DNA of 54,860 bases from Thermoleophilia bacterium (GTDB lineage: Bacteria > Actinomycetota > Thermoleophilia > Gaiellales > Gaiellaceae): positions 1 to 54,860 of the forward strand of contig JAICWC010000004.1 of NCBI GenBank assembly GCA_025934995.1, given 5' to 3'. Within the stretch, counting starts at the first letter, position 1. Each line of letters begins with the position of its first letter. Of the stretch, positions 1 to 54,860 are shown piece by piece. The translations under genes and the position numbers were made by a program. The notes under the pieces were generated by a model. That model worked only from the letters and a program-made list of their open reading frames with translations. It ran no database searches and had not been told where the DNA came from.

Positions 1-197
1 GCGCGCTCGAGCTTGCGCTGGAAGCGCTCCACCCGGCCGCCGGTGTCCATGAGCTTCTGCTTGCCGGTGTAGAACGGATGGCAGTTCGAGCAGATCTCGA
101 CGTGGAGCTCAGGCTTCGTCGACCGCGTCTGGAACGTGTTCCCACAGCTGCAGGTCACGGTCGCGAGGACGTACTCGGGATGGATGTCGGTCTTCAT
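1..197 (-). CDS. rpmE: 50S ribosomal protein L31 (partial, runs off the window start)
   Basis: Structural protein of the large ribosomal subunit. The reading frame begins with ATG at 197 and runs off the left edge after 65 codons, so the C-terminus is missing. It starts MKTDIHPEY, as L31 does, followed by a CSCG pair and then a [13 protein letters not shown] block. The paired cysteines mark the zinc-binding (C+) form of L31 rather than the zinc-free paralogue. Its ATG overlaps the stop of the upstream threonine dehydratase-like gene by 4 nt (ATGA), so it is probably translated from the same mRNA. Identity is secure; only the 3' end is unseen. Confidence 0.95.
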
Positions 198-1132
198 TGC
201 CCGGCCAGGATAGCAGCGGCCTGTTTTGCAGCCACGTTGCCGCCCGAGACGACGGAGACGACCGTCTGACCCGGTTCGACCTGCACTTTGCCCGAGAGCA
301 GCGCCGCCGTTCCCGCCGCGGCGCCGAGCTCACACGCGAGCTTCGTGCGCGCATAGATCCAGCGGAACGCCTCCTTCAGCTCGTGCTCGGAGACGAGCGC
401 CGACTCGACGCCGAGGCCGCTGCAGATCTCGAGGCAGTGCTCGCCGGCGAACGGGCCCGTGAGCGCGTCGGCAGCCGTGTCGATCGTCACGCGCACGGGC
501 TCGCCGGCCTCGAGCCCGCTGCGGAGCGCGGTCGCGCCTTCCGGCTCGACGGCGATCACGCGCGCGTCCGGGTTGCGTGCCTTAACCGCGACCGCGATGC
601 CGCTGATCAGCCCACCGCCGCCGGCGCCCGCGAGGACGACGTCGGGTACCGGACCGTCCTCGAGGATCTCGAGACCGACCGTTCCCTGGCCCGCGATGAC
701 GAGTGGGTCGTCGAACGGGTGCACGAGCGTGCGGCCGCTCTCGGCCAACACCTCGTTGAGGCGATCGAAAGCAGATGATGGCCCGTCGGCGTCCATGTCG
801 ACTATCGCCCCGTAGCCGCGCATCGCGGCGACCTTGGTCGAGTCGGCGTCCTTCCAGGTGACGATCAGCGCGTCGATCCCCTCCTCGCGCGCCGCCCACG
901 CGACCGCCTGGCCCGCGTTGCCCGCTGAAACGGTCGCGACGCCGCGGTCCTTCTCTTCCTGTGTCAGCGCGGAGATCTTGTTCAGGGCGCCGCGCACCTT
1001 GAACGCGCCCGTCTTCTGAAAGAGCTCCGCCTTGAACCAGACGCCGAGCGTGGTCGAGTAGAGAAGCGGCGTGCGGTGCACGCGCCCCGCGATCGTCCGC
1101 GCGGCGCGCTCGACGTCATCGATCGTGATCAC
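194..1132 (-). CDS. Threonine dehydratase-like PLP enzyme (serine/threonine ammonia-lyase family)
   Basis: A 312-residue fold-type II PLP enzyme. The PLP lysine is K45 in [10 protein letters not shown]. The phosphate-binding glycine loop is seen as [10 protein letters not shown], and [13 protein letters not shown] is the counterpart of the usual SSGNHAQG substrate loop. The family deaminates threonine or serine to 2-oxo acids, but racemases and related lyases share the fold. No ACT regulatory domain follows the catalytic domain, so this looks like the short catabolic type rather than isoleucine-feedback-controlled IlvA. The start is GTG at 1132, overlapping the histidine kinase stop (GTGA). 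Family is certain; exact substrate is not. Confidence 0.85.
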
Positions 1133-2427
1133 ACGCGGGAAGCTACGCGAGCGGGACGCAGTGACACGGTGAACACCGTCTGACGGCCCGGCGTGCTCTC
1201 GACGCGAACGGTGCCGCCCATCGCCTCGGTCAGCTCCTTGACGATCGCGAGGCCGAGGCCTGTGCCGACCGGGCGCTCGCGCCCGTATCGCTCGTGCAGG
1301 TAGAAGCGCTCGAACGCGTGCTCGCGCTCCTCGTCGCCGAGACCGGGCCCGGTGTCCTCGACGCGCAGCTCGCCGGCACGTGCGACGACCCGGACCTCAC
1401 CGCCGGCCGGCGTCAGCCGTAGTGCGTTCTCGACGAGGTTCGAGACGATCTGGAGCACGCGGTCGGCGTCGGCGATCGCCGGGCTCGGCCCGTCCGCGAC
1501 CGCGGTGAGCGTCACGCCGAACGCGTCGGCCTGTGGCTGATAGCGCCGCACCGCGTCCTCCGCGACCTCGGTCAGGTCGATTTCGCTGTTGTGGACGCTG
1601 AAATCCGTCTTGTTCATGCGCGCGAGGTCGAGCAGGTCCTTGACGAGCCGTTCGAGCCGTGCCGCCTCCACCGCTACCGTCGCCGCGGCTTCACGCGGGT
1701 CGATCGCGCCGTCTTCGACCGCCTCCGCATAGCCGCGAATCGCCGTCAACGGCGTCTTCAACTCGTGGCTGACGGAGAGCAGGAACGAGCGTTCCGCTTC
1801 GCGTGCACGTGCGAGCTGGACGGCGAGGTCGTTGAAGGCGCTCGCAAGCGTCTCGAGCTCCGTGCCGCCCTCGACCGGGACGGGGTCCGGATGCTCGCCG
1901 CGCGCGAGGCTGCTCGTCGCCTGCGCGACACGGCGGACCGGGCGTGCGATGCGGCGCGCGAGCAGGAGCGCGCCGAATGCGGCGAGCACGCCGCCGAGAA
2001 GCGCCGAGAACAAGAGGCTGTAGATGTACGGCGACTCGCGGTCGGCGGTCGCGCTCACCGGCCGGAAGAGCACCAGCGGCTTGCCCTTGACCATTCGCGC
2101 CGCGAAGAACTGGCCGTCGGCGCTGCCGTTCGCGCTGCCCGTTTTGTGCAACACGGCGACTGCCGATTTGGGCAGGTCAGCCGTCGAGAGCTGGTACGTC
2201 TCGTCCTGCTTGTGCAGGAACACCAGCTGGTCGGGCAGGTGCGTGAGCGGCGAGAGCTCCTTGCTCTGCGCGCCGGCGATCAGGTCGGCCTGGTGCGAGA
2301 GGTCGCGCAGCGCGGACCGGTCGACCGCGCGGCGCGTCAAGACGATGCCGACGACGACGGTCAGCGCGACGCAGATCGCGACCGTCAGCGCAATCGCCCC
2401 GAACAGCCGCGCGCGCAGCGAGTTCAC
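1129..2427 (-). CDS. Membrane sensor histidine kinase
   Basis: A 432-residue HAMP-type sensor kinase, partner of the response regulator just upstream. Two membrane segments (about 10-31 and 136-158) bracket a roughly 100-residue extracytoplasmic sensor. After the HAMP region (RRIARPVRRV) come the H-box SVSHELKTPLTAIRG with phospho-acceptor H221, the N-box NLVENALRLTP, VEDTGPGLG and GTGLGLAIV. The GTG start at 2427 overlaps the regulator's stop by 4 nt; a longer in-frame reading upstream is only antisense-like read-through of the regulator region. The stop in turn overlaps the dehydratase start. The stimulus cannot be told from sequence. Confidence 0.93.
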   Translation of the reverse strand: MNSLRARLFGAIALTVAICVALTVVVGIVLTRRAVDRSALRDLSHQADLIAGAQSKELSPLTHLPDQLVFLHKQDETYQLSTADLPKSAVAVLHKTGSANGSADGQFFAARMVKGKPLVLFRPVSATADRESPYIYSLLFSALLGGVLAAFGALLLARRIARPVRRVAQATSSLARGEHPDPVPVEGGTELETLASAFNDLAVQLARAREAERSFLLSVSHELKTPLTAIRGYAEAVEDGAIDPREAAATVAVEAARLERLVKDLLDLARMNKTDFSVHNSEIDLTEVAEDAVRRYQPQADAFGVTLTAVADGPSPAIADADRVLQIVSNLVENALRLTPAGGEVRVVARAGELRVEDTGPGLGDEEREHAFERFYLHERYGRERPVGTGLGLAIVKELTEAMGGTVRVESTPGRQTVFTVSLRPARVASRV

Positions 2428-3110
2428 GCGGTGACGAGCTTGTATCCCGCACCGCGCACGGTGCGGATCGTGTCGGGATCGCCGAGCTTCCGCCGCAGTT
2501 GTGCGACGTGGACGTCGACGGTGCGCGTCCCGCCGGGATACGTCATGCCCCACACGAGATCGAGAAGCTTCTCGCGCGAGAGCACGATGCCGGGATGCTC
2601 GAGGAAGCAGGCGAGCAGGTCGAATTCCTTGGACGTCAGCTCGATCGTATTGCCGGCCACGGTGACGTCCATCGAGTCGCGGCGCAGCACGATGTCGTGC
2701 GCGGTCAGCACGGCGTCCTCGTTGCGCTGCTCGACGCGACGGAGGATCGCTTTGATACGCGCCGCAAGCTCGCGCGGCGAGAACGGCTTCGACACGTAGT
2801 CGTCTGCCCCGAGCTCGAGACCGGCGACGCGATCCGGTTCCTCGTCGCGCGCGGTCAGCATCACGATCGGCACCTTCGAGTAGGCCCGCAGACGCCGGCA
2901 GACCTCGAAGCCGTCGATGCCGGGCAGCCCGATGTCGAGCACGACGAGCCGCACCGGATGGCGCCGCAGCTCGGCGACGGCCTCCTCGCCCGAGCGAAGC
3001 CACACCACGCGCCAGCCGTCCTGCTGCTCGAGGTAGGCCTTGACCAGACGCCCGATCGACTCGTCGTCTTCGACGAGCAGAAGGACGCCCCCGGTCGCCG
3101 TGGCGCTCAT
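2424..3110 (-). CDS. OmpR/PhoB-family response regulator
   Basis: A 228-residue two-domain regulator. The receiver has the acidic pair ED(15)D(16), phospho-acceptor D59 in VVLDIGLPG and the switch lysine in VSKPFSP. The C-terminal winged helix contains ELTSKEFDLLACFLEHPG and the recognition region TRTVDVHVAQLRRKLG, ending in IRTVRGAGYKL, all typical of OmpR-type DNA binding. It begins 13 nt after the small membrane protein gene and overlaps the kinase start (GTGA), so all are likely one transcript. It presumably regulates its own operon and other, unseen targets. Confidence 0.95.
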   Translation of the reverse strand: MSATATGGVLLLVEDDESIGRLVKAYLEQQDGWRVVWLRSGEEAVAELRRHPVRLVVLDIGLPGIDGFEVCRRLRAYSKVPIVMLTARDEEPDRVAGLELGADDYVSKPFSPRELAARIKAILRRVEQRNEDAVLTAHDIVLRRDSMDVTVAGNTIELTSKEFDLLACFLEHPGIVLSREKLLDLVWGMTYPGGTRTVDVHVAQLRRKLGDPDTIRTVRGAGYKLVTA

Positions 3111-3123
3111 GACTCCTTATTTA

Positions 3124-3516
3124 CTAGCCGATGCCTTCGACCTGCACGAGATCGGCCGGTGCGTTCGCCTGGTGGTAGAGGACGACGCGGAGGCGCGGGC
3201 GAAGCTTCGAGGGCGATGCGAACCGCGCCGGGCCCTGGACGCGGGCCGTCGGATTGACGTCGACACTCTGCACGGTGCCGTCGGCTTCGCGCACGGTGAC
3301 GGTCGTGCCCGAGACGGCAGTGATGATGCCGCGGTCGATCCGCCAGTCCACCGGGCCGCCGGGCGACTGGACGATCACCTCGGCCCGGATCATCCGCGGG
3401 CCGAAGAACTGATTGATGATCGCCTTCGTCAGGGCCATGCCGCCGCCCGCCATCCAGAAGAAGGCGTTCAGCGCCACCAGAACGGTGGCGAGGATCATGA
3501 AGCGGCGCGATCTCAT
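3124..3516 (-). CDS. Small exported or membrane-anchored protein with an OB-like (DUF5666-type) segment
   Basis: A 130-residue protein with an N-terminal hydrophobic helix (MILATVLVALNAFFWMAGGG) that is either an uncleaved anchor or a signal peptide. The rest is beta-rich and contains RGIITAVSGTTVTVREADG, a pattern seen in DUF5666-like OB folds. A similar pattern occurs in the exported protein encoded just upstream at 3614-4324. It lies 13 nt before the response regulator and is probably first in that operon. Function unknown; a role in sensing or in the envelope is a guess from its neighbours. Confidence 0.7.
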   Translation of the reverse strand: MRSRRFMILATVLVALNAFFWMAGGGMALTKAIINQFFGPRMIRAEVIVQSPGGPVDWRIDRGIITAVSGTTVTVREADGTVQSVDVNPTARVQGPARFASPSKLRPRLRVVLYHQANAPADLVQVEGIG

Positions 3517-3562
3517 GGTCGTATCTTTGCCTCGTTATCGGTTGATACGCGTAAGGGGGACG

Positions 3563-3606
3563 TAAAAAAGAGAGAGGTACGGGAGCCTGCTCGAAAGCAG
3601 GCTCCC
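3563..3606 (-). terminator. Rho-independent terminator after the exported repeat protein gene
   Basis: A perfect 11-bp stem (GGGAGCCTGCT / AGCAGGCTCCC, 3581-3606) closed by a 4-nt loop lies 8 nt past the stop of the minus-strand gene at 3614. On that strand it is followed by a pyrimidine run ending in six T residues (3564-3569). The T-run sits about 11 nt after the stem, slightly further than usual. Confidence 0.75.
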
Positions 3607-3613
3607 GCCGGAG

Positions 3614-4324
3614 CTATTTCGCGGGCTCGCGATCGCCGACGTGCCTGGCGGCCGTCGCCGCGACCTGCGCAAGCGACGCGTTCGCGGCGGCGCGGATCCG
3701 GACGACGATCCGGTCCCCGACGACGAGCTTCGACGCGTCGATCACCGTCGGCACCTTCCCCTGCCAGAGCAGGAAGATCGTGTCGTCGCCGGTCGCGAAG
3801 GTCGCCGTGCCGCTCGCCCCGATCAGCAGGCGCAGCGCCCGGTGGTTGCCGCCGGTGACGTCGACCGTGACCGAGCCGTTGCTCCCGACCGCGGTCAGCT
3901 TCCCGCGGAACAGATAGAGCGGCTGGTCGGGCTTGTAGAGCTGCGTGCCGTGGTCGCCGACGAGGCCGGCATCGGCCTTCTCGATGTCGGCGAGGCTGCT
4001 GCCCCGCGGCGCGCGGACGTGCACCCAGACGTAATCGCCGGCCGCGAGATCAGCCGCCTGCACGACCGTCGGGACGCCCTTCGACCACTTCAGGAACTCG
4101 GTATCGCTGCCGTACGCGAACGTCTGCGTGACCGGCGCGCCGAGCATCGCGCGGAGCGCGACCTTGTTACCGCCTTCGACGTTGATCGAGACGCCGCCGT
4201 TCGACGGGGTCGCCGTCAGCGTGCCGAGGAACGAGTACCGGATGTCGTGCGAGCCCTTCGCCGCGGCCGAACCGACTGCGCACAACGCGGCGAGGATGGT
4301 GACGATGACGATTGACCTGCGCAT
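3614..4324 (-). CDS. Exported protein with two tandem DUF5666-like domains
   Basis: A 236-residue secreted protein. The start at 4324 has a good ribosome binding site (GGAGG, 8 nt upstream) and gives a clean signal peptide (MRRSIVIVTILAALCAVGSAAA); a longer reading from 4363 lacks these. The mature part is an internal duplication. The first copy (about residues 30-110) has FLGTLTATPSNGGVSINVEGGN and the second (about 135-210) FRGKLTAVGSNGSVTVDVTGGN. Each ends in a GDYVWVHVRA or GDRIVVRIRA strand. This spacing resembles DUF5666 repeats (small beta-barrels of unknown role). It is followed by a strong terminator and looks monocistronic. Confidence 0.75.
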   Translation of the reverse strand: MRRSIVIVTILAALCAVGSAAAKGSHDIRYSFLGTLTATPSNGGVSINVEGGNKVALRAMLGAPVTQTFAYGSDTEFLKWSKGVPTVVQAADLAAGDYVWVHVRAPRGSSLADIEKADAGLVGDHGTQLYKPDQPLYLFRGKLTAVGSNGSVTVDVTGGNHRALRLLIGASGTATFATGDDTIFLLWQGKVPTVIDASKLVVGDRIVVRIRAAANASLAQVAATAARHVGDREPAK

Positions 4325-4422
4325 CGGTGGAACCTCCGTGTCCGAATGGGAAAACCGATGCACCGACGATTCCCGCCCGCGATCAGGCCTGCGTACGCGC
4401 TGCGTAAATCAGCGGTAAGTCG

Positions 4423-5187
4423 TCACCGCGAGGGGTCGCGGTAGCGCGCGTCCACGAAGCAGAAGACGCCGTAGGCGAGGAGCCCCGCGGCGGTGAGCCC
4501 GAGGAGGAACGAGCCGTAGCTCTCGTGCGCGAGCTTCTGCAGCGCGCCGTCGAGCCCGACCGCCTTTTGCGGCTGATAGTCGACGGCCGCCTTGATCGCA
4601 AACGCGCCCATCAACGCGAGCACGACGAACCGCGCGATGTGTCCGACGACCCCGACGACGTCGCCGATGTCGCTCTGGCCGCGCCACTTCTCCTCGAACT
4701 TGCGGGTCACGCCCATGTAGAGCTGGTAGAGGCCGATGCCGATGAGCACCGCGCCGATCAGGCCGACGATGACCGGGCCGCCCGGCCAGGAGAGCAGGAC
4801 GGCCGTCGTCTTGTGCGCGCTCTTGTTCTGCGACTGCTCGCGGGCGCCGGTGACGATCTTGATCGCGGTGTAGGTCAGCGCGCCGTAGATCAGGACCCGC
4901 GACGCGTTGACGAACCGCTCCTCTCCCTGCCACGCCTGAATTGCCCGCCAGACCGCATACGCAGCCAGCCCGATCGCGAGCAGGACGAGCAGAACGGTTC
5001 CGAACGACGTTCCGGCGAGGTGCTGCATCGCACCCTGGTTGCTCGTCGCGGCGCCGCCGTCGCCGAGGGCGAGCTTCAGCGCGAGCGCACCGACGAGACC
5101 GTAGGAGACTCCCTTGGCGATCAGGCCGACGCGCGCGAGCGGCCCCTTCCACTCGGACGCGCTCCGCGGATTGGCGATCGTTTCCAC
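4423..5187 (-). CDS. DUF1206 integral membrane protein
   Basis: A 254-residue protein with about six membrane helices arranged as three two-helix repeats (GLIAKGVSYGLVGALALKLAL, RVLIYGALTYTAIKI, GHIARFVVLALMGAFAIKA, each followed by a second helix). This threefold pattern is characteristic of DUF1206. The start is taken as GTG at 5187; a TTG 12 nt upstream is possible and no clear ribosome binding site decides. It lies 38 nt after the ETF-QO gene and is probably co-transcribed with the etf genes, but no role in electron transfer is established for the family. Confidence 0.8.
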   Translation of the reverse strand: METIANPRSASEWKGPLARVGLIAKGVSYGLVGALALKLALGDGGAATSNQGAMQHLAGTSFGTVLLVLLAIGLAAYAVWRAIQAWQGEERFVNASRVLIYGALTYTAIKIVTGAREQSQNKSAHKTTAVLLSWPGGPVIVGLIGAVLIGIGLYQLYMGVTRKFEEKWRGQSDIGDVVGVVGHIARFVVLALMGAFAIKAAVDYQPQKAVGLDGALQKLAHESYGSFLLGLTAAGLLAYGVFCFVDARYRDPSR

Positions 5188-5225
5188 TGGAGGCGACAAC
5201 GGGCGGCGCCACCGGTTGGGTACGG

Positions 5226-6911
5226 CTAGGTGACCGTGTACTCCGGTCCGCTGCCGCCCTCGGGAGGCGTCAGCCGTCCGCCTTTGGCGGTGATCGCACC
5301 GCACTGCACGCAATTCGAGGGCGCGACGTCGACGGTGACCGTCCCGTCCCCGCCTTCGACGCCGATCTCGTAGACCTGCGCGGGACAGAGATTCACCCAC
5401 ATCTCGGCGACGTCCTTCGGGACGCGCCGCTCGATCCGGATGTGGTTCGGCTGGTCGTCGCGCGTCTTGTTGCCCGACGCGAACACGGACGAGAGCTTGT
5501 CGAAGGTGAGCTTGCCGTCGGGCGTCGGGTAGTTCGCGGCACGGTTGCTGCGGAGGAGGGGCTGCTCGGCGTCCGGCTCTGCCCGCATCTTCCCGAGATC
5601 GAGGCGACCCTTCGAGATCGTCATCGCGCTCGCGAGCGCGCCGCCGATGAAGAAGCCGCGGCCGAACACCTGCCGCATGTCGCGGACCTCGTACAGGTCG
5701 TCGTGGATGAAGCTTTCCCGCACTGCCTTGTCGTACGTGTCGAGGGACGCGGCCGGCGTCGCGCCGGGCTGCAACGCGGCGAACGCCGACTCCGCAGCGA
5801 GCCGGCCGGACTCGATCGCATAGTGGACGCCCTTGAGCCGCGGAATGTTGACCATGCCGACGCCGTCGCCTGCGAACAACAGTCCGGGCGCATGCAATCT
5901 CTTCGGCAGGGCGTAGAAGCCGCCGCTCGGGATCGTCTTCGCCCCCCAGCCGATCCGTTCGCCGTCGCGCAGCAGCTTCGCGATCTTCAGATGCGTCTTC
6001 AGTTCCTGCAGCACGTCGTGCACGGACAGCTCGGCGTCGCGGTAGTCGAGACCGACGACCATGCCGATCGTCAGCATGTCGTCGCCCATGGGGTAGATGA
6101 AGGAGCCGCCGAACTCGCGGTAGCGCGCGCGTGTGCGCAGCGGCCAGCCCATCGTGTGGATGACGCCGCGCGGCGCTTTCGGCACCTTCCAGACCTCCTT
6201 GACACCGAGCTCCCAGACCTGGGGCTCCTCGCCGCGCAGCCCGAACGTGTCGAGCGCGACACCGGTCAGATGTCCCTGCGTTCCTTCCGCGAGCACGGTC
6301 ACCTTCGCGACGAGGTCGGAGCCCGGCTCGGCGTTCCCCATCGGCTCGCCCTCGCGGTTCATTCCCTTGTCGCCGGTGCGGACGCCGAGCACGCGGCCGT
6401 GCGACACGAGCAGCTTCTGCGCCGACGTCTCGGGCAGGATCATCGCGCCGCCCTCTTCCGCGCGCTCGCCGAGCCAGCGGCCGAGCTGGGAGAGCGAGAA
6501 GATCCAGTTGCCGTGATTGCGCATCGTCGGCGGCGGCGGGATGCGCAGCGCATTGCGCCGCGTGAGCACGTAGACCGATTCGTCGTGGACCGGGCCGTAG
6601 GAGGGGATGTCCTCGACGCGGAAGCCGAGTCGGCGCAGCGCGCGTGGATTGACGACCGCGCCGCTCAACAGGTGCGAGCCCGGCTGCTTTCCCTTCTCGA
6701 CGATCGCGACCGGCACCTCGCCGAGCCGCTCGGCGACCTCGGGATGCTCCTCCATGAGCTGACCGAGCCGGATTGCGCACGCGAGGCCGGCGGGGCCGGC
6801 ACCGACGATCAGCACGCCGACTTCGATCCGCTCGTCGGCCGGATCCGTCGGCTCGGCGACGAACTCGCGCGCGCTGAACGGCGGCGGATAGTCGGATGCG
6901 CGCGTGCTCAT
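5226..6911 (-). CDS. Electron transfer flavoprotein-quinone oxidoreductase
   Basis: A 561-residue membrane-associated flavoprotein that passes electrons from reduced ETF to the quinone pool. It has the FAD dinucleotide motif VLIVGAGPAGLACA near residue 30 and the FAD-binding LLFAGDGVGMVNIP segment. The C-terminal ferredoxin-like part carries the Fe-S site: C509 (LCPAQVYE), C534 and C537 (SNCVQCGAI). The usual fourth ligand, expected at 540 as in CxxCxxC, is isoleucine. Length matches the family. The ATG overlaps the etfA stop by 4 nt, so etfB-etfA-ETF-QO form one translationally coupled unit. Confidence 0.9.
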   Translation of the reverse strand: MSTRASDYPPPFSAREFVAEPTDPADERIEVGVLIVGAGPAGLACAIRLGQLMEEHPEVAERLGEVPVAIVEKGKQPGSHLLSGAVVNPRALRRLGFRVEDIPSYGPVHDESVYVLTRRNALRIPPPPTMRNHGNWIFSLSQLGRWLGERAEEGGAMILPETSAQKLLVSHGRVLGVRTGDKGMNREGEPMGNAEPGSDLVAKVTVLAEGTQGHLTGVALDTFGLRGEEPQVWELGVKEVWKVPKAPRGVIHTMGWPLRTRARYREFGGSFIYPMGDDMLTIGMVVGLDYRDAELSVHDVLQELKTHLKIAKLLRDGERIGWGAKTIPSGGFYALPKRLHAPGLLFAGDGVGMVNIPRLKGVHYAIESGRLAAESAFAALQPGATPAASLDTYDKAVRESFIHDDLYEVRDMRQVFGRGFFIGGALASAMTISKGRLDLGKMRAEPDAEQPLLRSNRAANYPTPDGKLTFDKLSSVFASGNKTRDDQPNHIRIERRVPKDVAEMWVNLCPAQVYEIGVEGGDGTVTVDVAPSNCVQCGAITAKGGRLTPPEGGSGPEYTVT

Positions 6912-7864
6912 CCCTTGCGTTGCTTGATCAGCTCGGTCAGCTTCGGGACGATCTCGTGCACGTCGCCGACGACGCCGAGGTCGCTGAACTCGAAGATCGG
7001 TGCGTTCGCGTCCTTGTTGATCGAGACGATCACGTTCGAGCTCTGCATGCCGACTTTGTGCTGGATCGCGCCGGAGATTCCGAGCGCGACGTAGAGCTTC
7101 GGCGACACGACCTTGCCCGTCTGGCCGATCTGCGCGGCGTACGGATACCAGCCCGCGTCGACGACTGCGCGCGTAGCGCCGACAGCGCCGCCGAGCGCCC
7201 GCGCAAGCTCTTCCGCGAGCGAGAAGTTCTCCGGCGCGCCGAGACCGCGGCCGCCGGCGACGATCACGTCTGCGTCTTCGATCGACTTGCCACTCGACTC
7301 CTCGAGCTCCTGCCCGGTCACCCTCGCCTGCTGCGAATGGTCGGACAGGTCGGCGGAGACGTCGACGATCTCCGGCTCGCCGCCGCCGGTCGCGCTCGCG
7401 TCGAACGAGCCCGCGCGGAAGAGCGCGATCCGCGGTGTCGACTTCCAGCCGACGTCGACGTACACCGAATCCTGCAGCGCAGGGCGCTTGCCGACCCAGT
7501 CGCCCGTGATGTCGACGAGATCCCAGTTGAGCCCTGCCTCGAGCCGAGCTGCGAGACCGGCTGCGATGTCAGCCGCGAGCACGGAGTTCGCGATCAACAC
7601 CGTCTCGTAGCCGTGCTCCTGCACGATCTTCGCAAGCACATCGACGCGCGCCTGCGGCAGCGGCGGCTCGAACGCGTCGTCGTCGGCGACGAACACCTTC
7701 TTCGCACCGAACGTACCCGCTTCCGGCGCAAGGTCTTTCGCACCGGCGCCGACGATGACGGCCGCGACGTCGGAGTCGCCGAGCGACGCCGCCTTCGTGA
7801 GCACGCCGAGCGCACCCTTCTGCAACTCGCTGCCGTGATGCTCGAGGAAGACGAGGATGCTCAT
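6908..7864 (-). CDS. etfA: Electron transfer flavoprotein alpha subunit
   Basis: A 318-residue FAD-binding subunit of the soluble ETF heterodimer, which accepts electrons from acyl-CoA dehydrogenases. The N-terminal half is the ETF alpha/beta fold. The C-terminal half has the alpha-subunit FAD signature: VIVAGGRGLG, GATRAVVDAGW, QIGQTGKVVSPKLYVALGIS and SINKDANAPIFEFSDLGVVGD. The ATG at 7864 overlaps the etfB stop (ATGA) and its own stop overlaps the ETF-QO start the same way. The acyl-CoA dehydrogenase at 30316-31476 is a likely electron donor. Confidence 0.96.
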   Translation of the reverse strand: MSILVFLEHHGSELQKGALGVLTKAASLGDSDVAAVIVGAGAKDLAPEAGTFGAKKVFVADDDAFEPPLPQARVDVLAKIVQEHGYETVLIANSVLAADIAAGLAARLEAGLNWDLVDITGDWVGKRPALQDSVYVDVGWKSTPRIALFRAGSFDASATGGGEPEIVDVSADLSDHSQQARVTGQELEESSGKSIEDADVIVAGGRGLGAPENFSLAEELARALGGAVGATRAVVDAGWYPYAAQIGQTGKVVSPKLYVALGISGAIQHKVGMQSSNVIVSINKDANAPIFEFSDLGVVGDVHEIVPKLTELIKQRKG

Positions 7865-8631
7865 ACGAGCCGCTTCTCCGCGAGGAAGTCGAGGATCGCC
7901 TGCGCCGCGTTGCCGTCGTCCTCGATCTTGCGCGCGTCGCCGCGCGACGGCGGATCCGAGAGGCCGAGCACTTCCGTCTTCGATCCGGCCTCGCCTGCTT
8001 CGCCGGCGTCGACGCCGATGTCGGCGAGCGAGAGCGTGTCGAACGGCTTCTTCTTCGCTCCCATGATCCCCTTGAGCGACGGGTAGCGCGGCTCGTTGAT
8101 CGCGTCGCTGACGGCGACGACGGCGGGAAGCGGCGACTCGATCACGTCGTAGCCGAACTCGGTCTGGCGTTTGACCTTCAGCGAGCCTTCGGCAACGGAC
8201 AGCTCGGCCGCCTGGCTGACGACGGGCCTGCGGAGGCGCTCGGCAACGGCCGCCCAGAGGACGGCGCCGTCGGAGTCGCTCGCCTGCTGGCCGAACAGCA
8301 CGAGATCGGCGCTCTCCTTCTCCAGGGCGGCCGCGAGCAATTTGCTCGTCGCGACGAGGTCGGAGCCGGCGGCCGCCTCGTCGCTGATCAAGACGGCGCG
8401 ATCGGCGCCCATCGCGAGCGCCTTGCGGAGCGAGTCGGCGGCGCGGGCGGGCCCGAGTGAGACGACGACGACCTCCGTGTCGGAGTCGCCCTTGACCCGC
8501 AGCGCCTCCTCGACCGCGTTCGCGTCGAAGTGGTTCAGCGCCCCCTCGCCCGCGCGGTCGAGCCGCTTCGTCGACGGGTCGATCTTCGCGTTGCCCTCGG
8601 GGACGTGCTTGACGCAAACCGCGATCTTCAT
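7861..8631 (-). CDS. etfB: Electron transfer flavoprotein beta subunit
   Basis: A 256-residue subunit that binds AMP and pairs with EtfA. It starts MKIAVCVKHVPE and has LNHFDANAVEEALRVK, SLGPARAADSLRKALAMGADRAVLI and DLVLFGQQASDSDGAV, all standard for EtfB. It is the first gene of the etf operon. A TAGGAT box sits 9 nt upstream of the ATG, so the message may have a very short leader. About 95 bp separates it from the transglycosylase gene upstream, and that gap holds a repeated palindrome. Confidence 0.96.
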   Translation of the reverse strand: MKIAVCVKHVPEGNAKIDPSTKRLDRAGEGALNHFDANAVEEALRVKGDSDTEVVVVSLGPARAADSLRKALAMGADRAVLISDEAAAGSDLVATSKLLAAALEKESADLVLFGQQASDSDGAVLWAAVAERLRRPVVSQAAELSVAEGSLKVKRQTEFGYDVIESPLPAVVAVSDAINEPRYPSLKGIMGAKKKPFDTLSLADIGVDAGEAGEAGSKTEVLGLSDPPSRGDARKIEDDGNAAQAILDFLAEKRLV

Positions 8632-8640
8632 GCGGGCGCG

Positions 8641-8646
8641 ATCCTA
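8641..8646 (-). promoter_or_regulatory. Putative -10 box of the etf operon
   Basis: TAGGAT on the minus strand, 9 nt before the etfB ATG. It matches the actinobacterial -10 pattern TANNNT. No convincing -35 is seen. Confidence 0.45.
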
Positions 8647-8691
8647 TCGACGCCCGTTGAACTTCCGTTCAAGGTACGTGACGGTCCAATG

Positions 8692-8708
8692 ACGGGGACT
8701 GTCCCCGT
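8692..8708. repeat. Dispersed palindrome ACGGGGACTGTCCCCGT
   Basis: A 17-nt near-perfect palindrome around a central T, located between etfB and the transglycosylase gene. The same core occurs twice more in the window at 53017-53032 and 53091-53109, always between genes. It resembles a REP-type dispersed palindromic repeat and may also act as a terminator hairpin. Confidence 0.6.
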
Positions 8709-8726
8709 TTTGCCCGGAAAAGCCCG

Positions 8727-9794
8727 CTACATGCGCTGCTTTAGCGCCAGCACGTTCGCAGCGAACGACTTGCTGACGTCGAGCGGCCCGTTTGCCCGCA
8801 CCGAGCGCTCGCCCTGGTACCACCCCGCGAGGGCGAGCTTCTCATCGCCGTTGAAGGCGGCGAGCAGGTGATGGAGATACGCCATCCCGACGTGGATGTT
8901 CCCGTCGGCGCCGTGGTCGTCGACCTTGTGGCCGATCAGGACGTCCTCGACGTAGGTCCATGTCGTCGGCAGGATCTGCATGACGCCCTGCGCGCCGACC
9001 GGCGAGACCATCGAATTGTTGTAACCGGACTCCATCCACGCGAGCGCGTGCGCAAGATGCGGGTCGACGCCGTAGTACGACGCCCAGTGATCGAGCGACG
9101 CGCGCACGGTGTCCGCGTTCGAGGCGGCGACCGCAGTGCGCGTCTCCACGGCGGCCGGCAGGCGGAGATGCGTGCCGATCAGGAGCGGCTTCGCGGGATT
9201 GATCCGGTTCAAGTGCGTCAGCCGCGTCAGGGTCGTGTGATTGCGTCGCGCGATGAGCGTCAGAGAGTCGCCGGGCTTGACGACATAGGACGCGAGCGTG
9301 ACCGCGCGCACCGGCACGTGTGACTGCAGCCCGAGCGCGGCGAACGTGCGCGGCCCGGCGTAGCCGTCGGCGACGAGATGCATCGCGTGCTGATAGCGCT
9401 TCAACCCAGCCACGGTCGGCCCATCCATGTACGCATTGACCGGCACGCGCACGCCGTGCTTGTTCAACAGGAACTGCAGCACGGCGACGTCCCAGCCGAA
9501 GCAACCGCGCGCGATCGCGCGCGATCCGAAGAGCGGACGGCCGAGCGGGCCCAGCTCACGGCGCGTCTTCAGGTCGGCGATGCCGGTCACGCGCAGGCCG
9601 TGCGTGCGCTGGAACGTGCGTACCGCGGCGACCGTGTGCGGACCGACGATGCTGTCGATCGAGCCGAGATACAACCCTTGCGCTCGCAGCGCCACCTGAA
9701 GCCCGGCGTGTTGTGGATTGAGGGCAGCGCCCGCACTTCCAGCCGCCGCCCAGGCTGCTGCGAGCACTCCCGCGATTGCGAGACGGAAGCGCAT
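8727..9794 (-). CDS. Secreted lytic transglycosylase with two peptidoglycan-binding domains and LysM
   Basis: A 355-residue cell-wall enzyme expected to cleave the glycan strand of peptidoglycan outside the membrane. In order it has a signal peptide (MRFRLAIAGVLAAAWAAAGSA), two peptidoglycan-binding_1 repeats (about 28-80 and 98-155, with VGPHTVAAVRTFQRTHGL and MDGPTVAGLKRYQHAM), a LysM domain (about 170-212, YVVKPGDSLTLIAR) and an SLT domain (about 225-345). The SLT catalytic glutamate is in WMESGYNNSMVSPVGAQGVM. The start at 9794 is chosen for the signal peptide; no strong ribosome binding site is seen. It is divergent from the M23 peptidase gene 41 bp away. Confidence 0.9.
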   Translation of the reverse strand: MRFRLAIAGVLAAAWAAAGSAGAALNPQHAGLQVALRAQGLYLGSIDSIVGPHTVAAVRTFQRTHGLRVTGIADLKTRRELGPLGRPLFGSRAIARGCFGWDVAVLQFLLNKHGVRVPVNAYMDGPTVAGLKRYQHAMHLVADGYAGPRTFAALGLQSHVPVRAVTLASYVVKPGDSLTLIARRNHTTLTRLTHLNRINPAKPLLIGTHLRLPAAVETRTAVAASNADTVRASLDHWASYYGVDPHLAHALAWMESGYNNSMVSPVGAQGVMQILPTTWTYVEDVLIGHKVDDHGADGNIHVGMAYLHHLLAAFNGDEKLALAGWYQGERSVRANGPLDVSKSFAANVLALKQRM

Positions 9795-9835
9795 GGCGAG
9801 GATTACGCCTCGAAAAACTGAAATCCTTCCCGCAG

Positions 9836-10588
9836 ATGCTCGCGTTTCTCGCAGCCCTGACCTTTCTCTTCCCGGTGGCCGGCCCGACGACGTACCAAGA
9901 CGACTTCGGACAGGCCCGCCCCGGTGGGCCGCATCAGGGCAACGACTTGATGGCGGCGAAGAAGACCCCGGTGGTGGCGGTCGAGGGCGGGCGCGTCGAG
10001 TTCTGGACGACGTCCGCGAGCGCCGGCTGCATGCTCTATCTCTACGGGGACAGCGGGACGATGTACGAGTACATCCACCTGAACAACGACGTGACGATGC
10101 AGAACGACAACCGCGGCAAGTGCGTCGCAGGGATGTCGTACGCAAAGGGCTTGAAGAACGGCCAGCACGTGACCGCCGGCCAGCAGATCGGTTACGTCGG
10201 CGACAGCGGCGACGCGAACGGCGGGGCGTCGCACCTGCACTTCGAGGTCCATCCGAAGGGCGGCGCCGCCGTCGACCCGTATCCGTACTTGCAGTCGGCG
10301 CAGCACCTCTTGTTCTTCGCGAAGCTCGGCTCGCCGTTCGCACTCGCGCTCACGGGCACCGTCGTCGCCACGACGCCGACGTCACTGACGCTGCAGCTGA
10401 CGACCCTGCGCGCATTCCCGAGCAGCAAGACGCTCAAGGGATTGACACAGCAGGTGACGCTCGCGACACCGACACCGCTGGAGCTCGCGACGGGCGACCC
10501 GCTCACCGTGTGGACGCAACCCGCGCTCACGACCCTGAAGACGATGCTCGGGCAGACGCTGAGCGTCGCGCTCGTCCAGCCGAGCTAA
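9836..10588 (+). CDS. M23-family peptidoglycan endopeptidase (LytM-like)
   Basis: A 250-residue zinc metallopeptidase predicted to cut peptide cross-links in peptidoglycan. The LytM ligands are present: H33 and D37 in PHQGNDL, and the HLHFEV motif (HxH) after GASH. A short hydrophobic N-terminus (MLAFLAALTFLFPVAG) would export it. The ATG at 9836 has no ribosome binding site; CTG at 9818 or TTG at 9776 would add a basic n-region, so the start is uncertain. The last 80 residues form a beta-rich tail of unknown role. Its TAA overlaps the stop of the convergent enoyl-CoA hydratase gene. Confidence 0.85.
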   Translation: MLAFLAALTFLFPVAGPTTYQDDFGQARPGGPHQGNDLMAAKKTPVVAVEGGRVEFWTTSASAGCMLYLYGDSGTMYEYIHLNNDVTMQNDNRGKCVAGMSYAKGLKNGQHVTAGQQIGYVGDSGDANGGASHLHFEVHPKGGAAVDPYPYLQSAQHLLFFAKLGSPFALALTGTVVATTPTSLTLQLTTLRAFPSSKTLKGLTQQVTLATPTPLELATGDPLTVWTQPALTTLKTMLGQTLSVALVQPS

Positions 10589-11349
10589 CGGCCGACGAAG
10601 TTCGGCGCGCGCTTCTCGACGAACGCGGTCAGGCCTTCCTTCGCGTCCTCGGACGCGAACAGCTCGCCGAACTCGTTCGCCTCGAGCTCGAGCCCGCCCG
10701 TATGGTCGATGCCGAGCGTCAGGTTGCACAGCCGCTTCGCGAGCGAGAGCGCGACCGGCGACTTCGCCGCCAGCGCGGTCGCCGCCTCGAGCGCGTGATC
10801 GAGGACGGGATCCGCGACCGCGTTGACGAGCCCGATCCGCAGCGCCTCGTCCGCGTCGATGGTGCGGCCGCTGAAGACGAGCTCCTTGGCAATGCCGAGC
10901 CCGCAGATCCGGGCGAGCCGCTGCGTCCCGCCCCAGCCGGGGACGATGCCGAGGTTGATCTCCGGCTGGCCGAGCTTCGCGCGCGACGACGCGTAGCGGA
11001 TGTCGCACGCGAGTGCGAGCTCGCAGCCGCCGCCGAGCGCGAAGCCGTTGATCGCCGCGATCGTCGGCTTCGGCATCGTCTCGAGCAGGCGCCCGGCCTC
11101 ATGGCCGAGGGCGCCCCAGCCCTTTGCCTGCTCGGGGTCCAGCCCGCTCATGTACTTGATGTCTGCGCCTGCGACGAATGCCTTCTCGCCCGCGCCCGTC
11201 AGCACGACCGCGCGCGCGTCGCCGTCCTCGGCGAGCTCGCTCAGGCGGTCGCGCAGCTCCGTCAGCGTTGCGACGTCGAGCGCGTTGAGGGCGTCCTGCC
11301 GGTCGATCGTGACGACGGCGACCGATCCCTGCCGGTCGACCCGGATCAA
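10585..11349 (-). CDS. Enoyl-CoA hydratase/isomerase family protein
   Basis: A 254-residue crotonase-fold enzyme that adds water across the double bond of 2-enoyl-CoAs. Both catalytic glutamates of classical hydratases are present, E110 ([12 protein letters not shown]) and E130 (LGQPEINLG), exactly 20 residues apart. AGADIKYM supplies part of the oxyanion hole. The start is TTG at 11349, nested in the stop of the upstream mutase small subunit (TTGA), so it is translationally coupled to it. It may serve beta-oxidation or a branched-chain acid pathway ending in the mutase step. Confidence 0.92.
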
Positions 11350-11740
11350 ACCGCGACAGCCCCGCGCAGGAAGTCGACGATGTCGGTCGTGGTCGCGCCG
11401 GGCCCGAACACCGCGGCCACACCGCCCCGCTTCAACTCCTCCGCGTCGTCCTGCGGGATCGTGCCGCCGACAAGGACGAGCACGTCCTCGGCGCCGTTCT
11501 CGCGCAGCAGCTCCATGATCCTCGGCACGAGCGTCATGTGCGCGCCGGAGAGGATCGAGATGCCGACGGCGTCGGCGTCCTCCTGAATGGCGGTCTCGAC
11601 GATTTGCTCCGGCGTCTGGTGCAGGCCGGTGTAGATCACTTCCATGCCGGCGTCCCGGAGCGCGCGCGCGATGATCTTCGCGCCGCGGTCGTGCCCGTCG
11701 AGGCCCGGCTTCGCGACGACGACCCTGATCTTCCCGGCCA

Positions 11741-11741
<1 letters not shown>
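11346..11741 (-). CDS. B12-binding small subunit of an acyl-CoA mutase
   Basis: A 131-residue cobalamin-binding domain protein. It carries the DxHxxG signature (D15-G-H17-D-R-G), with H17 expected to be the lower axial ligand to cobalt, then SILSGAH and GGTIPQDD, which contact the nucleotide tail. It is the separate C-terminal module of methylmalonyl-CoA-mutase-type enzymes. The ATG at 11741 shares one base with the stop of the large-subunit gene (TGATG), so the two are coupled and likely made in equal amounts. Confidence 0.94.
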
Positions 11742-13507
<1,766 letters not shown>

Positions 13508-13641
13508 CTTTTAGGGGGATTTTTGGGAATTCCTTCCCTTTTCCTACTCGGAATGCCCTCACCCGCACGACACTTCGAGCCGAAGTAATCACGGGAGACG
13601 TACGCCGACGGGCGTGCGGTGGTTACCGGAAGGAACCTGAC

Positions 13642-13845
13642 TTGGCGAGCTCGATCTATCTGCAGCGGCTGGACCACGACTCGGACCTGTCCGAGGGCAG
13701 CCGCATCGCCGCGATCGACTACCTCGCAACCAGGAAGGCGGCGATCTCCAACGCCGCCGGCCGTCCTCGCGCTGGGGCACCCGAGCTCGCCACTCGCCGC
13801 AGCCTCCGGGCGGTATGTCTGTCGTGGTCCGGGATGCGCGTCTGA
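13642..13845 (+). CDS. Small hypothetical protein translationally coupled to the giant gene
   Basis: A 67-codon frame beginning with TTG at 13642. A good ribosome binding site (AAGGA, 7 nt upstream) precedes it, and its TGA shares a base with an ATG of the giant gene (TGATG at 13843-13847). The start reads MASSIYLQRLDHDSDLSEG; no family is recognised and no signal peptide or membrane helix is seen. The arrangement suggests either a real small protein or a leader frame controlling translation of the giant gene. If it is not translated, 13508-13844 is a 337-nt leader holding a short hairpin (ACTTCG-AGC-CGAAGT near 13573) and an AT-rich stretch. Confidence 0.45.
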   Translation: MASSIYLQRLDHDSDLSEGSRIAAIDYLATRKAAISNAAGRPRAGAPELATRRSLRAVCLSWSGMRV

Positions 13846-16800
13846 TGGCGAGCGTCCCGGACCTGCGGCAGCCTTCCGAGAGCCGTCTCCGCATGCCTGT
13901 CTTGTGGTGCATCGTCGTCGCCGTTGCGTGCGCCGGTGTCGTGGGCGGCGCCACGTGGCTCCAGCGCTCGACGGCGCAGTCGCCATTCGTTTCGCACGCG
14001 CTCGGCGACCGCACACCGGCGGCTCCGCTGCAGCGCCCGATGCTCGCCGATGCGTTGCAGCGCGTGACGGATCGCGGCGTCGAGGTCTCGACGCATGGAC
14101 AGTCGATCGCCGTTGCGCTCGACGGTGCACGAGGCTCCTGGACGCGACACGCAAACGGCGTCGAGCGCCGGCTGCCGTACGGACGCGAGTCCATCGTTCT
14201 GACGAAGCTCTCGGCCGAAGAGCTCGTCACGGTCGACCATCGGCTCGGGGCGCGGACCTGGCGGTGGCGGCTCGCAACGAGTCTCCACCCGAGGTTGAGG
14301 GACGACGGCTCCGTCGTGCTCGGCGGAAAAGCTCGGTCGCGGCTCGCAATCCTTCCGGTGGCGATTCTCGACGCGGGCGGCCGCAACGTGACGCCGTCCG
14401 GTCTGCGGTGGTCGCTCGCCCACGCCCACGGCTCGACGTGGCTCCAGCTCCGCCTCGAGGACGCGAGCCTGCCGCTCCCCTACGTCATCGACCCGAACAT
14501 CGCCCTCACCGGCACCTGCCCGGACAGCGCCGGCCAGACGGATCTCGTCGGGGCCGGCTCCGCCGTCGCACAGAGCTGCTCCGTCGCGGCCGTCGCCGGA
14601 CGCAACCCGACGACGAACCTCGTGCTGACCGCGCCCGCGACGCTCGCGAACAACGACGTGATGATCGCGCAGGTCACCATCCACAGCGGTACCGCCCCGA
14701 CGCCGCCGACCGGTTGGACGCTGATCAACTCACAGGTGAGCGGCACCGCCGTCCTGCAGAGCCTCTACTACCGCGTCGCGAGCGGCGACACGGGCGGCAC
14801 GACGCAGTGGACGTGGAGCGACTCGGCCAAGGCGGACATGGCGGGTGGGATCATCGCCCTCGCAAACGTCGACACCGCGAGCCCCGTCGATGCTGTCGCG
14901 TCGGCCACCGCGGCGAGCGGCCTCACGGCGACCGCACCGACCGTCACGACGATCGCGCCCAACGACGAAGTGCTCGCCTTCTACGCAAGCGCGAACGGCG
15001 TGACCTTGTCGACCTCGACCTACAGCGGCGCCGCCACCACCGAGCTGTACTCGGCGGAGTCGCGGTTGGGCGGCGGAACGAGCGACACAGATGCGAGCGC
15101 CGCGATCGCTCCGGCCTTGCAGGCGACCCAGGGCGCGACCGGCACGTCGACCGCGTCGCTCAGTGCATCGCAGCCGTGGGTCGCGCACACCCTCGCGCTG
15201 AAGACGACCGGCCCGACGTCGATCACCTTCAACGGCTCACGCACGAAGGCCGCCTCGACCGCGACCTGGACCGTGGGCCTGACCGCCTCCGCCGGCGGCG
15301 CGCTCTCGGCCGGCAACACGATCACCGTCACCTTCCCGGCCACGTGGACCGGGATCCCCGCGTCGCCGACCGTGACGTTCGGCGGCAGCTTCGCGGGCTG
15401 CGGCTCGACGACCGCGTCGACGGCCGGCAGCGTGGTCACGATCACGCTTCCTGCCGGCTGCACGCTCGCAAACAGCGCGGCGGGCACTGTCGCGATCGCG
15501 GGAATCACCAACCCCCCTGCAGCGACGTACACCGCGGCGACCTTCGCCGTGCACACCTCGGCCGATCAGGCCGACACGGTGCCCGCCGCCGGCGTCGTGA
15601 TCGGCTCGGCGACGCCCCCCACCGCGGTCACGTTCGCCGGCTCGCGCACGAAGGCCGGTGCACGCGCGACCTGGACGGCCGGGTTCACCGCAAGCAGCAG
15701 CGGAGCACTCGCCGCGGGCGACACCGTGACCGTCACGTTCGATCCTCTCTGGGCCGCCGGACTGCCGGCCTCGCCGGCGGTGACCTTCGGGGGCAGCTTC
15801 GGCGCCGGGTGCTCGGGTGGAGCCACGGGCTCGACATCGAGCAACGTCGTGACGGTCACGCTGCCGGCCGGGTGCACGCTCGCGAATAGCGCTGCCGGCA
15901 CGGTGGCGATCGCCGGGATCACGAACCCGACGAACGCCACCTATACGGCGACGAACTTCAAGGTGCACACCTCGAGCGACGCTACCGACGCGAGCAACGG
16001 CTCGACGATGACAATCTCGGTCGCGACGAGCCTCGCGGCCGCGTCGTTCACGGCGACGACGAAGATCTACGGCACGTCGGAGTCGTGGACCGTCGGTCTC
16101 ACCGCCTCGGGCACGGGCTCGCTCGCGGCCGGCGACTCCGCCACGATCACGTTCGATGCGGGCTTTGCGTCGGGGCTTCCCGCGTCGCCTGCGGTCACGT
16201 TCGGCGGCGGCTTCGCGGGCTGCTCCGCCACGACGGGCTCGACGGCGAGCAACGTCGTCACCGTGACTCTGCCGGCCGGCTGCACGCTTGCGAACAACGT
16301 CGCCGGAACGATCGTCATCGCCGGCATCACGGATCCCGTGCCGGCGACGTACACGACGGCGAACTTCAAGGTCCACACCTCGAGCGACGCCACCAACACG
16401 AACAACGCGACGGCCGTGACGATCGCGAAGAAGAACCTGACGATCAGCGGCGCGACGGCGACGAACAAGGTCTACGACGCGACGACGACGGCGACCGTCG
16501 ACTTCACCAGCGCGACGCTCTCGGGGATCGTCGGCAGCGACTCGGTCTCGATCAACAGCTCGGCGTACTCGGCGTCGTTCGCGACGAAGACGGTCGGCAA
16601 CGCGAAGGCCGTGACCGTGCTGGGCGTCACGTTGAGCGGGACGAATGCGGGCAACTACACGGTCTCGCAGCCGACCGGCCTGACCGCGAACATCACCGCC
16701 AAGGCGCTGGCGATCACCGGCGTCACCGCGAGCAACAAGGTCTACGACGGCACCCTCGCGGCCACGCTCGGCGGCAGCGCCGCGCTCTCGGGAGTGATCG

Positions 16801-19800
16801 CGGGTGACACCGTCACCCTCGGCGGCGTCGGCAGCGGCACCTTCGCGAGCAAGACCGTCGGCAACGCCAAGCCGGTCACCGTCACCGGCTTCACGATCAG
16901 CGGCACCGACGCCGCCAACTACACGCTCACCCAGCCCTCCCCGACCGCGAACATCACCGCCAAGGCGCTGACGATCACGGGCGTCACGGCGACCAACAGG
17001 GTCTACGACGCCTCGGTCGCCGCGACGCTCGGCGGCAGCGCAGCACTGTCGGGCGTGATCGCGGGTGACACGGTGACCCTCGGCGGCAGCGGCAGCGGCA
17101 CCTTCGCCGACAAGAACGTCGGCAACGCCAAGCCGGTCACCGTCACCGGCTTCACGATCAGCGGCACCGACGCCGGCAACTACACCGTCTCGCAGCCGAG
17201 CGGCCTGACTGCGAACATCACCGCCAAGGCGCTGACGATCACCGGCGTCACGGCGACCGACAAGATCTACGACGGCACGCTGACCGCAACCCTGGGCGGC
17301 AGCGCCGCACTCTCCGGCGTCGTCGCCGGTGACACCGTCACCCTCGGCGGGAGCCCCGGCGGCACCTTCGCGACGAAGACCGTCGGCAACGGCAAGGCCG
17401 TCACCGTCACCGGCTACACGATCAGCGGCACCGACGCCGCCAACTACAACGTCTCGCAGCCAAGTGGCCTGACGGCGAACATCACCGCCAAGGCGCTGAC
17501 GGTGAACAACGTCACCGGCCAGAACAAGCCCTACGACGGCACGACGGTCGACCCGCTCAACGTCGGCACGGCCTCGCTGGCGGGAATCGTCGCCGGCGAC
17601 ACGGTCTTGATCGACACCTCGGCGGCGACCGGCGCTTTCGCGACGAAGACGGCCGGAACGAGCAAGCCGGTGACCGTCAGCGGCATCACGATCACGGGCG
17701 CAGACGCCGGCAACTACACGGTCACGCAGCCCTCGACGACCGCCGACGTCACGGCGAAGAATCTGACGATCAGCAACGCGTCCGGGAACAATCGCGTCTA
17801 CGACGCGACGACGGTCGCAACGGTCAACTTCGGCAGCGCGACGCTCGTCGGCGTCGTCGGTGCCGACTCGGTCTCGATCGACGCCTCGGCAGGCACCTAC
17901 AGCTTCGCGACGAAGAATGCCGGCAACGGCAAGGCCATCACCGTCTCGGGCATCGCGCTGACCGGTACCGACGCGGGCAACTACACCGTCTCGCAACCGA
18001 CGGGCCTCACCGCGAACGTGACGCAGGCTGGGCTCTCGGTCGCCGGCGTGACGGCGCAGAACAAGACGTACGACGCCACGACCGGCGCGACCCTCGGAGG
18101 AACCGCGACCCTCGCCGGCGTCATCGGTGGCGACACCGTCTCCCTCGGCGGAACCACGACGGCGAGCTTCGCCGACAAGAACGTCGGGACGAACAAAGCC
18201 GTCGGCGTGAGCGGCTACACGATCTCCGGGCCCGACTCCGGCAACTACACGCTCAGCCAGCCGACAGGGTTGACCGCCAACATCAGCGCGGCACCCCTCA
18301 CGGTCAGCGGCGTGACCGCGCAGGCGAAGGTCTATGACGCGACGACGGGCGCAACGCTGACCGGGACGGCGGCGCTCTCCGGGAAGCTCGGCTCCGACGT
18401 CGTGACGCTCGGCGGCAGCCCGTCGGCCTCGTTCGCCGACAAGAACGTCGGCACCGGCAAGACCGTCACCGTCACCGGCTACACGATCTCCGGCGCCGAC
18501 GCCGGGAACTACACCTTCAGCCAGCCGACCGGGCTCACGGCGAGCATCACCGCCGCACCGCTCACCGTCACGGGCGTCGTCGCCCAGGACAAGACCTACG
18601 ACGCAGGCACCGGCGCGACGCTCGGCGGCGCGCCGCTGCCCTCGGGTGTTCAGGGCGGCGACACGGTGACTATCGGCGGAACCGCGACCGCCACGTTCGC
18701 CGACAAGAACGTCGGCGCGAACAAGACGGTGAACGTGAGTGGCTACACCCTCTCCGGCGCAGACGCGGCCGACTACACGCTCACGCAGCCCACACTGACC
18801 GCAAGCATCACCGCAGCTCCGTTGACGGTCACCGGGATCACCGCCTCGGACAAGGTCTACGACGCATCCTCGGCCGCGACGCTCGCGGGGACGGCAACGC
18901 TCTCCGGCAAGCTCGGTTCGGACGACGTCACGCTCGCCGGAAGCCCGTCCGCGACGTTCGCGAACAAGAACGTCGGCGTCGGCAAGGTCGTCACGGTCAG
19001 CGGATACAGCATCGTCGGCACGGACGCCGGCAACTACGCCTTCGCTCAACCGGGCGGGCTGACCGCGAGCATCACGCCGACGCCGCTGACCGTCAGCGGA
19101 TTGGCGGGCGTCGACAAGGTCTACGACACGACCACGAGCGCGACCCTGACCGGCACACCCGCCCTCTCCGGCAAGCTGGGCTCCGACGCCGTGACGCTCG
19201 GCGGGACCGGCTCGGCCGCATACGCGGACAAGAACGTGGGCGCCGACAAGCCGCTGGTCGTCACCGGCTTCAGCGTTTCAGGAGCCGACGCCGGCAACTA
19301 CACGTTCAGTCAGCCCACGGGGATCACTGCCGGCATCACCCCCGCGCCGCTGACCATCGGCGGAGTGAGCGCGTCGAACAAGGTCTACAACGGGACGACG
19401 AGCGCAACGCTGACCGGTACCGCGGCGCTGTCCGGGAAGCTCAGCTCCGACGTCGTGACGCTCGGCGGCAGCCCGTCGGCCTCGTTCGCCGACAAGAACG
19501 TCGGCACCGGCAAGACCGTCACCGTCACCGGCTACACGATCTCCGGCGCCGACGCCGGCAACTATTCGCTCAGCCAGCCCTCCGGACTGACCGCCGACGT
19601 GACCGCAGCGCCGCTCTCCGTCGCGGGCGCAGTCGCACAGGGCAAGCCGTACGACGGGACGACGACCGCGACGGTCGACTTCAGCGGCGCCTCGCCGGCG
19701 GGCGTCGTCTCGGGGGACACCGTCACCCTCGTGACGACCGGCTACTCGGCGAGCTTCGCGACGGCAGCCGCGGGCTCGGGGATTGCCGTGACCGTGGCAG

Positions 19801-22800
19801 GTGTGACGCTCGGTGGTGCGGGTGCGGGCAACTACACGCTGACTCAGCCGGTGCTGAGCGCAGACATCACGGGTGCGCCGCTGACGATCACGGGTGTGAC
19901 GGCGCAGGACAAGGTGTACGACCGGACGACTGCCGCGACCTTGAACGTGGCCGGCGCAGCGTTGAGCGGTGTGGTCGCCGGTGACGACGTGACGCTCGTG
20001 AAGACGGGTGCGACGGGCTCGTTCGCCACCAACTCGGTCGGCACCGGCAAGGCCGTGACGGTGACCGGGTTCACGATCACCGGAGCCGACGCAGCGAAGT
20101 ACCAGCTCTTCCAACCGACAGGGCTGACGGCGAACATCGCCGCGAAGGCCGTCACGGTGAACGGCGTGACGGCGTCGAGTCGTCAGTACGACGGTGGTGT
20201 GTCGGCGAACCTGGATACGGGGTCGGCGACGCTCGTGGGTGTGGTCGCCGGTGACGCGGTGTCGTTGAATGCGTCGGGCGCGACGGGCTCGTTTGCGACC
20301 AAGACGGTCGGTGTCGGCAAGACGGTGACGGTGTCCGGCCTGGCCCTGACCGGTGCCGATGCGGGCAACTATTCGCTGACACAGCCGACGCCGACGGCCT
20401 CGGTCACGGCCAAGCCGCTGACCGTCTCGGGCGTCACCGCCCAGAACAAGACCTATGACGGCGCGACGACAGCCACCGTCGACGTCGGCGCCGCCTCGCT
20501 GAACGGCGTCATCGCCGGCGACACGGTGCTGATCGACACCTCGGCGGCCACCGGCACGTTCGCTTCCAAGGACACCGGCAGCGGCATCCCGGTCACGGTC
20601 TCGGGGATCACCGCCGCCGGCGCAGACGCTGCCAACTACACGATCACCCCGCCGACAACCGGCGACGACATCACCCCGGCCGGGCTGACGATCAGCGGCG
20701 CCGTCGGCCAAGACAAGACCTACGACGCCGGCACCACCGCCGTCGTCGACTTCTCACACGCAACCCTCGTCGGAGTCGTCGGCGCCGACTCGGTCTCGAT
20801 CCAGAGCTCCTCGGCGAGCACCGACTTCGACAGCAAAGACGTCGGCACCGCCAAGCCGATCACCGTCACCGGCCTCACCCTGACCGGTACCGACGCAGCC
20901 GACTACACACTCGCCCAACCCACCGGCATCACCGCCGACATCACCGCCGCCACGCTGACCGTCAACGGCATCAGCGCCACCGACAAGACCTACGACCGCA
21001 GCACCACCGCCACCCTCACCGGCACCGCCACCCTCGGCGGCGTCCTCGGCAGCGACACCGTCACCCTCACCGGCAGCCCGACCGCCGGCTTCGCCGACAA
21101 GACCGCGGCCACCAACAAGCCCGTCACCATCAGCGGCTACACGATCACCGGCACCGACGCCGCCGACTACATCCTCACCCAACCCACCTCCACCGCAACC
21201 ATCACACCCAAGACACTCACCATCACCGGCATCACCGCCCAAGACAAAACCTACGACGGCACCACCAACGCCACCCTCACCGGCACACCAACCCTCAACG
21301 GCGTCATCTCGAGCGACACAGTCACGCTCGGCGGCACCCCCGCGGCGAGCTTCGCCGACAAGAACGTCGGCAACGGCAAGGGCGTCACCGTGACCGGCTA
21401 CACCATCTCCGGCGCCGACGCCGGCAACTACACCCTCACCCAGCCGACGCTGACGGCGACCATCACCACCGCACCACTCACCGTGACCGGCCTCACGGCC
21501 CAGAACAAGACCTACGACGCGACGACGACGGCAACCCTCTCCGGCAGCCCGAGCCTGACCGGCGTGATCGGCGCCGACGACGTCACCCTCGCCGGAACGC
21601 CGTCGGCCTCGTTCGCGACAGCGACGGCCGGCCCCGCGAAGGCGGTCGCGATCACCGGCTTCTCGATCACCGGCGCCGACGCGGTCGACTACACCCTCAC
21701 CCAGCCGAGCGCGTCGGCGGACATCGCGCGCGCGGCCCTCGCGGTGACCGGCGTCACCGCGAGCGACAAGACCTACGACGGCGACACGACTGCGGCACTC
21801 GACATCACCAACGCAGCGCTCACCGGCGTCATCGCCCGCGACACGGTCACGCTCGACTCGACCAACGCCACCGGCAGCTTCGCTTCGAAGACCGTCGGCG
21901 CGGCCAAGCTCGTGACGGCCGCCGGCTTCGCACTCGGCGGCGCGGATGCCGCCAACTACACGCTCGCCCAGCCGACCGCGACGGCATCGATCACGCCGAA
22001 GACGCTGACGATCAGCGGCGTCGCCGCGATCAACCGCACCTACGACGGCACAACCGGTGCGCCGCTCTCGGCCGGCGGCGCCTCTCTCGTAGGCACGGTC
22101 GCAGGTGACGTGGTGGCGCTCAACGGGACGCCGACGGGATCGTTCGCGACGAAGCACGTCGGCACCAACAAGCCCGTCACTGTCTCCGGGTTCGGGATCA
22201 CGGGCACCGACGCTGTCAACTACGCGCTGGCCCAGCCGGTCGGCCTGACCGCCGACGTCACGGCGCGCGCAATCACCGTCACGGCGCAGCCCGATACGAA
22301 GGCGTACGACACGACGACGAGCTCGAGCGCGACGCCGCAGGTGACGAGCGGCTCGCTCGCGGCCGGCGACACGGCAAACTTCACCCAAGCGTTCGCAACG
22401 GCCGGCGTCAGCACCAACAAGACGATCGTTCCATCGGGTGCGGTCCTCGACGGGAACTCCGGCAACGACTACGCCGTCACCTTCGTCGACGGCACGGGCA
22501 CGATCACGTCCGCTGCGCCAGAAAAGCTCGCATTCACCGCAGAGCCGCTCACCGCGACCGGCGGAACGGCGTTCTCCACGCAACCCGAGATCTCGGTCGA
22601 GGACCACTACGGCAACGTCATCACGAACGACAACACGACCAAGGTCACCCTCGCGATCGGGACGAACCCGTCGAGCGCCACGCTGAAATGCCCGACGAGC
22701 TCGTTGACCGTCCAGGTCTCGAACGGCGTGGCGGCGTTCGCCGGCTGCAAGATCGACGAGAGCGGCACCGGCTACACGCTTCACGCGACGAACGACGCCG

Positions 22801-25800
22801 GCCTGGCTGCCGCCGACTCCGATCCGTTCGACGTCGTCCTCGGCGGGGTCAGCGCGACGAACTCGACGATCTCCGCGCCGGCAGTCGACGTCGCCGACGG
22901 CACGACCGCCGGCACCGTCACGGTGACGCTCGCGGACAGCGGCGACAACCCGGTCGCCGGCAAGACCGTGACGCTCGCGCAGGACGCAGGCAAGCACTCG
23001 GTCATCGCCCCCGCGTCCGCCGTCACGGACGCCAACGGACAGGCGACCTTCTCGGTACGGGACCAGACGCAGGAGGCGGTGACGTTCACCGCGACCGATG
23101 TCGACGACACGGTCACGGTCGCGGCGACGGCAAGCGTCTCGTTCGAAGACCACAACCCGCCGACGGTGACGATCGGCACGCCGGCGAATGCCGTCGACGC
23201 CGCCGGAACGATCACGTTGACGGCGACCGGCGTCTCGGACGGCGAGACCGGAGTCCAGGGCGTTTCCTTCCGCTACTGCGACGGCACGTGCGCAACGGTC
23301 GCAGGCACCGACTCGGGCGGCGGCACGTGGACGGCTGCGCTCGACACATCCGCTCTCGGCACGGGGCACACCTACACGTGGTCGGCGACCGCGACGGACA
23401 AGGCGAACAACTCGGCAACGAGCGCTACGCACACCTTCTCGGTCGACAACACGATCCCCGTCGTCAGCTTCGGCGCGCCGAGCCTGACCGGCAACGCGTA
23501 CTACGACGCCACCGCCGCGAACCCGACGATCTGGCTGCCGACGAGCGGCAGCGGCACGATCACGCTGAACGCGAGTGCCTCCGACCCCGAATCCGGGGTC
23601 GCGAAGGTTCACTTCCCGGCGCTGCTCGGCACGGCCGCAACCGATGCGACCGGCCCGTACCAGGCCGGCCCGTACCCGTACAACAACCAGGCGTCCGATC
23701 TGCTCGGGAACTCGATCGTCGCGACGAACGGCGTCACGGCCGGCAACGGCGCCGACACCGCGGCGGCGGCGTTCGACATCAAGGTCGACGGCACCGGCCC
23801 GACCGCGGCGATGGCGGCCACGCTCGACGGCAAGACCGTCTCCAGCGGCGTGCTCGTCGGGGCGACGAGCAGCGACGCCGGCTCCGGCGTCGCGCAGGTC
23901 TCGTTCCTCTACTGCGACCGCACCGCGAACGCGGTGTGCATGCCGAGCCTCCCGATCGGAACGGCGACCTCTCCGACGCTCGGGACGTACACCGTGGCCT
24001 GGACGAACACCGGGCTCACCGACGGCCATGCGTACGCAGTCGCTGCAGTCGCGACCGACAACGTCGGCAACCAGACGACCTCGTCGATCAGCACCGTGAC
24101 TGTCGACAACAGCGCGCCCACCGTTTCGCTCCAGACGCCGACGACGACGGGGAACGCCTTCTTCGGCGGCGGGAAGATCTACGTCAACCCGGCCGGCGGC
24201 GGCTCGTACACGCTGCACGCGCATGCGGCGGACACGGAAAGTGGGATCGCGTCGGTCGTCTTCGGCGCAACCGCAGGCACGACGAGCGGCGGCGGCGACT
24301 ACGACTCTTCCCAGGTCTCGCTCCCCGTTGCGGACTCGACCGCGACGGTCACCGCGACGAACGGCGTCGAGCTGCCCGCTCCGCTCCAGTCGAACGACAC
24401 GCTCCAGGTCGTCAACGACGGCACCGTGCCGACCCTCAGCTCCGACTTCCCCGTCGACAACGGCGGCTACGACAGCAACACATGGCCGGCCGGGTGCGCG
24501 ACCGAGGGCCTCTGCGGCACCGTCGGCGATACCGGCTCAGGCGTCCAGAAGGTCGAGCTGACGCTCGAGGACCTCGGTGGCGGCAAGTACTTCAACGGCA
24601 CGAGCTTCCAGGTCGGCTCGAGCACGCTCCCGGCGGTCCATTCCGGGAGCACTTGGAGCTACGCACTCGCACACGCGAAGCTGACCACCGGGACGTACGA
24701 GCTGACGATCACGGCGTTCGACAATGTCGGGAACACGACGACGCAGACGCTCCAGTTCCAGTACGGCGACGATCTGACACCGCCGGACACGATCCTCACC
24801 CTCTCGAACGCGACGCACGCGTTCTTGGAGAACGTCGGCTCGCATCTCGCGCCGAACGCCGGCTACGACTACGACCTCTTCTACAGCACGGCAGGCAACG
24901 GCGGGTTCGCGCTGCACGCCGTCTCGACGGACGTCAGCGGAATCGACCATGTGGTCTTCCCCGCCGTCTTCGGAACGAGCCAGCAGACGGTCGCCAACGG
25001 CGGCAACGCCAACCCGTGGACGCTCGACTCCCCCTCCTACTCGTTCGGCACCGCGAACACGACCCCGCCCGGCCAGGCAGTCGTCACCTCCGTCGACACC
25101 TCGATTCCGGGCCATAACTCCGGCGACGACACGATCACGTTCCTCGTCGACAACTCGCCGCCGACCGGCGGCGCGATCTCGGTCGGCCCCGTCGACGGGA
25201 ACGATTACGCAACCACCACGTCATTGACCGTGTCGCACACGGCGTACGCCGATTCCGTGGTCGGCTCGGGCCTCGCCTCGTCGGTGCTCACCGTTGCCTC
25301 CAGCCCGCTCACGAACGGCAGCTGCGGCTCGTTCACGGGCAGCGCACCCGTGAGCGACGGCCCGTTCACCGGGACGAACGGCACGTGCTACCAGTTCACC
25401 CTGACGGGTACCGACAACGTCGGCAACGTCGCGACGACCACGCAGGTCGTCAAGATCGACGCGACCGCGCCGTCGACGCCGACAGTCGCATTCGGCGGCC
25501 TCTCACCCGCCAACACGTACGACGACAATGCCGGCACACTCTGGTACCGGCCGTCCACCGGCGGCACGTTCACCGTCACGGCCTCCTCGACCGACGCCGA
25601 GTCCGGGATCGGGACCTACACGTTCTCGTCGCTCCTCGGCGGCACGCAGACGGGTGGCCGGCTCGCGGTCACGTTCGGCGCCGGCGGCATTGGCAGCGGG
25701 ACCTACACCGTCAAGTCGACGAACCACGCGAATCTCGACTCCTCGCCGGCGAGCTTCACGGTCGACGCAGACTCGACTGCACCGACGAGCGGGGCGCTCA

Positions 25801-28800
25801 GCGTGAACGGGACGCCCGCCGCTGCGGCCGCCACATCGAGCTATTTGACGAGCGGGTCGACCGTGACGATCGATAGCCGCACCGACTACACCGACGCCCA
25901 CTCGGGCATCGCAACCTCGACGCTCACGGTCGAGACGGCGACGCTCGCGCACAACGCCTGCGGGTCATACGGAGCTCCCTCGGCCGTCACCGGCACGACA
26001 GCGCAGCCGGTGAGCAACGGCCACTGCTACCGCTTCGTGTTGACCGGCACCGACCGCGTCGGCAACGTCGCGTCCGTCTCGACGGTGGTCATGGTCGACA
26101 CGACTGCGCCGAGCACGCCGAGCGTCGTCTTCAGCGGCCTTTCCGGCGGCAACACGTACGACGACGGAAACGGGACGCTCTGGTATCGCCCGAGCGCCGG
26201 CGGGACGTTCACCGTCACGGCGACCGGGTCGACCGACCTCGAGACGGACATCGAGAGCGGCAACGCGGGCTACACCTTCTCGCCGCTCGCAGGCTTCACC
26301 TCGACCGCCCAGACGGGCAACACGTTCGCGGTCACCTTCGACAGCTCGAGCACCGGCGGCGGAAGCTATTCCGCGGTCTCGACGAACAACGCCGGCGTCG
26401 ACTCGTCGCCTGCCGCCTTCTCCGTGACGAGCGACACGACCGACCCGACGGGCGGCCTCCTCTCGATCGCGCCGTATTCGTCGTCGCTCACGGTCGCGAT
26501 CGGCGAGGCGGACTTCACGGATGCGCAGTCCGGGATCGCCGGCAACGTCTTGACGCGGTCGAACCCGCTCAGCCCGTCTGCGGGCAGCTGCCCGGGCACC
26601 GGGTACAGCGGCGGGCCCGCCGTCCCGGTATCGGGAGGCACCGCCACCGACACGGTCCCGGCCGACGGCAAGTGCTACGAGTACACGCTGACGGGCACCG
26701 ACCACGTCGGCAACGTCGCGACGTACACGACCATCGTGCTCGTCGACACGACGCCGCCGACCGGGGGCACGGTCGACGCTCCCGACGGGCTGACCAGCCT
26801 CACGAAGGTCAGCGTCGGCTGGAACGCCGGCAGCGACCCCGAGTCCGGCATCTCGACGGTCGACGTGCAGCGCGCAGACGCGACGCTGTCGGGCGCGACC
26901 TGCGGCGCCTTCGGCAGCTTCAACACGATCGTCACCAATGCGAGCGCGAGCCCGATCGTCGACGGCGCCGTCAGCGCGGGCAACTGTTACGAGTACCGCA
27001 TCGTCGTCACGAACCGTGCCGGCGTGACAGCGACATTCGCCGCGAGCTCGGTCACGAAGCTGACGAGCGCGTCGCCGATCGCGCTTGCGGGCAGCTCCGC
27101 CGGGACGTACCTGAGCGGCACGACCCTGTATCTCGGGCCGTCGGCCACCACCTTCGGCCTTCAACTGACGAACGTCGGCGCGAACGGCGTCACCCGCGCG
27201 ACGTGGTCGTCGACCGCCGGGTCGCTCACAGGCGCCGGCGGCGTTTCGAACGCTTCGCCGTTCACCTCGGCGACGTACACGTGGGATCAGGTTGCGCCGC
27301 TGAACACGTCGATCACCGTCACCCGCCAGCCCACGAACACCGTCGACACGCTCGACGTCGAGTCGGATACGACCGAGCCGACGGGGACGATCAACCAGCC
27401 CAACGGCGTCGTCTCCGCACGCTCGGTGCCCGTCTCGACCTCCGGTGTGGCGGACGGCCAGTCCGGCGTCGCGAGCGTCCAGATCATGCGCGCCGACGCG
27501 GCGCTCGTCGGGTCGACGTGCGGGACGTGGAGCGCGTTCCAGCCCGTCACGCTCACCGGCGGCAACGACACGAGCATCCAGGACGAGCACTGCTACCAGT
27601 ACCAGGTCGTCGTCACCGACAACGTCGGCAACGTCCACACGGACACCTCGACCGGCGTCGTCCAGGTCCCGGACATCACGCCGCCGACCTTCGTCTCGGC
27701 GGCAACGGACGCCGCGGGCACGCACGTGGCGATCACGATGAGCGAGCAGCTCGACGCCGGGTCGGTCCCGAGCGCCGGTCGCTTCACCGTCGCATACAAC
27801 GGCGTCAGCCAGCCGACGCCGACGAGCGCCCAGATCCTCGGCTCGACCGTCACTCTCGGGCTCGCAGGGCCGCCGAACAACTCGCAAACCGTCACCGTCC
27901 GCTACGCCTCCGACGGGTCGCTGCGCGACGTCGCCACGCCGAGCTCGAACTCGACCACGAACTTCGGGCCGGTGCCGGTGACGAACAACACGCCCGACAC
28001 CGTCGCGCCGCGCGTGTCCTCCGCCGCGGTCGACGGAAGCACGCTCACGATCCACCTCGACGAGGCGCTCGCCGGGAGTGCGCCGGATCCGTCGGCCTTC
28101 ATGGTGACGGTGCACGGACACGCCCGTCAGGTCACGAGCGTCGACGTCGGCGGACAGGTGGTGACGCTGGCCCTCAACCCGGGCGTCGCCGCGAACGACA
28201 CCGTCGTCGCCGCGTACGCAGTCCCTGCACTGAACGCCCTCCACGACGCGGCAGGGAATCCGGTGAGCGCGTTCACGACGTCGGTCACGAACAACACCGC
28301 CGCCGTCTCGGCGCCGCCGTCGACGGTTCCGGCGACGCCGGCAGCCCCCGTGCCCGCCCTCGTCTCGACGACGCCGGCCGACGGCTCGACCGTCGCCTCC
28401 GTGTCGTCGTTCTCCCTGACGGCCGACAGCACGGCGACGTGGTCGCAGATGTCGCTGACCCGCCCGGACGGCACGGTCACGCCGCTCGACACCGTGACCG
28501 GGACGACTGCGACGTATGCGCCGGGCACGACCGCCCAGGGCCTGTACGTCGTCCGTGGGACGATGACGGTGAACGGCGTCTCGGCCGACGTCCTCAGCCA
28601 CTTCACGATCTTCAACGGGAGCGCCGGAGGAAGCGCGACGATGCCGCCCGTCCAGAAGAACGCGGGCGACGTTCCCGACACGCTCGCCAGCTCCGACGCC
28701 GCGGTGGTCGCAGCCTGGACGCCGCAGACCTTCGGCGGGGAGCCGGTCGTCGTCCAGCTCGTTCCGCGGCCGGCGGCAGTACGCGGTTCCCTGCCGGCCG

Positions 28801-29753
28801 GCGCCGTCGTCGTCGATGCGACAGCGTTCCTCCGCGACAGCCATGCGCCGGTCACCCAGCTCGCCGACGTGCTCGACCTCCAGTTCCCGCACACGGTGGC
28901 CGGTTCGTCGATTCAGACCTCGCAGGACGGCCGGACCTGGACGGACATCGCACAGCTGCCGACGATGCAGCTCCCCGCCGGCCAGCCTGCCGGCTGGTTC
29001 CTCGACTCGGACGGCACGACGCACGTGCTGACGCGCCATCTCACGTACTTCGCGGTCATCCCGCCGTCCGCCGCGACGAAGCTCGCGCTTCGGGTGACCA
29101 CGCCGCGCCGCCTCTGGCTCGCCGGCCGGTCGTTCATGGCGGTGCGGATCGTCGTCACCGCGCCCGCGCGCGTGACGGGCTCGTTCGTCGCACCGGACGG
29201 GAAGATCATCCCGGGCCAGGTCCTTCGGACGCCGACGCGCCACGCGGGCGCGACGATCCTGCGCATTCCGCTCCACGTCCGCGCTCCAGGCCTCTACCGC
29301 CTCGAGGTCCATGCAGAAGGCGCCGGTCAGGTGGCACAACGCACCGCACGGATCCGCTTCGTCAGGCAGCGGCCCACGTCACCCGTCTGGCAGGCCGCCG
29401 GTCCGGTCCGCGTTGCCGTCGTCCAAGGGCTGAGGCTGCAGGCATCGACGCTGCGGGCCGCTCTCGGCCACGACTACGTCGTGCAGCCCGTCCGCGACGC
29501 AGACCTGTACTCCGAAGTCGACCCGAGCGATCCGCGTGCGGCTGCGGCAGTGATCGTCGACCTCGCATCGGTGCCGCTCCCGAGTCTTGCGTCACTCCAT
29601 GCGCTTCTGCCCGAGCTCCGGATCATCGGTCTGACGCGCGACTCTTCGACCGCGGCCGCCGCACGCGCGGCCGGCATCGACGCGATCGTGGTTCGCGCGA
29701 GCGCGCCCGTCGTCACGACCCACGTGATCAAGCAGCTGATTCCGCGCCGCTAG
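13845..29753 (+). CDS. Giant exported beta-repeat protein (about 5,302 aa) with YDG repeats and a C-terminal receiver-like domain
   Basis: Probably a surface or adhesin-like protein. The ATG at 13845 is chosen because it is coupled to the small frame upstream; ATG 13815 would add 10 residues. In order: a signal-anchor (about residues 17-38); an N-domain ending in PYVIDP, common in large actinobacterial surface proteins; a jelly-roll-like region (14580-15210); three copies of a roughly 133-residue beta domain (15217-16430); 22 YDG repeats plus a divergent one (16431-22512); a filamin-like and a Big_1 (invasin) domain (22500-23150); about 14 further Ig-like domains (to about 27680); two SwmB-like domains (27676-28304); a Pro-rich linker; several beta domains; and a final 117-residue alpha/beta domain resembling a degenerate response-regulator receiver (about 29400-29750). 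No LPXTG motif. It shares its CTAG stop with the convergent adenosyltransferase gene. Confidence 0.85.
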   Translation: MASVPDLRQPSESRLRMPVLWCIVVAVACAGVVGGATWLQRSTAQSPFVSHALGDRTPAAPLQRPMLADALQRVTDRGVEVSTHGQSIAVALDGARGSWTRHANGVERRLPYGRESIVLTKLSAEELVTVDHRLGARTWRWRLATSLHPRLRDDGSVVLGGKARSRLAILPVAILDAGGRNVTPSGLRWSLAHAHGSTWLQLRLEDASLPLPYVIDPNIALTGTCPDSAGQTDLVGAGSAVAQSCSVAAVAGRNPTTNLVLTAPATLANNDVMIAQVTIHSGTAPTPPTGWTLINSQVSGTAVLQSLYYRVASGDTGGTTQWTWSDSAKADMAGGIIALANVDTASPVDAVASATAASGLTATAPTVTTIAPNDEVLAFYASANGVTLSTSTYSGAATTELYSAESRLGGGTSDTDASAAIAPALQATQGATGTSTASLSASQPWVAHTLALKTTGPTSITFNGSRTKAASTATWTVGLTASAGGALSAGNTITVTFPATWTGIPASPTVTFGGSFAGCGSTTASTAGSVVTITLPAGCTLANSAAGTVAIAGITNPPAATYTAATFAVHTSADQADTVPAAGVVIGSATPPTAVTFAGSRTKAGARATWTAGFTASSSGALAAGDTVTVTFDPLWAAGLPASPAVTFGGSFGAGCSGGATGSTSSNVVTVTLPAGCTLANSAAGTVAIAGITNPTNATYTATNFKVHTSSDATDASNGSTMTISVATSLAAASFTATTKIYGTSESWTVGLTASGTGSLAAGDSATITFDAGFASGLPASPAVTFGGGFAGCSATTGSTASNVVTVTLPAGCTLANNVAGTIVIAGITDPVPATYTTANFKVHTSSDATNTNNATAVTIAKKNLTISGATATNKVYDATTTATVDFTSATLSGIVGSDSVSINSSAYSASFATKTVGNAKAVTVLGVTLSGTNAGNYTVSQPTGLTANITAKALAITGVTASNKVYDGTLAATLGGSAALSGVIAGDTVTLGGVGSGTFASKTVGNAKPVTVTGFTISGTDAANYTLTQPSPTANITAKALTITGVTATNRVYDASVAATLGGSAALSGVIAGDTVTLGGSGSGTFADKNVGNAKPVTVTGFTISGTDAGNYTVSQPSGLTANITAKALTITGVTATDKIYDGTLTATLGGSAALSGVVAGDTVTLGGSPGGTFATKTVGNGKAVTVTGYTISGTDAANYNVSQPSGLTANITAKALTVNNVTGQNKPYDGTTVDPLNVGTASLAGIVAGDTVLIDTSAATGAFATKTAGTSKPVTVSGITITGADAGNYTVTQPSTTADVTAKNLTISNASGNNRVYDATTVATVNFGSATLVGVVGADSVSIDASAGTYSFATKNAGNGKAITVSGIALTGTDAGNYTVSQPTGLTANVTQAGLSVAGVTAQNKTYDATTGATLGGTATLAGVIGGDTVSLGGTTTASFADKNVGTNKAVGVSGYTISGPDSGNYTLSQPTGLTANISAAPLTVSGVTAQAKVYDATTGATLTGTAALSGKLGSDVVTLGGSPSASFADKNVGTGKTVTVTGYTISGADAGNYTFSQPTGLTASITAAPLTVTGVVAQDKTYDAGTGATLGGAPLPSGVQGGDTVTIGGTATATFADKNVGANKTVNVSGYTLSGADAADYTLTQPTLTASITAAPLTVTGITASDKVYDASSAATLAGTATLSGKLGSDDVTLAGSPSATFANKNVGVGKVVTVSGYSIVGTDAGNYAFAQPGGLTASITPTPLTVSGLAGVDKVYDTTTSATLTGTPALSGKLGSDAVTLGGTGSAAYADKNVGADKPLVVTGFSVSGADAGNYTFSQPTGITAGITPAPLTIGGVSASNKVYNGTTSATLTGTAALSGKLSSDVVTLGGSPSASFADKNVGTGKTVTVTGYTISGADAGNYSLSQPSGLTADVTAAPLSVAGAVAQGKPYDGTTTATVDFSGASPAGVVSGDTVTLVTTGYSASFATAAAGSGIAVTVAGVTLGGAGAGNYTLTQPVLSADITGAPLTITGVTAQDKVYDRTTAATLNVAGAALSGVVAGDDVTLVKTGATGSFATNSVGTGKAVTVTGFTITGADAAKYQLFQPTGLTANIAAKAVTVNGVTASSRQYDGGVSANLDTGSATLVGVVAGDAVSLNASGATGSFATKTVGVGKTVTVSGLALTGADAGNYSLTQPTPTASVTAKPLTVSGVTAQNKTYDGATTATVDVGAASLNGVIAGDTVLIDTSAATGTFASKDTGSGIPVTVSGITAAGADAANYTITPPTTGDDITPAGLTISGAVGQDKTYDAGTTAVVDFSHATLVGVVGADSVSIQSSSASTDFDSKDVGTAKPITVTGLTLTGTDAADYTLAQPTGITADITAATLTVNGISATDKTYDRSTTATLTGTATLGGVLGSDTVTLTGSPTAGFADKTAATNKPVTISGYTITGTDAADYILTQPTSTATITPKTLTITGITAQDKTYDGTTNATLTGTPTLNGVISSDTVTLGGTPAASFADKNVGNGKGVTVTGYTISGADAGNYTLTQPTLTATITTAPLTVTGLTAQNKTYDATTTATLSGSPSLTGVIGADDVTLAGTPSASFATATAGPAKAVAITGFSITGADAVDYTLTQPSASADIARAALAVTGVTASDKTYDGDTTAALDITNAALTGVIARDTVTLDSTNATGSFASKTVGAAKLVTAAGFALGGADAANYTLAQPTATASITPKTLTISGVAAINRTYDGTTGAPLSAGGASLVGTVAGDVVALNGTPTGSFATKHVGTNKPVTVSGFGITGTDAVNYALAQPVGLTADVTARAITVTAQPDTKAYDTTTSSSATPQVTSGSLAAGDTANFTQAFATAGVSTNKTIVPSGAVLDGNSGNDYAVTFVDGTGTITSAAPEKLAFTAEPLTATGGTAFSTQPEISVEDHYGNVITNDNTTKVTLAIGTNPSSATLKCPTSSLTVQVSNGVAAFAGCKIDESGTGYTLHATNDAGLAAADSDPFDVVLGGVSATNSTISAPAVDVADGTTAGTVTVTLADSGDNPVAGKTVTLAQDAGKHSVIAPASAVTDANGQATFSVRDQTQEAVTFTATDVDDTVTVAATASVSFEDHNPPTVTIGTPANAVDAAGTITLTATGVSDGETGVQGVSFRYCDGTCATVAGTDSGGGTWTAALDTSALGTGHTYTWSATATDKANNSATSATHTFSVDNTIPVVSFGAPSLTGNAYYDATAANPTIWLPTSGSGTITLNASASDPESGVAKVHFPALLGTAATDATGPYQAGPYPYNNQASDLLGNSIVATNGVTAGNGADTAAAAFDIKVDGTGPTAAMAATLDGKTVSSGVLVGATSSDAGSGVAQVSFLYCDRTANAVCMPSLPIGTATSPTLGTYTVAWTNTGLTDGHAYAVAAVATDNVGNQTTSSISTVTVDNSAPTVSLQTPTTTGNAFFGGGKIYVNPAGGGSYTLHAHAADTESGIASVVFGATAGTTSGGGDYDSSQVSLPVADSTATVTATNGVELPAPLQSNDTLQVVNDGTVPTLSSDFPVDNGGYDSNTWPAGCATEGLCGTVGDTGSGVQKVELTLEDLGGGKYFNGTSFQVGSSTLPAVHSGSTWSYALAHAKLTTGTYELTITAFDNVGNTTTQTLQFQYGDDLTPPDTILTLSNATHAFLENVGSHLAPNAGYDYDLFYSTAGNGGFALHAVSTDVSGIDHVVFPAVFGTSQQTVANGGNANPWTLDSPSYSFGTANTTPPGQAVVTSVDTSIPGHNSGDDTITFLVDNSPPTGGAISVGPVDGNDYATTTSLTVSHTAYADSVVGSGLASSVLTVASSPLTNGSCGSFTGSAPVSDGPFTGTNGTCYQFTLTGTDNVGNVATTTQVVKIDATAPSTPTVAFGGLSPANTYDDNAGTLWYRPSTGGTFTVTASSTDAESGIGTYTFSSLLGGTQTGGRLAVTFGAGGIGSGTYTVKSTNHANLDSSPASFTVDADSTAPTSGALSVNGTPAAAAATSSYLTSGSTVTIDSRTDYTDAHSGIATSTLTVETATLAHNACGSYGAPSAVTGTTAQPVSNGHCYRFVLTGTDRVGNVASVSTVVMVDTTAPSTPSVVFSGLSGGNTYDDGNGTLWYRPSAGGTFTVTATGSTDLETDIESGNAGYTFSPLAGFTSTAQTGNTFAVTFDSSSTGGGSYSAVSTNNAGVDSSPAAFSVTSDTTDPTGGLLSIAPYSSSLTVAIGEADFTDAQSGIAGNVLTRSNPLSPSAGSCPGTGYSGGPAVPVSGGTATDTVPADGKCYEYTLTGTDHVGNVATYTTIVLVDTTPPTGGTVDAPDGLTSLTKVSVGWNAGSDPESGISTVDVQRADATLSGATCGAFGSFNTIVTNASASPIVDGAVSAGNCYEYRIVVTNRAGVTATFAASSVTKLTSASPIALAGSSAGTYLSGTTLYLGPSATTFGLQLTNVGANGVTRATWSSTAGSLTGAGGVSNASPFTSATYTWDQVAPLNTSITVTRQPTNTVDTLDVESDTTEPTGTINQPNGVVSARSVPVSTSGVADGQSGVASVQIMRADAALVGSTCGTWSAFQPVTLTGGNDTSIQDEHCYQYQVVVTDNVGNVHTDTSTGVVQVPDITPPTFVSAATDAAGTHVAITMSEQLDAGSVPSAGRFTVAYNGVSQPTPTSAQILGSTVTLGLAGPPNNSQTVTVRYASDGSLRDVATPSSNSTTNFGPVPVTNNTPDTVAPRVSSAAVDGSTLTIHLDEALAGSAPDPSAFMVTVHGHARQVTSVDVGGQVVTLALNPGVAANDTVVAAYAVPALNALHDAAGNPVSAFTTSVTNNTAAVSAPPSTVPATPAAPVPALVSTTPADGSTVASVSSFSLTADSTATWSQMSLTRPDGTVTPLDTVTGTTATYAPGTTAQGLYVVRGTMTVNGVSADVLSHFTIFNGSAGGSATMPPVQKNAGDVPDTLASSDAAVVAAWTPQTFGGEPVVVQLVPRPAAVRGSLPAGAVVVDATAFLRDSHAPVTQLADVLDLQFPHTVAGSSIQTSQDGRTWTDIAQLPTMQLPAGQPAGWFLDSDGTTHVLTRHLTYFAVIPPSAATKLALRVTTPRRLWLAGRSFMAVRIVVTAPARVTGSFVAPDGKIIPGQVLRTPTRHAGATILRIPLHVRAPGLYRLEVHAEGAGQVAQRTARIRFVRQRPTSPVWQAAGPVRVAVVQGLRLQASTLRAALGHDYVVQPVRDADLYSEVDPSDPRAAAAVIVDLASVPLPSLASLHALLPELRIIGLTRDSSTAAAARAAGIDAIVVRASAPVVTTHVIKQLIPRR
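16431..22512 (+). repeat. Array of 22 YDG repeats plus one divergent copy inside the giant gene
   Basis: Each unit is about 76-83 codons and reads NKxYDxTTxATL, then xLSGVxxGDTVTLGG, FADKNVGxxKxVTVxGYxISGxDAGNYTLxQPxxLTAxITA. The YDG core and the DAGNY motif recur in nearly every unit; unit 12 has YNG. The 23rd copy (from about 22258, AYDTTTSSS) is divergent. Identity between units varies along the array, and units 2-4 and units 8 and 12 are unusually alike at DNA level. Confidence 0.9.
18391..18505 (+). repeat. 115-nt block repeated exactly at 19444-19558
   Basis: Positions 18391-18505 and 19444-19558 are identical over 115 nt, including all third-codon positions. The offset is 1,053 nt, or 351 codons, which equals four YDG units (unit 8 versus unit 12). 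Other unit pairs differ at many synonymous sites, so this pair reflects recent duplication or gene conversion. Confidence 0.9.
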
Positions 29754-30315
29754 CCGCCGGGCTTCCAGAGCGGTTCGTCGACGCCCGCGAGCGCGTTCGC
29801 CCGCCGGGCGAGGATGAACAGCAGGTCGGAGACGCGGTTGAGATACACACGCGCGAGCGGATTGACGTCGGCCTCGAGCGCTGCGAGCTCCGCCCGCCGT
29901 GCGATCGTGCGCGCGACGTGCAGCCTTGCCGCAGCTTCGGTCCCGCCGGGCAGGACGAAGCTGCGCAGCTCGGCCAGCTCGGCATTGTGCTCGTCGCAGA
30001 GCTCTTCGACCTCGTCGACCATGGCCTGCGTGGCGCGAAGCCGCTCGTCCGGCCCGCCGAACGGAACCGAGAGGTCGGCGCCGACGTCGAACAGCTGGTT
30101 CTGCAGGCGCCGAAGCGGCGCGCGGAGCTCGTCCGGCGCATCGCCCGCGAGCACCACGCCGAGCTGCGAGTTGAGCTCGTCGACGATCCCGTACGCACGG
30201 ATGCGCGGATCGAGCTTCGATGTCCGCGAGCCGTCGCCGAGGCTCGTCTGGCCCGCATCGCCGCCGCGGGTGTAGATCTTCGTCAGCCGCACGGGCTCGT
30301 TCTTGTCGCGCGGCA

Positions 30316-30316
<1 letters not shown>
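29750..30316 (-). CDS. Cob(I)alamin adenosyltransferase, PduO type
   Basis: A 188-residue enzyme that makes adenosylcobalamin from cob(I)alamin and ATP. It has the ATP-binding start KIYTRGGDAGQTSLGDGSR, then YGIVDELNSQLG, and the conserved ARTIARRAE helix with NRVSDLLFILAR. The ATG at 30316 shares a base with the stop of the acyl-CoA dehydrogenase gene (TGATG), indicating coupling. Adenosylcobalamin is the cofactor of the mutase encoded at 11346-13507, so the link between the two is functional even though the giant gene separates them. The stop codon overlaps the giant gene's stop in convergent orientation. Confidence 0.93.
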
Positions 30317-31476
<1,160 letters not shown>

Positions 31477-31483
31477 GGCAGGG

Positions 31484-31499
31484 ATCGTAGTCGTAGGCT
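31484..31499. promoter_or_regulatory. Back-to-back -10 boxes for two divergent leaderless genes
   Basis: On the minus strand TACGAT (31489-31484) ends 7 nt before the acyl-CoA dehydrogenase GTG. On the plus strand TAGGCT (31494-31499) ends 6 nt before the ATG at 31506. Both fit TANNNT, with spacing that places transcription starts at or next to the start codons. Confidence 0.5.
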
Positions 31500-31505
31500 C
31501 TATCG

Positions 31506-31886
31506 ATGGTCGCCGCGCCGCCACCCTCGCCACCCGCGATCGTGCGCGCGTGGAGCCGCGACCTGAACGCGAACCACAACGCGGCCGCAGCGGCCCTGTT
31601 CGCGCCCGGAGCGCGGGTCATCCAGCCCGGCGTCGACGTGCGACTGACGGCGAAGCTCGCGATCGCGTTCAACGAGTCGCTGCCGTGCGGCGGCCGCATC
31701 ACACGTCTCCAGCGACACGGGAACCGCGTGACCGCGACGTTTCTCCTCATCGAACGCCCAGGGCACAAATGCGACGGGCCCGGTCAGAAGGCGGCGGCGG
31801 TGTTCGTGGTGCAGAACGGGTTGATCGTCAGCTGGCGGCAGGTTGCCGTGCCACGCGTGCCTAAGCCGCCGCCAGCTCGCGCTTGA
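31506..31886 (+). CDS. NTF2/SnoaL-like domain protein
   Basis: A 126-residue protein with the alpha+beta cone pattern of nuclear transport factor 2-like proteins: an N-terminal helix (IVRAWSRDLNANHNAAAAALFAPGARVIQPG), then strands ending NRVTATFLLIE and AAVFVVQNGLIVSWRQV. Such proteins are small-molecule-binding or minor enzymes; no catalytic residues can be assigned. There is no ribosome binding site, but a TAGGCT box sits 6 nt upstream of the ATG. Its 3' end overlaps the convergent HD-GYP gene by 26 nt. Confidence 0.7.
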   Translation: MVAAPPPSPPAIVRAWSRDLNANHNAAAAALFAPGARVIQPGVDVRLTAKLAIAFNESLPCGGRITRLQRHGNRVTATFLLIERPGHKCDGPGQKAAAVFVVQNGLIVSWRQVAVPRVPKPPPARA

Positions 31887-32931
31887 CCTCGACGAGCGAC
31901 GGCTCACGTTCGCGGAACGCGTCGACGACATCGGGATCGAATTGCTTGCCCGACTGCGCGAGGATCTCCGCGTGTGCTGCGCGCCAGGTCAGCGCGCGCC
32001 GGTAGGGGCGATTCGACGTCATCGCGTCGAGCGCGTCGGCAACCGCGAACACGCGGGCGCCGAGCGGAACGTCGTCGCCGGCGATCCCATCCGGATACCC
32101 GCGGCCGTCCCAGCGCTCGTGATGCGAACGGACGATGCGCAAGCCTTCGCCGCGCAGGACGGCCACGCCCGCGAGCATCTGCTCCCCGATCACCGTGTGC
32201 GTCTGCATGCGCTTCCGCTCCGCGCGGCTCAACGGGCCCGGCTTCAGCAGGATCGAGTCCGGGATGCCGATCTTGCCGATGTCGTGCAAGAGGAAGCCGT
32301 ACTCGTACGTGTGGTCCGATGTCGTCCCCGGCGCGATCGCTTCGAGCAGCTCCGCCGCGTACCGCTGCACCCGTTGCGAATGCGCTCGCGTCGCCCCGTC
32401 CTTCGACTCGAGCGCGATCGCAAGCGCCGTCACCGTCTCGAGGTATGAATCCTCGAGCAGCCTGCGCTGCGTCCGCTCGATCTCGAGCAGGTGGCGCAGG
32501 TCGCGCGCGTACAGCACGACTTCTTCCTCGTCGCCTGCGCGCGGCTTCCGGCGCGGCGGCGCCGACAGCGGCGTGCGGCCGGCGAGCCCTTCGACGACCG
32601 CAAGCAGCTCGAGCGGGCTGAACGGCTTGTGCACGACGGCGGCCGCTCCGGCCTGCTGCGCGGAGCGTGCATCCTCGGGGTCGGCGGCGGTCAGGACGAC
32701 GACCGGGATGTCACGCGTGCGCGGCTTCTCCTTCAACTGCGCACAGAACTCGGCGCCGCTCATTCCCGGCATGCGCAGGTCGAGCACGACGAGGTCCGGC
32801 TTGCGGCGGCGCATGACCGTCTCGGCCTCGAGCGCGGACGCAGCTTCGTCGACGGTGATGTCGACGCTCTCCAAGGTCGCTCGGAGGAGCTCCCGGAGAG
32901 CGGGCTCGTCATCGACGAGCAAGATCCTCAT
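31861..32931 (-). CDS. Response regulator with HD-GYP phosphodiesterase domain
   Basis: A 356-residue RpfG-like protein predicted to hydrolyse cyclic di-GMP under phosphorylation control. The receiver (1-120) has D7-D8, phospho-acceptor D51 in LVVLDLRMPG and the lysine of VVHKPFSP. The HD-GYP domain has HDIGKIGIPD, THTVIGEQML, HHERWDGRGYPDG and ADALDAMTSNRPYR, so the metal site looks intact. The start at 32931 is chosen for MRILLVDDE and a strong ribosome binding site (GGGGAGG, about 10 nt upstream). No partner kinase is adjacent. Confidence 0.92.
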   Translation of the reverse strand: MRILLVDDEPALRELLRATLESVDITVDEAASALEAETVMRRRKPDLVVLDLRMPGMSGAEFCAQLKEKPRTRDIPVVVLTAADPEDARSAQQAGAAAVVHKPFSPLELLAVVEGLAGRTPLSAPPRRKPRAGDEEEVVLYARDLRHLLEIERTQRRLLEDSYLETVTALAIALESKDGATRAHSQRVQRYAAELLEAIAPGTTSDHTYEYGFLLHDIGKIGIPDSILLKPGPLSRAERKRMQTHTVIGEQMLAGVAVLRGEGLRIVRSHHERWDGRGYPDGIAGDDVPLGARVFAVADALDAMTSNRPYRRALTWRAAHAEILAQSGKQFDPDVVDAFREREPSLVEVKRELAAA

Positions 32932-32958
32932 CTGGCGGCGCCTCCCCTTTCCATCCGA

Positions 32959-32987
32959 CCGTGGGGTTCGCTTCGGTTCTCCCACGG
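32959..32987. other. Hairpin in the leader of the HD-GYP gene
   Basis: CCGTGGG (32959-32965) pairs with CCCACGG (32981-32987) around a 15-nt loop, upstream of the HD-GYP start and downstream of the hydroxyacyl-CoA dehydrogenase stop. It has no T-run, so it is a weak terminator or a leader structure. Confidence 0.4.
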
Positions 32988-33022
32988 CCCTGCCTTATGG
33001 AAACGACCCGAATGGGGGATCT

Positions 33023-33859
33023 TTACGACGAATACTCGTAAAAGCCTCGACCCGACTTGCGCCCGAGCCGGCCGGCCTGCACGTATTGGCGCAGGAGCGG
33101 GCACGGCGCGTACTTGGGATTGCCGAGCCCGCGGTGGAGGACTTCCATGATCGCGACGCAGGTGTCGAGGCCGATCAGGTCGGCGAGCGCGAGCGGGCCC
33201 ATCGGGTGCGCGAAGCCGAGCCTCGCGATCGTGTCGATCGCCTCCGGCTCGGCAACGCCCTCGAGCAGCGCGTATGCCGCTTCGTTGATGAACGGCATGA
33301 GGATGCGGTTGGAGACGAAGCCGGGCAGGTCGCGCGCCTCCGCAGGCGTCTTGCCGAGATCGACGGCGAGCTCGGTGATGGTGCGCGTCGTCTCGTCGGA
33401 GGTCTCGAGACCTCGGATCACCTCGACGAGCTTCAGCACGGGCACGGGGTTGAAGAAGTGCATGCCGATCACCTGGTGCGGACGCGACGTCACCGCCGCG
33501 AGCGACGTGATCGGAATCGACGACGTGTTCGACGCGAGCGTTGCGTGAGCCGGCAGCACCTGGTCCGCACGCCGGAAGATCTCCTCCTTCACGCTTGCAT
33601 CCTCGATCACCGCCTCGATCATCAGGTCGGCGGCGACGAGATCGTCGACGGGCGTGATGCGCGGCAGGACGTCGTTCGGGTCCGCGCCGCCCTTCTCGTG
33701 CAGCTTCGTCAGCGACTTCTCGATCGCGGAGAGCCCGCGTTCCACGGCGCCGGGCGCGGCATCGTGCAGCAAGACGGTGCGCCCGGACGCCGCGATCACC
33801 TGCGCGATGCCGCCGCCCATCTGTCCGGCGCCGACGACGAGCACGCTCTCGTAGCCCAT
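33023..33859 (-). CDS. 3-hydroxyacyl-CoA (3-hydroxybutyryl-CoA) dehydrogenase
   Basis: A 278-residue NAD(P)-dependent dehydrogenase that oxidises (S)-3-hydroxyacyl-CoA to 3-oxoacyl-CoA, or runs the reverse reaction. The Rossmann motif is [24 protein letters not shown] and the signature [17 protein letters not shown] with the catalytic histidine follow, then [11 protein letters not shown] and [13 protein letters not shown]. The length matches stand-alone PaaH/Hbd enzymes. The ATG at 33859 lies 7 nt after TAGCCT and only 20 bp from the divergent hydrolase gene. With the hydratase and thiolase nearby it completes a beta-oxidation set. Confidence 0.94.
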
Positions 33860-33866
33860 GGTGCGG

Positions 33867-33876
33867 AGGCTATCGT
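33867..33876. promoter_or_regulatory. Overlapping -10 boxes in a 20-bp divergent gap
   Basis: TAGCCT on the minus strand (33872-33867) ends 7 nt before the dehydrogenase ATG. TATCGT on the plus strand (33871-33876) ends 3 nt before the hydrolase GTG at 33880. The boxes overlap by two bases. The plus-strand spacing is shorter than in the other examples and is less certain. Confidence 0.4.
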
Positions 33877-33879
33877 CGC

Positions 33880-34623
33880 GTGATCTACGTCGATGTCGGG
33901 AACGCGCGCTTCTGGGTCGAGGAAGCCGGCGACGGCACGCCGGTGCTCTTTCTGCACTTCGGTCTCGGCGACCACCGCGTGTTCGAGCCCGAGATTCGTG
34001 CGCTCGCGGACGAGTTCCGCTGCGTCGCCTACGACCGTCGGTTCTTCGGCCGCACCGAGGCTCCGGCAGAGCCGTACTCCGACGTGGCGGACGTGGTCGC
34101 GCTCCTCGATGCGCTCGGGATCGAGAGGGCTGCGCTCGTCGGGCTCTCGGGTGGCGGCAAGCTTGCGCTCGACGTCGCCTTCGCGCATCCGGAGCGTGTG
34201 CTCGCCGTCGCGCACATCGCCGCTCCCGTGACCGGCATTCGCTGGGCAGACGAGCTCGAAGCGCTCTATGCCGAGGCCGACACACCGGAGAAAGAGCTGG
34301 CGGTCGATCTCCAGGTCTGGGCGCCCCTCGGCGCCGACGCCTTCTTCCGGCAGATGCTGAGCGAGACGCGCGCCGCCCCCGAAGGGGCGGTCGCAGCGGC
34401 CAATCCGCCCGTCGCCTTGGAGGACGTGCACGTGCCGACGCTCGTGCTCACCGCGAACCACGACCCGCAGTCGCTGCAGAACGCAGGCCGCGAGGCGGCG
34501 CGGCGCCTACCCGACGCACGCCTCGTCGAGGTGGACTGCGACCACTACCTGACGCTGCGTGAGCCGGAGCTCGTCACGAAGCTGCTGCGCGACTTCTTCG
34601 CAGAGACGATCGCCGCTCGCTGA
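33880..34623 (+). CDS. Alpha/beta-fold hydrolase
   Basis: A 247-residue alpha/beta hydrolase. The oxyanion region is [15 protein letters not shown], the nucleophile elbow is GLSGGGK (serine in GxSxG), the acid is probably D in TANHDPQ, and the histidine is in [10 protein letters not shown], so the triad looks complete. Substrate is unknown; the family includes esterases, lactonases and epoxide hydrolases. It starts with GTG, 20 bp from the divergent dehydrogenase, without a ribosome binding site. Confidence 0.85.
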
Positions 34624-34670
34624 GGAGCGATGCCACGGGACATTTCGATGCCGGTCGAATCGACGGCGAA

Positions 34671-34676
34671 TAGGAT
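34671..34676 (+). promoter_or_regulatory. Putative -10 box for the helix-turn-helix gene
   Basis: TAGGAT ends 6 nt before the GTG at 34683, fitting a leaderless transcript. Confidence 0.45.
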
Positions 34677-34682
34677 CGAAAC

Positions 34683-35330
34683 GTGACCGGAGACGTGGAT
34701 CTTGCCGCCGTGGGCGCCGTCCTCGCCGAGCCCGCGCGCGCCAAGGTGCTGCTCGCGCTCGGCGACGGACGGTCGCTGCCGGCGAGCGTGCTCGCGTCGG
34801 AAGCGGGTGTGGCGCCGTCGACTGCGAGCCACCACCTCGCGCGGCTCGTCGACGCCGGCCTGATCGTCGCCGAGGCTCGCGGCCGCCACCGCTACTTCAC
34901 GCTCGCAGGCCCGGAGGTCGGCGGCCTGATCGAGGCAGTCGCCCGCGTCGCACCGCCGCAGCAGGTGCGCTCGCTCCGGCAGGGCACGCGCGCGCATGCG
35001 GTGCGTTACGCGCGCCGTTGCTACGACCATCTCGCCGGACGGCTCGGCGTCGCCGTCGCCGACGCGCTTGCGGAAGACGGCGAGCGGAAGCTCGAGATCC
35101 TCGGCGTCGCGCCGGGCGATTCGCGACCGTGCCGCGACTGGACGGAGCAGCGCGACCACATTGCCGGCCCCCTCGGGACTGCCCTACTCGCACGGTTTCT
35201 CGAGCTCGGCTGGCTCGTCCACGGCGAGACCACGCGCGCATTGCGGCTGACCGATGCCGGCCGCGCAGGCTTCCCGGACGCGCTCGGAATCGAGCTTCCC
35301 TCGCCCGCGCCGGCTACGCCGCGGGCTTAG
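34683..35330 (+). CDS. ArsR-like winged-helix transcriptional regulator
   Basis: A 215-residue DNA-binding protein. The N-terminal 85 residues form an ArsR-type winged helix (ARAKVLLALGDGRSLPASVLASEAGV, then APSTASHHLARLVDAGLIVAEARGRHRYFTL). The remaining 130 residues are a C-terminal domain seen in longer ArsR-like proteins, with CRDWTEQRDHIAGPLG, which may bind a ligand or metal. It starts with GTG and has no Shine-Dalgarno sequence. Its targets are not evident; the neighbouring hydrolase or thiolase genes are possible. Confidence 0.82.
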   Translation: MTGDVDLAAVGAVLAEPARAKVLLALGDGRSLPASVLASEAGVAPSTASHHLARLVDAGLIVAEARGRHRYFTLAGPEVGGLIEAVARVAPPQQVRSLRQGTRAHAVRYARRCYDHLAGRLGVAVADALAEDGERKLEILGVAPGDSRPCRDWTEQRDHIAGPLGTALLARFLELGWLVHGETTRALRLTDAGRAGFPDALGIELPSPAPATPRA

Positions 35331-35341
35331 CGCGCGCGAAA

Positions 35342-35365
35342 GATCGAAGTCGTCAGACTTCGATC
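35342..35365. terminator. Hairpin shared by two convergent genes
   Basis: GATCGAAGTC and GACTTCGATC form a perfect 10-bp stem with loop GTCA between the convergent regulator and thiolase genes, overlapping the thiolase stop. On the minus strand a short TTT follows. It is probably a bidirectional, weak terminator. Confidence 0.5.
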
Positions 35366-36504
35366 AAGAGGGCGTCGCCTTGACCGCCGCCGGAGCAGAT
35401 GGCGGCGAGGCCGAGCCCGCCGCCGCTACGGCGCAGCTCGTTGATCATCGTGCCGACGATGCGGCCGCCGGACGCGCCGATCGGATGGCCGAGCGCGACT
35501 GCGCCCCCGTTGACGTTCGCCGTCTCCGGATCGGCGCCGAGCATCTTCACGCTGTTCAACGCAACCGACGAGAACGCCTCGTTCACCTCGACGCGCTTCA
35601 CGTCGCCGATCGACTTGCCGGCTTTCTGCAATGCCTGCGCACCGGCATTCGCCGGCGTGCGCGCGAGGTATGCAAACTCGTCCGCGACGTAACCCTGCGC
35701 GAGGACGGTCGCGAGCGGGTCGAGCCCGCGGCTCTTCGCGAATTCCTCGGAGCAGACGACGACGCACGAGGCGCCGTCGTTGACGCCCGGCGCGTTCCCC
35801 GCAGTCACGGTCCCCTCGGGATCCATCACCGGCTTCAGCGAGGCGAGCTTCTCGAGCGTCGTATTGCGCCGCACGGCCTCGTCCGCGGTCACCTCGCCGA
35901 CCGGGACGATCTCGTCGGCGAAGAAGCCGTCGTCCTGAGCGCGCGCCGCGCGCTCGTGCGACCGCAATGCCCAGCCGTCCTGCTCTTCACGGGAGATCCC
36001 GAGCTCCCGGTTGACGCGCGCGGCCTGCACCACCATGTGCGACTCGTCGAACGTCGAGCGCAGGCCGTCCCAGATCATCAGGTCGATGAGCGTCGCGTCG
36101 CCCATCTTGTAACCGAACCGTGCCTTCGCCAATGCATACGGGGCGTTCGACATCGACTCCATGCCGCCGGTGACCACGACCTCGACGTCGCCCGCGCGGA
36201 TCATCGAGTCGGCGATCTCGATCGCGCGGATCGAGGACGCGCACACCTTGTTGATCGCGTCCGAGGGAATCTCGATCGGCACCCCGGCGCCGACGGCGGC
36301 CTGGCGCGCAGGCGCCTGGCCGGCGCCACCCTGGAGCACCTGACCCATGATCACGTACTCGACCTCGCGGCCCTCGAGCCCGACGCGCTCGAGCGCCGCG
36401 CGGATGACGATCGCGCCCAGCTCGGTGCCGGCGTAATCCTTCAAACCGCCGCCGAGACGGCCGAACGGCGTGCGGACCGCGGAGACGATGACGGTGCGGG
36501 TCAC
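35353..36504 (-). CDS. Acetyl-CoA acetyltransferase (thiolase)
   Basis: A 383-residue thiolase that cleaves 3-oxoacyl-CoA with CoA or condenses two acetyl-CoA. The nucleophilic cysteine is in NKVCASSIRAIEIAD. The second active-site set is GHPIGASGGRI (histidine) and AICSGGGQGDALLI (acid/base cysteine). VNEAFSS is also conserved. The start is GTG at 36504, 7 nt after TAGCAT; that box overlaps the stop of the aspartic protease-like gene, so the thiolase has its own promoter. It acts with the dehydratase and dehydrogenase genes nearby. Confidence 0.95.
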   Translation of the reverse strand: MTRTVIVSAVRTPFGRLGGGLKDYAGTELGAIVIRAALERVGLEGREVEYVIMGQVLQGGAGQAPARQAAVGAGVPIEIPSDAINKVCASSIRAIEIADSMIRAGDVEVVVTGGMESMSNAPYALAKARFGYKMGDATLIDLMIWDGLRSTFDESHMVVQAARVNRELGISREEQDGWALRSHERAARAQDDGFFADEIVPVGEVTADEAVRRNTTLEKLASLKPVMDPEGTVTAGNAPGVNDGASCVVVCSEEFAKSRGLDPLATVLAQGYVADEFAYLARTPANAGAQALQKAGKSIGDVKRVEVNEAFSSVALNSVKMLGADPETANVNGGAVALGHPIGASGGRIVGTMINELRRSGGGLGLAAICSGGGQGDALLIEV

Positions 36505-36511
36505 GCAGTCG

Positions 36512-36517
36512 ATGCTA
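36512..36517 (-). promoter_or_regulatory. Putative -10 box of the thiolase gene
   Basis: TAGCAT on the minus strand ends 7 nt before the GTG at 36504. Its first three bases are also the stop codon of the upstream protease-like gene. Confidence 0.45.
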
Positions 36518-37033
36518 GCCGTGCGACTTCACGGCACGGTGATGCAGCCGCAACATCTGATGCGCGTAGTCGATCGTGATCACGTCGAACTGACTGAGCA
36601 TGTCGGAGCCGAGCAGGCCCTGGACGCCGCCGCTCGCATTGCCGAACGGCAGGTTCGTCTCGACGACGGTCGTCGGAGGGAGCTTGACGCCGCCGACGCT
36701 CCAGCGCTTCACGGCGAGCGTCTTCACGTTCGTCACATTCGTGATGCCGGCGACCGGGTGCTTGCCGCCGGTCGGCGGGACGCCGAGCTTCTTCGCGACG
36801 GACGTATCGACGAGCGACTGCGACGCGCCGGTGTCGATCGCGAACGTGAACGGGCCCTTGCCGTCGATCGTCACCGGGACGAGCGCGATCACCTGTTGCC
36901 CGTGCTTCAACACCTTGATCGCGACATTCAGCGACCCGTCCGGGCCGGCCGTGGGCTTCGTCACCTTCGACGAGCCGCCGCAGCCGGACGCGAGGAGCGC
37001 AGCGCCGGCGAGCGCGAGCAAGGACCCCTTCAT
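36515..37033 (-). CDS. Lipoprotein with retropepsin-like aspartic protease domain
   Basis: A 172-residue predicted lipoprotein. The signal peptide ends in a lipobox, LLASGCGG, with lipidated C18. The domain has the retroviral-type aspartyl protease signature FAIDTGASQSLVD, a flap-like stretch (PVAGITNVTNVKT) and GLLGSDMLSQFDVITID. Single-domain members act as homodimers. It follows the M42 peptidase gene by 14 nt, so both are likely in one transcript and may act on peptides at or outside the membrane. Confidence 0.85.
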   Translation of the reverse strand: MKGSLLALAGAALLASGCGGSSKVTKPTAGPDGSLNVAIKVLKHGQQVIALVPVTIDGKGPFTFAIDTGASQSLVDTSVAKKLGVPPTGGKHPVAGITNVTNVKTLAVKRWSVGGVKLPPTTVVETNLPFGNASGGVQGLLGSDMLSQFDVITIDYAHQMLRLHHRAVKSHG

Positions 37034-37047
37034 CCTCGGAGAACGGC

Positions 37048-38103
37048 TCAGCGGGTGAAGGAGATACCCGGGTCGAGCCGCCGCGCGAACGCGACGAGCA
37101 ACCGGACGACGTCCTCGACGTCCTGCAACTCCACCACCTCGACCGGCGTGTGCATGTAGCGGAGCGGGATCGAGACGAGACCGGTCGCGACGCCGAGGCG
37201 GCTGAGATACATCGCGTCGGCGTCCGTGTACGTATGACCGCGTGAGATCTCGACGGTCGCTTTGATCCCCTCGGCCTCCGCCGTCTCGTAGAGCAGGTCG
37301 AAGATCGCGGGATGCATCGACGGCCCACGTCCGATCGCAGGACCGCCGCCGAGACGATGGTCACCCTCGTCCTCCGGATCGGCGCCGCGGACGTCCGTCG
37401 CGTGTGTCACGTCGACTGCGATCGCGACCGCCGGCTCGAGCGCATAGGCCGCAGTGCGCGAGCCGGCGAAGTCGCCGACCTCCTCTTGGACCACTGCAAG
37501 GCCTGCGACGTCTCCGGGCGCTCCGCCCTCGGCTGCGACTCGACGAGCGACCTCCAGCGCGACGTAGGACCCGAGCCGGTTGTCGAGCGAGCGCGACGCA
37601 ATCCGCCCGTTCTGCAACTCGAGCGGGCCACCGGCGATGATCGCCGCATCCCCGGCACGCACGAGCGCACGCGCTTCGTCGCCGTTTTTCGCGCCGATGT
37701 CGACGAAGAGGTCGGAGAACTCGTACGGCTTGGGATCGTCGCCGCGCTTCGTCTTCTGCTTGCGCGCTCCGACGACGCCGGGAACGCGCCCGTTTCGCGT
37801 CAGCACCTCGACACGCTGGGCGACGACCGTGCGCGGATCGAAGCCGCCGAGCTGGCGGACCGCGAGCAGCCCGTCGTCGCCGATGTGCGTGACGACGACG
37901 GAGATCTCGTCGATGTGGCCGACGATCGCCAGCAGCGGCCCGTTCGCCGTGCCCGGCACGCGCACCCAGGACGAGCCGAGCACGTCGCTCGACACCTCGC
38001 CGAACTCGCGCGCGGCTTCGCGCCAGACCTGGGCCGCAAGGTCTTCCTGGCCCGACGGGCCGGGCGCGTTGAGCAGGCGTTCGAGGAGCGGCGGAGTTGC
38101 CAT
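37048..38103 (-). CDS. M42-family aminopeptidase / endoglucanase-like metallopeptidase
   Basis: A 351-residue dinuclear metallopeptidase of the FrvX/M42 type. Metal and catalytic residues can be placed: VGHIDEI (His, Asp), SRSLDNRLG (bridging Asp), VVQEEVG (catalytic and metal Glu), VDVTHATD (Asp) and RYMHTPVEVVE (His). The ATG at 38103 is preferred over the GTG 9 nt upstream because a TACCGT box lies exactly 7 nt before it. It is divergent from the ACT-domain gene 23 bp away. Confidence 0.9.
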   Translation of the reverse strand: MATPPLLERLLNAPGPSGQEDLAAQVWREAAREFGEVSSDVLGSSWVRVPGTANGPLLAIVGHIDEISVVVTHIGDDGLLAVRQLGGFDPRTVVAQRVEVLTRNGRVPGVVGARKQKTKRGDDPKPYEFSDLFVDIGAKNGDEARALVRAGDAAIIAGGPLELQNGRIASRSLDNRLGSYVALEVARRVAAEGGAPGDVAGLAVVQEEVGDFAGSRTAAYALEPAVAIAVDVTHATDVRGADPEDEGDHRLGGGPAIGRGPSMHPAIFDLLYETAEAEGIKATVEISRGHTYTDADAMYLSRLGVATGLVSIPLRYMHTPVEVVELQDVEDVVRLLVAFARRLDPGISFTR

Positions 38104-38110
38104 GGGCGGC

Positions 38111-38120
38111 ACGGTAGCTT
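38111..38120. promoter_or_regulatory. Overlapping divergent -10 boxes
   Basis: TACCGT on the minus strand (38116-38111) ends 7 nt before the M42 ATG. TAGCTT on the plus strand (38115-38120) ends 6 nt before the ACT-domain GTG at 38127. The boxes overlap by two bases, so only one polymerase could bind at a time. Confidence 0.5.
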
Positions 38121-38126
38121 CCCGCC

Positions 38127-38501
38127 GTGCAGCTGTACGCGCTCGACGACCTCTATGCGGTCGTCCGCCTCGAACCGGACGCGGACATTCCGCCCTGGGC
38201 GCGCACCGGCCACTTCTGGTCGGTCACGCGCTCCGACTCGGAACTGTCGGTCGTGTGCCCGCAGGAGCAGGTGCCGTCCGACGCGAGCGCCGAGCGCGGG
38301 TGGTGCGCCTTCGAGGTCGCGGGCCCGCTCGACTTCTCGCTCACCGGCATCGTCGCCTCGCTCGTGACGCCGCTCGCGGACGAGGACATCCCGCTCTTCG
38401 TCCTCTCGACCTTCGAGACGGACTACCTGCTCGTGCGCGAGCACGACCTCCACCGTTCGGTCGCCGCGCTCACCGCTGCGGGGCATTCCGTCGACGGGTG
38501 A
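38127..38501 (+). CDS. ACT-domain protein
   Basis: A 124-residue protein whose pattern (GWCAFEVAGPLDFSLTGIVASLVTPLADEDIPLFVLSTFETDYLLV) matches the two-ACT arrangement of small stand-alone ACT_7-type proteins. ACT domains bind amino acids or related ligands. It lies directly upstream of the trp leader, which raises the possibility of an amino-acid-sensing role, but the trp promoter starts after its stop. It begins with GTG and has no ribosome binding site. Confidence 0.8.
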   Translation: MQLYALDDLYAVVRLEPDADIPPWARTGHFWSVTRSDSELSVVCPQEQVPSDASAERGWCAFEVAGPLDFSLTGIVASLVTPLADEDIPLFVLSTFETDYLLVREHDLHRSVAALTAAGHSVDG

Positions 38502-38508
38502 AAGGCGC

Positions 38509-38514
38509 TAGGCT
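38509..38514 (+). promoter_or_regulatory. Putative -10 box of the trp operon
   Basis: TAGGCT, 7 nt before the ATG of the trp leader peptide, which would make the leader transcript leaderless. No clear -35 is seen. Confidence 0.5.
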
Positions 38515-38521
38515 CCGACCG

Positions 38522-38584
38522 ATGACTCCCTGCACGCGCACCTGGTGGACCTGGCGCAACGGGCCGTGCGGGAGCGTGCGCTAG
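38522..38584 (+). CDS. trpL: trp operon leader peptide
   Basis: A 20-residue open frame between the ACT-domain gene and trpE. It contains WWTW: Trp codons at 38543-38548 and 38552-38554, three of twenty residues, far above chance. It ends in TAG at 38582 and is followed 32 nt later by a terminator hairpin just before trpE. This is the standard layout of ribosome-mediated attenuation: stalling at Trp codons when charged tRNA-Trp is scarce lets the operon be read. GCACGC (38532-38537) can pair with GCGTGC (38574-38579) as the 1:2 stem. There is no Shine-Dalgarno sequence. Confidence 0.85.
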   Translation: MTPCTRTWWTWRNGPCGSVR

Positions 38585-38616
38585 GAGCGCCGACCGAACC
38601 CGCACCGCTCGATCCC

Positions 38617-38637
38617 GGCTCCGGAAGGAGCCTTTTT
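38617..38637 (+). terminator. Attenuator terminator of the trp operon, overlapping the trpE ribosome binding site
   Basis: GGCTCC-GGAA-GGAGCC followed by five T residues, ending one base before the trpE ATG at 38639. The trpE Shine-Dalgarno (GGAAGGAG, 38623-38630) is the loop plus the 3' arm, so the hairpin would block both transcription and ribosome entry. A competing pair GTGCGGG (38566-38572) with CCCGCAC (38599-38605) lies just upstream, and GGAGC at 38571 or 38584 can pair with the 5' arm. Confidence 0.85.
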
Positions 38638-38638
38638 C

Positions 38639-39850
38639 ATGCCGACAGCCGAAATCGCAACCGATCTCCTGACCCCGCTCGGGGCGTACCTACGGCTGCG
38701 GGACGGCGCCGCCGGCAGCTTTCTGCTCGAGTCCGTCGAGCGGGGACGACTCGGGAACCACTCGTTCGTCGGGCGCGGCTCGCGGCTCGTCTCGTTCGAC
38801 GAAGCCGAGGCGCTGGGCGAGCCGGTCGTCGGCTACCTCGGCTACGACGTCGTCTCGCGCCTCGAGCCGACCGTGCCCCTGCCCGAGGACGGGCCGGGCT
38901 GGCCGGAGAGCGTGTTCGTCGTGCCGGAGCTTCTCGTCCGCTTCGACCACGCGCGCGGCGTCGCGGAGGTCCTGCTCGGCGACCCGGCCGTGCTCGACGG
39001 ACCTCAGCCCGAGCTGCCCCGCGGCGGCGGCACGCGCGGGGAGCTCCGCCGCTTCCCCGAGCGGGACGAGCATCTGCGTCGGGTCGAGCGCGCGCAAGAG
39101 CACATCCGGGAGGGCGACGTGTTCCAGGTCGTGATCGCGCAGCGCGCGGAGCGCCCGACGAGCGCGAGCGCGCCCGAGCTCTATCGCGCGCTGCGCCGGG
39201 TCAATCCGTCTCCATATCTCTTCCTGCTCGAGCTCGGCGACCTCGCTCTCGTCGGCAGCTCACCGGAGACCGTGGTCAAGTGCGAGGGCTCGCGCGCCGC
39301 GCTGAACCCGATCGCCGGAACGATCGCGCCCGGCGAGGGCGACGCCGAAGCGCTGCTCTCGTCGGAGAAGGACCGCGCGGAGCACGTCATGCTCGTCGAC
39401 CTCGGCCGCAACGACCTCTCGCGCGTCTGCATCCCCGGCACCGTGCAGGTCGAGAAGTTCATGGAGCCGGAGCGGTACTCCCATGTCACGCACCTCGTCA
39501 GCGAAGTCGTCGGCGAGCTCCGCGACGACGTGACCCCGTTCGACCTGCTGCGCGCGTGCTTCCCGGCAGGCACGGTCTCCGGCGCGCCGAAGGTGCGCGC
39601 GATGCAGATCATCTCGGAGCTCGAGCAATACGCTCGCGGCATCTACGCGGGCGCGGTCGGCTACGTGCTGCCGCAGGAGCGCGCGATGGACACGTGCATC
39701 GCCATCCGCACGCTCGTCCTGCGCGACGGCGTCGCCCACCTGCAGGCGGGCGGCGGCATCGTCGCCGACAGCGATCCCTCGGCCGAGCACCAGGAATGCC
39801 TGAATAAGCTCGCTGCGTTGGAACAGGCGATCGAATTGGCCGAAGCATGA
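38639..39850 (+). CDS. trpE: Anthranilate synthase component I
   Basis: A 403-residue chorismate-utilising enzyme making anthranilate with ammonia delivered by TrpG. The tryptophan-feedback motif appears as LLES (29-32). The catalytic domain has VFQVVIAQRAERP, PSPYLFLLELGDLALVGSSPE, NPIAGTIAPGEGD, LLSSEKDRAEHVMLVDLGRND and FPAGTVSGAPKVRAM. It is roughly 80-100 residues shorter than many TrpE proteins, mostly in the N-terminal regulatory half. The ATG sits directly behind the attenuator. The stop overlaps trpG (ATGA). Confidence 0.95.
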   Translation: MPTAEIATDLLTPLGAYLRLRDGAAGSFLLESVERGRLGNHSFVGRGSRLVSFDEAEALGEPVVGYLGYDVVSRLEPTVPLPEDGPGWPESVFVVPELLVRFDHARGVAEVLLGDPAVLDGPQPELPRGGGTRGELRRFPERDEHLRRVERAQEHIREGDVFQVVIAQRAERPTSASAPELYRALRRVNPSPYLFLLELGDLALVGSSPETVVKCEGSRAALNPIAGTIAPGEGDAEALLSSEKDRAEHVMLVDLGRNDLSRVCIPGTVQVEKFMEPERYSHVTHLVSEVVGELRDDVTPFDLLRACFPAGTVSGAPKVRAMQIISELEQYARGIYAGAVGYVLPQERAMDTCIAIRTLVLRDGVAHLQAGGGIVADSDPSAEHQECLNKLAALEQAIELAEA

Positions 39851-40410
39851 TCCTCATCGTCGACAACTACGACTCCTTCACCTACAACCTCGCCCATCTG
39901 TTCGGGGCGCTCGGGGCGGAGGTGACCGTTCGCCGTAACGACGAGATCGACGCGGACGAGGCGGAGCGCCTGCAGCCGACGCAGCTCGTCGTCTCCCCCG
40001 GCCCGGGCCGCCCCGCCGATGCCGGCGCCTCGAAGGCGATCATCGATCGGCTCGCGCCGACGACGCCGACGCTGGGCGTCTGCCTGGGGCACCAGGCGAT
40101 CGTCGAAGTGTTCGGCGGCGAGGTCGGATACGCGCGCGAGCTGCTGCACGGAAAAGCGTCACCGGTGCGGCACGACGGGCGCGGACTGTTCACCGATCTG
40201 CCCGAGCCGTTCGACGCGGGCCGGTACCACTCGCTCGCTGCAACACGGCTGCCGGACGTGCTCGAACCGACGGCGCACGCGGACGACGGCGAGGTGATGG
40301 CGGTACGCCATCGAACGCTGCCGATCGTCGGGGTGCAGTTTCATCCCGAGTCGGTTCTGACCCCCGACGGGCCGACGCTCGCCCGCAACTTCCTCGCGGG
40401 GCTGCTGTGA
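39847..40410 (+). CDS. trpG: Anthranilate synthase component II (glutamine amidotransferase)
   Basis: A 187-residue class I glutamine amidotransferase supplying ammonia to TrpE. It begins ILIVDNYDSFTYNL, has the oxyanion motif SPGPGRP, the nucleophile C79 in GVCLGHQAI and the catalytic histidine and glutamate in VGVQFHPESVLT. PabA of folate synthesis is nearly the same protein; a shared role is possible, but its position in the trp operon favours TrpG. The ATG overlaps the trpE stop, and its own stop overlaps the trpD GTG (GTGA). Confidence 0.95.
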   Translation: MILIVDNYDSFTYNLAHLFGALGAEVTVRRNDEIDADEAERLQPTQLVVSPGPGRPADAGASKAIIDRLAPTTPTLGVCLGHQAIVEVFGGEVGYARELLHGKASPVRHDGRGLFTDLPEPFDAGRYHSLAATRLPDVLEPTAHADDGEVMAVRHRTLPIVGVQFHPESVLTPDGPTLARNFLAGLL

Positions 40411-41417
40411 TCCACGAGCTGATGGCACGCGTGCTCGACGGGCACGATCTGACACGCGCACAGGCGCACGACGCGATGCAGGAGATCATGAGCGGCGACG
40501 CGACACAGGCGCAGATCGCGGGCTTTCTCGTCGCGCTGCGCGCGAAGGGCGAGACCGCCGACGAGATCGCAGGGTGCGCGGAGGCGATGCGCGAGCACGT
40601 TCTCCCCGTCCAGCCGAAGCGCGAGGACCTCGTCGACACCGCCGGCACGGGCGGCGACGGCAAGAGCACGCTCAACATCTCGACCGCCGCCGCGCTCGTC
40701 GCGGCCGCCGCCGGGGCCGGCGTCGCGAAGCACGGCAACCGGGCGGCGTCGTCGCAGACCGGATCCGCCGACGTGCTCGAAGCGCTCGGCTTCGAGCTCG
40801 ACCTCGCGCCGGGGAGGATTGCGCAATCGATCGACGAGCTCGGGTTCGGGTTCATGTTCGCGCAGGCCCACCATCCCGCGATGAAGCACGCCGCACCGGT
40901 CAGACGCGAGCTCGGAACGCGTACGGTGTTCAACGTGCTCGGACCGCTCACCAACCCGGCACGCGCACGGGCGCAGGTGGTCGGCGTCTACTCGCCGGAC
41001 CTCGTGCGACCGGTCGCGGAAGCGCTCGCGCAGCTCGGGTCGCGGCGCGCGTTCGTCGTGCACGGCGCGGGCGGGATCGACGAGCTCTCGCCGGTCGGCC
41101 CGAGCCAGGTCTCCGAGGTTGTCGACGGCGGCGTTCGCGACCGCGTCATCGATCCGACGGAGCTCGGGATCGAGCCGTGCGAGCTCGCGTCGCTCGCCGG
41201 CGGCACTCCCGAGGAGAACGCGGCGTCGATCCGGCGGGTCTTCGGCGGCGAGCGGGGCGGCCCGCGCGACGCGATCCTGCTCAACGCCGCCGGGGCGATC
41301 GCTGCGGGCGGACATGCGGCCGATCTGCGTGAGGGGATCGCGATCGCCCGCGCTGCGGTCGATTCCGGCGCGGCCGCGTCGCGGCTCGACGAGCTGGTGG
41401 AGTTCACCCATGCCTAG
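40407..41417 (+). CDS. trpD: Anthranilate phosphoribosyltransferase
   Basis: A 336-residue enzyme transferring phosphoribose from PRPP to anthranilate. It has the PRPP/Mg loop VDTAGTGGDGKSTLNIST, KHGNRAASSQTGSADVLEALG and RTVFNVLGPLTNPA, all diagnostic. The GTG start at 40407 overlaps the trpG stop. The last 8 nt overlap the start of trpCF (ATGCCTAG), so translation is coupled. Confidence 0.96.
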   Translation: MIHELMARVLDGHDLTRAQAHDAMQEIMSGDATQAQIAGFLVALRAKGETADEIAGCAEAMREHVLPVQPKREDLVDTAGTGGDGKSTLNISTAAALVAAAAGAGVAKHGNRAASSQTGSADVLEALGFELDLAPGRIAQSIDELGFGFMFAQAHHPAMKHAAPVRRELGTRTVFNVLGPLTNPARARAQVVGVYSPDLVRPVAEALAQLGSRRAFVVHGAGGIDELSPVGPSQVSEVVDGGVRDRVIDPTELGIEPCELASLAGGTPEENAASIRRVFGGERGGPRDAILLNAAGAIAAGGHAADLREGIAIARAAVDSGAAASRLDELVEFTHA

Positions 41418-42570
41418 GTTCGCCGACGCGTTGTCGAAGCCCGGCCTCGGTGCGATCGCCGAGGTGAAACGGCGCTCGCCGTCCGCAGGCGACCTTCGTC
41501 CGGACGCCGATCCGGCTCGGCTCGCGGCGCAGTTCGCGTCAGCCGGCGCGGCCGCGGTCAGCGTCTTGGTCGACGAGCGCTTCGGCGGCACGATCGACGA
41601 CCTGCGCGCCGCGCGGGCGGCAACCGACGCGCCGCTCCTCGGCAAGGGCTTCTTCTCGACCGAGGAGCATTTGCGAGAGCTGAAGGAAGCGGGCGCCGAC
41701 GCGGTCCTGTTGCTCCTGCGCGACCTCGACGACGCGACGTGCGCGCGACTGCTCGCCTACACGCACGAGCTCGGCCTCGACGCGCTCGTCGAGGCGCACG
41801 ACGCCGACGAGCTGCAACGGGCGATGGCGCTCGACGCGCCGATCGTCGGCATCAATGCGCGCGACCTCGAGACGTTCGCGATCGACCGTCGCACACAACT
41901 GCAGCTCGTCGCACGCGCGCCGAAGGACCGGATCGTCATCGCCGAGAGCGGCGTGCACACGCGCGCGCAGGGTGCGGCGGCCGAGCTCGCGGGAGCGGAT
42001 GCGATCCTCGTCGGCTCTGCATTGATGAGGGCGTCCGATCCCGCAGCGAAGCTGCGCGACCTCTTGCGCCGGCCGCTCGTGAAGGTGTGCGGGTTGACCC
42101 GGCAGGAGGACGTCGACGCCGCGGTCGAGGCCGGCGCCGACCTGCTGGGCTTCATCCACGTCGAGGCGAGCCCGCGTAGGAGCGACACGGTGCTCGACGT
42201 CCCGGAGACCCAGCTCGCCGTGTCGGTGTTCGTGGAGGAGACCCGCGAGACGCCGGCCGACCTCATCCAGTTCTATCCCGATCGCGGCGCCGGCGTGCGC
42301 GGCCGCGAGGCGTTGTTGCTGCGCGACGGCGTTCGGGTCGGCACGCTCCTCGATCAGCCGTGGGACGAACACGACGCGCTGCACTGGAGCCGGGCCGCCG
42401 AGGCGAAGGGCCGGATCATGCTGGCGGGCGGCCTCGGTCCGGAGAACGTGCGCGATGCGATCGCGGCCGTGCGTCCGTGGGCGGTCGACGCATCGTCGTC
42501 GCTGGAATCGGAGCCGGGTGTGAAGGATCACGCGCGCGTGCGCGCCTACGTCGAGGCCGCACATGCGTGA
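41410..42570 (+). CDS. trpCF: Fused indole-3-glycerol phosphate synthase / phosphoribosylanthranilate isomerase
   Basis: A 386-residue bifunctional protein. Residues about 1-222 are Trp[64 protein letters not shown] and [10 protein letters not shown]. Residues about 225-386 are a TrpF domain with the catalytic cysteine in [22 protein letters not shown] and the catalytic aspartate in VDASSSLE...PGVKD. TrpF is short (about 160 residues), and the central QLHG(D/N)E region is not recognisable; [13 protein letters not shown] stands there. Many actinobacteria lack TrpF and use PriA instead. The ATG overlaps trpD by 8 nt; the stop overlaps trpB by 8 nt. Confidence 0.9.
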
Positions 42571-43690
42571 CTTCGGCGACTACGGCGGGCGCTACGTGCC
42601 CGAGACGTTGATCCCGGCGCTCGACGAGCTCGAGCGCGCTTGGGAGGAGGCGCAGGCGGACGACGCGTTCCATGCCGAGCTGCACGCGCTCGCGACGACG
42701 TATGTGGGCCGACCGTCGCCGTTGACGCTCATCGAGCGGTTCGCGCCGGGCAAGAAGATCTATCTCAAGCGCGAGGATCTGAACCACACCGGCGCCCACA
42801 AGATCAACAACGCCGTCGGCCAGGCGGTGCTCGCAAAGCGCCTCGGCAAGCAGCGGATCGTGGCCGAGACGGGCGCAGGCCAGCATGGCGTCGCGACCGC
42901 GACCGTGTGCGCGCGCTTCGGCTTCGAGTGCGTCGTCTACATGGGCGTCGAGGACATGCGGCGCCAGAGGCCGAACGTCGAGCGCATGCGGCTGCTCGGC
43001 GCCGAGGTGCGTAGCGTCGACTTCGGGACGAAGACGCTGAAGGAGGCGACGAGCGAGGCGATCCGCGACTGGATCACGAACGTCGAGACGACGCACTACC
43101 TCATCGGCTCGTGCGTCGGGCCGGCGCCCTATCCCGAGCTCGTCGCGGAACTGCAGAGCGTGATCGGGCGCGAGGCGCGCGAGCAGTTTCTCGCAGCGGC
43201 CGACGCACTGCCAGAAGCAGTGGTCGCGTGTGTCGGAGGCGGCTCGAACGCGATCGGCCTCTTCCGCGGCTTCGTCGACGACGTCGGCGTGCGGCTCGTC
43301 GGTGTCGAGGCCGCGGGCGCGGCGTCGCTGGCCTCGGGGCGGGTCGGCGTGCTGCACGGCGCACGGTCGTCGATCCTCGCGGACGAGGACGGCCAGGTCG
43401 CGGACGCGCACTCGATCTCGGCCGGGCTCGATTATCCGGGCGTCGGCCCGGAGCATGCATTCCTGCGCGACACCGGCCGGGCGGAGTACCGGACGGCGAC
43501 CGACGAGGACGCGATCGCCGCGTTCGCCGACCTCGCGCGTACGGAGGGCATCATCCCCGCGCTCGAGCCGGCCCACGCGCTCGCGCGCGCACGCGACCTC
43601 GACGCGGAGCTGATCCTCGTCGGCCTGAGCGGCCGCGGCGACAAAGATCTCGCCGAGGTGCTCGACCGCCTCGACCCGGCGAACGCGTGA
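42563..43690 (+). CDS. trpB: Tryptophan synthase beta chain
   Basis: A 375-residue PLP enzyme condensing indole with serine. It starts [21 protein letters not shown] and has the PLP lysine K80 in [30 protein letters not shown], the GGGSNA phosphate loop ([12 protein letters not shown]) and [14 protein letters not shown]. This is the conventional TrpB1 type that works with TrpA. The ATG overlaps the trpCF stop (ATGCGTGA). It is followed by 112 nt before trpA, the only sizeable gap in the operon. Confidence 0.97.
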
Positions 43691-43753
43691 CGCTCGACCG
43701 AAGCTTGACCCGTCCGACCCAGCCGAGCCCGAAAGGTGCCGAGCCCGCCGCAA

Positions 43754-43808
43754 CCTCCCAACCCTCGAAAAAGGGGTTATCCCCTTTTAGGAGAGTTGAG
43801 GGTTGAGG
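43754..43808 (+). promoter_or_regulatory. Nested hairpin covering the trpA start codon
   Basis: The inner stem is AAAAGGGG-TTAT-CCCCTTTT (43769-43788). The outer stem is CAACCCTC (43759-43766) with GAGGGTTG (43798-43805), extendable by CCT/AGG across a bulge. The trpA TTG (43803-43805) lies in the outer stem, and its Shine-Dalgarno AGGAG (43789-43793) is in the asymmetric bulge between them. The region is AT-richer than its surroundings. Confidence 0.6.
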
Positions 43809-44504
43809 AAGGCGCTCGTCATCTATCTGATGGCAGAGCCGGAGACGCCGGAGCTCGCGCGCGCCGCCGTTGACGGCGGCGCGGACATCATCGAGTTCGG
43901 CTTTCCGTACAGCGATCCGCTCGCCGACGGGCCGGTGATCCGGCGCGCCGGCGAGCGCGCGCTCGCGCGCGGGATGCGCACGAAGCAATGTCTCGACGTC
44001 CTCGCGCGCACGCGCGAGCTCGTCGGCCCCGACACGCCGCTGATCCCCATGACGTACTCCTCGCTGTACGAGGCGTACGGGTGGGACCGGCTGACCGACG
44101 AGATCCGCGCGCACGGCGGGACGAGCATGATCGTCTCCGACCTCCCCGCCGGAGAGCGCCCGGAGCTGAAGCGTGTGCAACTCGTCGCGCCGACGTCGAC
44201 CGACGAGCGAATCGCGCTCGCAGGCGAGCAGACGGACGGCTGGCTCTATCTCGTGACCGTGACCGGGACGACCGGCGCGCGTCACGAGGTCTCCCCCGCG
44301 CTCGCCGGGCTCGTCGAGCGGACGCGGCGCCTGACGACCAAGCCGCTCTACGCAGGCTTCGGCATCTCGACGCCGGAGCACGCGCGAGCGGCGGCCGCCC
44401 TCGCCGACGGCATAGCGGTCGGAACGCGCGCCGTGCAGGTGGCGGAAGAGGGACCGGACGCGCTCCGCACGTACGTCGCGTCGCTTCGCTCCGCGTTGGA
44501 CTAG
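43803..44504 (+). CDS. trpA: Tryptophan synthase alpha chain
   Basis: A 233-residue TIM-barrel enzyme that splits indole-3-glycerol phosphate to indole for TrpB. The catalytic glutamate is in IIEFGFPYSDPLADGPV and the aspartate in the same SDPLADGP motif; YAGFGISTPEHARAA and AVGTRAVQ are the phosphate-binding loops. It is about 30 residues shorter than typical TrpA because it lacks the usual N-terminal helix before the first strand (RKALVIYLMAEPE). The start is TTG with AGGAG 9 nt upstream, inside a hairpin. It is the last gene of the operon. Confidence 0.94.
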   Translation: MRKALVIYLMAEPETPELARAAVDGGADIIEFGFPYSDPLADGPVIRRAGERALARGMRTKQCLDVLARTRELVGPDTPLIPMTYSSLYEAYGWDRLTDEIRAHGGTSMIVSDLPAGERPELKRVQLVAPTSTDERIALAGEQTDGWLYLVTVTGTTGARHEVSPALAGLVERTRRLTTKPLYAGFGISTPEHARAAAALADGIAVGTRAVQVAEEGPDALRTYVASLRSALD

Positions 44505-44565
44505 GCGGCAGGCGAGAGCGAGGCGGCTCCCGCGACGAGCCGAGCCGAGCTCCTCGTCTAGCGCT

Positions 44566-45243
44566 TCAGGCGCCGGTCGAGCTGAGCGGCGGCTGGACGA
44601 GCCGCGGCGGCGCCGGACTGACAGCGTCTGGCGGAGCAGGTTCCTCCTGCGCGGGCGCATCGACCGACGGCACAACGGGGGGCGGGGTCGGCGCGACCTG
44701 GACGACCGGCGGGGCCTGGGCCGGAATCGGCGCGGGAGTCGGCAGCCGCACGGCGGCCGGCATCGGCGCCGGGGCCGGAGCAGCCGGGGGAGCCAGAGCC
44801 GGCGCGGGAGCCGCAACGGGCGCGGGAGCCGCAGCGGGTGCTGGAGCCGGAGCCGCCGGAGCCGGAGCCGGAACCGGAACAACGGGAGCGGGCGCCGGGG
44901 CGGCGACGGGAAGAACGGGGGCAGCGGGCCGCGCGACGGCGCCTCGCATCAGCGCCTGCTCGACGTGCAGCTGGCGCAGCGCGAGCTGCGCCTGGAACCG
45001 GAGATCGACCGCCCGGCGCTCGCCGAGCGACCAGCCGAGGTAGGCGCCGGCGGCGCCGCCGAGCAGCAGCGTCGCATACCCGAGGTGGTGCGGCACGAGG
45101 GCGTTGGAATGCTGAAAGAGCGGGAAGCCGCCGAGAGCGGCGCCCACGAGCGCACCGAGCATCGAGAAGCCGCGGACGACGCGCGACGCCCTGCCCTCCA
45201 GGTGCGCCGCATACTGCTCGATGAGTCCTGTTGTCTCAGTCAT
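44566..45243 (-). CDS. Membrane protein with a long Ala/Pro-rich tail
   Basis: A 225-residue protein of unknown function. Two predicted membrane helices (about 26-47, FSMLGALVGAALGGFPLF, and 55-74, LGYATLLLGGAAGAYLGWSL) are followed by a short basic helix and about 120 residues rich in Ala-Pro repeats. Such tails are extended and may span the cell wall or cytoplasm. The start at 45243 is favoured by an upstream GAGG; GTG at 45252 is possible. It is divergent from the HtrA gene, separated by 126 bp. Confidence 0.65.
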   Translation of the reverse strand: MTETTGLIEQYAAHLEGRASRVVRGFSMLGALVGAALGGFPLFQHSNALVPHHLGYATLLLGGAAGAYLGWSLGERRAVDLRFQAQLALRQLHVEQALMRGAVARPAAPVLPVAAPAPAPVVPVPAPAPAAPAPAPAAAPAPVAAPAPALAPPAAPAPAPMPAAVRLPTPAPIPAQAPPVVQVAPTPPPVVPSVDAPAQEEPAPPDAVSPAPPRLVQPPLSSTGA

Positions 45244-45369
45244 CGCCGCCACCCTCTACATCGGCCGCCGGGCGGCCGTCCTTTAACCACTCCTTAGCGA
45301 CCTCTCATCCTCGTCCTAAGGGGCCCGGGAATCCTTGAGACACGACTTCAACGAACTCAGGAGAACCAC

Positions 45370-46461
45370 GTGAACAGGACAACCACCCTTCGCCGCATCG
45401 CCCCCATCGCGGCCGCCCTGGCTCTTGGAGCCGGGGTCGGGGCGGGCGTCTACGCCGGTGTCAGCGGCGGCTCCTCCGGAAGCTCGGCCAAGGACACGAC
45501 GGTGGTCGCGTCGGTCCCAGCCCAGACCGCGGCTGCGACGGCGACGACCTCTCTGACCCAGATCTACAAGGACGACGCGCCGGGCGTCGTCGACATCACG
45601 GTCGACTCGACGCAGACGAGCGACAACGGCTTCTTCGGCCCGCAGTCGCAGCAGACCCAGGCCGAAGGCTCGGGCTTCGTCTACGACAAGGACGGCCACA
45701 TCGTTACGAACGCCCATGTCGTCGACGGCGCCACGGCGATCAAGGTGCGCTTCCAGGACGGCACCACCGCGAAGGCGACGCTCGTCGGCAAGGACGAGGG
45801 CACCGACATCGCGGTGATCAAGGTCGACGGGGTCGCGTCCGAGCTGCATCCGCTGCCCATCGGCACGTCGTCGAACGTGCTGCCCGGCCAGGAAGTCCTC
45901 GCGATCGGCAGCCCCTTCGGCCTGCCCGAGACGATGACAGCCGGGATCATCAGCGCGGTCAACCGCACGATCACGGCGCCCAACCAGTACTCGATCTCCG
46001 GCGCGATCCAGACCGACGCCGCGATCAACCACGGCAACTCCGGTGGCCCGCTGCTGAACTCGTCGGGCCAGGTGATCGGCGTCAACGCGCAGATCGAGAG
46101 CAACTCGAACGACAACGCGGGTGTCGGCTTCGCAATCCCGATCGACGCCGTGAAGGACGTGGCGAACACGGTGATCGGCGGCAAGACCGTGCAGCACGCG
46201 TACCTCGGCGTGACGATCGCCGACGCAAGCTCGGGCGCCGGCGCTCAGATCGAGACGGTCAAGAGCGGCTCGCCTGCCGACACCGCCGGCCTGAAGATCG
46301 GCGACGTCGTCACGAAGATCGGCGACCACTCCGTCGAGAACGCCGACGACCTGACTGCGCTCGTCAGCTCCTACAAGCCGGGCGACAAGGCGACGTTCAC
46401 GGTCACCCGCGACGGCGCGACGAAGACGATCGACGTCACGTTCGGGCAGCGTCCGTCGTAG
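45370..46461 (+). CDS. HtrA/DegP-type serine protease with PDZ domain
   Basis: A 363-residue secreted or membrane-anchored quality-control protease. A hydrophobic segment (about 10-32) is followed by a low-complexity linker and a trypsin-like domain with the triad H116 (VTNAHVVDG), D146 (GTDIAVI) and S224 (NHGNSGGPLL). One PDZ domain (about 270-355, AYLGVTI...PADTAGLKIGDVVTKIG) closes the protein. The GTG start has AGGAG 7 nt upstream. Its 3' end overlaps the convergent cytochrome gene by 26 nt. Confidence 0.93.
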   Translation: MNRTTTLRRIAPIAAALALGAGVGAGVYAGVSGGSSGSSAKDTTVVASVPAQTAAATATTSLTQIYKDDAPGVVDITVDSTQTSDNGFFGPQSQQTQAEGSGFVYDKDGHIVTNAHVVDGATAIKVRFQDGTTAKATLVGKDEGTDIAVIKVDGVASELHPLPIGTSSNVLPGQEVLAIGSPFGLPETMTAGIISAVNRTITAPNQYSISGAIQTDAAINHGNSGGPLLNSSGQVIGVNAQIESNSNDNAGVGFAIPIDAVKDVANTVIGGKTVQHAYLGVTIADASSGAGAQIETVKSGSPADTAGLKIGDVVTKIGDHSVENADDLTALVSSYKPGDKATFTVTRDGATKTIDVTFGQRPS

Positions 46462-47050
46462 ATGTAGGCGCAGTTCCCTCCGTGGGCTCGGACGACGGCG
46501 GCACCTCCCAGCGCGGGTGGTGCCGCCGGGCCCATTCCTCGCTGACCGTGCCGCGCGTCATCCCGCGCAGCGCATGGCGTGTCGCAGGATGGATGACCGC
46601 GAGGTAGAGGTGCCCGGCGAGCAGCGCGAGCGCGGCGTACATCAGCGTGTCGTGCAGCGTCACCGTGTTCTGCAGGCGGAAGCGGGTGTCGCGCTCGCCG
46701 AGCCAGAGGAGCAGGCCCGAGATGACGAACAGCACCGTGATCGCTGCGTTGAAGATCGCGTTCACCTTCTGGCCGGGGTTGAAGCGGCGGTGGTCGAGCG
46801 TCTCGAGCTCGCGCAACGTCCGCCAGAGACCGCGCGAGTCGCCGAGGAGCGCGACGAGCGCGAGCGCGGCGATCCAGCCGAGCCCGCCCCAGAAGTGGAG
46901 ATCCTTGATCAGGGGCCGACGGCCGACGAGCCGGGAGAGCTCCGGCAGAAACAGGATGAGCCCCGTCCCGAGCAGGTAGAGGAAGAACGCGGCGTTGACC
47001 CAGTGGAACGTGCGCTCGCTGCGCGAAAAGCGCTGGACGTACGCCTTCAC
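46436..47050 (-). CDS. Cytochrome b561-type membrane subunit
   Basis: A 204-residue membrane protein with four to five helices. Histidines suited to bind b-type haem are in ERTFHWVNAAF, IKDLHFWGG, TLHDTLMYAAL and GHLYLAVIHPATRHA, the pattern of the formate-dehydrogenase/hydrogenase cytochrome b family. The GTG start overlaps the stop of the molybdopterin oxidoreductase gene (GTGA), so the two probably form an enzyme-quinone link, as YedY (MsrP) does with YedZ (MsrQ), though this cytochrome is not of the YedZ family by motif. Confidence 0.85.
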   Translation of the reverse strand: MKAYVQRFSRSERTFHWVNAAFFLYLLGTGLILFLPELSRLVGRRPLIKDLHFWGGLGWIAALALVALLGDSRGLWRTLRELETLDHRRFNPGQKVNAIFNAAITVLFVISGLLLWLGERDTRFRLQNTVTLHDTLMYAALALLAGHLYLAVIHPATRHALRGMTRGTVSEEWARRHHPRWEVPPSSEPTEGTAPTSTTDAART

Positions 47051-47712
47051 AGGCCGTTCGAGTGGCCGACGTACGCGTCGCGGTCGTAGCCGAGGTTCTC
47101 CCAGTAGCCGTCCTCGGGCCGCTCGACGAGGTCGATTCTCGACACCCACTTGACGTTCTTGTAGCCGTACATCTCCGGGATGACGAGGCGCACCGGCGCC
47201 CCGTGCTCGCGCGGCAGCGGCTTGCCGTTCATCTCGTATGCGAGGAGGACGTCGGGAAGCTTCGCCTGGAAGATCGACAGCGAGTCGACGTACGGCACCT
47301 CCGCCGACGTGAACTGCACGCCGAGCGCAGCCGAATGCGGCTGCACGCGATCGAGCAGCTCGCTGAGCCGCACGCCCTTCCAGTGGACGTTCGACACGGT
47401 CCAGCCCGTGACGCAATGGAAGTCTCGGATCTGCGACGTCGCCGGCATCGCGCGCAGCTCGTCGTACGTCAGCGTCATCGGCTTCTCGACGAGGCCGCCG
47501 ACGTCGAGGCGCCACGTTGCCGGTTCGAACGTCGGCATCGTCGGCGCGACCGTGTAGATCCGCCAGCCGCCGCCGGGCGCGAACGGGATCGCCGAGACCG
47601 CCTTCGTCAGGCTCTTCCCCCACCACAGGGACGAGAGCCCGCCGGCAACCGTGACGAGGAAGAGTCCCCGTCCGAGTCGTTTGGGCGCCTGCTCGCTCAC
47701 TACCTTCTCCAT
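47047..47712 (-). CDS. Sulfite-oxidase-family molybdopterin oxidoreductase
   Basis: A 221-residue Moco enzyme of the SUOX/YedY fold. The molybdenum-ligating cysteine is in RDFHCVTGWTVSNVHWKGV. PREHGAPVRLVIPEMYGYKNVKWV is the other family hallmark. An N-terminal hydrophobic segment (about 15-32, GLFLVTVAGGLSSLWW) may anchor or export it; no twin-arginine motif is present. The start at 47712 is chosen by domain fit, 34 bp from the divergent exporter. The natural substrate (sulfoxide, sulfite or other) is unknown. The mod genes at 50.3-53.0 kb would supply its metal. Confidence 0.88.
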   Translation of the reverse strand: MEKVVSEQAPKRLGRGLFLVTVAGGLSSLWWGKSLTKAVSAIPFAPGGGWRIYTVAPTMPTFEPATWRLDVGGLVEKPMTLTYDELRAMPATSQIRDFHCVTGWTVSNVHWKGVRLSELLDRVQPHSAALGVQFTSAEVPYVDSLSIFQAKLPDVLLAYEMNGKPLPREHGAPVRLVIPEMYGYKNVKWVSRIDLVERPEDGYWENLGYDRDAYVGHSNGL

Positions 47713-47746
47713 TCGCAGTCCGGGCGGTTCCGGTTCACTCCTCAGT

Positions 47747-49099
47747 ATGCGCTGGATCCTGGTCGCCACGATTCTCGGCTCCTCGATCGCCTTCATCGAC
47801 GCCACCGTGGTCAATGTCGCCCTGCCGCCGATCCAGCACGATCTCGGCGGCGGCCTCGCGGCGCAGCAGTGGATCGTCGACGCCTACCTGCTGACCCTCG
47901 GCTCGTTGATCCTCGTCGGCGGCTCGCTCGGGGACATCTTCGGGGAGATGCGGCTGTTCACGATCGGCGTCGCCTCCTTCGGCGCCGCGTCGATCCTCTG
48001 CGCGCTCGCCCCGGACATCACGACGCTGATCGTCTTCCGCGGCATTCAGGGGATCGCCGGCGCGCTGCTGACGCCGGCGTCGCTCGCGCTGATCACGTCG
48101 AACTTCGAGGGCGCCGAGCGCGGGGCGGCGATCGGCACGTGGGCGGCGTGGAGCGGGATCGCGACCGTGGTCGGTCCGCTCCTCGGCGGCTGGCTGATCG
48201 GCGTCTCGTCGTGGCGCGTCATCTTCTTCCTCAACGTCCCGATCGCGGTGGTGACGATGGGGATCGCGCTGTTCCTCATTCCGCGCGGCCGCGACACCGC
48301 GAGCCGGGCGCGCGTCGACTACCTCGGCGGCGTGCTCTGCGCGCTCGGCCTCGGCGGAGTCGTCTACGGCCTGATCGAGCAACCGCGGCTCGGGTGGACG
48401 CACTGGTCCGTCGTCGGCGGGCTCGTGCTCGGGGCGGCGTCGCTGCTGGGGTTCGTGGCCTGGGAGGCGCGGGCGCGCGCGCCGATGCTGCCGCTCCGCC
48501 TGTTCGCGTCACGGAACTTCTCGGTCACGAACGTCGAAACGCTCGCCGTCTACGGCGGGCTCTCGGCGTGGGGCTTCTTTCTCGCTCTCTTCCTGCAGCA
48601 GCTGAGCGGCTACTCGCCGTTTCGCAGCGGGCTCGCGACATTGCCTGTGACGCTGGTGCTCTTCACGCTGTCGCGGTACACGGGCCGCTGGTCCGCGCAA
48701 TACGGCCCGCGGCTGTTCATGGGCGTCGGCCCGCTGCTGGCGGGCGCGTCGCTGCTGACGCTGGCGCGCATGCCGGTGCACCTGAGCTACTGGGTCGACC
48801 TCCTGCCGCCGCTACTGGGGTTCTCGTTCGGTCTCGGGCTCACCGTCGCGCCGCTCACGACGACGGTCCTCTCCGAAGCCGGGGCGGGCGACGCCGGCAT
48901 CGCTTCGGGCGTGAACAACGCGGTCGCGCGCATTGCGGGTCTCATGGCGATCGCCGCGATCGGCCTTGCGGCATCGGGCGGCGCGCACAAGCTGACGCCG
49001 CACGGATTCCACGTCGCAATGGTGATCGTCGGGGCGCTGATCTGCGCCGGCGGCGCGATCGGAGCAGCCGGAATCCGTAACCCGGCTAACGGCCGTTGA
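47747..49099 (+). CDS. MFS drug exporter, DHA2 (14-helix, EmrB/QacA) family
   Basis: A 450-residue major-facilitator protein. It has the N-terminal signature DATVVNVALPPIQHDLGG, the loop QQWIVDAYLLTLGSLILVGGSLGDIFG and the antiporter motif region LLGGWLIGVSSWRVIFFLNVPI, as in DHA2 exporters. About 14 helices are predicted. Substrates cannot be told. The ATG at 47747 fits the family start. The last 14 nt overlap the convergent M15 peptidase gene. Confidence 0.9.
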   Translation: MRWILVATILGSSIAFIDATVVNVALPPIQHDLGGGLAAQQWIVDAYLLTLGSLILVGGSLGDIFGEMRLFTIGVASFGAASILCALAPDITTLIVFRGIQGIAGALLTPASLALITSNFEGAERGAAIGTWAAWSGIATVVGPLLGGWLIGVSSWRVIFFLNVPIAVVTMGIALFLIPRGRDTASRARVDYLGGVLCALGLGGVVYGLIEQPRLGWTHWSVVGGLVLGAASLLGFVAWEARARAPMLPLRLFASRNFSVTNVETLAVYGGLSAWGFFLALFLQQLSGYSPFRSGLATLPVTLVLFTLSRYTGRWSAQYGPRLFMGVGPLLAGASLLTLARMPVHLSYWVDLLPPLLGFSFGLGLTVAPLTTTVLSEAGAGDAGIASGVNNAVARIAGLMAIAAIGLAASGGAHKLTPHGFHVAMVIVGALICAGGAIGAAGIRNPANGR

Positions 49100-49658
49100 C
49101 CGAGAAGTGCTGGTAGTCGGGGGTCCCCGCGAAGTGGCCGCCCCAGCCCCAGCCGACACGGGCGAACGCGGCGACGAGCACGCGGCCCGCGACCGCCATC
49201 CCCGGGCGGACACGTGCGCGATTCACATACGCCTTTCCTGCGGGCGGAATGACGCGGCCGCCCTCGAGGTACGGGTTCTCGACGTCGTTGACGTCGATCG
49301 CCTCGCCGTAGGCGTGCATCGACCACGACGTCGGGCCGGCGGCGACAGCCTTCCTGCAGTTGAACGCCGACGTGTTGTCGGCAGCGGCGGAACGGTCGTC
49401 GCTGCCGCGGTAGACGTCGATCGGACGCATGCGGCGAATCGGAAAGCGCGCGGCGTACAGCGACCGGAACACGTCGATCACCTGCGGCACCACGCGCTCG
49501 TTGACGATCAGCTGGCCGGTGTGGGCGCGTCCGTCGAAGCCGACGTAGCGGAGGCGGATCCGCCGCAGCTGCGCCGGGCCGACCGGACAGCCGCGGTGCC
49601 AGGAATACGGGAGGTCGCGGGCGGTCACGTGCTGGACGGTCGCGACGTACGGCACCAT
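49086..49658 (-). CDS. M15-family D-Ala-D-Ala carboxypeptidase-like protein
   Basis: A 190-residue zinc peptidase of the VanY/M15 group acting on peptidoglycan stem peptides. Zinc ligands are in WSMHAYGEAIDVND (His, Asp) and DYQHFS (His); the catalytic base is expected in the segment between them (GWGWGGHF region). The start is taken as ATG at 49658, which lacks a visible signal peptide; longer readings are antisense to the transpeptidase gene and look spurious. Its start codon overlaps that of the divergent transpeptidase within one CATG. Confidence 0.82.
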   Translation of the reverse strand: MVPYVATVQHVTARDLPYSWHRGCPVGPAQLRRIRLRYVGFDGRAHTGQLIVNERVVPQVIDVFRSLYAARFPIRRMRPIDVYRGSDDRSAAADNTSAFNCRKAVAAGPTSWSMHAYGEAIDVNDVENPYLEGGRVIPPAGKAYVNRARVRPGMAVAGRVLVAAFARVGWGWGGHFAGTPDYQHFSVNGR

Positions 49659-50259
49659 GGTCGCAATGAGCGTAGCCTGCTTCGCCTCGCCGCAGTCCTC
49701 GACGCAGCTCGTCACGGTCGTCGCAGCGGCGCATGCGACGAGCGGCGCGCTTTCGACCTGGGTACGGGACGGTCGATGCTGGCGCCGCGTCGGCGGTCCG
49801 TGGACTGCGCGCCTCGGCCGGAGCGGCCTGTCGACGCACAAGCGCGAGGGCGACGGCGCGACGCCGACCGGCACGTACCGCCTCGGCGCGACGATATATG
49901 GCATCGCGCCGAATCCCGGCGTCCGTCTCCGCTATCACCGGCTCGTCTGCGGCGACTGGTGGGACGAAGATCCGGCGTCGCGCGCGTACAACACCTTCCA
50001 GCACGTCGCCTGCGGGCGCGCGCCGCCTTTCGGCGGCGGCAGCGAGGCGTTGTGGCGGATCTCGCCGCAGTACCGCTACTTCGCGGTGATCGAGTACAAC
50101 GCGGGCCCGATCGTCCCCGGCCGTGGCTCGGCGATCTTCCTGCACGTCGCCGTCGGCGCGACGGCCGGTTGCGTCTCGCTGCCCGAGCCGCTGCTCGTCC
50201 GGCTGCTGCGCTGGCTGAGGCCGTCGGCGCGGCCGCTGATTCGCCTAGGCATCTCCTAG
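49657..50259 (+). CDS. L,D-transpeptidase (YkuD family)
   Basis: A 200-residue enzyme expected to form or modify 3-3 cross-links in peptidoglycan. Family features are GLSTHKREGDGATPTGTYRLG near the start of the domain and the catalytic block IFLHVAVGATAGCVSLPEPLL, with histidine and nucleophilic cysteine. A weak hydrophobic N-terminus (MSVACFASPQSSTQLVTVVAAAHA) might be a signal. The start is ATG 49657 or 49666. The stop lies in the promoter of the molybdate regulator gene. Confidence 0.85.
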   Translation: MVAMSVACFASPQSSTQLVTVVAAAHATSGALSTWVRDGRCWRRVGGPWTARLGRSGLSTHKREGDGATPTGTYRLGATIYGIAPNPGVRLRYHRLVCGDWWDEDPASRAYNTFQHVACGRAPPFGGGSEALWRISPQYRYFAVIEYNAGPIVPGRGSAIFLHVAVGATAGCVSLPEPLLVRLLRWLRPSARPLIRLGIS

Positions 50260-50268
50260 GTATATGAT
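50244..50268 (+). promoter_or_regulatory. Promoter with paired CCTAGG sites for the molybdate operon
   Basis: TATGAT (50263-50268) ends 6 nt before the GTG of the regulator. CCTAGG occurs at 50244-50249 and again at 50255-50260, 11 bp apart and therefore on the same DNA face, in the -10/-35 spacer. This suits binding by the MerR-TOBE regulator itself. Confidence 0.5.
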
Positions 50269-50274
50269 CTGCCG

Positions 50275-50649
50275 GTGGCGAAGGGCACGTACACGGCGAG
50301 CGAGGCCGCCCAGGCGCTGGGGATCAGCCTCGACACGCTGCGCCGCTGGGACCGCGAGGGGCGGATCAAGACGAAACGCGACGCGGCCAACCGCCGCATC
50401 GTCCCCGCGAAGGAGATCGACCGGCTGCGCGGCGGCGGCGACGGGCACATGAGCGCACGCAACCGCTTCCAGGGCACCGTGCGATCGGTCGAGATCGACG
50501 GGCTGCTCGCACAGGTCGAGATCCTCGTCGATCAGCCGGTGCGCGTCGTCGCGATCGTCACGCGTGATGCCGTCGAGGAGCTCGGCCTCACGCAGGGGTC
50601 GCCGGCGACCGCGATCGTCAAGTCGACCTCGGTGATGGTCGAGACGTGA
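50275..50649 (+). CDS. MerR-type helix-turn-helix protein with molybdate-binding TOBE domain
   Basis: A 124-residue likely molybdate sensor. Residues 1-52 form a MerR/excisionase-type helix-turn-helix (YTASEAAQALGISLDTLRRWDREGRI). Residues 58-124 are a TOBE/Mop domain (SARNRFQGTVRSVEIDGLLAQVEI...VEELGLTQGSPATAIVKSTSVMVE), as in molbindins. It heads the modABC genes, its stop overlapping the modA GTG, so it probably represses the operon when molybdate is plentiful. The GTG start has no ribosome binding site but follows a good -10 box by 6 nt. Confidence 0.88.
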   Translation: MAKGTYTASEAAQALGISLDTLRRWDREGRIKTKRDAANRRIVPAKEIDRLRGGGDGHMSARNRFQGTVRSVEIDGLLAQVEILVDQPVRVVAIVTRDAVEELGLTQGSPATAIVKSTSVMVET

Positions 50650-51305
50650 ACGCGCTCCTCACCATCTTCGCCGCCGCGTCGCTGACGAACGTCTTCCCGC
50701 AGATCGTGCCGAAGCAGCACTACTCGTTCGCCGGCTCGAACGCACTCGCGGCGCAGATCCAGCAGGGTGCGCCGGCCGACGTCTTCGCAGCCGCGAACAC
50801 CTCCATCCCCCTTCAGCTGTACGACCAGGGGCTCGTCGAGAAGCCCGTCCTGTTCACGCGGAACGAGCTCACGGTCATCGTCCCGAAGTCGAACCCCGCG
50901 CACATCCATTCCGTCGCCGACCTCGGCAAGCCCGGCGTCAAGCTCGTCGTCGCTGCGCCCGGCGTACCGGTCGGGGACTACACGCGCACCGTGCTGCACG
51001 CCATGAAACTCGATTCGGTGCTGCAGAACGTCGTCAGCAACGAGACGGACGTGCGGGAGGTGCTCGCGAAGGTCGCCCTCGGGGAGGCCGACGCCGGCTT
51101 CGTCTACGTCACGGACGCGCGCACCGTGCGGGGGAAGGTTGCGACGATCGGCATTCGCTGGAGCGCGCAGCCGCGCGTGACCTATGCGGTCGCGGTGGTG
51201 CGCGCGAGCAGCCACAGGGCCGCGGCGCGGGCCTTCGTAAAAGCGCTGCTCGGCAAAGCTGCCCAGGCGAAGCTGCGCGCGGCCGGCTTCCTCCCGGCCA
51301 GATGA
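50646..51305 (+). CDS. modA: Molybdate ABC transporter substrate-binding protein (no signal peptide seen)
   Basis: A 219-residue ModA-type periplasmic-binding fold: LTIFAAASLTNVFPQI, FAGSNALAAQIQQGAPADVFAAANT, VIVPKSNPAHI, PVGDYTRTVLH and GEADAGFVYVTDA. In known ModA proteins FAAASL begins the mature chain, after the signal. Here the frame starts with GTG four codons before it, with no signal or lipobox and no earlier usable start. The GTG overlaps the regulator's stop and the TGA overlaps the modB ATG, so the start is well fixed. Confidence 0.88.
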   Translation: MNALLTIFAAASLTNVFPQIVPKQHYSFAGSNALAAQIQQGAPADVFAAANTSIPLQLYDQGLVEKPVLFTRNELTVIVPKSNPAHIHSVADLGKPGVKLVVAAPGVPVGDYTRTVLHAMKLDSVLQNVVSNETDVREVLAKVALGEADAGFVYVTDARTVRGKVATIGIRWSAQPRVTYAVAVVRASSHRAAARAFVKALLGKAAQAKLRAAGFLPAR

Positions 51306-52078
51306 TCCGCCGCGCGGTCGTCTTCGGCGCAGCCTTCGTCGGGCTCGCGTTCCTCGTGCTGCCGGTGGTCGCGATCTTCGCGCGCGTTCCTCCAGCGCGG
51401 CTGATCGGCCAGCTGGGCAACGGCACCGTGACGGATGCACTGCGCGTCAGCGTCGAGACGAGCGCGGCGGCCCAAGCGCTCGTGCTGCTCATCGGCACTC
51501 CAACCGCGGTCGTGCTCGCGCGGCGCTTCCGTTTCCGAGAGCTCCTCGTCTCGCTCGTCGAGCTCCCGCTCGTTCTCCCGCCCGCGGTGGCGGGGCTCGG
51601 GCTGTTCGCCGCGTTCGGCCGCTTCGGCCTGCTGCACACGACGATCCCATTCACGAAGCTCGCCGTCATCTTCGCGGTCGCGTTCGTCTCGGGCCCTCTC
51701 TACGTGCGCGCCGCGATCGCCGCGTTCGAAGCGGTCGACGGCAACGTCGTCGCCGCATCGCGCACGCTCGGCGCAGGGCCGACGCGGACGTTCTTCCGCA
51801 TCGTGCTGCCCCTCGCGCGCCCGGGCCTCGGCGCCGGCGCCGCCCTTGCGCTCGCGCGCGGGCTCGGCGAGTTCGGCGCGACGATCATGTTCGCCGGCTC
51901 GCTCCGCGGCGTGACGGAAACGCTGCCGCTTGCCGTCTATTCCGAGTTCAACGTCGACTTCGACACGGCGCTCGCGGTCAGCGCGCTGCTCGTCGCGCTC
52001 AGCGCCGCCCTCCTGATTGCCCTCAAATGGCGACCCTCGCTCTCGACTTCACGCTTCCGCTTCGCAGCTTCGAGCTGA
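51302..52078 (+). CDS. modB: Molybdate ABC transporter permease
   Basis: A 258-residue inner-membrane permease with about five to six helices. It shows the binding-protein-dependent transport pattern ELPLVLPPAVAGLGLFAAFGR and the EAA loop AVDGNVVAASRTLGAGPTRTFFRIVLPLARPG that contacts ModC, then GLGEFGATIMFAG, typical of ModB/CysTW. The ATG overlaps the modA stop and the 3' end overlaps modC by 52 nt. Confidence 0.94.
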   Translation: MIRRAVVFGAAFVGLAFLVLPVVAIFARVPPARLIGQLGNGTVTDALRVSVETSAAAQALVLLIGTPTAVVLARRFRFRELLVSLVELPLVLPPAVAGLGLFAAFGRFGLLHTTIPFTKLAVIFAVAFVSGPLYVRAAIAAFEAVDGNVVAASRTLGAGPTRTFFRIVLPLARPGLGAGAALALARGLGEFGATIMFAGSLRGVTETLPLAVYSEFNVDFDTALAVSALLVALSAALLIALKWRPSLSTSRFRFAASS

Positions 52079-53016
52079 CGCTCGCCCTCGAGGTCGAGCG
52101 CACGGTCGCGCTCGTCGGGCCGTCAGGCGCAGGCAAGAGCTCGGTGTTGCGCGTGGTCGCCGGCCTCGCGCCGGGCCGGGTCGCCTACGACGGAGAGGAC
52201 TGGACGCACCTGCCGCCCGAGCGGCGCAGCGTCGGGCTCGTCTTCCAGGACTACGCCCTCTTCCCCCACCTCGACGTGCGTCGCAACGTCGGCTACGCGG
52301 GACCGCCCGACGAGCTCCTCGAGCGGCTCGGAATCGCGCACCTCGCGCACGCGAAGCCGATGCAGCTCTCCGGCGGCGAGCGGCAGCGCGTGGCGCTCGC
52401 CCGCGCGCTTGCCCGCGATCCGAAGGTGCTCCTGCTCGACGAGCCGCTGTCGGCGCTCGACGCGCACACGAAGTCGGAGGTGCGGCACGAGCTGGCCGAG
52501 TTGCTGCGCGAGCTCGGCCTGCCGACGCTGCTCGTGACGCACGACTACGAAGACGCGGCCGCCCTCGCCGACGAAGTCGGGGTGCTCGTCGACGGGACAC
52601 TGCGCCAACTGGCGCGTCCGGCCGAGCTCGTCGCGGCGCCGCGCGACGCATTCGTCGCCTCGTTCACAGGCGCGAACCTCCTGCACGGCGAAGCGCATGG
52701 GACTGTCGGCATGACGCAGGTGCGGCTGCCGGACGGCGCCTGCGTCTATTCGACCGACGGGGCGACCGGCGCGGTCGGCGTCGTGGTCTACCCGTGGGAC
52801 ATCTCGCTCGCGCGCGAGCACGCCGAAGACTCGGCGCTGAACGTCCTCCACGGCGAGGTGTCGTCGGTGGTCGAGATCGGCAACCGCGTGCGGGTGAGGA
52901 TCGGCCCGATCACGGCGGAGGTGACCGCCGCCTCCGCAGAGCGGCTCGAGCTCGCGACCGGCACGCCCGTCTATGCGACGTTCAAAGCGACGGGCACCCG
53001 CCTCGTTCCCCTTTGA
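52027..53016 (+). CDS. modC: Molybdate ABC transporter ATP-binding protein
   Basis: A 329-residue ATPase. Walker A is GPSGAGKSS, the Q-loop VFQDYALFPHL, the signature LSGGERQRVALARALA, Walker B VLLLDEPLSALD and the switch histidine LLVTHDYEDA. The last 110 residues carry a TOBE region (LNVLHGEVSSVVEIGNRVRVRIG), which in ModC binds oxyanion and allows feedback. The start lies deep inside modB. The gene ends immediately before a palindromic repeat that could act as its terminator. Confidence 0.95.
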   Translation: MATLALDFTLPLRSFELTLALEVERTVALVGPSGAGKSSVLRVVAGLAPGRVAYDGEDWTHLPPERRSVGLVFQDYALFPHLDVRRNVGYAGPPDELLERLGIAHLAHAKPMQLSGGERQRVALARALARDPKVLLLDEPLSALDAHTKSEVRHELAELLRELGLPTLLVTHDYEDAAALADEVGVLVDGTLRQLARPAELVAAPRDAFVASFTGANLLHGEAHGTVGMTQVRLPDGACVYSTDGATGAVGVVVYPWDISLAREHAEDSALNVLHGEVSSVVEIGNRVRVRIGPITAEVTAASAERLELATGTPVYATFKATGTRLVPL

Positions 53017-53109
53017 ACGGGGACAGTCCCCGCCACGACACAGTCACGAATTGCGCAACTCGTTGGACACATTCGCCGCCTAGCAGGACAAACGGGGACT
53101 GTCCCCGTT
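53017..53109. repeat. Pair of GGGGAC-palindromes flanking a 58-nt spacer
   Basis: ACGGGGACAGTCCCCG (53017-53032) and AACGGGGACTGTCCCCGTT (53091-53109) bracket a short non-coding spacer between modC and the GFA-type gene. A third copy is at 8692-8708. The paired form with a conserved spacing is reminiscent of REP/BIME units or small non-autonomous elements; no gene is seen inside. Confidence 0.6.
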
Positions 53110-53118
53110 ACGAAAGTG

Positions 53119-53526
53119 TCACGAGGGTGGCGCGCCCTCGTCGTAGTGCGGGATGCCGTCGTCCGGAATCGGCTCCCACGTCGCTGCGTACGCGACGAAC
53201 TGGCGGTGCTTGGGCTTCACGCCCGGGTCCTCGTCGAGCGCACCCATGCGGACGCTCCAGATCGTTCCGTCCCGCTTCTTGCTGAACAGCTGGCTGCCGC
53301 AGGTCGAGCAGAAGCATTTCTCCCAGCCGTCGTCGGGCGGCTGCCAGCCCTTGACGAGCTCTTCGCCCTGCAGGAACTGGACCGAGCTCGGCGCGAGGCG
53401 CACCTGCGCCGACCATGCACCGCCCGTGCGACGCTGGCAGCGCGTGCAATGGCAGTACGTGAAAGCCCCCAGCGGCTCATCGATCTCGAACCGCACGCCG
53501 CCGCAAAGACATCCACCCGTGACCAT
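53119..53526 (-). CDS. GFA-family (DUF636) zinc protein
   Basis: A 135-residue protein of the glutathione-dependent formaldehyde-activating fold. The zinc cysteines are in GGCLCGGVRFE, YCHCTRCQRRTGG and FCSTCGSQLF. Most members are of unknown function, and formaldehyde activity should not be assumed. The start at 53526 (MVTGGC) is preferred over 53538 because TATGCT lies exactly 7 nt upstream. It is divergent from the Rrf2 fragment, with overlapping promoters. Confidence 0.88.
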   Translation of the reverse strand: MVTGGCLCGGVRFEIDEPLGAFTYCHCTRCQRRTGGAWSAQVRLAPSSVQFLQGEELVKGWQPPDDGWEKCFCSTCGSQLFSKKRDGTIWSVRMGALDEDPGVKPKHRQFVAYAATWEPIPDDGIPHYDEGAPPS

Positions 53527-53533
53527 GGCTCCG

Positions 53534-53541
53534 AGCATAAT
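53534..53541. promoter_or_regulatory. Overlapping divergent -10 boxes
   Basis: TATGCT on the minus strand (53539-53534) ends 7 nt before the GFA-type ATG. CATAAT on the plus strand (53536-53541) ends 6 nt before CTG 53548, where the Rrf2-like frame begins. Confidence 0.45.
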
Positions 53542-53547
53542 TCGAGC

Positions 53548-53655
53548 CTGCGCACCACTGCCAAGGCGGACTACGCCGTTCGCGCCGCGGTCGAGCTCGC
53601 GGCCGTCGGCCGGCTCGTGGACAGGGCGGCGGGGAAGGGCGACGCGAGCACGTAG
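53548..53655 (+). pseudogene. Truncated Rrf2-family regulator
   Basis: Thirty-five codons match only the N-terminus of Rrf2 regulators: LRTTAKADYAVRAAVELAA, compared with the usual M(R/K)xSxKADYAVRAxxELA. The frame then diverges (VGRLVDRAAGKGDAST) and stops at 53653; intact members run about 130-160 residues, with a winged helix and often cysteines. The first codon is CTG where a start is expected, and a CATAAT box lies 6 nt before it. Probably a deletion remnant; a CTG-initiated small peptide is less likely. Confidence 0.6.
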
Positions 53656-53679
53656 GCACCTTTCCGCACCCGAGGCGCT

Positions 53680-53814
53680 TCACTCGCAGGCTTCGCCCGT
53701 CTCCTCGCACTCGAGGCAGACCCAGTCCCGCCCGCCGTCCTTCGAGGCACTGAGCTCGGCGGGGACCATCGTCACGCCGCACACGGGACAGATCGGCGGG
53801 CGGTCGTCGTCCAC
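53680..53814 (-). CDS. Small zinc-ribbon protein
   Basis: A 44-residue protein starting with GTG at 53814. It has a zinc-ribbon arrangement: ICPVCGVTMVPAEL, then WVCLECEETGEACE, giving CPVC and CLEC knuckles about 25 residues apart. Function unknown; such ribbons often bind nucleic acid or partner proteins. The longer frame upstream is antisense to the cold-shock gene and is not used. Divergent from the cold-shock gene 24 bp away. Confidence 0.6.
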   Translation of the reverse strand: MDDDRPPICPVCGVTMVPAELSASKDGGRDWVCLECEETGEACE

Positions 53815-53817
53815 GAG

Positions 53818-53835
53818 TCGAGTAAGTAAACTCGA
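53818..53835. promoter_or_regulatory. Inverted repeat in a divergent promoter (possible operator)
   Basis: TCGAGTAAGTAAACTCGA has perfect 6-bp arms around AAGTAA and lies between the zinc-ribbon and cold-shock genes. It overlaps the TAAACT box (53827-53832), which ends 6 nt before the GTG at 53839, so a bound regulator would block that promoter. Confidence 0.45.
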
Positions 53836-53838
53836 TGT

Positions 53839-54096
53839 GTGCGGGGGACGATGCTCTGGTTCAACGTGGACAAGGGCCACGGCTTCATCCGTACCGAGGA
53901 CGACGAGCGGCTGTACGTGGCGCGGGACGGCTTCGCCGCCGACGTCGAGCTGGCCGCGCCGTGCAAGGGACGCGCCGTCACGTTCGACCGCGAGATCGTC
54001 GACAGCGACCCTCACGCCGTGAATGTCGCGTTCTCCGAGCAGCATGAGCCGCGCCGCGCCCGGCTACGCAAGGGACGCGGCAGCTCGTCGCTCTAG
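53839..54096 (+). CDS. Cold-shock-domain-like protein
   Basis: An 85-residue protein related to CspA. TMLWFNVDKGHGFIRTEDDERLYV corresponds to the CSD motif (KWFNxxKGFGFI), with aromatic residues in RNP1-like positions. The second RNP motif (VFVH) is altered to LYV without the histidine, and the C-terminus is basic (EPRRARLRKGRG), so it may bind RNA or DNA somewhat differently. The GTG start follows TAAACT by 6 nt, suggesting a leaderless message. Confidence 0.8.
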   Translation: MRGTMLWFNVDKGHGFIRTEDDERLYVARDGFAADVELAAPCKGRAVTFDREIVDSDPHAVNVAFSEQHEPRRARLRKGRGSSSL

Positions 54097-54108
54097 GATC
54101 GCGTCCGG

Positions 54109-54750
54109 ATGCGTGAGCTGCGGACCGGGGTCTGGCATTGGCAGTCGCCGCATCCCGACTGGGACGAGGAACAGTGGTGGCCCGAGCTCGTCTCCTCCTA
54201 CGCGATCGAGCTCGGCGACGACGTCGTGCTGTTCGACCCGCTCGCCGTGCCCGACGACCTGCGGCAGCGCGCCACCGCCGTCGTCCTGACCGCGCCGTAT
54301 CACGAGCGCGACGCTCGCAGGCTCGGCCTGCCCGTCCACACGCCGCCTGCAGACACCTGGCAGGACTGGGTCGAGAAGTTCGGCGTCGATCCCGAGCGCG
54401 TCCGCGGGATGGAGAGCGAGGACCTCGCCTGGCTCCGCGCCGGCGAAGGCGAGGGCGCGTTCCACGGGCCGGGTGCGTGGCCCTTCGGGATCCAGGCATT
54501 CGCCGGCCGCGAGGACAACGACCTCATCCTCTGGGTGCCGTCGATCGACGCGATCGTCACCGGCGACTCGCTGAGCGATTTCGGCAAGGGCTTGGACATC
54601 CAGCTCGGCGGCCGCACGCACGTGACGCGTGAGGACGTCGCCGAGCGGCTCCGCCCGCTGCTCGACCTGCCGATCGAGCTCGTCCTGCCCGCGCACGGCG
54701 AGCCCATGGGCCGCCCCGAGCTCGAGCGGGCGCTCACCCGAGACGAGTAG
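54109..54750 (+). CDS. Metallo-beta-lactamase-fold protein with a degenerate metal site
   Basis: A 213-residue protein with an MBL-like course: SSYAIELGDDVVLFDPLAVP, VVLTAPYHERDARRLG, IVTGDSLSDFG and LVLPAHGEPM. The canonical HxHxDH motif is reduced to YHERD, while the aspartate of TGDSL and the histidine of PAHGEP remain. It may bind one metal or none. The ATG comes 9 nt after TAGGAT, which overlaps the cold-shock stop. A hairpin follows its stop. Confidence 0.75.
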   Translation: MRELRTGVWHWQSPHPDWDEEQWWPELVSSYAIELGDDVVLFDPLAVPDDLRQRATAVVLTAPYHERDARRLGLPVHTPPADTWQDWVEKFGVDPERVRGMESEDLAWLRAGEGEGAFHGPGAWPFGIQAFAGREDNDLILWVPSIDAIVTGDSLSDFGKGLDIQLGGRTHVTREDVAERLRPLLDLPIELVLPAHGEPMGRPELERALTRDE

Positions 54751-54771
54751 GGCCCCGCCGAAGCGGGGCCC
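54750..54771. terminator. Bidirectional hairpin between convergent genes
   Basis: GGGCCCCGC-CGAA-GCGGGGCCC, a 9-bp stem starting at the last base of the MBL-fold gene's stop codon. There is no T-run on either strand. It separates that gene from the convergent cold-shock gene. Confidence 0.6.
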
Positions 54772-54801
54772 TAGCTACCACAGTGCGGTTCGAACAGGGG
54801 A

Positions 54802-54860
54802 CTAGCCGACGAGCCGAACGTTCGTCGCCTGCGGGCCCTTCTGACCCTCGGTCGCCTCGA
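54802..54860 (-). CDS. Cold-shock protein (partial, runs off the window end)
   Basis: Only the last 18 codons and TAG are inside the window: EATEGQKGPQATNVRLVG. EGQKGPQAxNV is the conserved C-terminus of CspA-type RNA chaperones, so this is a classical cold-shock protein, more standard than the one at 53839. The N-terminal part lies beyond 54860. Confidence 0.88.
   Translation of the reverse strand, partial: EATEGQKGPQATNVRLVG

Follow-up and report, generated by a model that had tools for sequence, protein, structure and literature searches.

A putative leaderless attenuator of the trp operon in Gaiellaceae-type bacteria, with a predicted ribosome-controlled stem abutting the terminator

The window analysed here is a stretch of 54,860 nucleotides (contig 35) from a Gaiellaceae-type genome of the Thermoleophilia, 2.85 Mb in size and 88% complete. 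A short reading frame with Trp codons and a hairpin followed by a run of T are found directly in front of trpE, and the question raised by this locus is by which RNA structures, and by which start of transcription and translation, such a leader could control the trp operon. An earlier note on this DNA had described a 20-codon frame containing WWTW, a GC hairpin with five T and a trpE gene starting one base further. All of these were read in the sequence, and the observation at 38509-38641 was confirmed. A single C at 38638 separates the T-run from the trpE ATG at 38639, and seven nucleotides are found between the TAGGCT box and the leader ATG at 38522. The 7-bp stem 38566-38572/38599-38605 of the same note was found to be real and to be the core of a longer stem, P1. 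The features are listed in Table 1.

The joint explanation of these features, to which we assign a probability of about 0.8, is that transcription of the trp operon is attenuated by a ribosome on a leaderless leader mRNA, with P1 keeping the terminator open. RNA polymerase would start at the leader ATG or within about 2 nt of it, and the ribosome would initiate at this ATG without a Shine-Dalgarno site. When Trp-tRNA is scarce, the ribosome would wait at the Trp codons just upstream of P1. P1 would then form, the adjacent terminator would be kept from closing and trpEGDCFBA would be transcribed. When Trp-tRNA is plentiful, the ribosome would cross the 5' arm of P1 as far as the stop codon, which lies in the loop of this stem; P1 would not form and the terminator would halt transcription.

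Table 1. Features of the trp leader and operon in the window (positions of the whole stretch).
Feature	Position	Strand	Basis or remark
-10 box TAGGCT, leader promoter	38509..38514	+	read directly; TANNNT box kept in relatives
Leader ORF MTPCTRTWWTWRNGPCGSVR*, 20 codons, WWTW	38522..38584	+	read directly; relatives compared
Trp codons of leader ORF	38543, 38546, 38552	+	read directly
Stem P1, 5' arm CGGGCCGTGCGGG, within leader ORF	38560..38572	+	12/13 paired; compensatory changes
Stem P1, 3' arm CCCGCACCGCTCG	38599..38611	+	5-nt gap to terminator hairpin
Intrinsic terminator hairpin GGCTCC-GGAA-GGAGCC	38617..38632	+	sequence read; -12.4 kcal/mol
U-tract, five T	38633..38637	+	read directly
trpE Shine-Dalgarno AAGGAG, terminator loop and 3' arm	38625..38630	+	ends 8 nt before trpE ATG
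trpE, anthranilate synthase component I	38639..39850	+	Pfam PF00425, PF04715
trpG, trpD, trpC-trpF, trpB, trpA	39847..44504	+	ORFs; Pfam for trpG, trpD, trpB, trpA

The assignment of trpC-trpF was made by eye from the list of ORFs, and the two genes apparently form one fused reading frame (41119-42570). TrpE is short, with 403 aa, and its matches in the family are of similar length. Its N-terminal Pfam family was matched in two pieces (1-38 and 92-134), with about 50 residues of the domain missing. An ACT-domain gene (38127-38501; 124 aa; PF13840, PF21631) is located on the same strand and ends 7 nt upstream of the leader -10 box. It is a possible amino-acid sensor beside the trp operon.

Loci of trpE were collected by a scan of genome contigs together with a family search. 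Relatives were kept at a TrpE identity of at least 64% and with at least 200 nt of upstream sequence, one for each distinct upstream sequence, resulting in 64 regions. The initial leader call (55/60) was made by a rule favouring starts with a TANNNT box. After this call three starts or stops were set by eye (L043 and L029 among them) and the false frames of L070 and L082 were removed. Of the 64 regions, 58 had a leader, which was 19-26 codons long and contained 2-4 Trp codons; these counts are not independent, as the sequences are akin and mostly from metagenome assemblies. The number of Trp codons was two in 14 leaders, three in 37 and four in 7, and the start codon was ATG in 51 and GTG in 7. 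Conservation of the Trp codons in related genomes, proposed as a check in the earlier note, was thereby observed. No leader was found in six regions (L011, L047, L055, L070, L082 and L091). The first of these belongs to G031, a genome of the window's genus that is 95% complete; here trpS has a leader and trpE is without one, and an ACT-domain gene abuts trpE. The genome that carries L088 falls outside the class, and the TrpE of L064 is 84% identical though its record is labelled Acidobacteriota.

The distance from the end of the TANNNT box to the leader start was 8, 7, 9, 6 and 10 nt in 22, 21, 7, 5 and 3 of the 58 leaders, respectively. A box at 6-9 nt was thus seen in 55/58 leaders; in 500 shuffles the mean was 0.99 and the highest value 6. 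With starts chosen blind to the promoter, by taking the ATG or GTG closest upstream to the first Trp codon, the number was 52/58. The same spacing occurred at 56 of all 2358 plus-strand ATGs of these loci, leaders included. An SD-like 4-mer 4-11 nt upstream of the leader start was found in two of the 58 leaders. TTG preceded the -10 box by 16-18 nt in 53/58 leaders, as TTGACG or TTGACC in 38, and was absent at this distance from the window, L033, L064, L042 and L065. In L057, L066, L068, L072, L083, L090 and L096 a TTGCGCATTnAA nCAGG-like stretch, possibly a regulator site, takes the place of the TTGACG -35. A -10 box is usually followed by the transcription start after six nucleotides. Combined with the observed spacing, this rule would place the start at the first codon or at most 4 nt upstream, and for the window we infer a start at the ATG 38522 or 1-2 nt before it. 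The leader mRNA is very probably leaderless, judged by the near-fixed box in front of the start and the near absence of an SD-like 4-mer. The reading of the TAGGCT box 7 nt before the ATG as the mark of a leaderless leader, as given in the earlier note, is thus supported by indirect evidence.

P1 joins an arm of 13 positions shortly downstream of the Trp codons to one of equal length shortly upstream of the terminator. In the window 12 of the 13 pairs can form, compared to a shuffled mean of 9.6 (p 0.02). Over the relatives the mean was 11.2 pairs compared to 9.3 after shuffling, with p <=0.05 in only 36/58 leaders. Covariation was studied on an alignment (A1) of 50 leaders, taken from a set of 52 with L038 and L057 left out; the set of 52 omits L063 and the five leaders without a terminator call. 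RNAalifold picked most of P1 from the 50 aligned leaders unprompted, although the covariation term was small, at -0.1 kcal/mol. On the alignment 89.7% of the P1 cells pair, and double changes were observed in 5/13 pairs. The covariation score of P1, uncorrected for relatedness, was 0.137 and above all 500 shuffles (0.092 +/- 0.007), and registers slid along the alignment reached at most 0.066.

The placement of the terminator relative to P1 was constant. In 50/50 leaders the terminator started -1 to 6 nt past the next-to-last base of P1 (mean 2.9, s.d. 2.1); the length of the P1 loop was about equally constant (s.d. 2.5). P1 ended 0-6 nt before the terminator and had no strand in common with it in 49/50 leaders, including the window with its 5-nt gap. 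In the sister-family leaders L156 and L188 a folded stem directly adjoins the terminator. The leader stop codon of the window falls in the P1 loop. It is the constant position of the terminator beside P1 that favours P1 as the antiterminator. The GCGGGAGC strand was nearly invariant, yet its AGC is located outside P1. This block was in another reading frame in 3/58 leaders, and in the other 55 the wobble bases were near-fixed, with GAG for Glu in 48/48 cases and AGC for Ser in 52/52. The frame differences and the near-fixed wobble bases indicate that RNA and not peptide is conserved at this block. Sensing mediated by the peptide was rejected on account of the three leaders with the block in another frame.

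Folding with a masked ribosome was performed on the 52 leaders. The mean probability of P1 was 0.90 when the mask ended at least 9 nt before the anchor. It fell to 0.73 at 6 nt, 0.41 at 3 nt and 0.20 at the anchor itself, and P1 was lost (0.00) once the mask had passed it. For the window the probability of P1 was 0.92 with either of the first two Trp codons in the A site; it dropped to 0.53 for the last Trp codon and to 0.00 for the stop codon. In these computations P1 depends on the position of the ribosome in the way expected of an antiterminator. At equilibrium the terminator formed in every state, with a mean of 0.79 in the free RNA and of 0.94, 0.96 and 0.97 otherwise. The terminator of the E. 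coli trpL control also formed in all states (at least 0.94), and equilibrium folding of full-length leaders under a ribosome mask is for this reason uninformative. Transcripts cut before the 3' arm of the terminator gave a sequestration of 0.62 at Trp vs 0.01 at the stop for E. coli trpL. In the leaders studied here no general switch of this kind was seen, the last-Trp state exceeding the stop state by 0.2 in only 12/52. An intrinsic hairpin with a T-run was found by scan in 53/58 leaders, among them L063, for which it was drawn wrongly.

How P1 would keep the terminator open can be proposed tentatively. A stem abutting the terminator could antiterminate by crowding the base of the terminator, presumably at the RNA polymerase exit channel, with no capture of a strand. 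Such leaders would form a lineage-specific class of attenuators, in which the untranslated default would be read-through, the opposite of E. coli trp. This mechanism is considered possible rather than likely.

A structure model of the leader (R1) had matches in 29/149 genomes of a class sample: 27/30 in the window's family, 1/3 in the sister family and 1/116 in other genomes, the last apparently in a coding region. In a phylum sample 4/198 matched, one of them outside the class (G375, with TrpE and leader the same as L088). A second match was found in five genomes (G031, G040, G049, G052 and G056). Four of these second matches are directly before trpS, as found by protein search, and the fifth is before a trpS-like start assigned by eye. 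The Trp leaders of trpS in the five genomes are L151, L152, L153, L154 and L155. Judged by eye, three of them have no clear terminator, and control by other means may apply there. L151 and L155 retain the terminator, with the GAGCGG/CCGCTC stem present and the GGGAG strand absent by eye. TrpS was found in 51/61 genomes of the family and was not found in the window's own genome. Outside the family 40 trpE upstream regions were examined. A Trp leader was recognized by eye in two, L188 and L189 of the sister family, and also in L156. A scan of the 40 regions resulted in TANNNT-supported Trp ORFs in L188, L190, L195 and L204; all but that of L188 were far upstream and unconvincing. L190, L191 and L194, from another family of the class, have in common a GTGLWW frame about 1.4-1.5 kb before the match, with no Rfam family. 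Rfam gave no match in the 40 outside regions. In 20 further loci, including the six leader-free regions, the sole Rfam match was a tRNA-Sec (L091:2318-2409, minus strand) near a leader-free trpE locus.

The second pairing of the earlier note, between GGAGC and the terminator's 5' arm, can be drawn on paper but was demoted as an antiterminator. Its probability was 0.00 in the window in every state tested, it exceeded 0.5 in at most 15/52 leaders and no double changes were seen on the alignment, although this last test is uninformative for a strand that is invariant. The same pairing is central to an explanation along E. coli-like lines, which is considered unlikely. P1 would here be an anti-antiterminator or a pause hairpin, and a ribosome at the last Trp codon would mask the outer part of P1 and free GGGCGGGAGC, which would pair with the terminator's pyrimidine-rich 5' arm to give the true antiterminator. 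This would account for the near invariance of the GCGGGAGC strand, including its AGC outside P1. With the mask at the anchor the pairing exceeded 0.5 in 15/52 leaders, the duplex z-score had a mean of -0.97 with p <=0.05 in 9/52, and L046, L058, L059 and L094 were among the leaders that sequester the terminator arm at the last Trp codon in cut transcripts. However, besides the low probabilities given above, the earlier Trp codons would be counter-productive, because a ribosome waiting there would keep P1 and hence termination. Furthermore, the trpS leaders L151 and L155 have a terminator without the GGGAG strand.

Two other explanations concern the ends of the leader. The GGAGCCTTTTTCATG arrangement of the window puts AAGGAG within the terminator, with a mean unpaired probability of 0.33 in folding, and the hairpin is also present when the read-through mRNA is folded. 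Control by Trp could be translational, with the hairpin acting mainly on trpE through the buried Shine-Dalgarno site. This is improbable, as the TTTTTCATG arrangement, with the trpE site in the terminator, was found in 7/9 leaders whose TrpE shows 76% identity or more and in 0/49 others, and hairpin and T-run together occur in 53/58. A looser test, which asked for an SD-like 4-mer within the terminator ahead of any possible start codon, was positive in 10/53. The double duty of the hairpin is by its limitation to close relatives a feature of a clade, and the hidden ribosome site described in the earlier note holds for the window and these relatives and not for the other 49 leaders. In the window's genus the terminator may also hold back translation of trpE. 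At the other end, the leader mRNA might not be leaderless at all: transcription that began at a promoter further upstream, or that ran on from the ACT-domain gene, would give it a 5' untranslated region, and the leader would be translated by some other route. The co-directional ACT-domain gene stopping so close to the -10 box and the missing TTG -35 of the window would fit. The TTG present in 53/58 leaders, the near-fixed TANNNT distance in 55/58 and the absence of an SD-like 4-mer from 56/58 speak against it, and it is considered very improbable.

An attenuator with a leaderless leader, with P1 as its ribosome-controlled stem, is thus the preferred reading. Leaderless amino-acid attenuation would by this be extended to a deep, mostly uncultured actinobacterial lineage. 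More than 50 natural variants are available in which every element, from the promoter and start codon through the Trp codons to the stem and the terminator, is placed to within a few nucleotides. They are well suited to the study of how a ribosome that loads without a 5' leader keeps up with RNA polymerase. Should the abutting stem be the antiterminator, an antiterminator would not need to have a strand in common with the terminator. Rfam families, including the trp leader and T-box, gave no match in the window at gathering score, and three weak matches at 38400-38750 were at chance level. The parts of the literature on attenuators and leader peptides that were consulted contained no Gaiella attenuator, a search of print that cannot exclude a prior description. 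What is new is a lineage-wide element outside Rfam, in which by sequence and folding a ribosome-controlled stem abuts the terminator and the strands are separate. Leaderless poly-cysteine leader ORFs of mycobacteria are reportedly amino-acid-responsive attenuators (Canestrari 2020). These are likewise leaderless short ORFs in Actinobacteria, with cysteine in place of Trp and, in a paper citing that work, a description as translation attenuation.

Several known systems can be compared by their descriptions. A stalled-ribosome model is given for M. tuberculosis ilvB1 (PMC13236596), a start site in front of trpL for C. glutamicum trp (PMC11995493), and leaderless small ORFs are treated in PMC4633059. 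In the three-hairpin model of C. glutamicum ilvBNC the bases of antiterminator and terminator are adjacent and competition at their boundary decides termination; these hairpins overlap by three nucleotides, GCC (PMC11857589), whereas P1 ends 0-6 nt short of the terminator. Seliverstov et al. (2005) predicted classical attenuators before the trp operons of Corynebacterium and Streptomyces and before one trpS, with complementary triples gGCC-rGCy-GGCC common to antiterminator and terminator (PMC1262725). In the present leaders the equivalent triple would be GGGAG, the pyrimidine arm and GGAGG, and it was unsupported as a stable antiterminator in most of them. In Sinorhizobium meliloti trpL-trpE(G) the transcript is reported to begin at the trpL ATG and to be leaderless (Bae and Crawford 1990, cited in PMC7298713). 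By description it has, like the window, a leader peptide with Trp codons, a start that in the window is very probably leaderless too, and a terminator before trpE(G), but it belongs to an Alphaproteobacterium and its peptide has 14 residues (PMC7298713). For Streptomyces lividans TK24 trpL1, with the leader MFAHSTRNWWWTAHPAAH*, a leaderless transcript is likewise reported (PMC8079986), and the earlier note's presentation of a leaderless leader as a departure from known attenuators was therefore overstated. The S. lividans leader, as described, is also actinobacterial, with hairpins and a U-rich stretch before trpE, and the species has a leaderless leader before trpS, as in five genomes here; it differs in its monocistronic trpE and in the leader sequence (PMC8079986). 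The logic of leaderless trp attenuation is thus known, and the structure found here is specific to its lineage.
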